Positions 1 to 37,398 of a stretch of 37,398 nt of DNA are shown here, in pieces. The notes under the pieces were generated by a model, which was not told the DNA's origin, ran no database searches, and worked only from the letters and a program-made list of their open reading frames with translations. The stretch lies in the IMG/VR virus record IMGVR_UViG_3300006802_000230, positions 1-37,398 of that record; one strand, 5' to 3'. Source of the stretch: a virus. The number at the start of each line of letters is the position of its first letter. Positions within the stretch are counted from its first letter, which is position 1. The position numbers and the translations under genes are program-made.

Positions 1-34
1 TGGTGTCAGGTTTGCAATAGGATGGAGCATGTAG
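1..34 (+). CDS. C-terminal end of a small ORF that continues from the right edge if the molecule is circular
   Basis: Reading bases 2-34 in codons gives GVRFAIGWSM and then TAG. Joined to the open ORF at 37346-37398, it makes a coherent 28-residue protein, with the junction codon formed by the last two bases of the window plus base 1. The peptide has the alternating hydrophobic pattern of a small beta-rich protein. Its function is unknown. The alternative reading in frame 1 (1-54, ending at the TGA that overlaps the next ATG) has no start codon in a good position. The call depends on circularity, which the window alone cannot prove. Confidence 0.4.
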   Translation, partial: GVRFAIGWSM

Positions 35-50
35 ATGAAGAGAGGGAGTT

Positions 51-803
51 ATGAATAAAGAAGAGTCTAACGGAGTTAATAGGTCTGATGGAGTTAATAG
101 GTCTTTCGGAGTTAATTGGTCTAACGGAGTTAATTGGTCTGATGGAGTTAATGGGTCTAACGGAGTTAATTGGTCTAGCGGAGTTAATGGGTCTAACGGA
201 GTTAGTTGGTCTAACGGGGTTAATTGGTCTAGCGGAGTTAATAAGTCTTTCGGAGTTAATGGGTCTAACGGAGTTAGTTGGTCTAGCGGAGTTAATGGGT
301 CTAACGGAGTTAATTGGTCTAGCGGAGTTAATGGGTCTAACGGAGTTAATTGGTCTAGCGGAGTTAATGAGTCTTTCGGGGTTTTAAAATCATTCGGCGT
401 TGATAAAGCACTGTTTCTTGCAAATAAAAAAAGGACATACTCTATTTTTAAAACCCCCGTATCTGAGGAACGATTTAATAAAATTGAAAGCGAGCTGTAT
501 TGTAAGCTCGACGGTTGGAGGCCAGCTTTTAATAATATAAAATCTTTATACTTAAAACATGGTAGCGATTGGAAAAAAACGCCAATTGAAAATGCTGAAG
601 AACTATCTAAAGAGGAAGCTTGGAGAGATATGCCTCGTGGTGCTATCGATTATGTAAAATCTCTTCCAGAATTTGATAGCGAGATTTTTAAGGAGATCAC
701 AGGCATTGATGTTGCCAAAGAAGAGAAGGTGAAAATAACAATTGATGGTAAAGATATTTTTATATCAAGAGAAAGTGCAGAAGAACTTAAAAAGAATTTA
801 TGA
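51..803 (+). CDS. Hexapeptide-repeat phage protein with a globular C-terminal domain
   Basis: A 250-residue protein starting at ATG 51 with a good ribosome site (gagagggagtt). Residues 6-119 are 19 uninterrupted hexapeptides of consensus S-x-G-V-N-x, with x drawn from N/S/D/F and W/G/R/K/E. The last units degrade to SFGVLK and SFGVDK and run into a non-repetitive domain (about 120-250) with KKRTYSIFKTPVSEERF and an acidic, helical end. Regular six-residue repeats with conserved Gly-Val suggest a stacked beta solenoid, but this is inference. I have an impression of similar repeat-plus-YSIF proteins in other phages but cannot name a function. The last 25 residues (VKITIDGKDIFISRE and following) recur in the ORF at 1082-1201. 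It is an early gene of the rightward operon. Confidence 0.85.
   Translation: MNKEESNGVNRSDGVNRSFGVNWSNGVNWSDGVNGSNGVNWSSGVNGSNGVSWSNGVNWSSGVNKSFGVNGSNGVSWSSGVNGSNGVNWSSGVNGSNGVNWSSGVNESFGVLKSFGVDKALFLANKKRTYSIFKTPVSEERFNKIESELYCKLDGWRPAFNNIKSLYLKHGSDWKKTPIENAEELSKEEAWRDMPRGAIDYVKSLPEFDSEIFKEITGIDVAKEEKVKITIDGKDIFISRESAEELKKNL
66..407 (+). repeat. Tandem 18-bp repeat, 19 units, coding
   Basis: Nineteen consecutive 18-bp units of the type ggagttaattggtctaac fill exactly 342 bp. Several neighbouring units alternate in two flavours (ending aac or agc, with ggg or tgg inside), making a 36-bp higher-order repeat that is identical over adjacent copies near 287-366. Identity at the DNA level points to recent expansion by slippage or unequal recombination. 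Because 18 is a multiple of three, unit gain or loss keeps the reading frame and only changes protein length. Confidence 0.95.
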
Positions 804-810
804 ATAAAGG
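729..810 (+). repeat. Duplicated gene-end module, copy 1 (copy 2 at 1127-1208)
   Basis: About 82 bp encoding V-K-I-T-I-D-G-K-D-I-F-I-S-R-E-S-A-E-E-L plus KKNL and the stop, followed by ataaagga, is repeated at 1127-1208 with mostly third-position changes and one identical peptide. Synonymous divergence shows that the peptide has been kept by selection since the duplication. Confidence 0.9.
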
Positions 811-819
811 AATAACCAA

Positions 820-1092
820 ATGAGTGAAGATTTAGAGAAGAGAATAATGAATAGACAAGAATTTAAGGAAGCTTTTGCATTAGTGGCTAGAAAATATTTA
901 AAAGTCACGCCAGGAGCCTACAATTGGTTAGAGTACGAGTCTGGACTTGACCATGAGGATGTGGAGAGTCTATCTGAATTTGCTATGTTCTTTTTTAAGC
1001 ACGGTTATGAGATTGGGCGACATGAAATGAACAAGAATCCAAAAACTTACAGAGAGTTAAATGATTTAGAAGGAGGAATAAGTGAGTGGTGA
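820..1092 (+). CDS. Small phage protein of unknown function (90 aa)
   Basis: Starts at ATG 820 (atgagtgaagat) behind a weak aaaggaat site. The protein is acidic and helical, with EFKEAFALVARKYL early and FFFKHGYEIGRHEMN late. The H-G-Y-E-I-G-R pattern is familiar from small uncharacterised phage proteins. Its C-terminal stretch NPKTYRELNDLEGGISEW resembles the peptide of a mini-ORF at 2050-2106. The end of the gene (aaggaggaataagtgagtgg) supplies the ribosome site and the GTG start of the next ORF, so the two are probably translationally coupled. No catalytic motif is visible. Confidence 0.8.
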   Translation: MSEDLEKRIMNRQEFKEAFALVARKYLKVTPGAYNWLEYESGLDHEDVESLSEFAMFFFKHGYEIGRHEMNKNPKTYRELNDLEGGISEW

Positions 1093-1201
1093 TTTAGAGA
1101 TAAGTTGTTTATACATGTTATCACAGGTTAAAATCACCATAGACGGTAAAGATATTTTTATATCAAGAGAGAGCGCAGAAGAACTTAAGAAGAATTTGTA
1201 A
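1082..1201 (+). CDS. 39-aa chimeric mini-gene sharing its C-terminus with the repeat protein
   Basis: GTG 1082 lies 6-7 bases after a strong AAGGAGG and overlaps the upstream stop (1090-1092). The product begins with SGDLEISCLYMLSQ and then carries the same VKITIDGKDIFISRE module and KKNL end as the gene at 51-803. The N-terminal CLYMLS is shared with the ORF at 3212-3364. It therefore looks assembled from two modules that occur in other genes of this operon. It may be a functional peptide or the remnant of a deletion between repeats. The ribosome site and intact frame favour expression. Confidence 0.6.
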   Translation: MSGDLEISCLYMLSQVKITIDGKDIFISRESAEELKKNL

Positions 1202-1208
1202 ATAAAGG
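1127..1208 (+). repeat. Duplicated gene-end module, copy 2 (copy 1 at 729-810)
   Basis: Same peptide and same flanking taaataaagga context as 729-810, with silent changes (for example atc acc ata gac versus ata aca att gat). It forms the 3' two thirds of the 39-aa ORF at 1082-1201. Confidence 0.9.
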
Positions 1209-1219
1209 AGAAAGAAGAG

Positions 1220-1393
1220 ATGGAAATAACAAGAGAACAGATGAAAGAAGATTTTGAGATTTTCTGTAGAAATTTTGAAATAACAAAGCTCAATGGGGAT
1301 GTAAGCCTTAGCGGTAAAGAGTTCCTTAATGAGGGGTTTAAAGCCACTTGTGAGTTATATGAAATAGTAGAAAGGGACGCATCCAATGAGTGA
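1220..1393 (+). CDS. Small acidic helical protein of unknown function (57 aa)
   Basis: ATG 1220 follows aaaggagaaagaagag. The 57-residue product begins MEITREQMKEDFEIFCRNF and contains EFLNEGFKATCELY, a pattern like the helical core of the 820 gene (EFKEAFALVARKYL) and the 2099 gene (ECKEAFSKAVNFY). It ends in DASNE with TGA at 1391-1393. The sequence AATGAGTGA carries both this stop and the ATG (1386) of the next gene, an 8-bp overlap that suggests coupled translation. Function unknown. Confidence 0.75.
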   Translation: MEITREQMKEDFEIFCRNFEITKLNGDVSLSGKEFLNEGFKATCELYEIVERDASNE

Positions 1394-1604
1394 ACTAGAG
1401 AAGATGATTGAGGAGTTGAGGGAGAAAAGAGAGATTATGAGCGATGGAGACTCTAGGTTAATCTGCGAACTTTTGGAGATGCTTGAAGAGTATAGGAAGC
1501 TTATAAATTTCTACGATAAGGGTTTGAGGCAGATTAGACCCGACATAGAAGATAGATATTTCGAAAGAATAGAAACCCTAGCCAAAAAAGTGAGGGAGAT
1601 GTGA
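1386..1604 (+). CDS. Small coiled-coil protein of unknown function (72 aa)
   Basis: Starts at ATG 1386 inside the overlap cassette AATGAGTGA. The 72-residue product is highly charged, with long predicted helices (MSELEKMIEELREKREIM and ELLEMLEEYRKL), and probably forms a coiled coil. It ends a few bases into the next gene (GTG 1601). No catalytic residues or metal ligands are apparent. Its opening MSE-LEK motif recurs at other gene starts in this operon. Confidence 0.75.
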   Translation: MSELEKMIEELREKREIMSDGDSRLICELLEMLEEYRKLINFYDKGLRQIRPDIEDRYFERIETLAKKVREM

Positions 1605-2053
1605 AAGAATTAATAAAAGAATATGCAGAACAAGACAACAGATGTACGGCTTACCCTATTTATGTAACAGTCCAAGAGTTAGTTTTTGTGGGTGTGATCG
1701 ACGATTCAAGGGCAGGTAGAGGGGACGGCGAAACAGTTTACGAGTGGTATCATCCAGACTACGAAGGTTCCTTTGATACCAAGGGGGAATTTGTAGCTAG
1801 AGTTAGAGAGCATTACGGAGAAGATTCTAAAAAAATCAAGCAGACTATAAGAGAAGCAGAGGAGTTGCAATGTTTTTACTTGTATCAAGACGTAGAGTTC
1901 TTTCTGACAATCAAAGGCGCAAAAGAATACATCGATGCAAATAGGCATAATCTCAAGAGCCCGAGAACCTATGTAAAACACTTCTCTAATAAAAACTACG
2001 AGATGCGAAGACTACTAAAAGAGATGGGTTTTAAAACGAAGGACTACGAGTGA
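1601..2053 (+). CDS. Conserved phage protein of unknown function (150 aa)
   Basis: GTG 1601 lies next to tgagggagat, a good ribosome site, and overlaps the upstream stop by 4 bp. The protein has recognisable conserved blocks of a phage family without known role: an N-terminal QDNRCTAYPIYVTVQELVFV, a central VYEWYHP, and a C-terminal YIDANRHNLKSPRTYVKHFS followed by N-Y-E-M-R-R-L-L. I know this pattern from uncharacterised proteins of phage early regions but not its activity. The middle is a charged helix (EDSKKIKQTIREAEEL). It ends at the tiny junction ORF at 2050. Confidence 0.8.
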   Translation: MKELIKEYAEQDNRCTAYPIYVTVQELVFVGVIDDSRAGRGDGETVYEWYHPDYEGSFDTKGEFVARVREHYGEDSKKIKQTIREAEELQCFYLYQDVEFFLTIKGAKEYIDANRHNLKSPRTYVKHFSNKNYEMRRLLKEMGFKTKDYE

Positions 2054-2106
2054 AACCAACAACTTACAACGACTTAACTTCCGTGAGAGGGGTGATAAAT
2101 GAGTGA
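2050..2106 (+). other. 18-codon junction mini-ORF, remnant or coupling peptide
   Basis: GTG 2050 overlaps the stop of the upstream gene and reads MKPTTYNDLTSVRGVINE to a TGA at 2104-2106, overlapping the next ATG (2099). The peptide matches the pattern at the end of the 820 gene (P-x-TY-x-x-L-x-x-x-x-G-x-I-x-E). It may be the leftover 3' end of a lost paralogue, kept because it carries the ribosome site (gagaggggtg) for the next gene. Confidence 0.5.
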
Positions 2107-2413
2107 AGAAAAATCATTAAATGAACAAGTGGCTGAGGTTCACATATATGAACGGCATATTGAATGCAAAGAAGCTTTCAGTAAAGCAGTTAATTTTTAT
2201 AGAGAAAAAGGCTCTGAGTTTAAGGCTGTTTATCCACAACTTAGGTTAGAATTTAAAAATGGAAAAACTATAGACTTTGTAGATGAGTCAAGTGCCATAA
2301 AAAAGATAATAGGCAGACAAAATGTCCATATTATTCCTCACTTTCCTGTTCTCGACCGGAAGCTCAGAGAAGAGATTATAATTAGAAGCATTCCTAAAGG
2401 CGGTGAGAGATGA
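2099..2413 (+). CDS. Hypothetical early protein (104 aa)
   Basis: ATG 2099 follows gagaggggtgata, a clear ribosome site. The 104-residue protein opens MSEEKSLNEQVAEVHIYERH, has a helical ECKEAFSKAVNFYREKGSEF and a mixed, basic C-terminal half (QLRLEFKNGKTIDFVDESS, then IKKIIGRQNVHIIPHFPVL). No known domain was recognised. It overlaps the 2410 gene by the 4-bp ATGA arrangement, which points to coupled translation within the early operon. Confidence 0.75.
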   Translation: MSEEKSLNEQVAEVHIYERHIECKEAFSKAVNFYREKGSEFKAVYPQLRLEFKNGKTIDFVDESSAIKKIIGRQNVHIIPHFPVLDRKLREEIIIRSIPKGGER

Positions 2414-2856
2414 GTGATGTGTTTTATAAATTTACTAGAGGTATAGGAACTTTCTATAAAGGAAAGGGTGAGCACTCGGTAAATTCCTTAGAAGAGATAT
2501 GTGAATACCATATAGAGAAAGATATTAAGCAAAGCGCAGAAATCTCCTCTCTCGAAAAACAACTGGCCGAACAGATCGGAATTACCGAGGGGTTGGGGAG
2601 GGAAGTTGGAGAGCTTAAGGAGAAATTAAAAAAAGAAAACTGGCTATATAAAGATGCTCAGAAGAATGAATATTATTATTTAAAGGAAGTAAAGGAGCTA
2701 AGGAAATTCAAAAAGGAAGCTTTGGGGGTTATTGGTGATTTATACGAAGAGGCCTATTGTGACACAGACGGTTGTGGCGAAGGCTGCAAAATGTGCCTTG
2801 CTATTTCTGCGGCTGAAGAGATTCTAGAAAAACATAAGGAGGTAAAGAGTGAGTGA
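2410..2856 (+). CDS. Coiled-coil protein with a C-terminal cysteine cluster (148 aa)
   Basis: ATG 2410 overlaps the previous stop (ATGA), with cggtgagag as ribosome site. Residues 30-105 are a long charged coiled coil (QSAEISSLEKQLAEQ, EVGELKEKLKKEN, EVKELRKFKKEAL). The last third has the cysteine cluster Y-C-D-T-D-G-C-G-E-G-C-K-M-C, four cysteines in 12 residues, which could bind one zinc. The combination suggests a dimeric scaffold or adaptor rather than an enzyme. The function is unknown. Confidence 0.78.
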   Translation: MSDVFYKFTRGIGTFYKGKGEHSVNSLEEICEYHIEKDIKQSAEISSLEKQLAEQIGITEGLGREVGELKEKLKKENWLYKDAQKNEYYYLKEVKELRKFKKEALGVIGDLYEEAYCDTDGCGEGCKMCLAISAAEEILEKHKEVKSE

Positions 2857-3175
2857 GATTAACGGAAAAACCAGCGATGGGTATCACACATTTGATGAGT
2901 TGTATGAACACAGAGTTACTTTGTTTTTAAACTTAGTGTCTGTTAGTGGGTGGGAGTCTTATTTCAAAAGAGACCACTATGAAGGTTGGCATGCAGTTTA
3001 TCTGATAATTCCCGATGGAGGGCAGATAAGTTATCACGTACCAGATAAGTGGACTAAGTTTCTTGAGAAAAATTCTAAGGACATAACAAACGAGCCAGAC
3101 ATATATGATGGTCACAATAGTGAGATTGTTCTTGAAAGACTGGGTAAAACACTGGAGGTAAAGGAAAATGAGTGA
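2849..3175 (+). CDS. Conserved phage protein of unknown function (108 aa)
   Basis: GTG 2849 follows aaggaggtaaaga. The 108-residue protein carries blocks I recognise from a widespread uncharacterised phage family: DGYHTFDELYEHRVTLFLNL near the start, a central GWHAVYLIIPDGGQISYHVP followed by DKW, and Y-D-G-H-N-S-x-x-V-L-E-R-L near the end. No activity is known to me, and the conserved His and Asp residues are only suggestive of a binding site. Its last bases carry the ribosome site for the remnant start at 3168. Confidence 0.85.
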   Translation: MSEINGKTSDGYHTFDELYEHRVTLFLNLVSVSGWESYFKRDHYEGWHAVYLIIPDGGQISYHVPDKWTKFLEKNSKDITNEPDIYDGHNSEIVLERLGKTLEVKENE

Positions 3176-3203
3176 GGATAGCAATCCGGAATTAGAGAAA
3201 TAG
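3168..3203 (+). pseudogene. Start-cassette remnant (11 codons)
   Basis: GGAGGTAAAGGAAAATGAGTGAGGA repeats the gene-start cassette used at 2849 and 3368. The ORF opened here (MSEDSNPELEK) ends after 11 codons. Its MSED...LEK resembles the start of the 820 gene. The sequence immediately afterwards (taggagggaag) serves as ribosome site for 3212. It is likely a truncated gene start kept for translational coupling. Confidence 0.5.
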
Positions 3204-3211
3204 GAGGGAAG

Positions 3212-3364
3212 ATGAGAGAAGAGAAAGAGATACATTGTTTATATATGTTATCACATAGCTACGACCCTAAGTTTGAGCCAAAAAATGGGATTCCGATTGT
3301 GTTTAAGCTTTTTCCAATATCTTTGTTCTTGTGGTTGATTATTTATTTAATTTTTTGGAGGTAA
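3212..3364 (+). CDS. Small membrane protein (50 aa)
   Basis: ATG 3212 lies behind taggagggaag. The N-terminal part, MREEKEIHCLYMLSHSYDP, shares CLYMLS (and its DNA, tgtttatayatgttatcaca) with the 39-aa ORF at 1082. The C-terminal part is a hydrophobic segment of about 20 residues (VFKLFPISLFLWLIIYLIF) ending in W-R, so the product is probably a single-pass inner-membrane peptide. It could modulate lysis or host membrane functions, but nothing in the sequence decides this. Confidence 0.6.
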   Translation: MREEKEIHCLYMLSHSYDPKFEPKNGIPIVFKLFPISLFLWLIIYLIFWR

Positions 3365-3367
3365 AGA

Positions 3368-3460
3368 GTGAGTCACGATAAGGATGCTACATAAAAAAGA
3401 TTAAAAATTGTAGAAAAAGAAAGGTTAATAAAGAAACGAAGTTATTTCAAAGAGTTATAA
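3368..3460 (+). pseudogene. 30-codon mini-gene interrupted by an in-frame TAA
   Basis: GTG 3368 sits in a perfect copy of the GGAGGTAAAGAGTGAGT start cassette. It reads MSHDKDAT, then TAA (3392-3394), then in the same frame KRLKIVEKERLIKKRSYFK, E, L and a second TAA at 3458-3460. The part beyond the stop is a plausible basic helix. A single C-to-T change of CAA would explain the stop. It may be decayed, a readthrough product, or chance. Confidence 0.4.
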
Positions 3461-3613
3461 CTACAAGGGGATTTGTAGAAAGAAATAGGAGTAGTAATGC
3501 AATATAAGAGTTATTATCAATCGGGATGCCTCTTGATTTAGTTATACCAACCACACTTATTTTTTTTTTTTAGATGAATTGCAAAATAAATAAAACTACC
3601 ATACCATGGTGAT
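3461..3613 (+). other. Intergenic region with a 14-codon ORF and a T12 homopolymer
   Basis: No gene of normal size fits here. A tiny ORF (3497-3541, MQYKSYYQSGCLLI) has an excellent ribosome site (ataggagtagta) and may be a leader peptide or a gene remnant. A run of 12 T (3560-3571) follows a weak 5-bp stem (atcaa/ttgat, around 3517-3537) too far away to be a standard terminator. The region separates the small-gene cluster from the receiver-like gene. Confidence 0.45.
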
Positions 3614-4075
3614 GTGCATAATATAATTTACATAGATAGTGATGCTATCGAGTTTATGAACTTCAAAAACCGAGTCAGCCCATACATAGCCAATGGGAAG
3701 TTAACCGTCCAGTATTTCAGATACTTGGTTGAATGTATAGACTTTTTTGGAAATTTATTTAGAAACCATTCTTTTTACAATAAAGATAGTTTATTCAAGG
3801 TACACCATGATTTTGATTTATGTATTGTTAATTTCGGCAATGTTTCCAGCAGTAATAATCGAATGATGGAAGAACTAGAAAAATTAGCTACTTGCATTGA
3901 GGTAGTTGTTACTTCATTTGTTCCAATAGCACAAGATAGTAGCTATACTTTTATACAAAAAGATAGAATAGGGCTATTTTTGCAGGAACGTTATGACTTC
4001 TCAAGACTACATTCATTTAGAGGCGAAGGTTCGGGAACTCAAGAGCGACCTGTCGAGAGAGCTAGAATCCATTAG
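3614..4075 (+). CDS. Degenerate receiver-like (CheY-fold) protein, 153 aa
   Basis: Starts at GTG 3614; no strong ribosome site is visible, so the start is uncertain. The order of elements resembles a response-regulator receiver: a first strand with acidic pair (IIYIDSD), a third strand where the phosphoacceptor Asp should lie (FDLCIVNFGN, here Asn), a fourth strand ending in Thr/Ser (CIEVVVTSF), and a fifth strand with Lys (YTFIQKDRIGLFLQ). If correct, this is a pseudo-receiver that cannot be phosphorylated normally and may bind a host partner. The final 27 residues overlap the next gene out of frame and look like shadow sequence (EGSGTQERPVERARIH). The assignment is by pattern only. Confidence 0.6.
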   Translation: MHNIIYIDSDAIEFMNFKNRVSPYIANGKLTVQYFRYLVECIDFFGNLFRNHSFYNKDSLFKVHHDFDLCIVNFGNVSSSNNRMMEELEKLATCIEVVVTSFVPIAQDSSYTFIQKDRIGLFLQERYDFSRLHSFRGEGSGTQERPVERARIH

Positions 4076-4301
4076 CGAACGCCTAAAGGATATTGATAAA
4101 CTGTCAAGAAAATTGCAGATAGAGTATAGCATACTCTACACTGAAGTAAATGCAATAAAAGAAAAACAACTAAACAGAAAAGAAAAAGATAAAACTTTTA
4201 GCGAAAGACTCTGGAATTTGTTTATCGGTATTTTCGTTGGGCTTTTCGTAAGCATTATAAGTGCCTTAGTTTTATACTTAACTATTGGAAAGATGATGTA
4301 A
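3993..4301 (+). CDS. Membrane-anchored coiled-coil protein (102 aa)
   Basis: ATG 3993 follows caggaacgtt, an acceptable ribosome site. Residues 1-70 form a charged coiled coil (LEAKVRELKSDLSRELESI and following). Residues 74-98 are one transmembrane segment (LFIGIFVGLFVSIISALVLY). The protein is therefore probably tail-anchored with the coil in the cytoplasm. It overlaps the end of the receiver-like gene by 83 bp in another frame, unusually long for this genome. The pairing suggests a membrane-bound partner for that protein, which is inference only. Confidence 0.72.
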   Translation: MTSQDYIHLEAKVRELKSDLSRELESISERLKDIDKLSRKLQIEYSILYTEVNAIKEKQLNRKEKDKTFSERLWNLFIGIFVGLFVSIISALVLYLTIGKMM

Positions 4302-4388
4302 ACACTTTTCATAGTTGCGCCTAGTTTCTTGTCATAGAGCTTTATAAAAATTAATCTCGAAAAACTTTCTCAAAGTTAAAGGAGTGCT

Positions 4389-6944
4389 ATGCAACTTATA
4401 AACTACGTCGTGAAAAATAAATTTTCTTTTTTAACTGAAGGACACATACACAAAGAAAAATTAAAAGAAAAAATATTAAACCATGATGGTAGTGAGGCAT
4501 ATTACTGCGTTTATGATCTTGAATATGATTCTTTAAAGCATGAGGTTGACACTGGTAAGGTGGATTCTGAGGGGAAGAAACTTTGCACTTACGAACCACA
4601 ACGAAACTTTTCAAGCGAGACTCTAAGAAAAAACCACTATAAGAAAAATCCATTAACTTTTGCACAGTATGAAGGGAAAAGTTATCCAGCACTTGATTTA
4701 GTGTTCTTTGACTTCGATTCTAAGAATATCGACGCTTCAAGGGTTGATGCTTGTAAGTTTATTGATGGGCTAAATGTTAAAAACGTTATTATTTTTTATA
4801 GTGGTTCTAAAGGGTTTCATGTTGGGGTACCTGTTAAGTATTTTCCTGAAGATATTAATCCAGATAAATTAAAAAATCTTACTGGTTATTATAAGCAGTT
4901 TTATCCTACAATGGATACTTCCGTTTTTAATGTAAACAGAAAATTTCGTTTACCGTTTTCACGTCATCCTAAAACTAATCTTTATAAAAATGTTTTAACC
5001 CTTGATGAACTACAAAACATGCCAACGGATGATATGAAAAAAGTTTGCTCCGTTAGAAAAGTTTTTGATTTTACCAAGGTTATAGAATTTGATGTTGAAC
5101 CGATTCAAGCCCTAGTTAAAGCAGTGGAGGTTTCAAAAAAGACTGACAAAGATTTGACTAGCGGAGGAACACTTGACAACCCTACAGTTTTCGAAAGTTT
5201 TGATAAGAAAAAATGTATTCGGGCCCTCATCGAAAAAGCTTCACCTGAAGGTGAGAGGAATGAAAGGGCACTTAGGATAGTTACAGATTGCAGACAGACC
5301 TCTATGCATAGAGATGAATGCGTAAAACTCATGATGAAATGGGCTGATAAAAACGCTTTACCTAGAGCTGAAGTTAATAATATAATTCATAACGTCTATG
5401 GTAGAGGGGTGCACTATAATTTTGGTTGTCAAGACGATATTAAGGCATCTAACTGCTCAGCAACTTGTAAGTTGTATAAAATGCTTGAAGCCGAAAAGCG
5501 TCCCTCACCTATAGACCTCCCACAAAAAGAAAAAGTTCCCCTTGAAAATGATGTTGCCCACGGACTACTAACTAACGTTTTTAAATGCTCATACACTGAG
5601 GGTGAAGAACGTTATATCGGTGGAGACATTTTAAAATACGGTGATGAGAGGGATCTTTTTAGGTGGGATGGGAAGAGATGGAAGCATCTTAATGAAACGG
5701 ATAAGGATAGGATAAAAGCTCTTATAATTCGTGCTTATAATAAGAAGTGTACCTACTCTAAAGTTAATTCAGTTTTTAATTTTTTTGTAACTCGTGTTCC
5801 ATCAGCTCCAAGTGGAATAGAAATGTTTCAACTTAACCCAAGGATTGTTAACTTCAATAATGGTACACTTCATCTTTTAGAAAAAGGAGATGGCACTCAA
5901 TACCTCGAATTTAAAGACCACAGTAAAGAGGACTATTATACCAACGTTATTGATGGGCAGTATGATCCTACTTTTTCTGAGAAAAACGAACTACTGGATG
6001 ATTACCTTGAAAATGTTTTTAAAGATGAACCTGATAAGGAAGAAAGAATAAATGCAATAATGGAGATGTTCGGGGGAACACTTATGCCAGCGTATCCAAG
6101 AATTTATTTTTTATACGGGGTTAGTGGTTCGGGGAAAAGCCAGCTCGCTATGCTTGCAGGGAGTATGCTAGGAGGGGAGAACATTTGTAAAGTCGATCCG
6201 AGTAGCATGGATGGTTTCGGAATGGAATCGATGATAAATAAATCGGTCAACATTTTAACCGAGATCGACCACAAAAAAACAATAAGTGATTCTGTTATTA
6301 AACAGATTGAGGATGAGGGAACAGTTCTTATTAATCGCAAGAATAAGGCATTCGTTGAGGCTTTTATACCTAGAATGCACATCTTCTGCGCAAATGGACT
6401 ACCGAGGAATTTCGACGGTGAGAGTGATGCTTATGAGCGAAGGATAACTATACTTAAATTTAAAGATAAGTTTATGGGTGAGAATAAAGTAAGAAGTTAT
6501 TATAAGTTAATTCATGAACATAGTAAGCAAGGGGTAATTAATTTTGCACTAAAAGGGCTGAAAAGGCTCGTTGACCAGAAAGGTTTTTACTCTAACCCAA
6601 CAAGTTCAATAAATATTGTTAAGGGGTGGCAGAGGGAATCGAATAGGTTTATGCTATTTGTTCAAGAAATTAGAGATGGATTAATACATAATTTGTTTAT
6701 AGGAGATGACCTAAATATCGGGCGTTCTGCCCTTTATAAAATTTTTAGAGATTGGGAAGAGGACTCTGGACTACAAAAGTCTAAACTTGGGAAGATAAGT
6801 TTTTACCAAGCAATGAGTAAACAAAATTTCCTTGTTGAAGATAGGAAAATCTACGGAATCGGCGAGAAGCAATTTAGCGATGATAGCCATGACTCTGTGC
6901 CTGACAATGTTGCTACGCATATCAAAGTTAACGATAATTTATAA
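4389..6944 (+). CDS. Bifunctional primase-helicase (AEP primase plus SF3 helicase), 851 aa
   Basis: Makes primers and unwinds DNA at the phage origin. ATG 4389 has ribosome site aaaggagtgct. The N-terminal archaeo-eukaryotic primase domain has the metal motif FFDFD (Asp108, Asp110), the nucleotide motif SGSKGFHVGV (138-147) and MDTSVFNVNRKFRLPFSRH (Asp176). A PriCT-like helical region follows (about 287-340, GERNERALRIV), then a Cys motif (G-C-Q-D-D...N-C-S-A-T-C, about 346-360). The helicase domain has Walker A GVSGSGKSQ (577-585), Walker B NILTEID (621-627) and the motif HIFCANGLP (664-672) followed by YERR (682-685). It lies immediately upstream of the candidate origin, as expected for P4/D5-type replication proteins. 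The last codons contain the first iteron copy. Confidence 0.93.
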   Translation: MQLINYVVKNKFSFLTEGHIHKEKLKEKILNHDGSEAYYCVYDLEYDSLKHEVDTGKVDSEGKKLCTYEPQRNFSSETLRKNHYKKNPLTFAQYEGKSYPALDLVFFDFDSKNIDASRVDACKFIDGLNVKNVIIFYSGSKGFHVGVPVKYFPEDINPDKLKNLTGYYKQFYPTMDTSVFNVNRKFRLPFSRHPKTNLYKNVLTLDELQNMPTDDMKKVCSVRKVFDFTKVIEFDVEPIQALVKAVEVSKKTDKDLTSGGTLDNPTVFESFDKKKCIRALIEKASPEGERNERALRIVTDCRQTSMHRDECVKLMMKWADKNALPRAEVNNIIHNVYGRGVHYNFGCQDDIKASNCSATCKLYKMLEAEKRPSPIDLPQKEKVPLENDVAHGLLTNVFKCSYTEGEERYIGGDILKYGDERDLFRWDGKRWKHLNETDKDRIKALIIRAYNKKCTYSKVNSVFNFFVTRVPSAPSGIEMFQLNPRIVNFNNGTLHLLEKGDGTQYLEFKDHSKEDYYTNVIDGQYDPTFSEKNELLDDYLENVFKDEPDKEERINAIMEMFGGTLMPAYPRIYFLYGVSGSGKSQLAMLAGSMLGGENICKVDPSSMDGFGMESMINKSVNILTEIDHKKTISDSVIKQIEDEGTVLINRKNKAFVEAFIPRMHIFCANGLPRNFDGESDAYERRITILKFKDKFMGENKVRSYYKLIHEHSKQGVINFALKGLKRLVDQKGFYSNPTSSINIVKGWQRESNRFMLFVQEIRDGLIHNLFIGDDLNIGRSALYKIFRDWEEDSGLQKSKLGKISFYQAMSKQNFLVEDRKIYGIGEKQFSDDSHDSVPDNVATHIKVNDNL

Positions 6945-6973
6945 AAAAGTTTGATATGCGGTGCTCAGCTTGC

Positions 6974-7001
6974 AACCTCCTGATATTGTTGGGGTTTTTT
7001 T
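6974..7001 (+). terminator. Probable terminator of the primase-helicase transcript
   Basis: AACCTC (6974-6979) can pair with GGGGTT (6991-6996) around an 11-nt loop, followed by a T run to 7001. It lies 30 bp past the primase-helicase stop. A weaker relative (AACC 7072-7075, GGTT 7090-7093, T run) occurs in the duplicated unit downstream. Confidence 0.45.
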
Positions 7002-7125
7002 GCTGTTGCGCTATGCATATCAAAGTTGTAAAAAGTGGTCGTTAACTTTGATATACAACGCGTCAATTTGTAACCTCTTGATATTGTTCGGTTTTTAGGG
7101 CTAAATGATGCTACGCATATCAAAG

Positions 7126-7235
7126 TTATATAATTATTAATAATATTTAAATATATAATATAATAATATAATATATACATAAATACATATACTTTATACA
7201 TATATAGTATATATAATATATACATATATAAGTTT
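7126..7235. other. Extreme A/T tract, candidate DNA unwinding element
   Basis: About 110 bp consisting almost only of A and T, with many TATA and ATAT steps and only a few C or G. It is flanked by a forward iteron on the left (7115-7128) and a reverse iteron on the right (7249-7264). This is where strand opening would be expected if the iteron-binding protein assembles on the array. Confidence 0.65.
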
Positions 7236-7389
7236 TTGCGGTTTTTTGTTAACTTTGATATGCGGTGCAAGGGAAACCCTGTCAGAATCGCTGAGAGGTG
7301 GCCTTGTGTGTAAAGTAATACGATTTAAGCCATTGTGTTTGATTTGAGTAGATGCACCGCATATCAAAGTTGTTTGACATAAATTTTAC

Positions 7390-7410
7390 ACTTTGTTCAG
7401 GTATGCGTTA
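7390..7410 (+). repeat. 21-bp direct repeat ACTTTGTTCAGGTWTGCGTTA, copy 1 (copy 2 at 7499-7519)
   Basis: Two copies 109 bp apart with a single mismatch. Each lies 12-19 bp downstream of a forward iteron (7359 and 7476). The start and end (ACTTTG...TGCG) resemble a reverse iteron with an insertion in the middle, so it may be a derived binding site. Confidence 0.75.
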
Positions 7411-7498
7411 AATTAAACATTTGTTATTGTTTTTCGGTCTGTACTGGCTCAGGAGTGGTATAGGCTAGACTATGCGCATATCAAAGTTGAAAAACACA

Positions 7499-7519
7499 AC
7501 TTTGTTCAGGTTTGCGTTA
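7499..7519 (+). repeat. 21-bp direct repeat, copy 2
   Basis: Matches 7390-7410 at 20 of 21 positions (gtttgcg instead of gtatgcg). It precedes the promoter-like element at 7539. Confidence 0.75.
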
Positions 7520-7538
7520 CGAATTTATAGGATTTTTA

Positions 7539-7577
7539 TTGACAGTTTGGGGTTGATTAGTTAATAGAATTAACCCC
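7539..7577 (+). promoter_or_regulatory. Candidate late promoter with overlapping inverted repeat, upstream of terS
   Basis: A perfect -35 TTGACA (7539-7544), a 17-nt spacer and a weak -10 TAATAG (7562-7567). GGGGTT (7549-7554) and AACCCC (7572-7577) form an inverted repeat spanning the -10, as an operator would. It is the only promoter-like element seen between the iterons and the packaging genes. Confidence 0.45.
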
Positions 7578-7600
7578 CCTTAAATTTTCGGGTTTAGGGT

Positions 7601-7642
7601 GTAGGCCTCTTTGGGTACGCAACTCAGGGAGGCTCTACTTTT
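7601..7642 (+). promoter_or_regulatory. Bulged inverted repeat in the terS leader
   Basis: GTAGGCCTC (7601-7609) pairs with GAGGC-t-CTAC (7629-7638) with one bulged base and a 19-nt loop, followed by TTTTC. It could act as a terminator or attenuator, or be part of the packaging recognition site, which in many phages lies just before or within the small terminase gene. The sequence does not decide between these. Confidence 0.35.
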
Positions 7643-7697
7643 CACTTGCTAAGTAGTTTTTAAGATTATAGAATTTCTCTTATCTAGGGGAATTCAT

Positions 7698-8306
7698 TTG
7701 AGCACAAAGAAAGTCACAAAAGATCTAGGCTTAACGGTTTACCAAAAAAGATTTTGTGACGAGTATGTAAATTGTTGGAATGCTACTGAGGCATATTCTA
7801 AAGTTTACAATACTAAAAACCAACGATCCAAAGAGTCCGCATCAAATCTACTATTGAAAAAACTTGAGGTGCAACAATATATAAACAAATTAGCTTCACA
7901 GCAAGACCAAGCAAAGCAAGTAAATAAAACTTATGTATTACTAAAATTAAAAGAAATTGTGGAAGCTGATTACACTCAGTTTTTGCGTGTAGATGTAGAA
8001 AACGAAAACATAGATCAAGCACTTGAAAAAATACCAAAATATATGCACAGACTTGTACAGGGATTCAAAAAGAAAAAAAGAATTTTAAAAGATGGAACAA
8101 AGGAATTTGAGATTGAATTTAAGTTCATGAACAAGGACAAAGCAATTGAAATGATTGCTAAACACCTTGGAGCTTTCAATGAAACCATTAACGTACAAGG
8201 TGAAGTAAGGATCAAAACTTTTACTCATCTTCTAACTGAAGTTTTCGATAGAAACAAAGATGAGGCAGAAAAGTTTGAATTATTTAAAAAACAAATCGCA
8301 GCTTAA
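7698..8306 (+). CDS. terS: Terminase small subunit
   Basis: Recognises phage DNA and starts packaging. TTG 7698 is used, with ribosome site ctagggg. The 202-residue protein has the family N-terminus, a DNA-binding helical region LTVYQKRFCDEYVNCWNATE followed by AYSKVY and ASNLLLKKLEVQQYINKL (Terminase_2 pattern), a central helical part, and a C-terminus of charged helices that would form the oligomer or bind TerL. It sits 9 bp before terL. The TTG start is supported by the motif beginning about 12 residues later. Confidence 0.88.
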   Translation: MSTKKVTKDLGLTVYQKRFCDEYVNCWNATEAYSKVYNTKNQRSKESASNLLLKKLEVQQYINKLASQQDQAKQVNKTYVLLKLKEIVEADYTQFLRVDVENENIDQALEKIPKYMHRLVQGFKKKKRILKDGTKEFEIEFKFMNKDKAIEMIAKHLGAFNETINVQGEVRIKTFTHLLTEVFDRNKDEAEKFELFKKQIAA

Positions 8307-8315
8307 GGGCTTAAT

Positions 8316-9947
8316 ATGAGCGCAGAGGCACTTGCTAGAAGTGAGGCTATGTTTCTCTTTGATGTGCTTCAAAGAAAGCCATGGGAGTTTATTGAATGCG
8401 CCTTAGAGTGCCATAGCCTTGAGGACTATCAAAAAAAGTTACTCGTTGATTTAGTTTCTTACGACCGCATAGCAATTAAGTCATGCCATGCAACTGGTAA
8501 GACCTTTTCCGTTGCTAGAATCGTCTTGTGGTTCTTATATTGTTTTCCGTACTCAAAAGTTATCACAACAGCACCAACATACAGACAAGTAAAGGATTTA
8601 CTTTGGGGCGAAATCCATAGTGCTTTATCAAATAGCAAAATGTTATTCGATGGAAATAAAAACTTAACTGAGATAAAAATTAATCCCGATTGGTTTGCTA
8701 TTGGGTTTGTTCCAAAAAGAGAAGTGGGAGACACCAAAGAGCAAAAGGGTTCAACGTTTCAAGGCTATCACTCAAGGTACATTTTGGTTGTATTCGATGA
8801 AGCAACAGGGATAGATCAAGACGTTTACGTGATGGCTGAAGGACTTTTAACATCAGGTGAAGTGGTTAAGTGGGTATGCATCGGAAATCCAACAGTCAGA
8901 AGTTCTAACTTTTTTAAACTTTTTTCCAAGCCCGATTGGCATGGGGTTAAATGGGATTGTTTCAAGTCTCCTAACCTAATAGCCAACGATTTAACTAATA
9001 AGCAAAAGATAAGAGAAGAATTAACTTATCTAGCTAAGCTAACTAAAGAAGAAAAGTTAAAGCATATTGCTAATTATAAAAAGCCTAACCCTTACCTACT
9101 TTCTGCACAGTGGGTAATGAGTAAGATTTTAGAATGGGGCATGGAGCATCCGCTAACGCTTTCTAAAATCTTTGCAGAGTTTCCACTTAGTGATGATACC
9201 GTGTTAGTAAAGTTTGAAAGTGTTCAAGCGTCACTTGATCGGGTTATTGATGTTGACAAAACGAAAACAAGATTCATAGGCATTGATGTTGCTAGGGGTG
9301 GGCCCGATAAAACAGTATTCAATGAACTCATAGGATATAAGAATACTAGGATACAAAAACATAAGAAAAAAGATGGGCACGAGGTAGCAAGTGAGCTAAT
9401 GCTTTTTTGTAACGAAGACAAGGTGAGCGATACTGTTTTAATTCTTGATGGTACTGGCGTTGGCTCAAGTGTTGAAGATCAAGTCAAGAAAGATATTTAT
9501 GACGATAAGTATTTCGGCAATGTCAAGCTTGTTGTAGTCCATTCGGCGCAGTCTCCTAGTCACGACGATAAAGACGAAGATCAGAAATCTAAAAAATTAT
9601 TTAAGAACGCTAAGGGGCAGATGTTCTACCTTCTTAATCAAGATCTTAGAGATAACATTGACTTACTTACCGACGAAGAGACTTATGAGGAACAGCTACC
9701 AGAGATAAAATTTAAGTTTGATAATCAGGAAAAGATTTTGATTGAATCGAAAGATGATTATAAATCTAGGACAGGTAAAAGCTCTCCTGATGAAGCCGAC
9801 TCATTGGCGTTAGCTAATTATGGCAGATATATTTTTAGAAAGGCTGGAAACTTTGGAACACATTCAACGAGTGAGACAGTGTTTAGGAATCAGCTTGACA
9901 ATTCCCCAATTAGAAAAAGAACGAGGCTAAAGATAAATGAATACTAA
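8316..9947 (+). CDS. terL: Terminase large subunit (ATPase and nuclease)
   Basis: Motor that packages DNA into the prohead and cuts it. A 543-residue protein of normal length. The ATPase domain has Walker A SCHATGKT (56-63) and Walker B YILVVFDEATG (155-165, Asp161-Glu162). The C-terminal RNase H-fold nuclease shows FIGIDVARGGPD (Asp324), VLILDGTGVG (Asp378) and PDEADSLALA (Asp495), the expected acidic residues. It acts with TerS at the portal vertex. The gene overlaps the portal gene by 11 bp. The headful or cos mode cannot be inferred safely from the sequence alone. Confidence 0.95.
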   Translation: MSAEALARSEAMFLFDVLQRKPWEFIECALECHSLEDYQKKLLVDLVSYDRIAIKSCHATGKTFSVARIVLWFLYCFPYSKVITTAPTYRQVKDLLWGEIHSALSNSKMLFDGNKNLTEIKINPDWFAIGFVPKREVGDTKEQKGSTFQGYHSRYILVVFDEATGIDQDVYVMAEGLLTSGEVVKWVCIGNPTVRSSNFFKLFSKPDWHGVKWDCFKSPNLIANDLTNKQKIREELTYLAKLTKEEKLKHIANYKKPNPYLLSAQWVMSKILEWGMEHPLTLSKIFAEFPLSDDTVLVKFESVQASLDRVIDVDKTKTRFIGIDVARGGPDKTVFNELIGYKNTRIQKHKKKDGHEVASELMLFCNEDKVSDTVLILDGTGVGSSVEDQVKKDIYDDKYFGNVKLVVVHSAQSPSHDDKDEDQKSKKLFKNAKGQMFYLLNQDLRDNIDLLTDEETYEEQLPEIKFKFDNQEKILIESKDDYKSRTGKSSPDEADSLALANYGRYIFRKAGNFGTHSTSETVFRNQLDNSPIRKRTRLKINEY

Positions 9948-12162
9948 CGAAACAGATATAAAAATCAACCCTAAAGCTAGGGGTAAATCTGGTACACTTA
10001 TTACGAGTGGGGTTTATTCTGCGGATCACTTATCAACGCTTCATGGGGTGAATGGTATAGCTGTAATGAACAAGATGCGCAGAAGTGAACCACAAGTTCA
10101 AAAAGTTATCCGCGCAGTATTCGGGCCAATAAAATCAGCGTCATGGTCGATAGAATCTGCCTCTGAAGAAACTAAAGATTTAGATATAGCAAGGGTATGT
10201 GAGCAAGTCTTAATCAACGATCAACCTTATGGCTGGCAGTCTAAGCTCCATGAAATTCTTTTAGCTATTCTTTTCGGGCATAGTGTTTTTGAACTTATCC
10301 ATTCCAACAGGGAAACAAAATCAATAGGTAGCTACACAGGAGTTTATCTAGCGTTTAGAAATCAGGAAACTCTTACCGAGTGGAAACATGATCCCACAAC
10401 AGGAGAACTTTTATCAATAGTTCAAAATCAAGGTGGAGACATTGAGGCCCAAGATCTTGTTATGGATGCCAAGTCATTACTTATTTTTTACAATGAAAAA
10501 GAGGGGGATGATAACGGCTTCGGCATTCTTCGCCCTTTATATGGCCCTTATAAAAGAAAATTATTAAACAAACAGATTCAAGCGATAGGAAACGAGAGAG
10601 GGGCAATCTCTACACCTATAGCAACTTGTCCAGATACAACAAAACCAGATTCTAAGGAATATTTAGCTGCGGTTGAAGCACTTGAGAAGTTCACCAATGC
10701 GGAAAGCTCTTACATAATCGTTCCTGCTGGATGGGAACTTAACTTTGATAATTCGAATACATTCGATCCATCGAAAATACAGGTATCAATCAAAGCAGAA
10801 AATGAAGAGATGGTCGGGGCTATCCTCGCCGCTTTTTTAGAGCAGGGGCAAGGGGGAAACTCCGCAGGGCTTGCATCAGTTAGTGGTCTTGAAAAATTCT
10901 TTTCCTCAACGCTATCAAATTGGGGAAAATTAATCTGTGATACTATCAATAATAAATTAATCCCTCATATCGTGGATCTTAACTTTCCAGATAGGCCTGA
11001 AGTCATGCCTAAACTAACGTTTAACCGTTTAGCTGAGAGTGCTGGTAAAGACTTAATGGAAGTGGTTACAGGGTTTATAAGTTCCAACGTTTTAACCGTT
11101 GATGAAAAGCTAGAAGATTTTATTAGAAAGATTTACTCCTTACCTAAGAAGGCAGAAGGTGAGCTAATGGATAACGGCGAGAGCCAAGACGATGTAGAAG
11201 ATCCACAAGAGCCAGAGCCAACAGATGAGGAACCTAAAGAAGATCCTGTGGAGCTTAGTTTAAGTGAGGGCGAAACTATCAACCTCTCAGAAGCAAAGAC
11301 ACCTAGAGGGCTTATTATTCAGCAGAAAGAAGAGATAGAGAATGTCATAAAGGAAAACCTTGAAGCATCTTCTAAAAAATTAGTCAATGATATTATAAGA
11401 AGATATGAACAGCTTCCAAAAAACAGAAAACAACTTGCAACTAAAGATGTAGTGGTTAGCAAGAAGGCTCAACTAAAAAGACAACTTAAAGGTGTGCTAG
11501 GTGTCACAGGAAGAAAGGCACTAGAGCAAGTAAAGCTTGAAGTCCCAAGTAAAAAAGATGTTACCCTAAAAACCGAAGACATAGGGGAAGCAATAAAATT
11601 ACTTGAGAGGCATGAGCTCGACATTCCAGATAATATAAAACTGCTTGATAATTCTAAATTGCCATCGGTGTTAAAAATATTATTTCAGATTCAAGCGGAG
11701 TCAATCGGTAACAAGGTTACCAATGATTTAAGGGATGCAGTTTTCTTTAAGTTTTCGAGCAGTGAAAAAGGAACCGCAGACGTAAACATCATTCGTCAAG
11801 ACCTTGAGAATGCATCAAGTGATTATATAAACGGCGCAGGGGTTAAGAGAACTGCAAGCAACGTTTCTGCAATAGCAGTTAATGAGACTAGAAATGAGTT
11901 TTTATTTAATGAGGAGGTTCTGCAAGAGGTAGAGAGTTTTACTTTTATAAATGCGAATCCGAAAAGCGATGTTTGTAAGGAATTAGCAGGGCTAACTTTT
12001 GCTACTAATGACGCCGAATCTCTTAGATATAGTCCTCCCCTTCATCATAATTGCAAGAGTTACTTAAGAGCTAATTTAGTAGGGCTAAGGGGTTCCCCTG
12101 AAATCTCTTCTCTAAGCCCATCGGATACAGCGAAACAATCAATCACACTAGGAGAGAAGTAA
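9937..12162 (+). CDS. Portal protein (Mu gp29/DUF935 type) fused to a MuF-type minor head domain
   Basis: Residues 1 to about 400 match the Mu-type portal: MRRSEPQVQKVIRAVFGPI, QSKLHEILLAILFGHSVFEL and NNKLIPHIVDLNFPDRPEV are characteristic. A highly acidic, Pro-rich linker follows (about 413-450, PEPTDEEPKEDP). The C-terminal part (about 450-741) is a MuF/SPP1 gp7-type head morphogenesis domain ending in the signature PPLHHNCKSY (from residue 700), with an upstream Cys (DVCKELAGLTF). In Mu these are two genes (portal and gpF); here they are one 741-residue polypeptide. The portal ring would thus carry 12 MuF domains inside the head. It overlaps terL. Confidence 0.92.
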   Translation: MNTNETDIKINPKARGKSGTLITSGVYSADHLSTLHGVNGIAVMNKMRRSEPQVQKVIRAVFGPIKSASWSIESASEETKDLDIARVCEQVLINDQPYGWQSKLHEILLAILFGHSVFELIHSNRETKSIGSYTGVYLAFRNQETLTEWKHDPTTGELLSIVQNQGGDIEAQDLVMDAKSLLIFYNEKEGDDNGFGILRPLYGPYKRKLLNKQIQAIGNERGAISTPIATCPDTTKPDSKEYLAAVEALEKFTNAESSYIIVPAGWELNFDNSNTFDPSKIQVSIKAENEEMVGAILAAFLEQGQGGNSAGLASVSGLEKFFSSTLSNWGKLICDTINNKLIPHIVDLNFPDRPEVMPKLTFNRLAESAGKDLMEVVTGFISSNVLTVDEKLEDFIRKIYSLPKKAEGELMDNGESQDDVEDPQEPEPTDEEPKEDPVELSLSEGETINLSEAKTPRGLIIQQKEEIENVIKENLEASSKKLVNDIIRRYEQLPKNRKQLATKDVVVSKKAQLKRQLKGVLGVTGRKALEQVKLEVPSKKDVTLKTEDIGEAIKLLERHELDIPDNIKLLDNSKLPSVLKILFQIQAESIGNKVTNDLRDAVFFKFSSSEKGTADVNIIRQDLENASSDYINGAGVKRTASNVSAIAVNETRNEFLFNEEVLQEVESFTFINANPKSDVCKELAGLTFATNDAESLRYSPPLHHNCKSYLRANLVGLRGSPEISSLSPSDTAKQSITLGEK

Positions 12163-13458
12163 ATGAGCCATATAGTTGAAGTTTTACTTGATAGAAAAAT
12201 TTACGAAGCTAAAGCGGAGGTAATAGAGATACTAGAGACTAATAAAATATCTCCCGATGCCATTCCACAAAGTTTAGTTTTCGATAAAGCAGAGTACCAA
12301 GATAAAGCAACAGTTTTAGAGTGGTCAGCTAATCATGGCTTCCCTAGCGATGAGATTAAGGAAACAGATAATAACTATATCATTCCTATCTTCGATACGA
12401 GTGAATTTATAACTGAGACGCTAAGACCTCTTGAGATTAGACCTAATATAGTTATGGTTGTGGGTATTCTTAGGCCCGTTGAATCTTCTGAAACAATATT
12501 ATTCATTGATGATGAAAAAGAAACTATAAAACCGTTGACCTCTCTTAGAAATTTAGAGGGTATCAAGTTGGAGCAACAAGCTCCGCATATTATTGAGTTA
12601 GCAAAAGTTATAAGTGGGGTTCATCCTGCTTATGGAAAAATTGAAATAACAACGCAGATTTTGAAAAGTTTTGAAAAGAATTTTAGAAGTGGGGCTGTTG
12701 GAATTGATATAAGTATAGATATTGAACACGATCAAGGCGAGGCGGCTGGATGGGTGCGAGATGTTTTTATGTCAAACGATGGGCAGAGGTTGTACGGAGA
12801 AATTCACTGGACGTCTAAGGGGGCAAAGCTACTCTCTAATAAGGCGTACAGGTATTTTTCACCAGAGTACAACCTTAACTGGACTCATCCCCACACTGGA
12901 AAGAGCTACGGGCCAACTTTATTAGGTGGTGGTCTTGTCAATAGACCATTTTTAAAGATGGAAGCCATAGTAACTTTATCAGAACTATCAAAACATAAAA
13001 GCAAAAAGAAGGAGCCTAAAATGGATACGATTGCTTTAAGTGAGCATCAATCAAAGCTTGCTGAAAAAGAAAGAATTATCTCTGAGTTTAAGCTATCAGA
13101 AGAAAAATCAAAAACGATTATGAACAACATGAACGAAGAAAACAAGAAGCTTAGTGAAGAGATTAAAGAGTTAAAAGAAACTCAGAAAAAAGAAAAATGG
13201 ATCGGAGAAGTCGAAACTAAATTTAATAAAAACGAAATTAGCGAAGCGGCTAAAAAGTATTTACTAGATTGTGGCTCTAAAGAAAGCGTGGACGCTTTCA
13301 AACTTATGGAGCTTAATAAAGAGTTAAATACTAAGCCAGCAGGGAAAGATGCTGATCCAACAAAAACAACTGTGACTCTAAGTGATGAAGATGAGGCGTA
13401 TAGAATGAAGCACATGCCTGATATTTCACCTGAAGAGTTTGCAAAGTACAATTCTTAA
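12163..13458 (+). CDS. Prohead protease, Mu gpI-like, with C-terminal scaffold
   Basis: ATG 12163 directly follows the portal stop. Residues about 1-130 form an extra N-terminal domain (SLVFDKAEYQDKATVLEWSA) of uncertain nature. Residues about 140-280 match the Mu I-type protease: VHPAYGKIEITTQILKSFEK, SIDIEHDQGEAAGWV, SNKAYRYFSPEYN and GPTLLGGGLVNRPFLKM. The rest (287-431) is a charged coiled coil (SEEIKELKETQKKEK) typical of a scaffold. It should cleave the scaffold during head maturation. An internal ribosome site before Met287 probably yields the scaffold separately, as Mu gene Z does inside gene I. Confidence 0.9.
   Translation: MSHIVEVLLDRKIYEAKAEVIEILETNKISPDAIPQSLVFDKAEYQDKATVLEWSANHGFPSDEIKETDNNYIIPIFDTSEFITETLRPLEIRPNIVMVVGILRPVESSETILFIDDEKETIKPLTSLRNLEGIKLEQQAPHIIELAKVISGVHPAYGKIEITTQILKSFEKNFRSGAVGIDISIDIEHDQGEAAGWVRDVFMSNDGQRLYGEIHWTSKGAKLLSNKAYRYFSPEYNLNWTHPHTGKSYGPTLLGGGLVNRPFLKMEAIVTLSELSKHKSKKKEPKMDTIALSEHQSKLAEKERIISEFKLSEEKSKTIMNNMNEENKKLSEEIKELKETQKKEKWIGEVETKFNKNEISEAAKKYLLDCGSKESVDAFKLMELNKELNTKPAGKDADPTKTTVTLSDEDEAYRMKHMPDISPEEFAKYNS
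13021..13458 (+). CDS. Internally started scaffold protein (145 aa) nested in the protease gene
   Basis: ATG 13021 is in frame with 12163 and preceded by aagaaggag (13006-13014) at a 6-base distance, one of the best ribosome sites in the module and inside a coding region. The product begins MDTIALSEHQSKLAEKER and is almost entirely coiled coil with a structured C-terminal tail (DEAYRMKHMPDISPEEFAKY). The layout equals the Mu I/Z and lambda C/Nu3 arrangement, in which the scaffold is made in excess over the protease. Confidence 0.75.
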   Translation: MDTIALSEHQSKLAEKERIISEFKLSEEKSKTIMNNMNEENKKLSEEIKELKETQKKEKWIGEVETKFNKNEISEAAKKYLLDCGSKESVDAFKLMELNKELNTKPAGKDADPTKTTVTLSDEDEAYRMKHMPDISPEEFAKYNS

Positions 13459-13473
13459 AAGAGAGGTATTTAA

Positions 13474-14130
13474 ATGACTGCATTAAGTGCAAATGTTGAA
13501 ATTGATAGAAAAGAAGGGGAGCTTATAGCTCATCCTGTTGCCGTAGACATAATCTACAAAGGTGCATTAGTAAAACACAACGCTGCGGGGTTTTTGGCTC
13601 CATGTGCAGCTGAAGCAGGGGCACACTTCGCAGGTGTTGCTTACGAGAAAATTGACAACTCCGCAGGTTCCGCAGGTGATGATGATTGTAGAACTTATAA
13701 GAAAGGACGTTTCTTACTAACTGGTTCTAGTTTCGCACAAGCAGATGTAGGGGAAAAAGTTTACGCTACAGATGATGCAACAATCACGAAAACTTACGCT
13801 GATAATCTTCAATTCGTTGGAGTTATTGATGAGTACGTTAGTGCTACTCAAGTTTGGGTTACGATTGATTCTGCAACTGAGCGAACAGCTGGGGCCTTTG
13901 AGGTTTTCTCTGCCGGAACTTTTACAACTGCTGGTGGTGATACTGACGAAACAATAACAGTAACAGGAATGCTAGCAACTGATGTTGCTATTGTAACCCT
14001 AGCTACGGCTGGTGCCTCGCCTGTAACTGTTATTGATTCAATCGCTGCGGCTGGACAAATTGATGTAGATATGAGTGCAGATCCTTCAACGGATCACGTT
14101 CTTAACTACATGGTACTTAGAAAAAAATAA
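13474..14130 (+). CDS. DUF2190-type capsid decoration or cement protein
   Basis: ATG 13474 has ribosome site agagaggtatt. The first about 140 residues match the DUF2190 pattern: an N-terminal strand, IIYKGALVKHNAAGFLAPCA, GAHFAGVAYEKIDNSAG, CRTYKKGRFLLTG and GEKVYATDDATIT, a beta-sandwich protein that binds the outside of heads between capsomers. A C-terminal extension of about 75 residues (FEVFSAGTFTTAGGD onward) looks like a second beta domain. The position between protease and capsid genes is usual. Confidence 0.82.
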   Translation: MTALSANVEIDRKEGELIAHPVAVDIIYKGALVKHNAAGFLAPCAAEAGAHFAGVAYEKIDNSAGSAGDDDCRTYKKGRFLLTGSSFAQADVGEKVYATDDATITKTYADNLQFVGVIDEYVSATQVWVTIDSATERTAGAFEVFSAGTFTTAGGDTDETITVTGMLATDVAIVTLATAGASPVTVIDSIAAAGQIDVDMSADPSTDHVLNYMVLRKK

Positions 14131-14141
14131 GGAGTTAAATA

Positions 14142-15044
14142 ATGGCATTGGTTAATCCTGTAACATTAGAAAAAGGTCTGCGAGCAGACTTTATGAAAGC
14201 GTATAACAATGGGGAAGATCCTCAAGATGTTATACCTATGATTTTAAAAACTAGTTCAAGTAGTAACAGTGAAAAGTACGGGTGGCTCGGTCAAGCTCCG
14301 CAAATGGTTGAATGGAAAGATGAGCGTAGGCTTAAAGGTCTTAGAGATTTTAGTTACACACTAGAAAACAAAGATTACGAGTCAACAATTGAGGTTGCGA
14401 GAAATACCATCGAAGACGATCAGATGGGGTCAACTCGCGTTCGCATTCAAGATCTTGCAAGAATAGCAAGAGCGCATCCTAGAAAACTTTTCTTTGACGC
14501 CTTAAATGCTGGTGAAACTGAACTAGCTTATGACGGACAAGCATTCTTTTCCGCTTCACATAGTGAAGGGGATTCGGGTACTCAGTCTAACCTAAATAGT
14601 TCTGGATCTGGTACAACTGTTGCACAGATTAAGACTGATTTAGACGCTGCTATTGCTGTAATGAGAAACTACCTCGACGACCGAGGGGAAATTTTTTATG
14701 ACGGTGAAAGAGATTGGTACATTCTGGCTCCACCTGCCCTAGAGGGTAACATGAGAGAGCTTCTTAACGCTTCAATCATCTCCAATACCACCAACACATA
14801 TAAAGGTATTGCGAAGTTGATTACAAGTGGTCGATTAACAGATGCAAACGATTGGTATCTTTTTGATGCAAGTGCAGGGGTAAAGCCTTTCATTTGGCAA
14901 GAAAGAAGAGGGCCGATGTTTGCTTCTCAGGAAGCTAATTCTAGTAATGGTTTTATGAGAAAAAACTACTATTACGGAATTGATGTTAGACGCGCCTTTG
15001 GGTATGGACTTTGGCAAAAAGCTTACAAAATTAAGAACTCATAA
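14142..15044 (+). CDS. Major capsid protein, Mu gpT-like
   Basis: ATG 14142 follows aaggagttaaata. The 300-residue protein matches Mu gpT-type capsid proteins: LEKGLRADFMKAYNNGE, YGWLGQAPQMVEWKDERRL, FSYTLENKDYESTIEVARNT, IEDDQMG, GQAFFSASH, and near the end RRGPMFASQE. This is an HK97-fold subunit forming the icosahedral shell. The gene is followed by a strong hairpin terminator (15060-15088), which would allow higher expression of capsid than of the downstream genes. Confidence 0.93.
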   Translation: MALVNPVTLEKGLRADFMKAYNNGEDPQDVIPMILKTSSSSNSEKYGWLGQAPQMVEWKDERRLKGLRDFSYTLENKDYESTIEVARNTIEDDQMGSTRVRIQDLARIARAHPRKLFFDALNAGETELAYDGQAFFSASHSEGDSGTQSNLNSSGSGTTVAQIKTDLDAAIAVMRNYLDDRGEIFYDGERDWYILAPPALEGNMRELLNASIISNTTNTYKGIAKLITSGRLTDANDWYLFDASAGVKPFIWQERRGPMFASQEANSSNGFMRKNYYYGIDVRRAFGYGLWQKAYKIKNS

Positions 15045-15059
15045 GAGTTAGAATTTTTA

Positions 15060-15088
15060 GGGAGGGTTTAAAAAGCCCTCCCATTTTT
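15060..15088 (+). terminator. Rho-independent terminator or attenuator after the capsid gene
   Basis: GGGAGGG (15060-15066) pairs perfectly with CCCTCCC (15076-15082) around a 9-nt loop, then ATTTTT. It stands 16 bp past the capsid stop and 15 bp before the next ATG, so it must be leaky or passed by antitermination for downstream genes to be expressed from the same promoter. Confidence 0.85.
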
Positions 15089-15102
15089 AAGGAGAAGAAA
15101 AA

Positions 15103-15498
15103 ATGGAACTAGAGCTAAAACTTAGAAAATTTCATCCCAACAAGAAGATGAATTTTTTGAAACATGAAATAACAATCCAATTTAAAAAGATTGAACTCTC
15201 TGAAAAGGAGTTAGAGATATTTAAAAAGTCTAAAGAATGCCAAGCGTGGTTTATAACCAAAGAAGAATTTTTAAAAACAACAGAAGTTAAATCCACTAAA
15301 GCTTATGACGTTTCAATCGTAGAAAAAGAAGCAGGGATAACTATAGCTGAGCTTAAAGAAAGAAAAGAAGCACTAGAGGCGAAAGAAAAAGAATGCGAAG
15401 AACGCATGAAAAATATCGCTGAAAAAGAAAAAGAGCTTTTAAAGGTTGATGAGGAATTGACTAGAGCTAGTAAGTCAAGAGCTAGAAAGGTTAAGTAA
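15103..15498 (+). CDS. Head-module protein with C-terminal coiled coil (131 aa)
   Basis: ATG 15103 follows aaggagaagaaaa. The first half (MELELKLRKFHPNKKM, IQFKKIELSEKELEIFKKSK, CQAWFITKEEF) resembles in layout the small protein after gpT in Mu-like phages (Mu gp35 position). The second half (70-131) is a long coiled coil with Arg/Lys at the end. It probably acts in head completion, but family membership is a guess from position and pattern. It overlaps the next ATG by 1 bp (TAATG). Confidence 0.7.
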   Translation: MELELKLRKFHPNKKMNFLKHEITIQFKKIELSEKELEIFKKSKECQAWFITKEEFLKTTEVKSTKAYDVSIVEKEAGITIAELKERKEALEAKEKECEERMKNIAEKEKELLKVDEELTRASKSRARKVK

Positions 15499-15761
15499 TG
15501 GGGGGAGGACTCACCGACGAAAAACTTCTTTACACTCAGCGAGGGGCTAAGGTTTATCTCAACACGAATGGGGGGGAAGTAAGTCTTTTTGGTATGCATC
15601 CAGAAGCGGACGCTATAGATGGTGAGCAACCAAGTGATACAGTTCGGATTTATAAATTTTATAAAGACGGCATTGGGGGAACCCTGCTTAGAACTGTAAC
15701 AGTTACTTATACGGATTCTACAAGAGATGATATTGACAGTGTAACAGCAGTGGAGGCGTAA
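15498..15761 (+). CDS. Small structural-module protein, unknown (87 aa)
   Basis: ATG 15498 overlaps the previous stop. The product has a Gly-rich start (MGGGLTDEKLLYTQRGAKVY) and a beta-rich body (RIYKFYKDGIGGTLLRTVTV). No family was recognised. Its place between the capsid and the fibre-like gene suggests a virion component or a chaperone. It ends two bases before the next GTG start. Confidence 0.65.
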   Translation: MGGGLTDEKLLYTQRGAKVYLNTNGGEVSLFGMHPEADAIDGEQPSDTVRIYKFYKDGIGGTLLRTVTVTYTDSTRDDIDSVTAVEA

Positions 15762-15763
15762 GG

Positions 15764-16492
15764 GTGGGGCTTGATCTTAATCCTATAACTGGAAACCTTG
15801 ATCTTGTATCTAAAGATGTAAGGGGCCCATTAAGTCCTAGTGATAGGGCTGATAATACCATTGCTCGATGGGACGGCGTAACAGGGAAGCTACTTAAAGA
15901 TAGTGCTGGCGTATCCCCTGCAACGAATGGCTTTTTTTGCAGTGACAGTTATAGTCTTACGGTAAATTCCTTACCTACAGTCACGAGTGGGACGGGGGAA
16001 AATGTAAATCACTTGTTCACCACAGGGCTAACCCCAAGTGGAGCTATAACCAACGCAGAATATAAAAACGTAAGCTACCTATTACAATTCAATCTCTCTA
16101 GTGATTGGACAAGCACAGCAGGACAATCCAGTGTAAACTTACAGACCGTCACACAACACCTAGCAAGTGGGAACATCACAGGTGGAGTTATTGGAAATAT
16201 TAATTTCTTACAGTCTTTGAGTTCGGGTAATTTAGATTTTTTCTATGGGAATTTTTCGGGGCTGATACTTTTCGGTTCAAGTGTGGTGAGCGATTACACT
16301 GGATTCATAGCCAGAATGATTGACGCTGGTAGTGGAAGCGTCACGGAATTTTATGGGTTTCGTGTTCCAGTGGGTGGGGCATCGGCTACCTCAGTGAATA
16401 GGGGCATCTCCATAGAGGAACCTCTATGTAGTAATTATATGGCTGGTAATTGTCAGGTAGGACAAGATCTTCAAATTGATGGGCAGTATTAA
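15764..16492 (+). CDS. Head fibre or decoration-like protein, N-terminal part (242 aa, ends at an in-frame TAA)
   Basis: GTG 15764 follows gtggaggcgtaag. The N-terminus (LDLNPITGNLDLVSKD, then NTIARWDGVTGKLLKDS) is the attachment motif often found at the start of phage fibre and baseplate-associated proteins. The body is Ser/Thr/Gly-rich and beta-like. It stops at TAA 16490-16492, but the same frame continues with matching character up to 16802, so this is probably the N-terminal two thirds of a 346-residue protein. See the separate entry for the C-terminal piece. Confidence 0.75.
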   Translation: MGLDLNPITGNLDLVSKDVRGPLSPSDRADNTIARWDGVTGKLLKDSAGVSPATNGFFCSDSYSLTVNSLPTVTSGTGENVNHLFTTGLTPSGAITNAEYKNVSYLLQFNLSSDWTSTAGQSSVNLQTVTQHLASGNITGGVIGNINFLQSLSSGNLDFFYGNFSGLILFGSSVVSDYTGFIARMIDAGSGSVTEFYGFRVPVGGASATSVNRGISIEEPLCSNYMAGNCQVGQDLQIDGQY

Positions 16493-16804
16493 ACACCGAA
16501 AACCGCTTTAACTTTTGGAGCTACAACTAATTGGGATCTAGACGGTAACCAATCCGCAGAATTAACTTTAACAGGAAATACAATTCTTGCTTCCCCTAGT
16601 AACGGAGTGAGTGGCGCAAATTATACCCTTAAGATTGCGCAAGATGGGACAGGGGGGCACACTGTTACTTGGAATGCAATCTATAAGTTTGCAGGGGGCA
16701 CGGCTCCCACTGTCTCAGTAGGGGCAGGCGCGGTAGATGTTTTTAGATTTTTATATGATGGCACTAATTATTTATGTGTATCTCAACAACAGGATATAAG
16801 ATAA
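16493..16804 (+). pseudogene. C-terminal third of the fibre-like protein, separated by one in-frame TAA
   Basis: Directly after the TAA the same frame reads TPKTALTFGATTNWDLDGNQ, then SAELTLTGNTILASPSNGV and a well-known phage structural domain: NYTLKIAQDGTGGHTVTWN, GGTAPTVSVGAGAVDVF and FLYDGTNYLCV. The first 38 codons after the stop already belong to the domain (its usual D-L-x-x-N-x-x-x-L-T-L-T-G-N strand), so the GTG at 16607 is not a natural start. Options are a nonsense mutation, a sequencing error, or readthrough. It ends at TAA 16802-16804, overlapping the next ATG. Confidence 0.7.
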
Positions 16805-17145
16805 TGAGTTTTGATTTAGCAAAATTTCTAGCACTTATTACAGGAGCTAAACGGCTTTCTAAAAATGAGTCTTCAAAAATGAATTACGATAACTATGAGG
16901 CTAGAAAAGACATCTCTAGTCACAACTTACTATGTAGTGAGGCCAGATTTAACGTAAACCATGCAAAGATGTATTTAAACGGCGAACTCACTAAGGAAAC
17001 TTTAATAGTTATCTTCAGAGGTAGGGAGTTACACCGAACCCATGATGTAAACGAGATCAATCAGATATTGGAAAAAATAAATCTAGCAACAGAAATAAAT
17101 CCCTGTGACCTAGTAGATATAGAACAGGAGTTTGATAACTTATGA
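16804..17145 (+). CDS. Hypothetical head-module protein (113 aa)
   Basis: Start placed at ATG 16804, which overlaps the upstream stop (TAATG) and follows caggatataag; a longer version from 16774 lacks a ribosome site. The 113-residue protein is helical and charged with no recognised domain (MSFDLAKFLALITGAKRLSK, later LIVIFRGRELHRTHDVNEIN). It overlaps the next gene by 4 bp (ATGA). It may be a small virion or assembly factor. Confidence 0.65.
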   Translation: MSFDLAKFLALITGAKRLSKNESSKMNYDNYEARKDISSHNLLCSEARFNVNHAKMYLNGELTKETLIVIFRGRELHRTHDVNEINQILEKINLATEINPCDLVDIEQEFDNL

Positions 17146-17381
17146 GCATGAAAAGATTTTTAGATAAATTAGTTATGGCAGGGCTTACAAGCATCTTTGC
17201 AGGTGTAATGGTTTATGCAGGGGTTAGCTTTATGGGTAGTAAGCACGAGGAAGCCATGCGGAAAATTCACTATAATGAAATGAGAATTAATACGATAGTT
17301 GAAAAAATGTCAACCATGACAACGTATATGCAAAATATCCATGACTATATAATTTTTAATAAAAAACCAAAGGATAAATAA
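17142..17381 (+). CDS. Small single-pass membrane protein (79 aa)
   Basis: ATG 17142 overlaps the previous stop. Residues about 10-32 (LVMAGLTSIFAGVMVYAGVS) form one transmembrane helix, followed by a polar, probably coiled-coil part (KHEEAMRKIHYNEMRINTIV). The topology (short basic N-terminus, one membrane helix, soluble coil) is that of inner-membrane spanins and of some holin-like or tail-associated proteins. Its place inside the head-connector genes is odd for a lysis gene. Function unresolved. Confidence 0.65.
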   Translation: MSMKRFLDKLVMAGLTSIFAGVMVYAGVSFMGSKHEEAMRKIHYNEMRINTIVEKMSTMTTYMQNIHDYIIFNKKPKDK

Positions 17382-17857
17382 TGGCCTACACAACTAGCTC
17401 AAAAGTAAGTTCGATGTTTAGGGATATAACTTTTGACAGTGATTCAAACACTGCGATAACAACAAGTGAGGTTGAAGATCTTATCACTGAGATTGATGGT
17501 GAGATTGATTCACAGCTTTACCCTTTTTACGTTGTACCTATAACAGGGGCAGAAGCTCTTAAGGTTGTCGGGCTTATCTCGAAGTTAAAAGTTACTCATA
17601 TAGTTAAAACTATCTTAGAACAAAATGAACAAGTTTCATCACTGAAGCAAGACGTACAAAGCGGTAACCTTGAGGCGAGAGCGCAGAAACTTTTAGATGA
17701 TTTAATCCCCATTAAAGATAAGCGGGGCAACCTATGCGCAGCTAAAAAAGTCTTAACCGATGCAACAGCGAAGGAAGTGCCACCTTCAGGAGGGGCGAGG
17801 TTCAAATCTTCAAGTAACGCTGATCCTGTTTTTCAAAAAGGGGTTGACACTTGGTAG
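17381..17857 (+). CDS. Head-tail connector protein, DUF1320 / Mu gp36-like
   Basis: ATG 17381 overlaps the previous stop (TAATG). The 158-residue protein has the arrangement of connector subunits: a start with TTSSKVSSMFRDI, then SEVEDLITEIDGEIDSQLYP (a helix that lines up with the tube-forming helices), and GLISKLKVTHIVKTILE. In Mu-like genomes a DUF1320 protein follows the capsid region and precedes gpG, as here. It would form a ring between portal and tail. Confidence 0.72.
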   Translation: MAYTTSSKVSSMFRDITFDSDSNTAITTSEVEDLITEIDGEIDSQLYPFYVVPITGAEALKVVGLISKLKVTHIVKTILEQNEQVSSLKQDVQSGNLEARAQKLLDDLIPIKDKRGNLCAAKKVLTDATAKEVPPSGGARFKSSSNADPVFQKGVDTW

Positions 17858-18462
17858 GGAACACTACAGATCCATTTGAATTTTCTATACAGAATGAGAA
17901 AGCTTTCAAAAAGGCATTAACTCTTCTAAGTAAAAAATCAAGTGATTTTAGGATACCGTTTAAGCTTATTTCTGTTGATTGGTATAAATCAAATAGAAAA
18001 ATATTTACTTTAAAGAGTGAAGGGCTTTATCAGAAATTGGCTCCTGCTACAGGGATAGATGGGAACCCGACCACAACAAGTAACTACGAAAAAACAAAGG
18101 CGAAAAAATTAGGTTTTGCTTATCCGATCTTTAGAGGGAAGACAAGGAGACTTGAAAAATCTCTTAGAACTCCAAGCGCAGAGGGTGCAGTTCTTTTCGT
18201 GGGGAGAAGTGAATTAAATATGGGTTCTTCTATTGAGTATTTGAAGTATCATCAAGGGGATGGAGCAAGAAAGAAAATACCTAGAAGAGATTTAGTTTTT
18301 ATTGACGGTGGCCCTGCTGATAGGGCGAGGGATGCGTCGATTGCTGGAAGGCGTGAGAGATGGACAAGAATTATTTTTACACATGTTAAGCAACTTATAA
18401 CCGAGAGCAACGATGTTACTTTCGGCGGACTAGGGCTTGATCCTAGAAGGCTAGGGAAATAA
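17851..18462 (+). CDS. Virion morphogenesis protein, Mu gpG-like
   Basis: TTG 17851 overlaps the end of the connector gene; aaaagggg lies upstream. The 203-residue protein matches the phage virion morphogenesis family (tail completion): a central FPIFRGKTRRL-type loop (FAYPIFRGKTRRLEKSLRT), then SSIEYLKYHQGDGARKKIPR, the pattern of the conserved G-x-x-x-x-Y-A-x-x-H-Q-x-G-x-x-x-x-x-P-x-R core. It probably joins the tail to the head or closes the neck. Confidence 0.78.
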   Translation: MVGNTTDPFEFSIQNEKAFKKALTLLSKKSSDFRIPFKLISVDWYKSNRKIFTLKSEGLYQKLAPATGIDGNPTTTSNYEKTKAKKLGFAYPIFRGKTRRLEKSLRTPSAEGAVLFVGRSELNMGSSIEYLKYHQGDGARKKIPRRDLVFIDGGPADRARDASIAGRRERWTRIIFTHVKQLITESNDVTFGGLGLDPRRLGK

Positions 18463-18463
18463 A

Positions 18464-18961
18464 ATGGCATTATATGACTTAGAAAGTTTGATGGATGATG
18501 TAAGAACGCTTTATCAAACGAAACTTAATGATGAGATAACGGCGATTAATACAGAAAAAAGCGCAGTAAGTGGGGACGTTGAATTTATGTCAACACTAAC
18601 CACAGATGACTATTTTAATTTATATCTAACCAATAAGGTTATTAATAAGAAATTATTTATCTTGGTTGGGATAGAACGAGAAGAAAGTCCAAGTGAAATA
18701 ATGGAGGAAAATTTCATTCGTCAAGAGGCTGTGAGCATTCAAATATTCATGCCACTGACTAACCAAAATTTAGAAAAATTATGGAGAAAATTATTACGTT
18801 ATTCAAGAGCCATTGAGAGCGTTTCCCTAAAAAACTTTGATTCTATTCAGGGTTATGGGAAACTCAAAACTGACCGCCTCACACCTAGCAGTTTTGATTT
18901 TAATGGCAAGGAATATCTTACCGCTGGGGTAGTGGTTAAATCCTCTATTTCGGTAAGATAA
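18464..18961 (+). CDS. Probable tail terminator or neck protein (165 aa)
   Basis: ATG 18464 starts 1 bp after the previous stop. The protein has a long N-terminal helix (DDVRTLYQTKLNDEITAINT) and a central alternating beta sheet (LFILVGIEREESPSEIMEEN) with QIFMPLTNQNLEKLW, the general layout of tail terminator proteins. Position between gpG-like and tail-tube genes fits that role. No decisive motif is present, so the call rests on gene order. Confidence 0.55.
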   Translation: MALYDLESLMDDVRTLYQTKLNDEITAINTEKSAVSGDVEFMSTLTTDDYFNLYLTNKVINKKLFILVGIEREESPSEIMEENFIRQEAVSIQIFMPLTNQNLEKLWRKLLRYSRAIESVSLKNFDSIQGYGKLKTDRLTPSSFDFNGKEYLTAGVVVKSSISVR

Positions 18962-18974
18962 AAAAGGAGTTTTC

Positions 18975-19172
18975 ATGTCAAAAGACTTTGAAAATTTTAA
19001 AACAACAAAGCACACGAAAGCGAAAGAGGAAAGTTTCACAATTAAGAAAGCCCTTAAAGATCACTTAATCGTTCAAAACGATTACCGCCTTGTGATTAAA
19101 AAAGGTGAGTCTTATGAAAAGATACCTGTGAAATTTAAAAGCTCTTTAATCGCTGAAGGTGTTATCAATTAG
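18975..19172 (+). CDS. Small basic protein before the tail tube gene (65 aa)
   Basis: ATG 18975 follows aaaaaggagttttc, a strong site. The product is Lys-rich (MSKDFENFKTTKHTKAKEES, then KKGESYEKIPVKFKSSLIAE), with a central strand LIVQNDYRLVIKKGE. Small proteins of this kind often stand between terminator and tube genes in Mu-like and siphoviral genomes, but the role is unknown. Confidence 0.65.
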   Translation: MSKDFENFKTTKHTKAKEESFTIKKALKDHLIVQNDYRLVIKKGESYEKIPVKFKSSLIAEGVIN

Positions 19173-19183
19173 GAGAATGAAAA

Positions 19184-20068
19184 ATGGCATTAAGTGAAAA
19201 TAGAATTATATTCGGGATTCATTCAATTACGCCTTATCAAAGAGCTGATAGAATGCCTTACGGAGCAATGAAGGTTATCGGAGGGGGAACTCTCTCACTC
19301 TCTGCTGAATTTGAAGACCTCTTTGGAGGCTCTAATAAGTTTGCATGGGCGAGTGAAGCTAAAACAATTTCCTCAGAATTTACTGCAAGTGTAAAAGCTC
19401 TACCTGACTTTTTATTTGAAGTTTTTCTTGGGGCTTGTGTTGCTACAACTTCAACTGCTAACGGCTCTGTAACTGAAGCACTAACGAATGCTAAGGGCAC
19501 GTCCGTACTAAGTGCTACCACAGGGATAGCTACGGCGACGGTTAAATCTGGTAGCGAAGATGATGTAAAGGACGGCATTTACGTTGTAAAAGCTGCTTCG
19601 ACAACTACAGTTGACGTTTATATTCTAAGTGATATTCAGTTCACTCGTGGAACAGATATCTCTTACGAAAACGATGCGCTCAAAGTAACTTCTTCAGCTC
19701 TTACGATCACTACAAGTACAGCTGTTACAATTCCTAACACAGGAATTGAGCTGACTGGTGGATCTGGAACTATTGGAATGACTGCGGATGATACAGCTTA
19801 CTTTAAAGTATCAAGCAATCACGAAGGCGTTTCTACGATTACGATTGGTGAGAGTACGGCAACTTTCCCAGAGCATGGGCAAGCTTGTTACGCTGCTAAA
19901 AGAAGTAATGGAGATCTTTTTGAGATTGATATTCTTAAAGCGGTGGGGAGTGGTTTTCCGATTGGATTAGAAGAAACAGTATTTAGCATCCCAGAGCTTA
20001 CAACTAAACTTTTGTATGATTCTGTTGCAAACGCTGTTGCGAAAATTAGAGCTACGAAAGCGGCTTAA
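19184..20068 (+). CDS. Major tail tube protein
   Basis: ATG 19184 follows taggagaatgaaaa. The 294-residue protein begins MALSENRIIFGIHSITPYQR, with a GTLSLSAEFEDLFGGSNKFA region and a Thr/Ser-rich beta body. N-terminal phrases such as PYGAMKVIGG and SSEFTASVKALPDFLFEVFL match uncharacterised tail tube proteins of siphoviruses. An inserted domain (about 100-200, threonine-rich) is probably surface exposed. It is followed directly by a strong terminator and precedes the tail chaperone, as tube genes usually do. Confidence 0.8.
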   Translation: MALSENRIIFGIHSITPYQRADRMPYGAMKVIGGGTLSLSAEFEDLFGGSNKFAWASEAKTISSEFTASVKALPDFLFEVFLGACVATTSTANGSVTEALTNAKGTSVLSATTGIATATVKSGSEDDVKDGIYVVKAASTTTVDVYILSDIQFTRGTDISYENDALKVTSSALTITTSTAVTIPNTGIELTGGSGTIGMTADDTAYFKVSSNHEGVSTITIGESTATFPEHGQACYAAKRSNGDLFEIDILKAVGSGFPIGLEETVFSIPELTTKLLYDSVANAVAKIRATKAA

Positions 20069-20070
20069 TT

Positions 20071-20280
20071 TTACGATTTTTTTTGGGGAGGGGTAAAAGC
20101 CTCCCCTTTTTCTAAATCATCTTTATTAGGCATAAAGTTATTAATACAATAAAGAGCGTACTGACTTATATTTCCTTCGCATAAATGCAAAGCTCTCATT
20201 TTTAAATTATTATATTCTTCCTGAGTTAACCTAATACCAATAAATTTTACCTTGTAGTTACTGCTCTTTTTGAGTTTCAT
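20071..20280 (-). CDS. Ribbon-helix-helix DNA-binding protein (69 aa), lone leftward gene in the tail module
   Basis: Read leftward from ATG 20278-20280, with aaaaggg nearby. The core KVKFIGIRLTQEEYNNLKMR and following ISQYALYCI fits the RHH fold (MetJ/Arc/MobC type): one strand (FIGIRLT), helix A (QEEYNNLKMRALH), a turn with S, and helix B (NISQYALYCINNF). Such proteins bind operators as dimers. It is the only gene on the minus strand between 1 and 28870, has its own promoter and palindrome (20292-20333), and shares the terminator of the tail tube gene. This is the classical layout of an inserted moron gene. Its targets are unknown; autorepression is likely. Confidence 0.75.
   Translation of the reverse strand: MKLKKSSNYKVKFIGIRLTQEEYNNLKMRALHLCEGNISQYALYCINNFMPNKDDLEKGEAFTPPQKKS
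20085..20111. terminator. Strong terminator after the tail tube gene, shared with the convergent RHH gene
   Basis: GGGGAGG (20085-20091) pairs with CCTCCCC (20100-20106) around an 8-nt loop. A T run follows on the + strand (20107-20111), and the upstream run of T (20077-20084) is an A run for the other strand. It ends the tail-tube transcript; the leftward RHH gene (stop at 20071) also reads through it. Same hairpin style as the one at 15060. Confidence 0.85.
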
Positions 20281-20291
20281 ATTTAAGCCCT

Positions 20292-20333
20292 TTTGTTTAA
20301 CAAATTGTAAAACAAAATAAACCTTTAGTACAA
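20292..20333 (-). promoter_or_regulatory. Promoter and palindromic operator of the RHH gene
   Basis: On the minus strand: -35 TTGTAC (20333-20328), an 18-nt spacer and -10 TACAAT (20309-20304, one mismatch to consensus). A perfect 6-1-6 palindrome TTTGTTTAACAAA (20292-20304) covers the expected transcription start, where a dimeric RHH repressor could block initiation. This is inferred from sequence only. Confidence 0.55.
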
Positions 20334-20374
20334 AGTTTTTTAAAGGTAAGATGCACTTAATAGGAGAGCGAAAA

Positions 20375-20785
20375 ATGATTATAAATTTTCCAGACTTAAA
20401 TCCATTAGAGGGAACCGTTAAAATCCATGGTAAAACTTACGAGCTTACGACTTTTAATTTGAAAGTTCAATTATGGGTTATGGAGAATTTCAAAACAGAA
20501 GGTAATAAAGATGGATGGAAAAACTATCATGAAATTATTTCTAACGTTGATAACCCTGCTTACATTTTTACAATTTTGGAGACTATTCATAAACTTTTAA
20601 AAGATAAGAGTGATTTTCCATGTGTCGAAGATCTTCGAGATTCTTTTGAAAGGGAAAGAGATCTTTTTATTCATTTAGGTGTTTTTTTACAGGCAATAGC
20701 TACAGCGATAGGGGTCTCTCAACCTGATATAGAAAAGATTCAGGAGGACAAAGATAGAAAAAAGCAAGTGGCGAAGGTGGCGTAA
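20375..20785 (+). CDS. Tail assembly chaperone, short form (136 aa)
   Basis: Start placed at ATG 20375, not 20351, because aggagagcgaaaa precedes it. Equivalent to lambda gpG: the shorter, abundant chaperone that coats the tape measure during tube assembly. The sequence begins MIINFPDLNPLEGTVKIHGK, has a helical middle (VDNPAYIFTILETIHKLLKD), and ends QEDKDRKKQVAKVA. Codons 128-130 (AGA AAA AAG) contain the slippery site. It lies between tail tube and tape measure, the invariable place of this pair. Confidence 0.82.
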   Translation: MIINFPDLNPLEGTVKIHGKTYELTTFNLKVQLWVMENFKTEGNKDGWKNYHEIISNVDNPAYIFTILETIHKLLKDKSDFPCVEDLRDSFERERDLFIHLGVFLQAIATAIGVSQPDIEKIQEDKDRKKQVAKVA

Positions 20786-21075
20786 GAACTCCCTGCTGGG
20801 GGGCCTTATTTGATACCTTCGCTAAAAGATACGGATGGACATTAGAGGAATTTTATAAATTAACTTATAAGCAAGTAGATTTAATGAAAGATGTAATTTT
20901 TCAAAACGATTTAAGAGAAAAGCAGTGGCAAGCTTCACTAAATGATAAGCAAATAAAAGATAACGCTATTCCGCTCAATCTTTCTAAAGAGGAAGAAAAA
21001 GAAAGTGAAGATCTTGCGCTTAAAAAGTTTAAAGAAATGAGAAAAGAATTTTTAAAAAAGAGTTTCAATAAATAA
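20375..21075 (+). CDS. Tail assembly chaperone, -1 frameshifted long form (233 aa)
   Basis: Equivalent to lambda gpGT. Reading in frame from 20375 to the slip site A-AAA-AAG (20758-20764) and then in the -1 frame yields residues ASGEGGVRTPCWGALFDTFA followed by KRYGWTLEEFYKLTYKQVDL and a charged tail to TAA 21073-21075, giving 130 plus 103 residues. GWTLEEFYKLTYKQ has the W-x-x-x-E-x-x-x-L-x-x-x-Q/Y flavour of T-type domains, which recruit tube subunits. The -1 frame has no start of its own before 20884, supporting expression by frameshifting. Confidence 0.85.
20742..20764 (+). promoter_or_regulatory. Programmed -1 frameshift signal: Shine-Dalgarno plus A-AAA-AAG
   Basis: AGGAGG (20742-20747) stands 10 nt before the slippery heptamer A AAA AAG (20758-20764), which is in the correct phase (zero-frame codons AAA AAG). 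The composition and spacing match the E. coli dnaX site, where an internal Shine-Dalgarno stimulates -1 slippage. Downstream, CCC(TGCT)GGG (20791-20800) is a short stem within the -1 frame, so a 3' stimulator is possible but weak. Confidence 0.85.
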
Positions 21076-23933
21076 TGGGAAAAGCAACTACTGCACTACT
21101 GATTAAGCTAAATGGAGATGCGAAAAGCTTCATTGATGCTACTGAGAAAGCCAAGAAACAGACAGCAAGTCTTGAGTCAACACTTAAGAAAAGTGCTAAG
21201 GCATCGGCTGTAATTTTTACAGCTCTAGGGCTGTCGATAGGTGGGGCTGTAACTAGGTTTGCAAATTTTGAAAAAGGTTTTAAAAATGTAGTTACTCTTC
21301 TTGATAAAGGATCATTTTCTACTAAGACATTTACAAAGGGTGTTGATGATTTAAAGAAAGGTGTTTTAAATTTAAGGGCCGCAACAGGAGAGAGTTTTGA
21401 GAGCCTCAACCAAGGGCTTTTTGATTTAATTTCCGCAGGGGTTCCAGCAGAGCAAGCCATAGCGAATTTAAAAGTTGCAACAGATCTTGCTAAAGCAGGG
21501 GCCACAGACACAGCTACCTCAGTAAAAGCTTTGACGGCTTCCCTTACGGCGTTTGGCTCTGAAGCTGGTACGGCTCAAGATATTTCAGAAAAGTTTTTTA
21601 CAGCTCAAAAATTTGGTGTGACCACCGTTGGAGAACTTGCAAGCGAATTTAATAAAGTCGGAGGTCTTGCTAAGCAGTTAGGTTTGTCTTTTGATGAAAC
21701 TCTAAGTTCTGCCACAGCACTAACAGCTAACGGAGCAAAGCCAACATCTCAGGCCTTTACGGAAATGAAAGCCGTAATAAATGCAGTTCTCCTTGCTCAA
21801 CAAAAATTAAGCCAGTTTTCACCAGAAGTTCAGTCGTCACTAGCTCTTGAAAATGTTCAAAGAGTAGGGCTTGTAAAAGCTTTACAGGAAACAAAAGAAG
21901 CTCTTGGGGGGAATGTTCCAGAGCTTTTAAAACTCTTAGGCTCACAAGAGGCTCTAAGTGCAGCTTTATCTCTCACAGGTCAACAAGCTGGGTTACAAGC
22001 AAAAATATTCACTGAGCTTTCAGATGCACAGAAAAGATCTGCAACTTTCGGGGATGCGCTAAAAACACAACAAGAAACAACAAGCGAAGCTTTTAAAAGA
22101 CTCACTGGAAGCGTGGATGTTGCAATTACTAGATTAGGTGAAGCACTTGCGCCAACAGTTATAAGTTTAGCCGATGCAGTAGGAAAACTTGTTAAAAAGT
22201 TTAACGATCTTGATGATGAAACAATTCAGGGGATTGCAAATATAATTAGGTTTACTACTGTTCTTGCAGGTGTAGTTGGCACTTTGTCAGTAGCAGGGAT
22301 AGCATTTTTAAAAATTAGGGGGCTAATTACTGGAATTACTACAGCTTTAAAAGTTGGAAGACTCGCAGCTATCGGGTTCACTTCGTCTTTAACTTTTGGG
22401 CTAAGTGCAATTATAGCTTTTCTCCCTGAGATTATAAACGGTTTTGGGAAACTATGGGATTTTTTCAATCAAGCAGAGCCTAAGAGTCTTACTGAAACTA
22501 ACAAAAAAATAGAAGAACTAAGTAAAAGAAAAGATGATCTACTAAAAAAGAATGAAGAACTTGGGGAAGCATCGAAGGTTAATAATCAGGCAGAGCTTGA
22601 TTCTATAGATAAGCAACTTACAAAGTTAGGTGAGCTTCAAAAATCCTACGATGGAATAAATGTAACTGCACAAGAAGCCTCTAAAGCTGTGCAAGATTTT
22701 AATAGTGCAAATAAAAACGTATTTATTAAAGCTGGGTTTGATGTTGATACTCCTAACCTTGCTCCACTTGGAAAAACCGAAGCAGTAGAAAGTGGGTCAA
22801 CGGACGCAGAAAAGAAAGCAGAGGAAGAGAAGAAACGCATAGCCTCAAAAGAGTTAGAGATAGAGAGAGATAAAGCTGAGAGGATAAAACAGATACGAGC
22901 TAAAAATCTTGAGATTTTATTGCAACAAGATAAGGAAGGACTTGAGGGGGTTGTTGCCCTTAAAAAAGAGGAAGTGGCACTACTTACAAACATAGATAAT
23001 TTAGAAACTGAAAACGCATCAATCAGAAAAAAAGAAAAAGCAAGCGAACTAGAGAGGGTGCAACTTGAGGCGAATGAAAGAGAACTTGATTTTTTAAATT
23101 CTCAACTTGAAGCTAAGCAACTTCTCGAAGAAGAAAAAATGCAAGAGTTCGCCGAGAGAAAACAGGAGTTAAAACTAGAGCAGTTTGAGCTTGATAGAGA
23201 ATTTGATGCAGAACTTAATGCATTAAAAGAAGAAGAGAAAAATGCCCTTGAAGAAAAGGAATTAAAGGATCTTAGAAAATCCCTACTTACAAAGTCTAAA
23301 ATAGATCAAGATTTCGCTGTCAAGAAATTGAAAGGAAAAATAAAAGAAAGAAACGACTTCCTTGCAGATGAAAAAGAACATGGAACAGCAGTTGCAACTA
23401 TTAATAAGTTTTTAAATAAAGCAGAGATTGATAGGGAAAAGGCTTTTGGAGCGCAGTTTATCCAGCTTCAAGCAAGTAGAAATGGGACATTAAGAACAAT
23501 TGGGAAAGCGGCGGCGGTTGCTGAGATAGGTATCTCAACTGCGAAAGGTGCGATCGATGCATATTCCGCACTCGCAGGTATCCCCATTGTGGGGCCTGCA
23601 CTAGGAATCGCAGCCGCCGCCGCTTTGACCGCTTACGGAGTGGAGAGATCTGCACAGGTCGCAAGATATAATCAAGGGGGGCTTGTCGCTCCCTCTATAG
23701 GTGGAGCAAGGGATAGAGTACCATCACTTCTCGAACCTGGGGAAATAGTAGTTCCTAAATCGGAGTCACCGAATTTTATTAAACAGTTTGGTAAAATAGA
23801 TTCCCCTGACGAGGACTCAGGAGAGAATAATAGGCAATTCGTTGAGATTTCCATCGCAGAGGATGCCAGTGAGATATTAGAAGCCCAAAGAACAGAGGCC
23901 AACGTTTTAGGGATTAGGGGAGGTACGCTTTGA
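21075..23933 (+). CDS. Tail tape measure protein (952 aa)
   Basis: Sets tail length and is ejected with DNA. ATG 21075 overlaps the chaperone stop (TAATG). The N-terminal 150 residues match the TP901 tape measure core (FEKGFKNVVTLLDKGSFSTK, LNQGLFDLISAGVPAEQAIA, TSVKALTASLTAFG). Hydrophobic stretches lie near 390-450 and near 810-860 (GIPIVGPALGIAAAAALTAY). A long charged coiled coil spans about 480-780. The end has the typical RVPSLLEPGEIVVPKSES. At about 1.5 angstrom per residue the tail would be near 140 nm, which means a siphovirus. Confidence 0.93.
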   Translation: MGKATTALLIKLNGDAKSFIDATEKAKKQTASLESTLKKSAKASAVIFTALGLSIGGAVTRFANFEKGFKNVVTLLDKGSFSTKTFTKGVDDLKKGVLNLRAATGESFESLNQGLFDLISAGVPAEQAIANLKVATDLAKAGATDTATSVKALTASLTAFGSEAGTAQDISEKFFTAQKFGVTTVGELASEFNKVGGLAKQLGLSFDETLSSATALTANGAKPTSQAFTEMKAVINAVLLAQQKLSQFSPEVQSSLALENVQRVGLVKALQETKEALGGNVPELLKLLGSQEALSAALSLTGQQAGLQAKIFTELSDAQKRSATFGDALKTQQETTSEAFKRLTGSVDVAITRLGEALAPTVISLADAVGKLVKKFNDLDDETIQGIANIIRFTTVLAGVVGTLSVAGIAFLKIRGLITGITTALKVGRLAAIGFTSSLTFGLSAIIAFLPEIINGFGKLWDFFNQAEPKSLTETNKKIEELSKRKDDLLKKNEELGEASKVNNQAELDSIDKQLTKLGELQKSYDGINVTAQEASKAVQDFNSANKNVFIKAGFDVDTPNLAPLGKTEAVESGSTDAEKKAEEEKKRIASKELEIERDKAERIKQIRAKNLEILLQQDKEGLEGVVALKKEEVALLTNIDNLETENASIRKKEKASELERVQLEANERELDFLNSQLEAKQLLEEEKMQEFAERKQELKLEQFELDREFDAELNALKEEEKNALEEKELKDLRKSLLTKSKIDQDFAVKKLKGKIKERNDFLADEKEHGTAVATINKFLNKAEIDREKAFGAQFIQLQASRNGTLRTIGKAAAVAEIGISTAKGAIDAYSALAGIPIVGPALGIAAAAALTAYGVERSAQVARYNQGGLVAPSIGGARDRVPSLLEPGEIVVPKSESPNFIKQFGKIDSPDEDSGENNRQFVEISIAEDASEILEAQRTEANVLGIRGGTL

Positions 23934-24760
23934 GCATCACAGGAGGAATAAAGTTTTTTAAATTAAATAAAGCTTTGAAAAAAGATAGCACCACTATTAC
24001 AGCAAGTTCTAATGACTCACTAGCTAAGCTTATGATTGATAACAGTAAATATACTAGATGGGTATCTTCTGGCTCAGATGATACAACAACGGAAACTATA
24101 GAGATAACCCTACCAAGAAGTGAGACACTTGATAGGATTCTTATACTTGTACATAATTTAAAAGATTTTAATATCAAGTATCATGATGGGAGTAGCTACG
24201 TTCATTTTGCAAACGTAGTAGGGCTTGATGGGTCAATGACAAATATTACTGAGACAGCCATGACTAGGGCCTCCGCTTATTATGAATTTGATAGCGTTGC
24301 AACTGACCGCATTCAGATTGAGGCTACTAAAACCCATACAGTAGATGCGGAAAAAACCATTGAAACCTTTATAGCCACTCAGGAGCTAGGAACCTTCGAG
24401 GGATACCCGATTGTTAGAGCGCTAAAGCATGATAGAAATACCAGAGTAGATAAGACACTAAGCAATAAAGTTCTTGTGCAAAAAACAAATGAAACTACAG
24501 GGGTGCAGATACAGTTTAAGAACTATCCGCTTGCAAATGACATAAGCCTTTGCGAAACACTCCATGATAGAGAAGAGTCTTTTCTAGTGTGGCTTTGTGG
24601 AGGGAGGGAAGGAACGGATTATTTCAAAATCACTCAAAGAGGGTGGCGTATAAAAGATGTTCTAAATATGCAAGTCATTAGACCTCTCGGAGCTGAATAC
24701 GAAAAGAACGTTTATGTAAACGGCGTAAAAACTTCCCTCACATTATTGGAGGCCATATAA
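23930..24760 (+). CDS. Distal tail protein-like, with discoidin-type N-terminal domain (276 aa)
   Basis: TTG 23930 follows ggggaggtacgct, an excellent site, and overlaps the tape measure stop. The N-terminal about 150 residues have the galactose-binding (F5/8 type C) pattern: MIDNSKYTRWVSSGSDDTTT and TIEITLPRSETLDRILILVH with Y-Y-E-F-D-S-V-A-T-D-R-I-Q-I-E. This domain may bind a surface sugar. The C-terminal part (VLVQKTNETTGVQIQFKNYP) is beta-rich. Placement right after the tape measure equals the distal tail protein of other siphoviruses. Confidence 0.7.
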   Translation: MSITGGIKFFKLNKALKKDSTTITASSNDSLAKLMIDNSKYTRWVSSGSDDTTTETIEITLPRSETLDRILILVHNLKDFNIKYHDGSSYVHFANVVGLDGSMTNITETAMTRASAYYEFDSVATDRIQIEATKTHTVDAEKTIETFIATQELGTFEGYPIVRALKHDRNTRVDKTLSNKVLVQKTNETTGVQIQFKNYPLANDISLCETLHDREESFLVWLCGGREGTDYFKITQRGWRIKDVLNMQVIRPLGAEYEKNVYVNGVKTSLTLLEAI

Positions 24761-24761
24761 A

Positions 24762-26042
24762 ATGAGTTTCGAGGTTAGAACGTATCAAGTCTTGATTACA
24801 CCACTCGTAGCGAGGGATACATATGGAACCACCACAGATGTGACTAAGGATGTTGATATAACTGATTTCGTAAAACGTAACGGTGTAGGCTCCATAAAAA
24901 GTGGAGTCGATAACAATGACTACGAGATCGGAACGTTTCTTTTTTCAGACCTTAAACTAAAAGTATTAAATCCGTTCGGTAAATTCAACGACCAAAACGA
25001 TCCTAGAAGCATGTTCCAATACACTAGAGACCTTGCAAAAATAGATATTAAATTATTTTCTCAGGATACAACCAGCACGACTAATTTCAGCGGAATAATA
25101 AACGAAGAGGCAACAAGACAGAACTTCCTAAAAGGTGAGGTGGAGTTTAAAGTTTTATCACTCGGATCAATCCTTAGAAAAACTAAAGTGAGTGGCGGAG
25201 TGGTTTCTACAGGAGTAACTTTTTCAAGTGCCATAAAAACTATTTTGAATCAAACGGATATTACTAGGGTAGTTAATTACGATGTAAGTAAAATATCAGT
25301 CGATTACGATGGCACTATTGACAATGGTTCTTATTTTGATAACAAGGTCGCTAAAGATGCTCTCGATGATCTTCTCCTTGCATCGAACTCGGTTCTTTTT
25401 ATTGATGAAACTGGTACTTTCGTAGTTAAAAATAGAACCGATAATGACGGCGATATTCTAAGGCTATACGGGCCACATGACCTTGATGGTCGGCAAAATA
25501 TTGTTGATATAAAATCTTATAATACTGGATTCCATAGAATATTTAATTCTATTAAAATTAACAATACTCTTATAGAAGACAATGACTTAATAACTGAAAT
25601 GGGGATGAGAAGAAAGACAATCGATCTTGAGTTCGTAACAGATGTAAACACAGAGACCGATATCGCTAACAGGATTTTATCAGAATTTAAAGCTCCGAAA
25701 GTGGAAATGAGTGTAGTCGTTGCAACAGAAACAGCGAGGACTGCGAAGCTATATGATCTAGTTTCTATAAAATCCCCTCTCAGGGCTACACCGTACACAG
25801 GTAGCTACCTACCTGTTTTCGATCTTGCGGTTTTCGATACCGACGTTTTCCCTTACGAGAGTGGGGCAATAGATTTACATGAAACTACAGCTTTTAAAAT
25901 AATTGGATTTAAGGAAAATCCTGCTAAATTCACGACCGAAATAAAGCTTCGTCAACGTGGGTTAGGTTTTGATGATGGTTATTATAGCGATACAGAAGGG
26001 GTTTTTGATGTTGGTAGGTTTGATAGTGCAGTTTTTAAATAG
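24762..26042 (+). CDS. Tail hub or baseplate protein (426 aa)
   Basis: ATG 24762 starts 1 bp after the preceding stop. The sequence (TDFVKRNGVGSIKSGVDNND, FLFSDLKLKVLNPFGKFND, then INEEATRQNFLKGEVEFKVL) resembles tail hub proteins of siphoviruses that carry gp27-like barrels. It has the usual length and follows the distal tail gene. It probably forms the trimeric hub to which the fibre attaches. No catalytic motif is seen. Confidence 0.7.
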   Translation: MSFEVRTYQVLITPLVARDTYGTTTDVTKDVDITDFVKRNGVGSIKSGVDNNDYEIGTFLFSDLKLKVLNPFGKFNDQNDPRSMFQYTRDLAKIDIKLFSQDTTSTTNFSGIINEEATRQNFLKGEVEFKVLSLGSILRKTKVSGGVVSTGVTFSSAIKTILNQTDITRVVNYDVSKISVDYDGTIDNGSYFDNKVAKDALDDLLLASNSVLFIDETGTFVVKNRTDNDGDILRLYGPHDLDGRQNIVDIKSYNTGFHRIFNSIKINNTLIEDNDLITEMGMRRKTIDLEFVTDVNTETDIANRILSEFKAPKVEMSVVVATETARTAKLYDLVSIKSPLRATPYTGSYLPVFDLAVFDTDVFPYESGAIDLHETTAFKIIGFKENPAKFTTEIKLRQRGLGFDDGYYSDTEGVFDVGRFDSAVFK

Positions 26043-26048
26043 TATAAT
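26020..26048 (+). promoter_or_regulatory. Strong sigma70-like promoter before the tail fibre gene
   Basis: TTGATA (26020-26025), exactly 17 bp of spacer, and a perfect TATAAT (26043-26048), ending 20 bp before the fibre ATG. The -35 lies inside the end of the hub gene. It would give the fibre and lysis genes their own transcription. In AT-rich DNA such matches can arise by chance, so the call is tentative. Confidence 0.6.
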
Positions 26049-26068
26049 TTTTACAAGGAGCTTATAAA

Positions 26069-27844
26069 ATGGGTGTAGGAACTTTACCAGCTAACCAAAA
26101 CGCAGGAGATATAATTTTTTCTGCTGATTACAATAAAATTTTATCCGCAATTCGGGACTCTTGGGTAGGTAGAAATATCTCTTCGGGCGCGGCTGAAGCA
26201 GGGAAGGACTTGGGGACGGTTGCATACCCATGGGGAACTGTTAGGTGTCAGAGCTTAGTCGTTGATGGCTCACTTATTGACTTTACTACAATTGCAACTG
26301 CTTTGAACTCAATAAAAAGTGCACAAACTCGATCAACTTCGGATCAACCCGACTTCATCAGGGCCAGCGGATCGGGCGCATCTGCTACAGTTGAGGGAGC
26401 TAGTACAAGCTTAATTTTTAATGTAAATGGAACTGTTGTTTCTATGGCGTCCGACCTCTCCTTATCATCACTTACTCTGGCTCCATCATCGAATAATACT
26501 TGTCTTGTCAACGATACGGATGCATCCGATCAGGAAAGTACTCGCACATGGGGTGAAGTCATGGGGGAGAAGGATCACATAACAATAGACACCGTTGGAT
26601 CAGAAATTTCTTCCTTGGTTGGGCAGTATAGGGCGTTTAAAATAAATGATGGTACGAATGATGAGTATTTTTTAGCGTATATCGAAAGTACAACTAAGCT
26701 TTCTAAAATAAAAAGAGGTCACTATCTTGATTCATCTGGAAACCCTGTTAATAGGTTGAAGTTTGCGGATAATGATACTATTACACTCCTTTCTACTGGT
26801 TGGGTTTTTCTCGAAGATGATGGTACCACTCTTGATGTAACTTACCGTTACCCAATAGTCGCAAAAACTGCGCCTTCATCACCTAGCACAGGAGATTATT
26901 GGTATGATATCGGTAACGCCACATGGAAGAGATATAGCGGAGCTTCTTTTGATATCATAAATAGGGTTCTACTTGGTATGGTTATCCTAGACGATACGGA
27001 CTGCGTAGGCTCAAGAAGCGTAGATTTTTTTATATCTCACAAACAAGATAATACCGTAAAGCCTGTACTATTAAGTACAACTGTCGCCGAATCGGAAAGC
27101 AAGAATGAGGTTGTTGCTGTAAATGGGAACCTTATAAAAAAAGGATTGGAAGGTTTTAGCTGGGATATTACTGCGGATTTAGCCAACAGCGTAGATATGT
27201 ATGATGCTACGGAGCAAGCTAGTAGAGTATATTACCTCTACATATCTCAAGATGGGGAGGAAATAATATCAGATATCGAACCATACTATGATAATGAAAA
27301 AGGAAAGATATTTACTCATCCGCACAACACATGGAGATGCGTAGGGTACATGTATAATAATTCTTCATCGGATATAGATGAGGTAGAAAAAAGCGCAGTT
27401 AGAAAGACAATGCTGGTTTATGGTGGCGCAAACGGATATGCCACAACAGACACAAAAATAGTAAACATGAAAACCGTTGAGATAGAGCAAGGTGAAGATG
27501 TTGGACACGAAAATAGTTTAGCGAATGGGACTATATTTACAATAAACAGAGATGGCAGATATAGGATATGCGCAGCTATGCAAAACGGTAGTCCAGACAC
27601 TGGCTTTTTCGGGCTTAGCAAAAACTCAACCCAACTCACGACAAGTATAGAGTCTGTCGATAGGGAGGACATTCTTTGTAGGCTAGTATTACCAGCTAAT
27701 GGGTCTTACGCTTATGACTCATCTTTAAATTTAAAAAGAGGGGATCAAATAAGAATGCATTTACATGGCGTTGGGTTCCCCACCTTTGACGATGAGAGGT
27801 TAACTTTTGCCGTCGAGAGATTAGAGCTTGCAATAGATATATAG
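26069..27844 (+). CDS. Tail fibre or receptor-binding protein (591 aa)
   Basis: ATG 26069 has ribosome site acaaggagc. The N-terminal anchor (MGVGTLPANQNAGDIIFSAD, then AGKDLGTVAYPWGTVRCQSL) is typical of fibre proteins that attach to the tail tip, with DGSLIDFTTIATALN. The middle is beta-rich and degenerate (GSGASATVEGASTSLIF), and the C-terminal 150 residues (NRDGRYRICAAMQNGSPDTG, LRLV-type strands) resemble a C1q/TNF-like jelly-roll tip. It presumably decides host range. A promoter precedes it (26020-26048). Confidence 0.78.
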   Translation: MGVGTLPANQNAGDIIFSADYNKILSAIRDSWVGRNISSGAAEAGKDLGTVAYPWGTVRCQSLVVDGSLIDFTTIATALNSIKSAQTRSTSDQPDFIRASGSGASATVEGASTSLIFNVNGTVVSMASDLSLSSLTLAPSSNNTCLVNDTDASDQESTRTWGEVMGEKDHITIDTVGSEISSLVGQYRAFKINDGTNDEYFLAYIESTTKLSKIKRGHYLDSSGNPVNRLKFADNDTITLLSTGWVFLEDDGTTLDVTYRYPIVAKTAPSSPSTGDYWYDIGNATWKRYSGASFDIINRVLLGMVILDDTDCVGSRSVDFFISHKQDNTVKPVLLSTTVAESESKNEVVAVNGNLIKKGLEGFSWDITADLANSVDMYDATEQASRVYYLYISQDGEEIISDIEPYYDNEKGKIFTHPHNTWRCVGYMYNNSSSDIDEVEKSAVRKTMLVYGGANGYATTDTKIVNMKTVEIEQGEDVGHENSLANGTIFTINRDGRYRICAAMQNGSPDTGFFGLSKNSTQLTTSIESVDREDILCRLVLPANGSYAYDSSLNLKRGDQIRMHLHGVGFPTFDDERLTFAVERLELAIDI

Positions 27845-27853
27845 GAAAGAAAA

Positions 27854-28264
27854 ATGCCAAAATTTTCAGAAAAATCTAAAAATAAACTCGCTTACTGCCA
27901 TATTCATCTTCAGGATATTGCGAACACTGCAATTAAGTTTTTTGATTTCTCAGTAATCTGTGGGATCAGGTCTAAAGATGCGCAGGAGAAAAGTTTTAAA
28001 AGTGGGTTTTCTAAACTGAAATATCCTGAGTCAATGCATAACCTCAAGGAAGAGAGAAATGAAAACTACTCTCTTGCAATGGACTGCGTGCCCTACCCTG
28101 TTGACTGGAAAGATTTAAAAAGGTTTTATTTTATGGGGGGTTTATTTTTAGCAATAGCAGAAATGAAAGGATATAAGATAAGGTGGGGTGGAGATTGGAA
28201 CAGAGACTATAACTTCACAGATCAAAAATTTAATGACTTGCCTCATTTTGAGGTAGTTTTATGA
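27854..28264 (+). CDS. Endolysin: M15 (VanY/L-Ala-D-Glu endopeptidase-like) zinc peptidase
   Basis: Cuts peptide bonds in peptidoglycan. ATG 27854 follows aggaaagaaaa. The 136-residue protein contains the zinc ligands of the M15 family: SMH (His62), AMDCVP (Asp77) and LPHFEVVL (His131, with Glu133), plus RWGGDW (110-115), a standard neighbourhood of this fold. No signal peptide is seen, so it needs a holin. The spacing between first His and Asp is longer than in many relatives because of the NLKEERNENYS insert. It is the first lysis gene. Confidence 0.9.
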   Translation: MPKFSEKSKNKLAYCHIHLQDIANTAIKFFDFSVICGIRSKDAQEKSFKSGFSKLKYPESMHNLKEERNENYSLAMDCVPYPVDWKDLKRFYFMGGLFLAIAEMKGYKIRWGGDWNRDYNFTDQKFNDLPHFEVVL

Positions 28265-28277
28265 GGGAGATAAAAAG

Positions 28278-28427
28278 ATGATTGAACATGTAAAAGAAAA
28301 CTTGGTTATTTATGTTGGGATTATCGCAGCAATTTCTGAACTCTTGCCACTTATTAAAGGCTTTGAATCTAACGGACTGCTTCAAATGCTATATAATACA
28401 ATCAAGAAATTCGCCAAGAAAAAGTAA
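28278..28427 (+). CDS. Small membrane protein, candidate holin (49 aa)
   Basis: ATG 28278 follows the endolysin stop with gggagataaaaag. The 49-residue product has one hydrophobic stretch (LVIYVGIIAAISELLPLI, residues 9-26) and a strongly basic C-terminal tail (TIKKFAKKK). A small membrane protein with a charged end next to an endolysin is a good holin candidate, though one membrane segment is few. A larger open frame overlaps it (28312-28521) but lacks coding character. Confidence 0.6.
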   Translation: MIEHVKENLVIYVGIIAAISELLPLIKGFESNGLLQMLYNTIKKFAKKK

Positions 28428-28430
28428 AAA

Positions 28431-28462
28431 TTTGGGAGAGTCTATAAAACAACTCTCCCAAA
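28431..28462. terminator. Perfect 10-bp hairpin between holin candidate and spanin genes
   Basis: TTTGGGAGAG (28431-28440) pairs completely with CTCTCCCAAA (28453-28462) around a 12-nt loop. There is no T run after it on the + strand, but five A (28426-28430) precede it, so for leftward transcription it is followed by T. It may stop transcripts arriving from the leftward replication operon, whose last gene ends at 28873, and act weakly rightward. Confidence 0.6.
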
Positions 28463-28522
28463 AGGTGGAAGTTTGCAAAAGGAAATGCAACGACGTGACT
28501 AAAAATTTATCAAGGTTTTGAC

Positions 28523-28726
28523 GTGTTTGCAACTATAAAAAAATTACTGGGTGTTATAGATCTTGTTAAATTCCTCACTCGGTTTTTAGTTAAATTCTTC
28601 TTGAGAAGTAAATACAAAAAAGATGATGATTATATAATAAGCCAGACTGAGAAAGCTAAATCAACTGACAAGAAAAAAAGTTTAGAGGCATTAGATGAGC
28701 TTGAAAAACATATTAATAATTCTTAG
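28523..28726 (+). CDS. Inner-membrane spanin-like protein (67 aa)
   Basis: GTG 28523; no strong ribosome site. N-terminal residues 1-30 are hydrophobic and basic (IKKLLGVIDLVKFLTRFLVK), then a charged tail (SQTEKAKSTDKKKSLEALDE). It partly overlaps the lipoprotein gene 28695 by 32 bp. In many phages the inner and outer spanins overlap in this way, but 67 residues is short for an inner spanin, so the call is tentative. Confidence 0.5.
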   Translation: MFATIKKLLGVIDLVKFLTRFLVKFFLRSKYKKDDDYIISQTEKAKSTDKKKSLEALDELEKHINNS

Positions 28727-28952
28727 CCTTACAGGGTGTGCTATGCTTGGGGCGCCTAGATTTAATGAGAAAATAAAACTATTCAGGGGTTTCTCAGAGG
28801 GCCAGACAATTGAAAGGAAAGATGAAAAGATAAAATGTTCTTCTCCTGATTTTAACAATTTTATTTGTTTATCTATTGATGATTTTCGCCGTAGAGAACT
28901 TTATATAAATCGGCTGAAGTCTTCTTGCGCAAAGTGGGATCATCAAAATTAA
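28695..28952 (+). CDS. Lipoprotein, probable outer-membrane spanin (Rz1-like), 85 aa
   Basis: ATG 28695 follows ttagaggcatt and lies inside the end of the preceding ORF. A signal peptide with lipobox is clear: MSLKNILIILSLTGC, cleavage before Cys15, then a soluble part with two more Cys. This fits the outer spanin that ties to the inner spanin for outer-membrane disruption. It is the last rightward gene. It overlaps the convergent VRR-NUC gene by 80 bp on the opposite strand, so transcripts of both would be complementary. Confidence 0.65.
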   Translation: MSLKNILIILSLTGCAMLGAPRFNEKIKLFRGFSEGQTIERKDEKIKCSSPDFNNFICLSIDDFRRRELYINRLKSSCAKWDHQN

Positions 28953-29220
28953 TAAAAAATCTGGTAACATCTTCCATTTTATCAGTGCTTAAAATCTTCC
29001 ATCCAGCATGGCGCATCTCTTGCATGGTAAGGGCTTGGAGTTTCCTAGGTAGCTTCCCCTCATCCTTAAGCTCAATTGCGAACGGCACGCCCTCCATAAC
29101 TCCTATATAATCGGGTATGCCACTGGTGTAACGATCGGATACCTTGTAATAATGAAGGCTTGTTATGTACTTTATAGTCTTAAGATAAGCATTAACTTTT
29201 TTCGTGATTGCGCTTTCCAT
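28873..29220 (-). CDS. VRR-NUC domain nuclease (115 aa)
   Basis: Read leftward, ATG 29220 overlaps the stop of the upstream gene (TAATG). Signature: GIPDYIGVMEGVPFAIELKD, where the Asp of PDY and the E-L-K triad are the PD-(D/E)xK catalytic set, then KLQALTMQEMRHAGWKILST. Phage VRR-NUC proteins act as structure-selective endonucleases that resolve junctions or branched DNA during replication. It is the last gene of the leftward operon, convergent with the lysis genes (80 bp overlap). Confidence 0.88.
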   Translation of the reverse strand: MESAITKKVNAYLKTIKYITSLHYYKVSDRYTSGIPDYIGVMEGVPFAIELKDEGKLPRKLQALTMQEMRHAGWKILSTDKMEDVTRFFINFDDPTLRKKTSADLYKVLYGENHQ

Positions 29221-29468
29221 TACACACCGTAAGGGGCAATAGAATTTATACTTCTAATTATCCTAATCTTATCTTTTTCGCTGTAATTAGATTTTTTAAT
29301 TTCCTCAGTAGAATATTCCCTAAGTTGTTTTAGCTTGTGCCTAGCTTCCTTGGTAATCTTTTGAAGATGTTCAATTTCTAGTTTTTGATTTTTCTTTAGT
29401 TCCTCAAGTGTTTGGCGAATGGTAACGAACTCTTTTCTAAGTTCCATATATTGTGCTTCAATGCTCAT
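29220..29468 (-). CDS. Coiled-coil protein beside the polymerase (82 aa)
   Basis: ATG 29468 (leftward) overlaps the polymerase stop and has aaaggaagc upstream. The product is one long helix-forming protein (LRKEFVTIRQTLEELKKNQK, ITKEARHKLKQLREYSTEEI) with a short tail. It may be an accessory factor of the polymerase or nuclease, but no family was recognised. Confidence 0.7.
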   Translation of the reverse strand: MSIEAQYMELRKEFVTIRQTLEELKKNQKLEIEHLQKITKEARHKLKQLREYSTEEIKKSNYSEKDKIRIIRSINSIAPYGV

Positions 29469-31323
29469 ATGCTTCCTTTTCGTGCCATGAGGTTCTACTT
29501 ATTTCAGTGTCAACCATCATGGAAATATGATTAGCTTTATATGCGCTGACCATGGCTTTATCTATAAGTGGGCTAATCTCTTTTAACTCACTTGGATAAA
29601 CGTCTAGTATTGTTTCATCATGGACGGTTAAAATCAAATTACTTTTATAACCAGCGCAAAGATTCTCAACATTATTTAATGCTATTTTCATCATAATCGC
29701 ACAACTAGATTGAACGTACCAATTAACAGCTTTGTAGGCATCTTTTCTGCTTAAGTATAAAACTCTGCCATAAGCATTAAGAATGTAACCATACCTTTTA
29801 ACTTGCCTCTCTAACTGCTCTTTTAGAAGCCTTAATCTTGGTAAACCCTTAAAAAATGTAGCTTTAAGATCCTTCGCTTTTAGTAGGGATACATCTAGCT
29901 TATCTGCTAGTGCTTGGTCTCCTTTTCCATAAGCAAGAGATAGAGCTATCTCCTTGGCTATGGCTCTCTCCATCTCTATACCAGACATTTCTTTAATAGT
30001 TTCAGCAGTGGCCAAATAAAAATCTGGCTTCTCACTTTTTAGCAGTTTGTTTATAACTGAGGTTTCCCTTGCCTGATCTAACATAAATAACATTTCTTGT
30101 TGTTTGAAGTCCTTGAAAAGGAGAACTCCGTTCCTACTTATGAACGCTTTCTTTACTGGTATAGACGCATCCCCCTCCCCTCTAGTGGTAAGATTTTGTA
30201 AATTCGGTTCAGACGATGAAAGCCTGAAGGTTTTAACTACCTCCTGATTTAATCCGCAGTGAATTACGTCTTTTTCATCCATAAGTTTTAGGAAGTTTTT
30301 AAAGTATGTGTTCGCCTTCTTCTGTGGTTTTTTTGATAACACAACTTTCTCAAGTACAGGATGCTTATAGCTTATTAACTTCAGTGCATCGGTCTTGTAG
30401 CTCCCTTTCCATACTCCCTTTTTGTCAAGCTTTTTTTCAAGTGGAAGACCTAGTTTTTTTATAAATAATGCTACCTGTTTAGGGGAGTTTAGATTGAACT
30501 TTTCCCCAATTTCACTTTCAATCTCTCTATGTAATTTATTGGATAAATCTAAACAATCTTTGTATGCTCTCTCACAGTAACTTCTATCTTGCTTAAACCC
30601 CCTAACTTTCATTTTATATAAGGTCTTCGTGGTTTCAAACTCGCACTTACAGCTATCTACTATGGTGGGTAGCTCTCCCCTGTGAGCCGAGTAATCTAGG
30701 TCTTTCTGGTTTATTTTGGTAGCTATAACACTCCTAAGTTCTGCTGTATCCTTAACATCATCACAGCCGTAGGGGTAAATTATTTCAACAGGTACTAAAT
30801 CGTATCTAGGCTTCTTGGTTTTATTTACTGTGCATATCCCATATAAATCATTTTTCTTGATATACTCTTTCACTGTATCGTTCTTGGTTCTACCTAGATA
30901 GTATTTATTGAGGTAGTCCATTGATAGCCTAGATCCTTCTTGCCAGTAAGTGCCCGATGTTCCTATGTGCTGGTTATTTTCAATTCTGGCAAGGGTGGGA
31001 ACATCAATAATTCTCCCTGCTATTTCAAGTCCTTCAAAGTGGAGAATGCATAAATCAAATATGGCATTAACAAAAGACCACTCGATTTTATTATCTTGGA
31101 ATAATTCATTCAAACACTTTATGTGTATTTTGTTTATACCGCCATAATTAAAATTAAAATAATATTGATCTTTGGTATCTCCGATTATTATAGAAAATAA
31201 CCTATCCCCGTGGAAAGGGTAAAGCCCTGTGGTTTCGGTATCAAGAGATAATCTAGTTTTCTTCTTCAGCTTCTCTATTGAATCTATTAAATCTTTCTCT
31301 GTATTGATTAGATGCTGTGGCAC
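29458..31323 (-). CDS. Family A DNA polymerase with 3'-5' exonuclease (621 aa)
   Basis: Copies phage DNA. The leftward start is GTG 31323 with gaggtagcta. Exonuclease: LSLDTETTG (Asp28, Glu30), SFVNAIFDLCI and YGCDDVKDTAEL. Polymerase: motif A KDFKQQEMLF (Asp405, Gln408, Glu410), motif B ERAIAKEIALSLAYGKG (Arg453, Lys457, Leu461, Tyr465), motif C ILTVHDETILDV (His568-Asp569). Counting from Lys758 of E. coli Pol I, the residue at Phe762 is Leu461. The Arg after motif A (E. coli Arg712) is replaced by Leu. It overlaps the zinc ribbon gene upstream by 71 bp. Confidence 0.95.
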   Translation of the reverse strand: MPQHLINTEKDLIDSIEKLKKKTRLSLDTETTGLYPFHGDRLFSIIIGDTKDQYYFNFNYGGINKIHIKCLNELFQDNKIEWSFVNAIFDLCILHFEGLEIAGRIIDVPTLARIENNQHIGTSGTYWQEGSRLSMDYLNKYYLGRTKNDTVKEYIKKNDLYGICTVNKTKKPRYDLVPVEIIYPYGCDDVKDTAELRSVIATKINQKDLDYSAHRGELPTIVDSCKCEFETTKTLYKMKVRGFKQDRSYCERAYKDCLDLSNKLHREIESEIGEKFNLNSPKQVALFIKKLGLPLEKKLDKKGVWKGSYKTDALKLISYKHPVLEKVVLSKKPQKKANTYFKNFLKLMDEKDVIHCGLNQEVVKTFRLSSSEPNLQNLTTRGEGDASIPVKKAFISRNGVLLFKDFKQQEMLFMLDQARETSVINKLLKSEKPDFYLATAETIKEMSGIEMERAIAKEIALSLAYGKGDQALADKLDVSLLKAKDLKATFFKGLPRLRLLKEQLERQVKRYGYILNAYGRVLYLSRKDAYKAVNWYVQSSCAIMMKIALNNVENLCAGYKSNLILTVHDETILDVYPSELKEISPLIDKAMVSAYKANHISMMVDTEISRTSWHEKEAYEH

Positions 31324-31468
31324 TAGCTACCTCTATAATCGTTTTTATAAAGCTCCCATTGCACTCGAAACACTTAAAAGTAATCGTTTCACTAAAAACT
31401 AAATTTAGTAGCACTGGATAAGTGTTATCTTCTTTGCACCAAGGACAATTTAGCGTTGCTTTATTCAT
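31253..31468 (-). CDS. Small zinc ribbon protein (71 aa)
   Basis: The leftward start is ATG 31468. Two cysteine pairs, NCPWCKED and FKCFECNGS, spaced about 23 residues apart, form a zinc ribbon. The C-terminal tail (NQYRERFNRFNREAEEEN) is charged and overlaps the polymerase start by 71 bp in another frame, so translation of the two is probably coupled. Zinc ribbons next to polymerases often bind DNA, and a role in polymerase recruitment is possible but unproven. Confidence 0.72.
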   Translation of the reverse strand: MNKATLNCPWCKEDNTYPVLLNLVFSETITFKCFECNGSFIKTIIEVASATASNQYRERFNRFNREAEEEN

Positions 31469-31550
31469 AGTTTAAATAGCTAGTCTTTCCTAGCAGTCAT
31501 AAGTTTTTGTGTGTAGTGGAATGCAAACTTAAAAACCATCCCCCGCATTT

Positions 31551-32291
31551 TTAAACTTCTAATGAATCAGATGCTACACTTTTTGTAGAGGCTGGTTCAT
31601 CTTCTTTTTCATCAACCTTGTATGTAGTAGATTTTATCATCTGGTAACATTTATAGGAAGCTTCCTTTTCAATTGCTGTTGTCTCTCTGCCTTGCTTTGC
31701 TTTAATTACATAGAAGGTATTCCCATCTTTTTCTTGTTCTTCTAGGAATAAATTAAAAACTACGTCACCGCTTGATTTTCCCCAGCTTCTAAGCTGAGCA
31801 ATGAGGGTATTAAGTGCCTTGGCTTGCTTAAAACTCGCACCTTTAAAAGTAACTACCATAGGGAATGGCGCACCGCTTTTTATATCTTTTGGAAGAACTA
31901 CCATATAGTTATAAGTCGGTACTTGCTTCATATGCTTACCATTTTCTTCGTAGTTCCAATCTTCCCCTGCCATGTCAGGAGCCCAAGCTTCACTTCTGAC
32001 GTATATATCTCTTCCTTTTTCAACAACTTCAAAATGTTGGCGAAGTTTGAAAGAGTCTATAATGATTACTTCTAGTGACTCCCCTCTCTCATTTAGCGAT
32101 TCTTCATTGAGTGAGTGCCAGAAAGTTTGACGCTTGACTTTCTCATCCTCAACTACTTTGGTTTTAGACTGAGCTACGAGGATTTTCGGGATAATTATAT
32201 CTTCAAATCTCGTGTCTTGTCCTGCTCCCCAATTGGAAGGGATGGCAATTTCAGTTGTTTGCTTTTTTTCGAGTTCGTTACTTTTAGACAT
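31551..32291 (-). CDS. Putative single-strand DNA-binding or recombination protein (246 aa)
   Basis: The leftward start is ATG 32291 with caaggagaaaaac, a strong site inside the gene upstream. The sequence begins polar (MSKSNELEKKQTTEIAIPSN), then has strand-rich phrases (FEDIIIPKILVAQSKTKVVE, PTYNYMVVLPKDIKSGAPFP) and an acidic, disordered tail (VDEKEDEPASTKSVASDSLE), as SSB-type proteins have. Phage replication operons frequently carry a protein of this type near the polymerase. The assignment is by context and general layout, not by a signature. Confidence 0.55.
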   Translation of the reverse strand: MSKSNELEKKQTTEIAIPSNWGAGQDTRFEDIIIPKILVAQSKTKVVEDEKVKRQTFWHSLNEESLNERGESLEVIIIDSFKLRQHFEVVEKGRDIYVRSEAWAPDMAGEDWNYEENGKHMKQVPTYNYMVVLPKDIKSGAPFPMVVTFKGASFKQAKALNTLIAQLRSWGKSSGDVVFNLFLEEQEKDGNTFYVIKAKQGRETTAIEKEASYKCYQMIKSTTYKVDEKEDEPASTKSVASDSLEV

Positions 32292-32449
32292 GTGTTTTTC
32301 TCCTTGTTGTTGTAAATTACCATTGCTGAAAATGAATGTTCACAGCTAGTAAATTGTATATCTTTTATATTTTTTCCTGTTATAAATAATGACAATTCTT
32401 TTTCTAATATTTCGCAGTTATCGCAGTCAAATATTTTAATCTTCATCAT
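32195..32449 (-). CDS. Small protein, Cse60/DUF2758-like pattern (84 aa)
   Basis: The leftward start is ATG 32449 (a second ATG follows). The N-terminal about 50 residues, MMKIKIFDCDNCEILEKELS, LFITGKNIKDIQF and FSAMVIY, follow the pattern of small proteins related to Cse60 (K-I-K-x-F-x-x-x-x-x-x-x-L-E and the M-I-I-Y end). The last third (SKKSKQLKLPSLPIGEQDKT) is basic and overlaps the downstream gene by 97 bp, so it may be partly non-essential. Role unknown. Confidence 0.6.
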   Translation of the reverse strand: MMKIKIFDCDNCEILEKELSLFITGKNIKDIQFTSCEHSFSAMVIYNNKEKNTCLKVTNSKKSKQLKLPSLPIGEQDKTRDLKI

Positions 32450-32711
32450 TAACTCTTTTCTCGTACTCTTTTCTTTCGTTCTCTAAAAAAGTTATTCCCA
32501 TCCTCATGGCCTCAAGCGGATCGCTTATCTTGTGATTCTTGGCTATATCCATGATCCTAAGTAGATTGTAAAAGTGAGTAAGTTGATAGAAGTTTTTCGT
32601 CTCTCCCTCGTCACACTCGATTACGATATTTGAAAAGTAGTTTATCCCTTTTTTAACATCTGATAAAATTAAGTCTCTTCCTTCTTTAATTATTTCTTCG
32701 TTTGTTTTCAT
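32436..32711 (-). CDS. Helical protein of unknown function (91 aa)
   Basis: The leftward start is ATG 32711 with gagggatca; it overlaps the previous stop by 4 bp. The product is helical (MKTNEEIIKEGRDLILSDVK, then YQLTHFYNLLRIMDIAKNHK) with an acidic end. It belongs to the run of short overlapping genes between helicase and polymerase. Nothing more can be said. Confidence 0.7.
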   Translation of the reverse strand: MKTNEEIIKEGRDLILSDVKKGINYFSNIVIECDEGETKNFYQLTHFYNLLRIMDIAKNHKISDPLEAMRMGITFLENERKEYEKRVNDED

Positions 32712-33136
32712 TTGATCCCTCTTACCGATAGTGTGTTAAATATTTTAGGCTCTGATAGTCCAGCTATGCCACTAGATAAAAAATCAAGGTTATTTTCTTG
32801 CTTGGCCTGTTCTTCTTTCTCTTTGTAGTAGCTGTTAAGCGTTCTTGAGTTTACGCTTATAATATCTTCAAACTCTCCTGACTCCTTGAGGTAACTGAAA
32901 AACTTCTCTTTATCCTCAATTTTCACACTCTTATTTTCTCTAATACTTATGGCTCCTATTCCTGTATCAAAAGACCTCATTCCTGCGTTTTCTAGGTGGT
33001 CTAGGATTTTCTTAGTTAGACTTGTAGCTTCACTGCTTAGCTCTTTCTTTTTGTCGTCTAGCTCTTTAATCTTCTTTTTCAGGTCGAAAAATTCCATACA
33101 TAGTTTTTTCATTGGTTCTAGTAAGTTGCTTTCCAT
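32708..33136 (-). CDS. Conserved phage coiled-coil protein (142 aa)
   Basis: The leftward start is ATG 33136 with aaaggagaag. The N-terminal coiled coil (KLCMEFFDLKKKIKELDDKK) is followed by a compact domain (AGMRSFDTGIGAISIRENKS, VKIEDKEKFFSYLKESGEF) and SVNSRTLNSYYKEKEE. The order coil, beta hairpin, S-x-N-S-x-T-L-N is familiar from uncharacterised proteins in phage replication clusters. No enzymatic residues are apparent; a DNA-binding accessory role is plausible. Confidence 0.7.
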   Translation of the reverse strand: MESNLLEPMKKLCMEFFDLKKKIKELDDKKKELSSEATSLTKKILDHLENAGMRSFDTGIGAISIRENKSVKIEDKEKFFSYLKESGEFEDIISVNSRTLNSYYKEKEEQAKQENNLDFLSSGIAGLSEPKIFNTLSVRGIK

Positions 33137-33139
33137 TTT

Positions 33140-33364
33140 TTACTTCTCCTTTTTCAGTTTTTCCATGATTTCTTTCATGCTTATTCTGTTGATTTTTATA
33201 TCATTTACAGCTAGTAGTCCGCACAAGTAGCTGTGGTATCCTGTGAACGTCTTCGTTGGGGTACTCCCAAATCTTAACCATTTGAATGAGATTTTAAATT
33301 TCTTAAGCCCTTTCTGTTTTTGCAAACATAGTTGCTTTAGTTTTTCCTTCCTTGTCATGCGCAT
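33140..33364 (-). CDS. Small basic protein next to the helicase (74 aa)
   Basis: The leftward start is ATG 33364 with taaaggagaagtt, overlapping the helicase stop. The product is very basic (MRMTRKEKLKQLCLQKQKGL) with an FTGYHSYLCGLLAVN core, and could bind nucleic acid. It is translationally coupled to the helicase. No family was recognised. Confidence 0.65.
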   Translation of the reverse strand: MRMTRKEKLKQLCLQKQKGLKKFKISFKWLRFGSTPTKTFTGYHSYLCGLLAVNDIKINRISMKEIMEKLKKEK

Positions 33365-34821
33365 AACTTCTCCTTTAGTTCTATTAAACTCTGTGCAAAT
33401 TTTCTTTTATTTATCAGTGCTTCTTGAATCTGTTCGTCTATTGTTTCAGGTGCTACTAGATGGTAGTGAGTGATCTTGTCATGCATTTCACTGCTTCCCC
33501 CTCTGTAGTTCCTATCTCTTGCTTGATCCCAATCTATAAGGTTGAAGTTTCTGGAATAAAATATGCTGTATTTCGCTCTTGTTAAATTCATTCCAATAAC
33601 GCTTCTAGGGTTCGCTATAATTACCTTTAGCTTATCTTCTGGATCTTGGAACCGATCGACATAATTATCACGTTCTTGCTGTGAGACTCCTCCATGAATC
33701 TCGCCGTACTCTATCCCTCTTTTTTCAAGCTCTAGTTTTAGGTCTTTATAATTCTGGATGAATACGGAAAAAATTATACATTTTTCAAAGCTGGTCTCCC
33801 CTTCAAGGCTTTTCTTATCTGTTGTGAGGTCTTCGACAAGTTCCATGCAAGCATCAAGTCTAGGGTTCTTTTTCATCTTGGTTAGCTCGCCGTCTTCAAG
33901 ACTTAAAAAACCACTCGATATTTCGTTGAGCCTTAAAAGCTTGACTAGGGCGTTCCTAACTATCATGGGGTTATCTGGCTGTGCCTCTACCCAAGTAACA
34001 AGATGCTTTCTAACACTCTCATAGTGCTTTTCCTGTTCAGTTGATAGGGGTATAGGGATAGTTATATCTTGAAAATCTGGTAATTCAATGCACTCTTCCT
34101 TTGTTAATCTACTAGATACCTTGGAGAGTTTTTGTTTTATTTCTGGAATAAGTGAAGATCGAGTAACCCATTTAGGAAAAGCTTTTTCTGAAGTCCATCC
34201 ATCGTTGAGGTTACGCATGTAACGGTTTCTGAAAGCTGCAAAACTTTTTCCAAACGTTGCCCCTCTATCTAGGAAATACATCTGTGAAAATAGATCGCAT
34301 ACAGTATTAGCTACAGGGGTACCACTCATAATATATCTGTAACGTGAGCTCCTTGAGGCCTCAATGACTGCTTTATAGCTTTTCGTTCTGCTATCTTTGA
34401 TCCTGTGGGATTCGTCAAGAATTACAGCTTGTGGGCTGAATTTAATTATTTCTGGAAGTATGTTTTTACTTCGGAGTGAATCATAAGTAATAATTAGAAT
34501 TTTATTTTTTTCATCGTTAATGATCTTATTTTTAGACTGCCAAGTGTTTGACCTCGTTGCAACTACTCCGATCATATCTGTATCAAGTTTTGAGAATTTA
34601 TAAAATTCTCTTTTCCAGTTTAGAAGTACGGAGGAAGGGCAAACTATCAAGGTTTTGAAAATGTTATTATGTTTTTGATACAACCTACGCAAAACATTTA
34701 TCATAATACAAGTTTTACCTACTCCCATATCATGGAAGTATGCGAAGCTAGTTTTTGGCAGTGCCCTTAAAACTTCCTCTTCTTGGAAAAGGTACGGAGC
34801 TAATGGATTTTCATTTTTCAT
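33355..34821 (-). CDS. SNF2-family DNA helicase/translocase (488 aa)
   Basis: An ATP-dependent translocase for phage replication or repair. The leftward start is ATG 34821 with aaggaagaaaa. Helicase motifs: I DMGVGKTC (31-38, Lys36), II VILDESHRIKD (133-143), III YIMSGTPVANT, and C-terminal V/VI in VIIANPRSVIGMNLTRAKY and IDWDQARDRNYRGGSS. The protein lacks extra domains, so it is the small DNA-specific phage type rather than a chromatin remodeller. It stands in the operon between the early unknowns and the polymerase, and is probably used in origin melting or fork restart. Confidence 0.92.
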   Translation of the reverse strand: MKNENPLAPYLFQEEEVLRALPKTSFAYFHDMGVGKTCIMINVLRRLYQKHNNIFKTLIVCPSSVLLNWKREFYKFSKLDTDMIGVVATRSNTWQSKNKIINDEKNKILIITYDSLRSKNILPEIIKFSPQAVILDESHRIKDSRTKSYKAVIEASRSSRYRYIMSGTPVANTVCDLFSQMYFLDRGATFGKSFAAFRNRYMRNLNDGWTSEKAFPKWVTRSSLIPEIKQKLSKVSSRLTKEECIELPDFQDITIPIPLSTEQEKHYESVRKHLVTWVEAQPDNPMIVRNALVKLLRLNEISSGFLSLEDGELTKMKKNPRLDACMELVEDLTTDKKSLEGETSFEKCIIFSVFIQNYKDLKLELEKRGIEYGEIHGGVSQQERDNYVDRFQDPEDKLKVIIANPRSVIGMNLTRAKYSIFYSRNFNLIDWDQARDRNYRGGSSEMHDKITHYHLVAPETIDEQIQEALINKRKFAQSLIELKEKLCA

Positions 34822-34847
34822 TTTTCTTCCTTATCCCCCGAATGTTT

Positions 34848-35096
34848 TTATAAATACAGTGTTAAATCAATTTCAAATTTATCAATAATATTATTTATTC
34901 CAGCTAGTTGCTTAGTGGTGAGTCCTCCATAACTATCGTAGGATTCTAGGCATCCCTCTATAAATGCGCTGTCGAAACCTTCTTTTTCTGTGGCCCACTG
35001 ATAGAGGCTGTAAACTTTCTCACTTAGTGTAAAATCACTATGCTTATTATGCTCACCTTCTTTTATAAATCTATTTAGCATGTTTCTTCTCTCCAT
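34848..35096 (-). CDS. Hypothetical protein (82 aa)
   Basis: The leftward start is ATG 35096, overlapping the upstream stop (TAATG). The sequence is MERRNMLNRFIKEGEHNKHS, then EKVYSLYQWATEKEGF and GLTTKQLAGINNIIDKFEI. The second half looks like a small helical domain with a T-x-K-Q-x-x-x-I pattern often seen near zinc-binding or J-like regions of phage proteins. No function is assigned. Confidence 0.65.
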   Translation of the reverse strand: MERRNMLNRFIKEGEHNKHSDFTLSEKVYSLYQWATEKEGFDSAFIEGCLESYDSYGGLTTKQLAGINNIIDKFEIDLTLYL

Positions 35097-35410
35097 TAGT
35101 GAAGCTCCGTTAATTTAATTTTATCTACGTTGTATCTCTTTCCATCGACTCTTGATAATATGTAGGCTATCCCTGATAGCGTTCCCCCTCCATCATCCTC
35201 TGCACTGTGGTTCTTAAAAAAATCAAGTATCTTTTTGCCTCTAATATTATTGTTGTGGAACCATTTTAGAATTAAGTACCATCTAATATATAGTTCCTTG
35301 ATTTCCTTGAGCTTCATTAAAACTCTGAAATCTCCATCCCACAGCATTTCTAGTAGCCGTCTTGTGGCTTGATCTTTAAATGCTTGAAAGTCCGAGGGTT
35401 TATTTAACAA
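35096..35410 (-). CDS. Hypothetical protein (104 aa)
   Basis: The leftward start is TTG 35410; the upstream gene ends within these bases. The product has FKDQATRRLLEMLWDGDFRV and LYIRWYLILKWFHNNNIRGK, an aromatic helical core, and an acidic GGG motif (EDDGGGTLSGIAY). No family is visible. It is part of the leftward overlapping series. Confidence 0.62.
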   Translation of the reverse strand: MLNKPSDFQAFKDQATRRLLEMLWDGDFRVLMKLKEIKELYIRWYLILKWFHNNNIRGKKILDFFKNHSAEDDGGGTLSGIAYILSRVDGKRYNVDKIKLTELH

Positions 35411-35570
35411 TTTTAACTCCGCTTTTATTCTTGTTCATCTCTAGTCTAAGTTGAATCTGAAGTGCAGTTACTTGGTTCATTAGCTGGTTTCTTTGCTCTG
35501 CAATAACTTGAGCTTCAAGTTTTAACATTTCAATCTTTTCTTTATCTGTTAGCTCTTTTTCAGTTTCCAT
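35400..35570 (-). CDS. Coiled-coil mini-protein (56 aa)
   Basis: ATG 35570 (leftward) to TAA 35400. The product reads METEKELTDKEKIEMLKLEA, then helical QVIAEQRNQLMNQVTALQIQ and a basic end (NKNKSGVKIVK). The frame is intact, with heptad-like Leu/Ile spacing; it is placed between overlapping neighbours (next start 35410, previous stop 35560). It probably dimerises. Confidence 0.6.
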   Translation of the reverse strand: METEKELTDKEKIEMLKLEAQVIAEQRNQLMNQVTALQIQLRLEMNKNKSGVKIVK

Positions 35571-35910
35571 CTTTTTCAAACTCCGCTAAATTTAACTTCT
35601 TTAATTGCTCAGATATTCCACTCATGTCAAACGTGATATGTTTATCATCAAGGTTTTTCCAATCTGTGTTTTTCTCCACAATAATTTTCTTTATGTTTGC
35701 CATAACCTCAAGGAGGTTCCTATTTATCTTGATCATATCCTCAAATTCATTATCAATCTGATCACACTGTTTTTTCAGCGTTTCGACGTATCCGCAGTAC
35801 TCACTGTACTTTTTTACTAGGGCATCCATGGCGTCTTGTACGTTATGAGATTCCCCCTCAAGTAACTTGTTGACCTCACTTACTAGATCATTCATCTCTT
35901 TATTTTCCAT
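35560..35910 (-). CDS. Coiled-coil protein (116 aa)
   Basis: Start placed at ATG 35910 because AGGAGG lies 9 bases upstream; an earlier ATG at 35940 has no ribosome site. The product (MENKEMNDLVSEVNKLLEGE, VETLKKQCDQIDNEFEDMIK) is a long coiled coil with an acidic ending. It overlaps the repressor-like gene by 11 bp if this start is used. Function unknown. Confidence 0.7.
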   Translation of the reverse strand: MENKEMNDLVSEVNKLLEGESHNVQDAMDALVKKYSEYCGYVETLKKQCDQIDNEFEDMIKINRNLLEVMANIKKIIVEKNTDWKNLDDKHITFDMSGISEQLKKLNLAEFEKDGN

Positions 35911-36163
35911 AAAAAATTGCCTCCTGAATTGTGCTTTCAAAATCTTTTTTGAGCGTTGCTATTAGATTAGATTCTTCGATGCCTAGAAATTTACATAACT
36001 TTTTTAAATCACCCATTTTGTAAAAGCAGAGGTTTCTTTCACAGTTAGAAACGAACTGAGCACAAGAGTAGCCTAACATAGTAGCTACTTCCCCCTGTGA
36101 GAACTCGTTTATTATTCTGGCTTTTCTTAAAAGTAGGTTTGAAAGTGGATATTTTATTTTCAT
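35900..36163 (-). CDS. XRE-family repressor-like protein (87 aa)
   Basis: The leftward start is ATG 36163; no Shine-Dalgarno is visible and the -10 of a candidate promoter ends 10 bp upstream, so the mRNA may be leaderless, as for lambda cI from PRM. A helix-turn-helix is clear: FSQGEVATMLGYSCAQFVSN, then CERNLCF, with the Q-x(3)-A-x(3)-G-x(5)-V-S spacing. At 87 residues it is short (Cro-like or a one-domain repressor). As first gene of the leftward operon facing the early rightward promoter, it probably controls both. Confidence 0.75.
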   Translation of the reverse strand: MKIKYPLSNLLLRKARIINEFSQGEVATMLGYSCAQFVSNCERNLCFYKMGDLKKLCKFLGIEESNLIATLKKDFESTIQEAIFYGK

Positions 36164-36172
36164 AGTGAACGT

Positions 36173-36202
36173 ACATTACTGCCATCAAAAAATAGAAGTC
36201 AA
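36173..36202 (-). promoter_or_regulatory. Candidate leftward early promoter
   Basis: On the minus strand, -35 TTGACT (36202-36197), an 18-nt spacer and -10 TAATGT (36178-36173). The predicted start would lie within a few bases of the repressor ATG at 36163, consistent with a leaderless message. The -10 is a poor match, so confidence is moderate. Confidence 0.4.
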
Positions 36203-36273
36203 GTTTATTTGCGTTGTAACCTATTGATTTTATTTATAAATTGAATTTATTTTAAGGTATTTCTAAAGTATGC

Positions 36274-36302
36274 TTGACAGTATTACGAAAATGTATTACT
36301 AT
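36274..36302 (+). promoter_or_regulatory. Strong rightward early promoter with repeated operator-like sites
   Basis: A perfect -35 TTGACA (36274-36279), a 17-nt spacer and -10 TACTAT (36297-36302), 22 bp before the lipoprotein ATG. The spacer contains two identical GTATTAC sites (36280-36286, 36293-36299) 13 bp apart. A related GTACATTAC lies at 36171-36179 by the leftward promoter. They are candidates for repressor half-sites. Confidence 0.6.
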
Positions 36303-36324
36303 ATATTTAACAAAAGGAAACGAC

Positions 36325-36528
36325 ATGAAAAACTTATTTATTTTAATTGCATTAATGGTTTTTATTTCTTGTGATGAGGAAGACGATCCTTGTTTTTCAA
36401 GAGATCAAAAAGTCACAAAGTGTATTGATAATAAAATAGATTTAGACTCTAACCCAGCGAAACTTGAAATTTACAGATACGAGTGCAATGGTGAATTTCC
36501 GCATGACCGTTGCTATAGGGATTTATAA
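36325..36528 (+). CDS. Small lipoprotein, first gene of the rightward early operon (67 aa)
   Basis: Start placed at ATG 36325 (aaaaggaaacgac upstream), not at the longer reading from 36274, which would cover the promoter. The signal is MKNLFILIALMVFISC with lipobox and Cys16, followed by acidic residues (DEEDDPCF), a sequence consistent with a surface or periplasmic lipoprotein. Being first behind the early promoter, it could act in superinfection exclusion, as small lipoproteins of other phages do; this is analogy, not evidence. Confidence 0.75.
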   Translation: MKNLFILIALMVFISCDEEDDPCFSRDQKVTKCIDNKIDLDSNPAKLEIYRYECNGEFPHDRCYRDL

Positions 36529-36529
36529 A

Positions 36530-36703
36530 ATGATTGATAAAGAAGTTAAAAAAGTACACTCGGTAAGAATTTATCCAAGTTACTTGAAGATGGTTTTGAA
36601 AAATTATAAAAGCCTTCAAGCTTTTATAGATAAAGTGTTAACCGAACAAAGGGGGAAGAATGAAAAAGGAAGAAAAGATCGAAGAGGCAAAAAGAATGCG
36701 TAA
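36530..36703 (+). CDS. Small basic RHH-like protein (57 aa)
   Basis: Start placed at ATG 36530, 1 bp after the lipoprotein stop, with taggg upstream. The sequence begins MIDKEVKKVHSVRIYPSYLK and continues NYKSLQAFIDKVLTEQ, compatible with one ribbon strand and two helices. The tail is very basic (GKNEKGRKDRRGKKNA). It may be a small DNA-binding regulator. It overlaps the next gene. Confidence 0.55.
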   Translation: MIDKEVKKVHSVRIYPSYLKMVLKNYKSLQAFIDKVLTEQRGKNEKGRKDRRGKKNA

Positions 36704-36944
36704 GGAACTCTTTTTAAAAAAGCGTGACGTTCACCACATGGAGTACATTTCTGATTACAGGGGCGTACAGTGGAGAGGTTACGGAGTTAAAAGAGAGACT
36801 ACTGCGGACTTTATCTACAACGACACTAGCAAGAACCGAGCTATTGGACTACTTAGGGACGGTGAGGAAGGACTTAAAATTTTAGTTCGCCCTCAAGTTT
36901 TTAAAGCAGTAGTGGCTTGTTATGAGGCGGTACTGAAAAAATGA
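36660..36944 (+). CDS. Hypothetical early protein (94 aa)
   Basis: ATG 36660 has an excellent site (aaagggggaag). It overlaps the preceding gene by 44 bp. The product opens with a charged helix (MKKEEKIEEAKRMRKELFLK), then a beta-rich YRGVQWRGYGVKRETTADFI, and an end rich in alternating residues. No family was recognised. It is followed by the HTH gene with a 4-bp overlap. Confidence 0.7.
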   Translation: MKKEEKIEEAKRMRKELFLKKRDVHHMEYISDYRGVQWRGYGVKRETTADFIYNDTSKNRAIGLLRDGEEGLKILVRPQVFKAVVACYEAVLKK

Positions 36945-37249
36945 AAAAACCAAAGAGATCTGTCCAGCTTATGAGTGAGCTGGACAGTACGGCGAAAGAG
37001 TTTGCGGATTCAATTAGGGGTAAGTGTACAGAGTTTAGGAAAACCCATGTATGCACTCAAGAGATGTTGTCATATTATTCTGGTTTATCTCAGAGTGCCA
37101 TATCGAAATTTGAAAGAGGGGAAATCCCATTAACACTTGAATCTGTTTATAAGTTGCTAAGGGCCTTTAATTTTGAGCTTGGAATTTATAAGGTTAGTAA
37201 GAAAGATAAAATAAATTACGATATCAGGGAGCAAAATGAAAATAACTAA
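36941..37249 (+). CDS. XRE-family HTH protein, antitoxin-like (102 aa)
   Basis: ATG 36941 overlaps the previous stop (ATGA). Central HTH: TQEMLSYYSGLSQSAISKFE, then RGEIPLTLESVYKLLRAF, the standard HTH_3 domain. The N-terminal 45 residues are helical. It could be a second phage regulator (Cro-type) or an antitoxin-like protein, but no toxin partner was recognised nearby. With the leftward XRE gene it makes a possible two-regulator switch. Confidence 0.78.
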   Translation: MKKPKRSVQLMSELDSTAKEFADSIRGKCTEFRKTHVCTQEMLSYYSGLSQSAISKFERGEIPLTLESVYKLLRAFNFELGIYKVSKKDKINYDIREQNENN

Positions 37250-37345
37250 AGAAGATATTGGGAAGATAAAGCGGATGCTGTAGCGAATATTGAGGGCGAA
37301 GTAAACATTAAGGTACGCACAGTAAAAATCGAGTGGGAGGCATAA
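37236..37345 (+). pseudogene. Small gene with a one-base frameshift
   Basis: ATG 37236 reads MKITKEDIGKIKRML to TAG, but the -1 frame carries a coherent ADAVANIEGEVNIKVRTVKI then EWEA and stop TAA at 37343-37345. Adding one A in the AAA run (about 37264-37266) joins them into a natural 36-residue protein. It is a disrupted gene, a sequencing error in a homopolymer, or, less likely, a frameshift product. Confidence 0.55.
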
Positions 37346-37398
37346 ATGAATAAGGAAATAAAAAAAGGTGACATTGTGGGTACGCTAAAAGTTATCAA
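37346..37398 (+). CDS. Start of a small ORF cut by the window edge
   Basis: ATG 37346 follows gtgggaggcataa, an ideal site. It reads MNKEIKKGDIVGTLKVI and runs off the end. In a circular molecule it continues as N-GVRFAIGWSM and stops at 34 (see the feature at 1-34), giving a 28-residue product. The function is unknown. Confidence 0.6.
   Translation, partial: MNKEIKKGDIVGTLKVI

What the first reader, a model, noticed from the sequence alone, without database searches (positions are those of the whole stretch)
20742..20764. dnaX-like -1 frameshift cassette in the tail chaperone gene
AGGAGG, a 10-nt spacer, then A AAA AAG in the right phase. The downstream -1 frame is open to the tape measure start, encodes T-like sequence, and has no start of its own before 20884. 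Siphoviral tail chaperones commonly use GGGAAAG-like or other slippery sites; the combination with an internal Shine-Dalgarno at the same spacing as E. coli dnaX is unusual for this family. The predicted fusion is 233 residues.
Basis: partly seen in the sequence, partly recalled or inferred. Interest (0 to 1): 0.75.

Follow-up and report, generated by a model that had tools for sequence, protein, structure and literature searches.

The report
Phage frameshift signal resembling bacterial dnaX
Just before the gene that sets tail length, a group of uncultured tailed phages carries a three-part RNA signal (ribosome-binding-like sequence, slippery A AAA AAG, hairpin), like that of E. coli dnaX, that should make ribosomes slip back one base and fuse two tail-assembly proteins; the process is known, but this full, conserved three-part signal in that gene is a new variant.

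Summary
AGGAGG (20742-20747), a 10-nt spacer and A|AAA|AAG (20758-20764) lie in phase in the ORF 20375-20785. The -1 frame is closed by a TAG directly before the heptamer, then open to the tape-measure start. The fusion is 233 aa. I found 14 diverged relatives (other IMG/VR contigs; zero-frame proteins 23-34% identical to this one) with the same layout. All 14 have in-phase A_AAA_AA[G/A]. An anti-SD match is enriched beyond what the amino acids require (0 of 4000 synonymous resamplings, and only at this place in the gene); it is AGGAGG exactly 10 nt upstream in six of the 15. The hairpin arms covary (own versus swapped partners, 0 of 20000 permutations). This is best read as a lambda G/GT-type tail-chaperone -1 frameshift using a full dnaX-type cassette. 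A_AAA_AAG is already known in tail chaperones; an SD at 9-14 nt was uncommon but not unique in my comparison set (Achromobacter phage phiAxp-2). No frameshifting was measured. New variant of a known kind.

The parts
20362..20366 (+). ribosome-binding site (AGGAG) of the zero-frame chaperone gene
   Evidence: SD energy -7.3
20375..20785 (+). zero-frame ORF, 136 aa, G-like tail assembly chaperone (no HMM family; TAC-like predicted fold)
   Evidence: (no family)
20742..20747 (+). internal Shine-Dalgarno AGGAGG, 10 nt before the slippery heptamer (5' stimulator)
20755..20757 (+). TAG that closes the -1 frame directly before the heptamer, so the -1 frame can only be entered at or after it
20758..20764 (+). 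slippery heptamer A_AAA_AAG in zero-frame phase
   Evidence: conserved as A_AAA_AA[G/A] in 14 of 14 clade relatives
20769..20824 (+). 3' stimulatory hairpin: outer stem 20769-20779/20814-20824, middle 20782-20786/20805-20809, inner 20789-20793/20798-20802
   Evidence: -30.7 kcal/mol, z -4.96; covariation
20764..21075 (+). -1 frame extension (103 aa, T-like domain), reached by the shift; no start codon before 20884
21075..23933 (+). tail tape measure protein; its ATG overlaps the -1 frame stop by one base (TAATG) and has almost no SD of its own
   Evidence: (tape measure, E 9.8e-48)
19184..20068 (+). putative major tail protein (assigned by position and relatives only; no HMM hit)

Best explanation
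20375-21075 is the G/GT-type tail assembly chaperone unit of an uncultured siphovirus. Most ribosomes stop at 20785 and make a 136-aa G-like chaperone. A fraction slip back one base on A_AAA_AAG and make a 233-aa G-T fusion, which by analogy with lambda links the tape measure to the major tail protein. The slip is stimulated from both sides, as in E. coli dnaX: AGGAGG 10 nt upstream pairs with the anti-SD of the translating ribosome, and a hairpin about 4-7 nt downstream resists unwinding. Shown: sequence layout, phase, SD use by the phage's genes, conservation, synonymous-site enrichment of the SD, hairpin covariation. Inferred: that frameshifting occurs, its efficiency, the role of each stimulator, and the chaperone function. 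Also inferred: because the tape-measure start overlaps the -1 stop and has little or no SD, its translation may be coupled to ribosomes that have shifted.
For: Layout and phase. In-phase A_AAA_AA[G/A] in all 14 clade relatives; no -1 frame start codon before the heptamer in any of them, and in 11 of 14 none within 100 nt after it. The codon before the Lys pair always ends in A (joint expectation 5e-5) and the first Lys is always AAA (1e-3). The strongest anti-SD match of the zero-frame gene lies just upstream of the heptamer in 12 of 15 clade members and within the top 1.4% in the rest. Joint synonymous-codon null: summed energy -133.3 vs -86.1 +/- 11.0, 0 of 4000 resamplings as low; the same with spacing fixed at 10 nt. 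Scanning 28 windows along the gene, z is -4.35 at the site and between -2.6 and +2.3 elsewhere. Amino acids under the SD differ (QED, QGD, EED, DGV, EEE). Hairpin z -4.96. Own-arm pairing averages -16.3 vs -11.5 for swapped partners, 0 of 20000 permutations; z -6.7, with arms slid clear of the true positions giving -1.6 to +1.6. Pairs change between GC, CG, AT and TA at the same positions. The phage's own genes use SDs (61% vs 14% of random sites). Position between putative major tail gene and tape measure; weak TAC-like fold matches.
Against: No experiment. The SD is not perfect throughout: L009, L033, L034 and L040 have their best match at about 7 nt, outside the 9-14 nt range given for -1 shifts (PMC5009743, section 36); L008 is at 8 nt; L005 has only GAGG at 13 nt and L032 a weak match. 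Taken one at a time, synonymous tests are mostly not significant (p 0.02-0.87), because acidic residues supply much of the G-rich sequence. The hairpin is weak or poorly ranked in L008, L010, L011 and L032. Neither protein hits any HMM family convincingly, and the fold match to known chaperones has no E-value at or below 0.001.
Confidence: 0.88

Rival explanations
1. A -1 frameshift happens at A_AAA_AAG with the hairpin alone, as in other phage tail chaperones, and the AGGAGG is a by-product of a run of acidic residues before the Lys-Lys pair.
For: Acidic residues are common at this place, individual synonymous p values are modest, and several relatives lack a well-spaced SD. A_AAA_AAG tail chaperones without an SD exist: ul36, PG28, LV6, YSD1, Soft.
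Against: Joint synonymous null 0 of 4000, and only at this site in the gene. G-rich codons persist when the residues change (QED, QGD, DGV). Exact 10-nt spacing recurs in diverged relatives.
Confidence: 0.09
2. The -1 frame is reached by transcriptional slippage on the A-run (RNA polymerase adds an A), not by ribosomes.
For: A-runs can cause polymerase slippage (runs of more than 7 A are cited in PMC3711429). More distant relatives L016 and L017 have A9-A10 runs at the site.
Against: The run here is only six A. An anti-SD match and a hairpin at ribosome spacing would have no role. The heptamer keeps codon phase and A_AAA_AA[G/A] form rather than growing into a longer run in the clade.
Confidence: 0.03
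3. The -1 ORF is a separate protein, started internally or by re-initiation after the 20785 stop, with AGGAGG as its ribosome-binding site.
For: AGGAGG is a good ribosome-binding site, and SDs near gene ends can aid re-initiation (PMC5009743, section 36). L011 has an ATG in the -1 frame 9 nt after the heptamer start.
Against: The -1 frame has no ATG/GTG/TTG between 20758 and 20883; 20884 is about 137 nt past the SD and inside the conserved domain. In 11 of the 14 relatives the first possible -1 frame start is also more than 100 nt past the heptamer.
Confidence: 0.02
4. Assembly or sequencing indel, or a decayed gene.
For: The window is a metagenomic contig.
Against: The same two-frame layout recurs in 14 further contigs with strongly diverged proteins that remain open and conserved.
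Confidence: 0.005

Closest known systems
Lambda G/GT tail assembly chaperone -1 frameshift (and its relatives in dsDNA tailed phages)
   Same: Position between major tail gene and tape measure, short zero-frame chaperone, -1 overlap near its 3' end, T-like extension up to the tape measure start.
   Different: Lambda uses G_GGA_AAG with no anti-SD match nearby. Here A_AAA_AAG is flanked by an SD and a covarying hairpin. No detectable sequence family in common.
E. coli dnaX (tau/gamma) -1 frameshift cassette
   Same: Upstream SD, A_AAA_AAG, downstream stem-loop, tRNA-Lys slip (PMC5009743, PMC3711429); the 10-nt SD spacing of dnaX itself is from memory.
   Different: Unrelated gene. In dnaX the shift gives the shorter product at about 50%; here it gives the longer product. 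The helix spans about 56 nt here.
IS3/IS911-type transposase -1 frameshift
   Same: Many IS elements have a 5' SD (estimated 56%), and IS911 has a structured 3' stimulator (PMC5009743).
   Different: Transposase genes, not tail genes.
Achromobacter phage phiAxp-2 tail chaperone (Casjensviridae)
   Same: AGGAGG, 10 nt, A_AAA_AAG in phase in the gene before the tape measure.
   Different: No protein homology to this clade detected; weaker downstream structure; the SD is not kept by most of its relatives.
Vibrio SIO-2-like phages
   Same: Among the nearest annotated relatives by tape measure (about 31% identity); A_AAA_AAG at the same place.
   Different: At best GAGG at about 7 nt, absent in several.

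Membership tests
G/GT-type tail assembly chaperone expressed by -1 frameshift | Two overlapping ORFs between the major tail gene and the tape measure gene, the second in the -1 frame | tested here: met
   (the major tail gene is assigned by position only)
G/GT-type tail assembly chaperone expressed by -1 frameshift | X_XXY_YYZ heptamer in zero-frame phase inside the overlap | tested here: met
G/GT-type tail assembly chaperone expressed by -1 frameshift | No independent start for the -1 ORF | tested here: met
   first ATG/GTG/TTG at 20884, inside the conserved domain
G/GT-type tail assembly chaperone expressed by -1 frameshift | Sequence or fold homology to known tail assembly chaperones | tested here: inconclusive
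   no HMM family; predicted fold matches annotated viral tail chaperones with probability up to 0.97 but no E-value at or below 0.001; HK97 chaperone 2ob9 only E 4.5
G/GT-type tail assembly chaperone expressed by -1 frameshift | Both products made, the fusion required for tail assembly | not testable with these tools
   needs mass spectrometry and phage genetics
dnaX-type SD-stimulated -1 frameshift cassette | SD-like sequence 9-14 nt upstream of the heptamer | tested here: met
   AGGAGG at 10 nt in the window; selected beyond protein coding across the clade, though not at 9-14 nt in every member
dnaX-type SD-stimulated -1 frameshift cassette | A_AAA_AAG slippery heptamer | tested here: met
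dnaX-type SD-stimulated -1 frameshift cassette | Stem-loop starting a few nt downstream | tested here: met
dnaX-type SD-stimulated -1 frameshift cassette | SD and stem-loop each stimulate frameshifting | not testable with these tools
   needs reporter assays
dnaX gene itself | Encodes the DNA polymerase III tau/gamma subunit | tested here: not met
   no Pfam hit for the zero-frame or the -1-frame protein

The most novel reading that the evidence does not exclude
This clade shifts frame far more often than lambda (tens of percent, like dnaX, rather than a few percent). Because the tape-measure start overlaps the -1 stop and has little or no SD of its own, tape-measure synthesis is coupled to shifted ribosomes, so that one RNA signal sets the G : GT : tape-measure ratio together.
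Probability: 0.3. Interest if true: 0.65.

Novelty: new variant of a known kind. Interest (0 to 1): 0.5.

Why it matters
Tail-chaperone frameshifting is common, but its stimulators are poorly defined. In the review passages read here (PMC5009743) the 5' SD is listed for dnaX, prfB and IS elements, not for phage tail genes. This clade gives natural, diverged versions of an SD-plus-heptamer-plus-hairpin cassette, with built-in variants (SD at 10, 7-8 or about 13 nt; stop codon directly after the heptamer in some), suited to testing how spacing and stem strength set a product ratio. It also shows where gene calling by ORFs alone would lose the second half of this gene.

Tried and rejected
P0001 against phages, IMG/VR peptides, Pfam, PHROGs and PDB sequences: no relative. 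Relatives were found only through the tape measure, the putative major tail protein and the -1 domain; the tape measure alignment found none in bacterial genomes. Rfam over the site: nothing relevant. Per-sequence synonymous tests for the SD were too weak alone (Fisher about 0.016, my arithmetic), so a joint test with gene-wide controls was used. L014 was left out of the statistics as identical to L013 over the site, L012 as the same contig as L034, and L041 as too distant (it lacks the SD and hairpin). I did not fetch tail regions of the toxin-carrying phages VT1-Sakai, PVL and PV83, which PMC3483164 lists with AAAAAAG sites, out of caution, so SD presence there is unknown. Xu et al. 2004 and Baranov et al. 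2006 were not among the papers my searches returned and I did not look them up by id; either may already mention an SD at some phage site.

Full report
WHAT IS THERE. The string AGGAGG-N10-AAAAAAG is at 20742-20764 on the + strand and nowhere else in the window; none of 100 dinucleotide shuffles contains it. AGGAGG alone is no more frequent than chance. The zero-frame ORF runs from ATG 20375 (with AGGAG upstream) to TAA 20785 and encodes 136 aa. In it the heptamer reads AGA|AAA|AAG, the correct phase for tandem -1 slippage. The -1 frame carries a TAG at 20755-20757 directly before the heptamer, then is open to TAA 21073-21075. It has no ATG, GTG or TTG before 20884. The only stretch in which a ribosome can cross from one frame to the other is therefore 20758-20785, and the heptamer is the only slippery site in it. 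130 plus 103 codons give the 233 residues stated.

From 20769, 4 nt after the heptamer, the RNA folds into a long hairpin ending at 20824 (-30.7 kcal/mol, z -4.96, no shuffle of 200 as stable). The zero-frame stop lies inside it. With the SD and heptamer this completes the three-part signal known from E. coli dnaX.

SURROUNDINGS. The window is an IMG/VR virus record of 37,398 bases with terminase, Mu-type portal, head protease and major head protein, a tape measure at 21075-23933, and DNA polymerase A, D5-like primase-helicase and SNF2 helicase genes. The gene before the frameshift unit (19184-20068) has no HMM hit but is conserved at 56-67% identity over nearly its full length in relatives and sits where a major tail gene is expected. 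The phage's genes use Shine-Dalgarno sites (61% at or below -6 kcal/mol against 14% of random positions), so its host has a working anti-SD.

RELATIVES. The 136-aa protein finds nothing by itself. Tape measure, tail gene and -1 domain searches gave 14 distinct clade relatives plus more distant ones. Zero-frame proteins are 23-34% and -1 domains 24-39% identical to those of the window. In all 14 the same two-frame unit lies before the tape measure and the heptamer is A_AAA_AA[G/A] in phase. None has a -1 frame start codon before the heptamer, and in 11 of 14 the first one is more than 100 nt after it; the exceptions are L011 at 9 nt and L002 and L032 at 63 nt. The preceding codon always ends in A (expected jointly 5e-5) and the first Lys is always AAA (1e-3).

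THE SD IS SELECTED AS RNA. AGGAGG stands exactly 10 nt before the heptamer in the window, L010, L013, L015, L028 and L038. L002, L011 and L032 have other G-rich anti-SD matches there (the last weak), L009 has a GAGG at that distance besides a stronger match at 7 nt, and L005 has GAGG at 13 nt. The best anti-SD match of the gene lies just upstream of the heptamer in 12 of 15 members and within the top 1.4% in the other three. Residues encoded there differ (QED, QGD, EED, DGV, EEE). Keeping each protein fixed and redrawing synonymous codons from each phage's own usage, the summed energy of -133.3 is not reached in 4000 draws (null -86.1 +/- 11.0); the same holds with spacing fixed at 10. Twenty-seven other windows along the gene give z between -2.6 and +2.3, against -4.35 here. 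Singly the tests are weak, and exceptions exist: L009, L033, L034 and L040 have the best match near 7 nt, L008 at 8, and L032 is weak.

THE HAIRPIN IS SELECTED AS RNA. The 3' arm is encoded by the conserved D-x-F-A motif and the 5' arm by the first codons after the shift. Own arms pair at -16.3 kcal/mol on average, swapped arms at -11.5; none of 20000 permutations reaches the observed sum. With either arm slid clear of its true position the same test gives z between -1.6 and +1.6, against -6.7 at the true position. At single pairs GC, CG, AT and TA alternate. Individual z-scores are as low as -4.4 but poor in L008, L010, L011 and L032.

MECHANISM. Most ribosomes make the 136-aa protein; some slip and make the 233-aa fusion. 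By analogy with lambda (PMC5009743) the short form would coat the tape measure and the fusion recruit the tail tube protein. The chaperone identity rests on position, architecture and a weak fold match: predicted structure pLDDT 82; viral tail chaperones among the top hits with probability up to 0.97 but no E-value at or below 0.001; HK97 chaperone 2ob9 at E 4.5. Efficiency is not predictable here; lambda's product ratio is 30:1 (PMC5009743), two tested HK97-like chaperones gave 6-7% and dnaX about 50% (PMC3711429). The tape-measure ATG overlaps the -1 stop in the window (TAATG) and, where it could be located, overlaps or lies inside the -1 ORF end in the relatives, often with a weaker SD than the chaperone gene; coupling to shifted ribosomes is an inference.

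HOW UNUSUAL. A_AAA_AAG is ordinary for tail chaperones: present in SIO-2-like Vibrio phages, several Casjensviridae and ul36 and listed for others in PMC3483164. An SD at 9-14 nt is not ordinary in the comparison set: clear in phiAxp-2, partial in AXY1, at about 7 nt in AH2, SIO-2, VhaS-a and PJ32, and absent or insignificant in lambda, TP901-1, ul36, YSD1, Soft, PG28 and LV6. That set is small and hand-picked. The review passages read here name dnaX, prfB and IS elements as users of 5' SD stimulators, with 9-14 nt for -1 shifts (PMC5009743, section 36), and PRFect scores an SD feature for tail chaperones (PMC10885494), so the possibility was anticipated. Verdict: real, well supported by comparison, unproven by experiment; a new variant of a known kind.

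Noticed in passing
window 21073-21077; relatives: The tape-measure ATG overlaps the -1 frame stop (TAATG) and has almost no SD (-2.4). In relatives where a start was located it overlaps or lies inside the -1 ORF end, hinting that tape-measure translation is coupled to frameshifted ribosomes.
   Followed up: partly
L016:5511-5520 and L017:5512-5521: More distant relatives have runs of nine to ten A at the chaperone frame junction, candidates for transcriptional slippage rather than ribosomal frameshifting.
   Followed up: no
L004:5671-5677 and L006:5679-5685: More distant relatives use G_GGA_AAC or G_GGA_AAG at the same place without a well-placed strong SD, suggesting that the slippery site type switched within this wider lineage.
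   Followed up: partly
L028:2474-2483, L033:2486-2495, L034:2489-2498, L040:2489-2498: In this subgroup the zero-frame stop codon directly follows A_AAA_AAG; three of the four also have their best SD match at about 7 nt instead of 10.
   Followed up: partly
L059:2048-2070: A more distant contig has GGGGGG about 5 nt before A_AAA_AAG at the junction before its tape measure, with a strong downstream fold (-24.3).
   Followed up: no
L070:1377-1399: AGGAGG-N10-A_AAA_AAG near the end of a zero-frame ORF, with a 460-codon open -1 frame after it; looks like a frameshift site in an unrelated large gene.
   Followed up: no
window 51-803: Predicted protein with a weak collagen-like repeat match, below the Pfam cut-off.
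   Followed up: no
window 31551-33136 (- strand): Two genes resembling the Pam3 phage gp33 and gp34 families; the gp33-like one also matches Sipho_Gp157.
   Followed up: no
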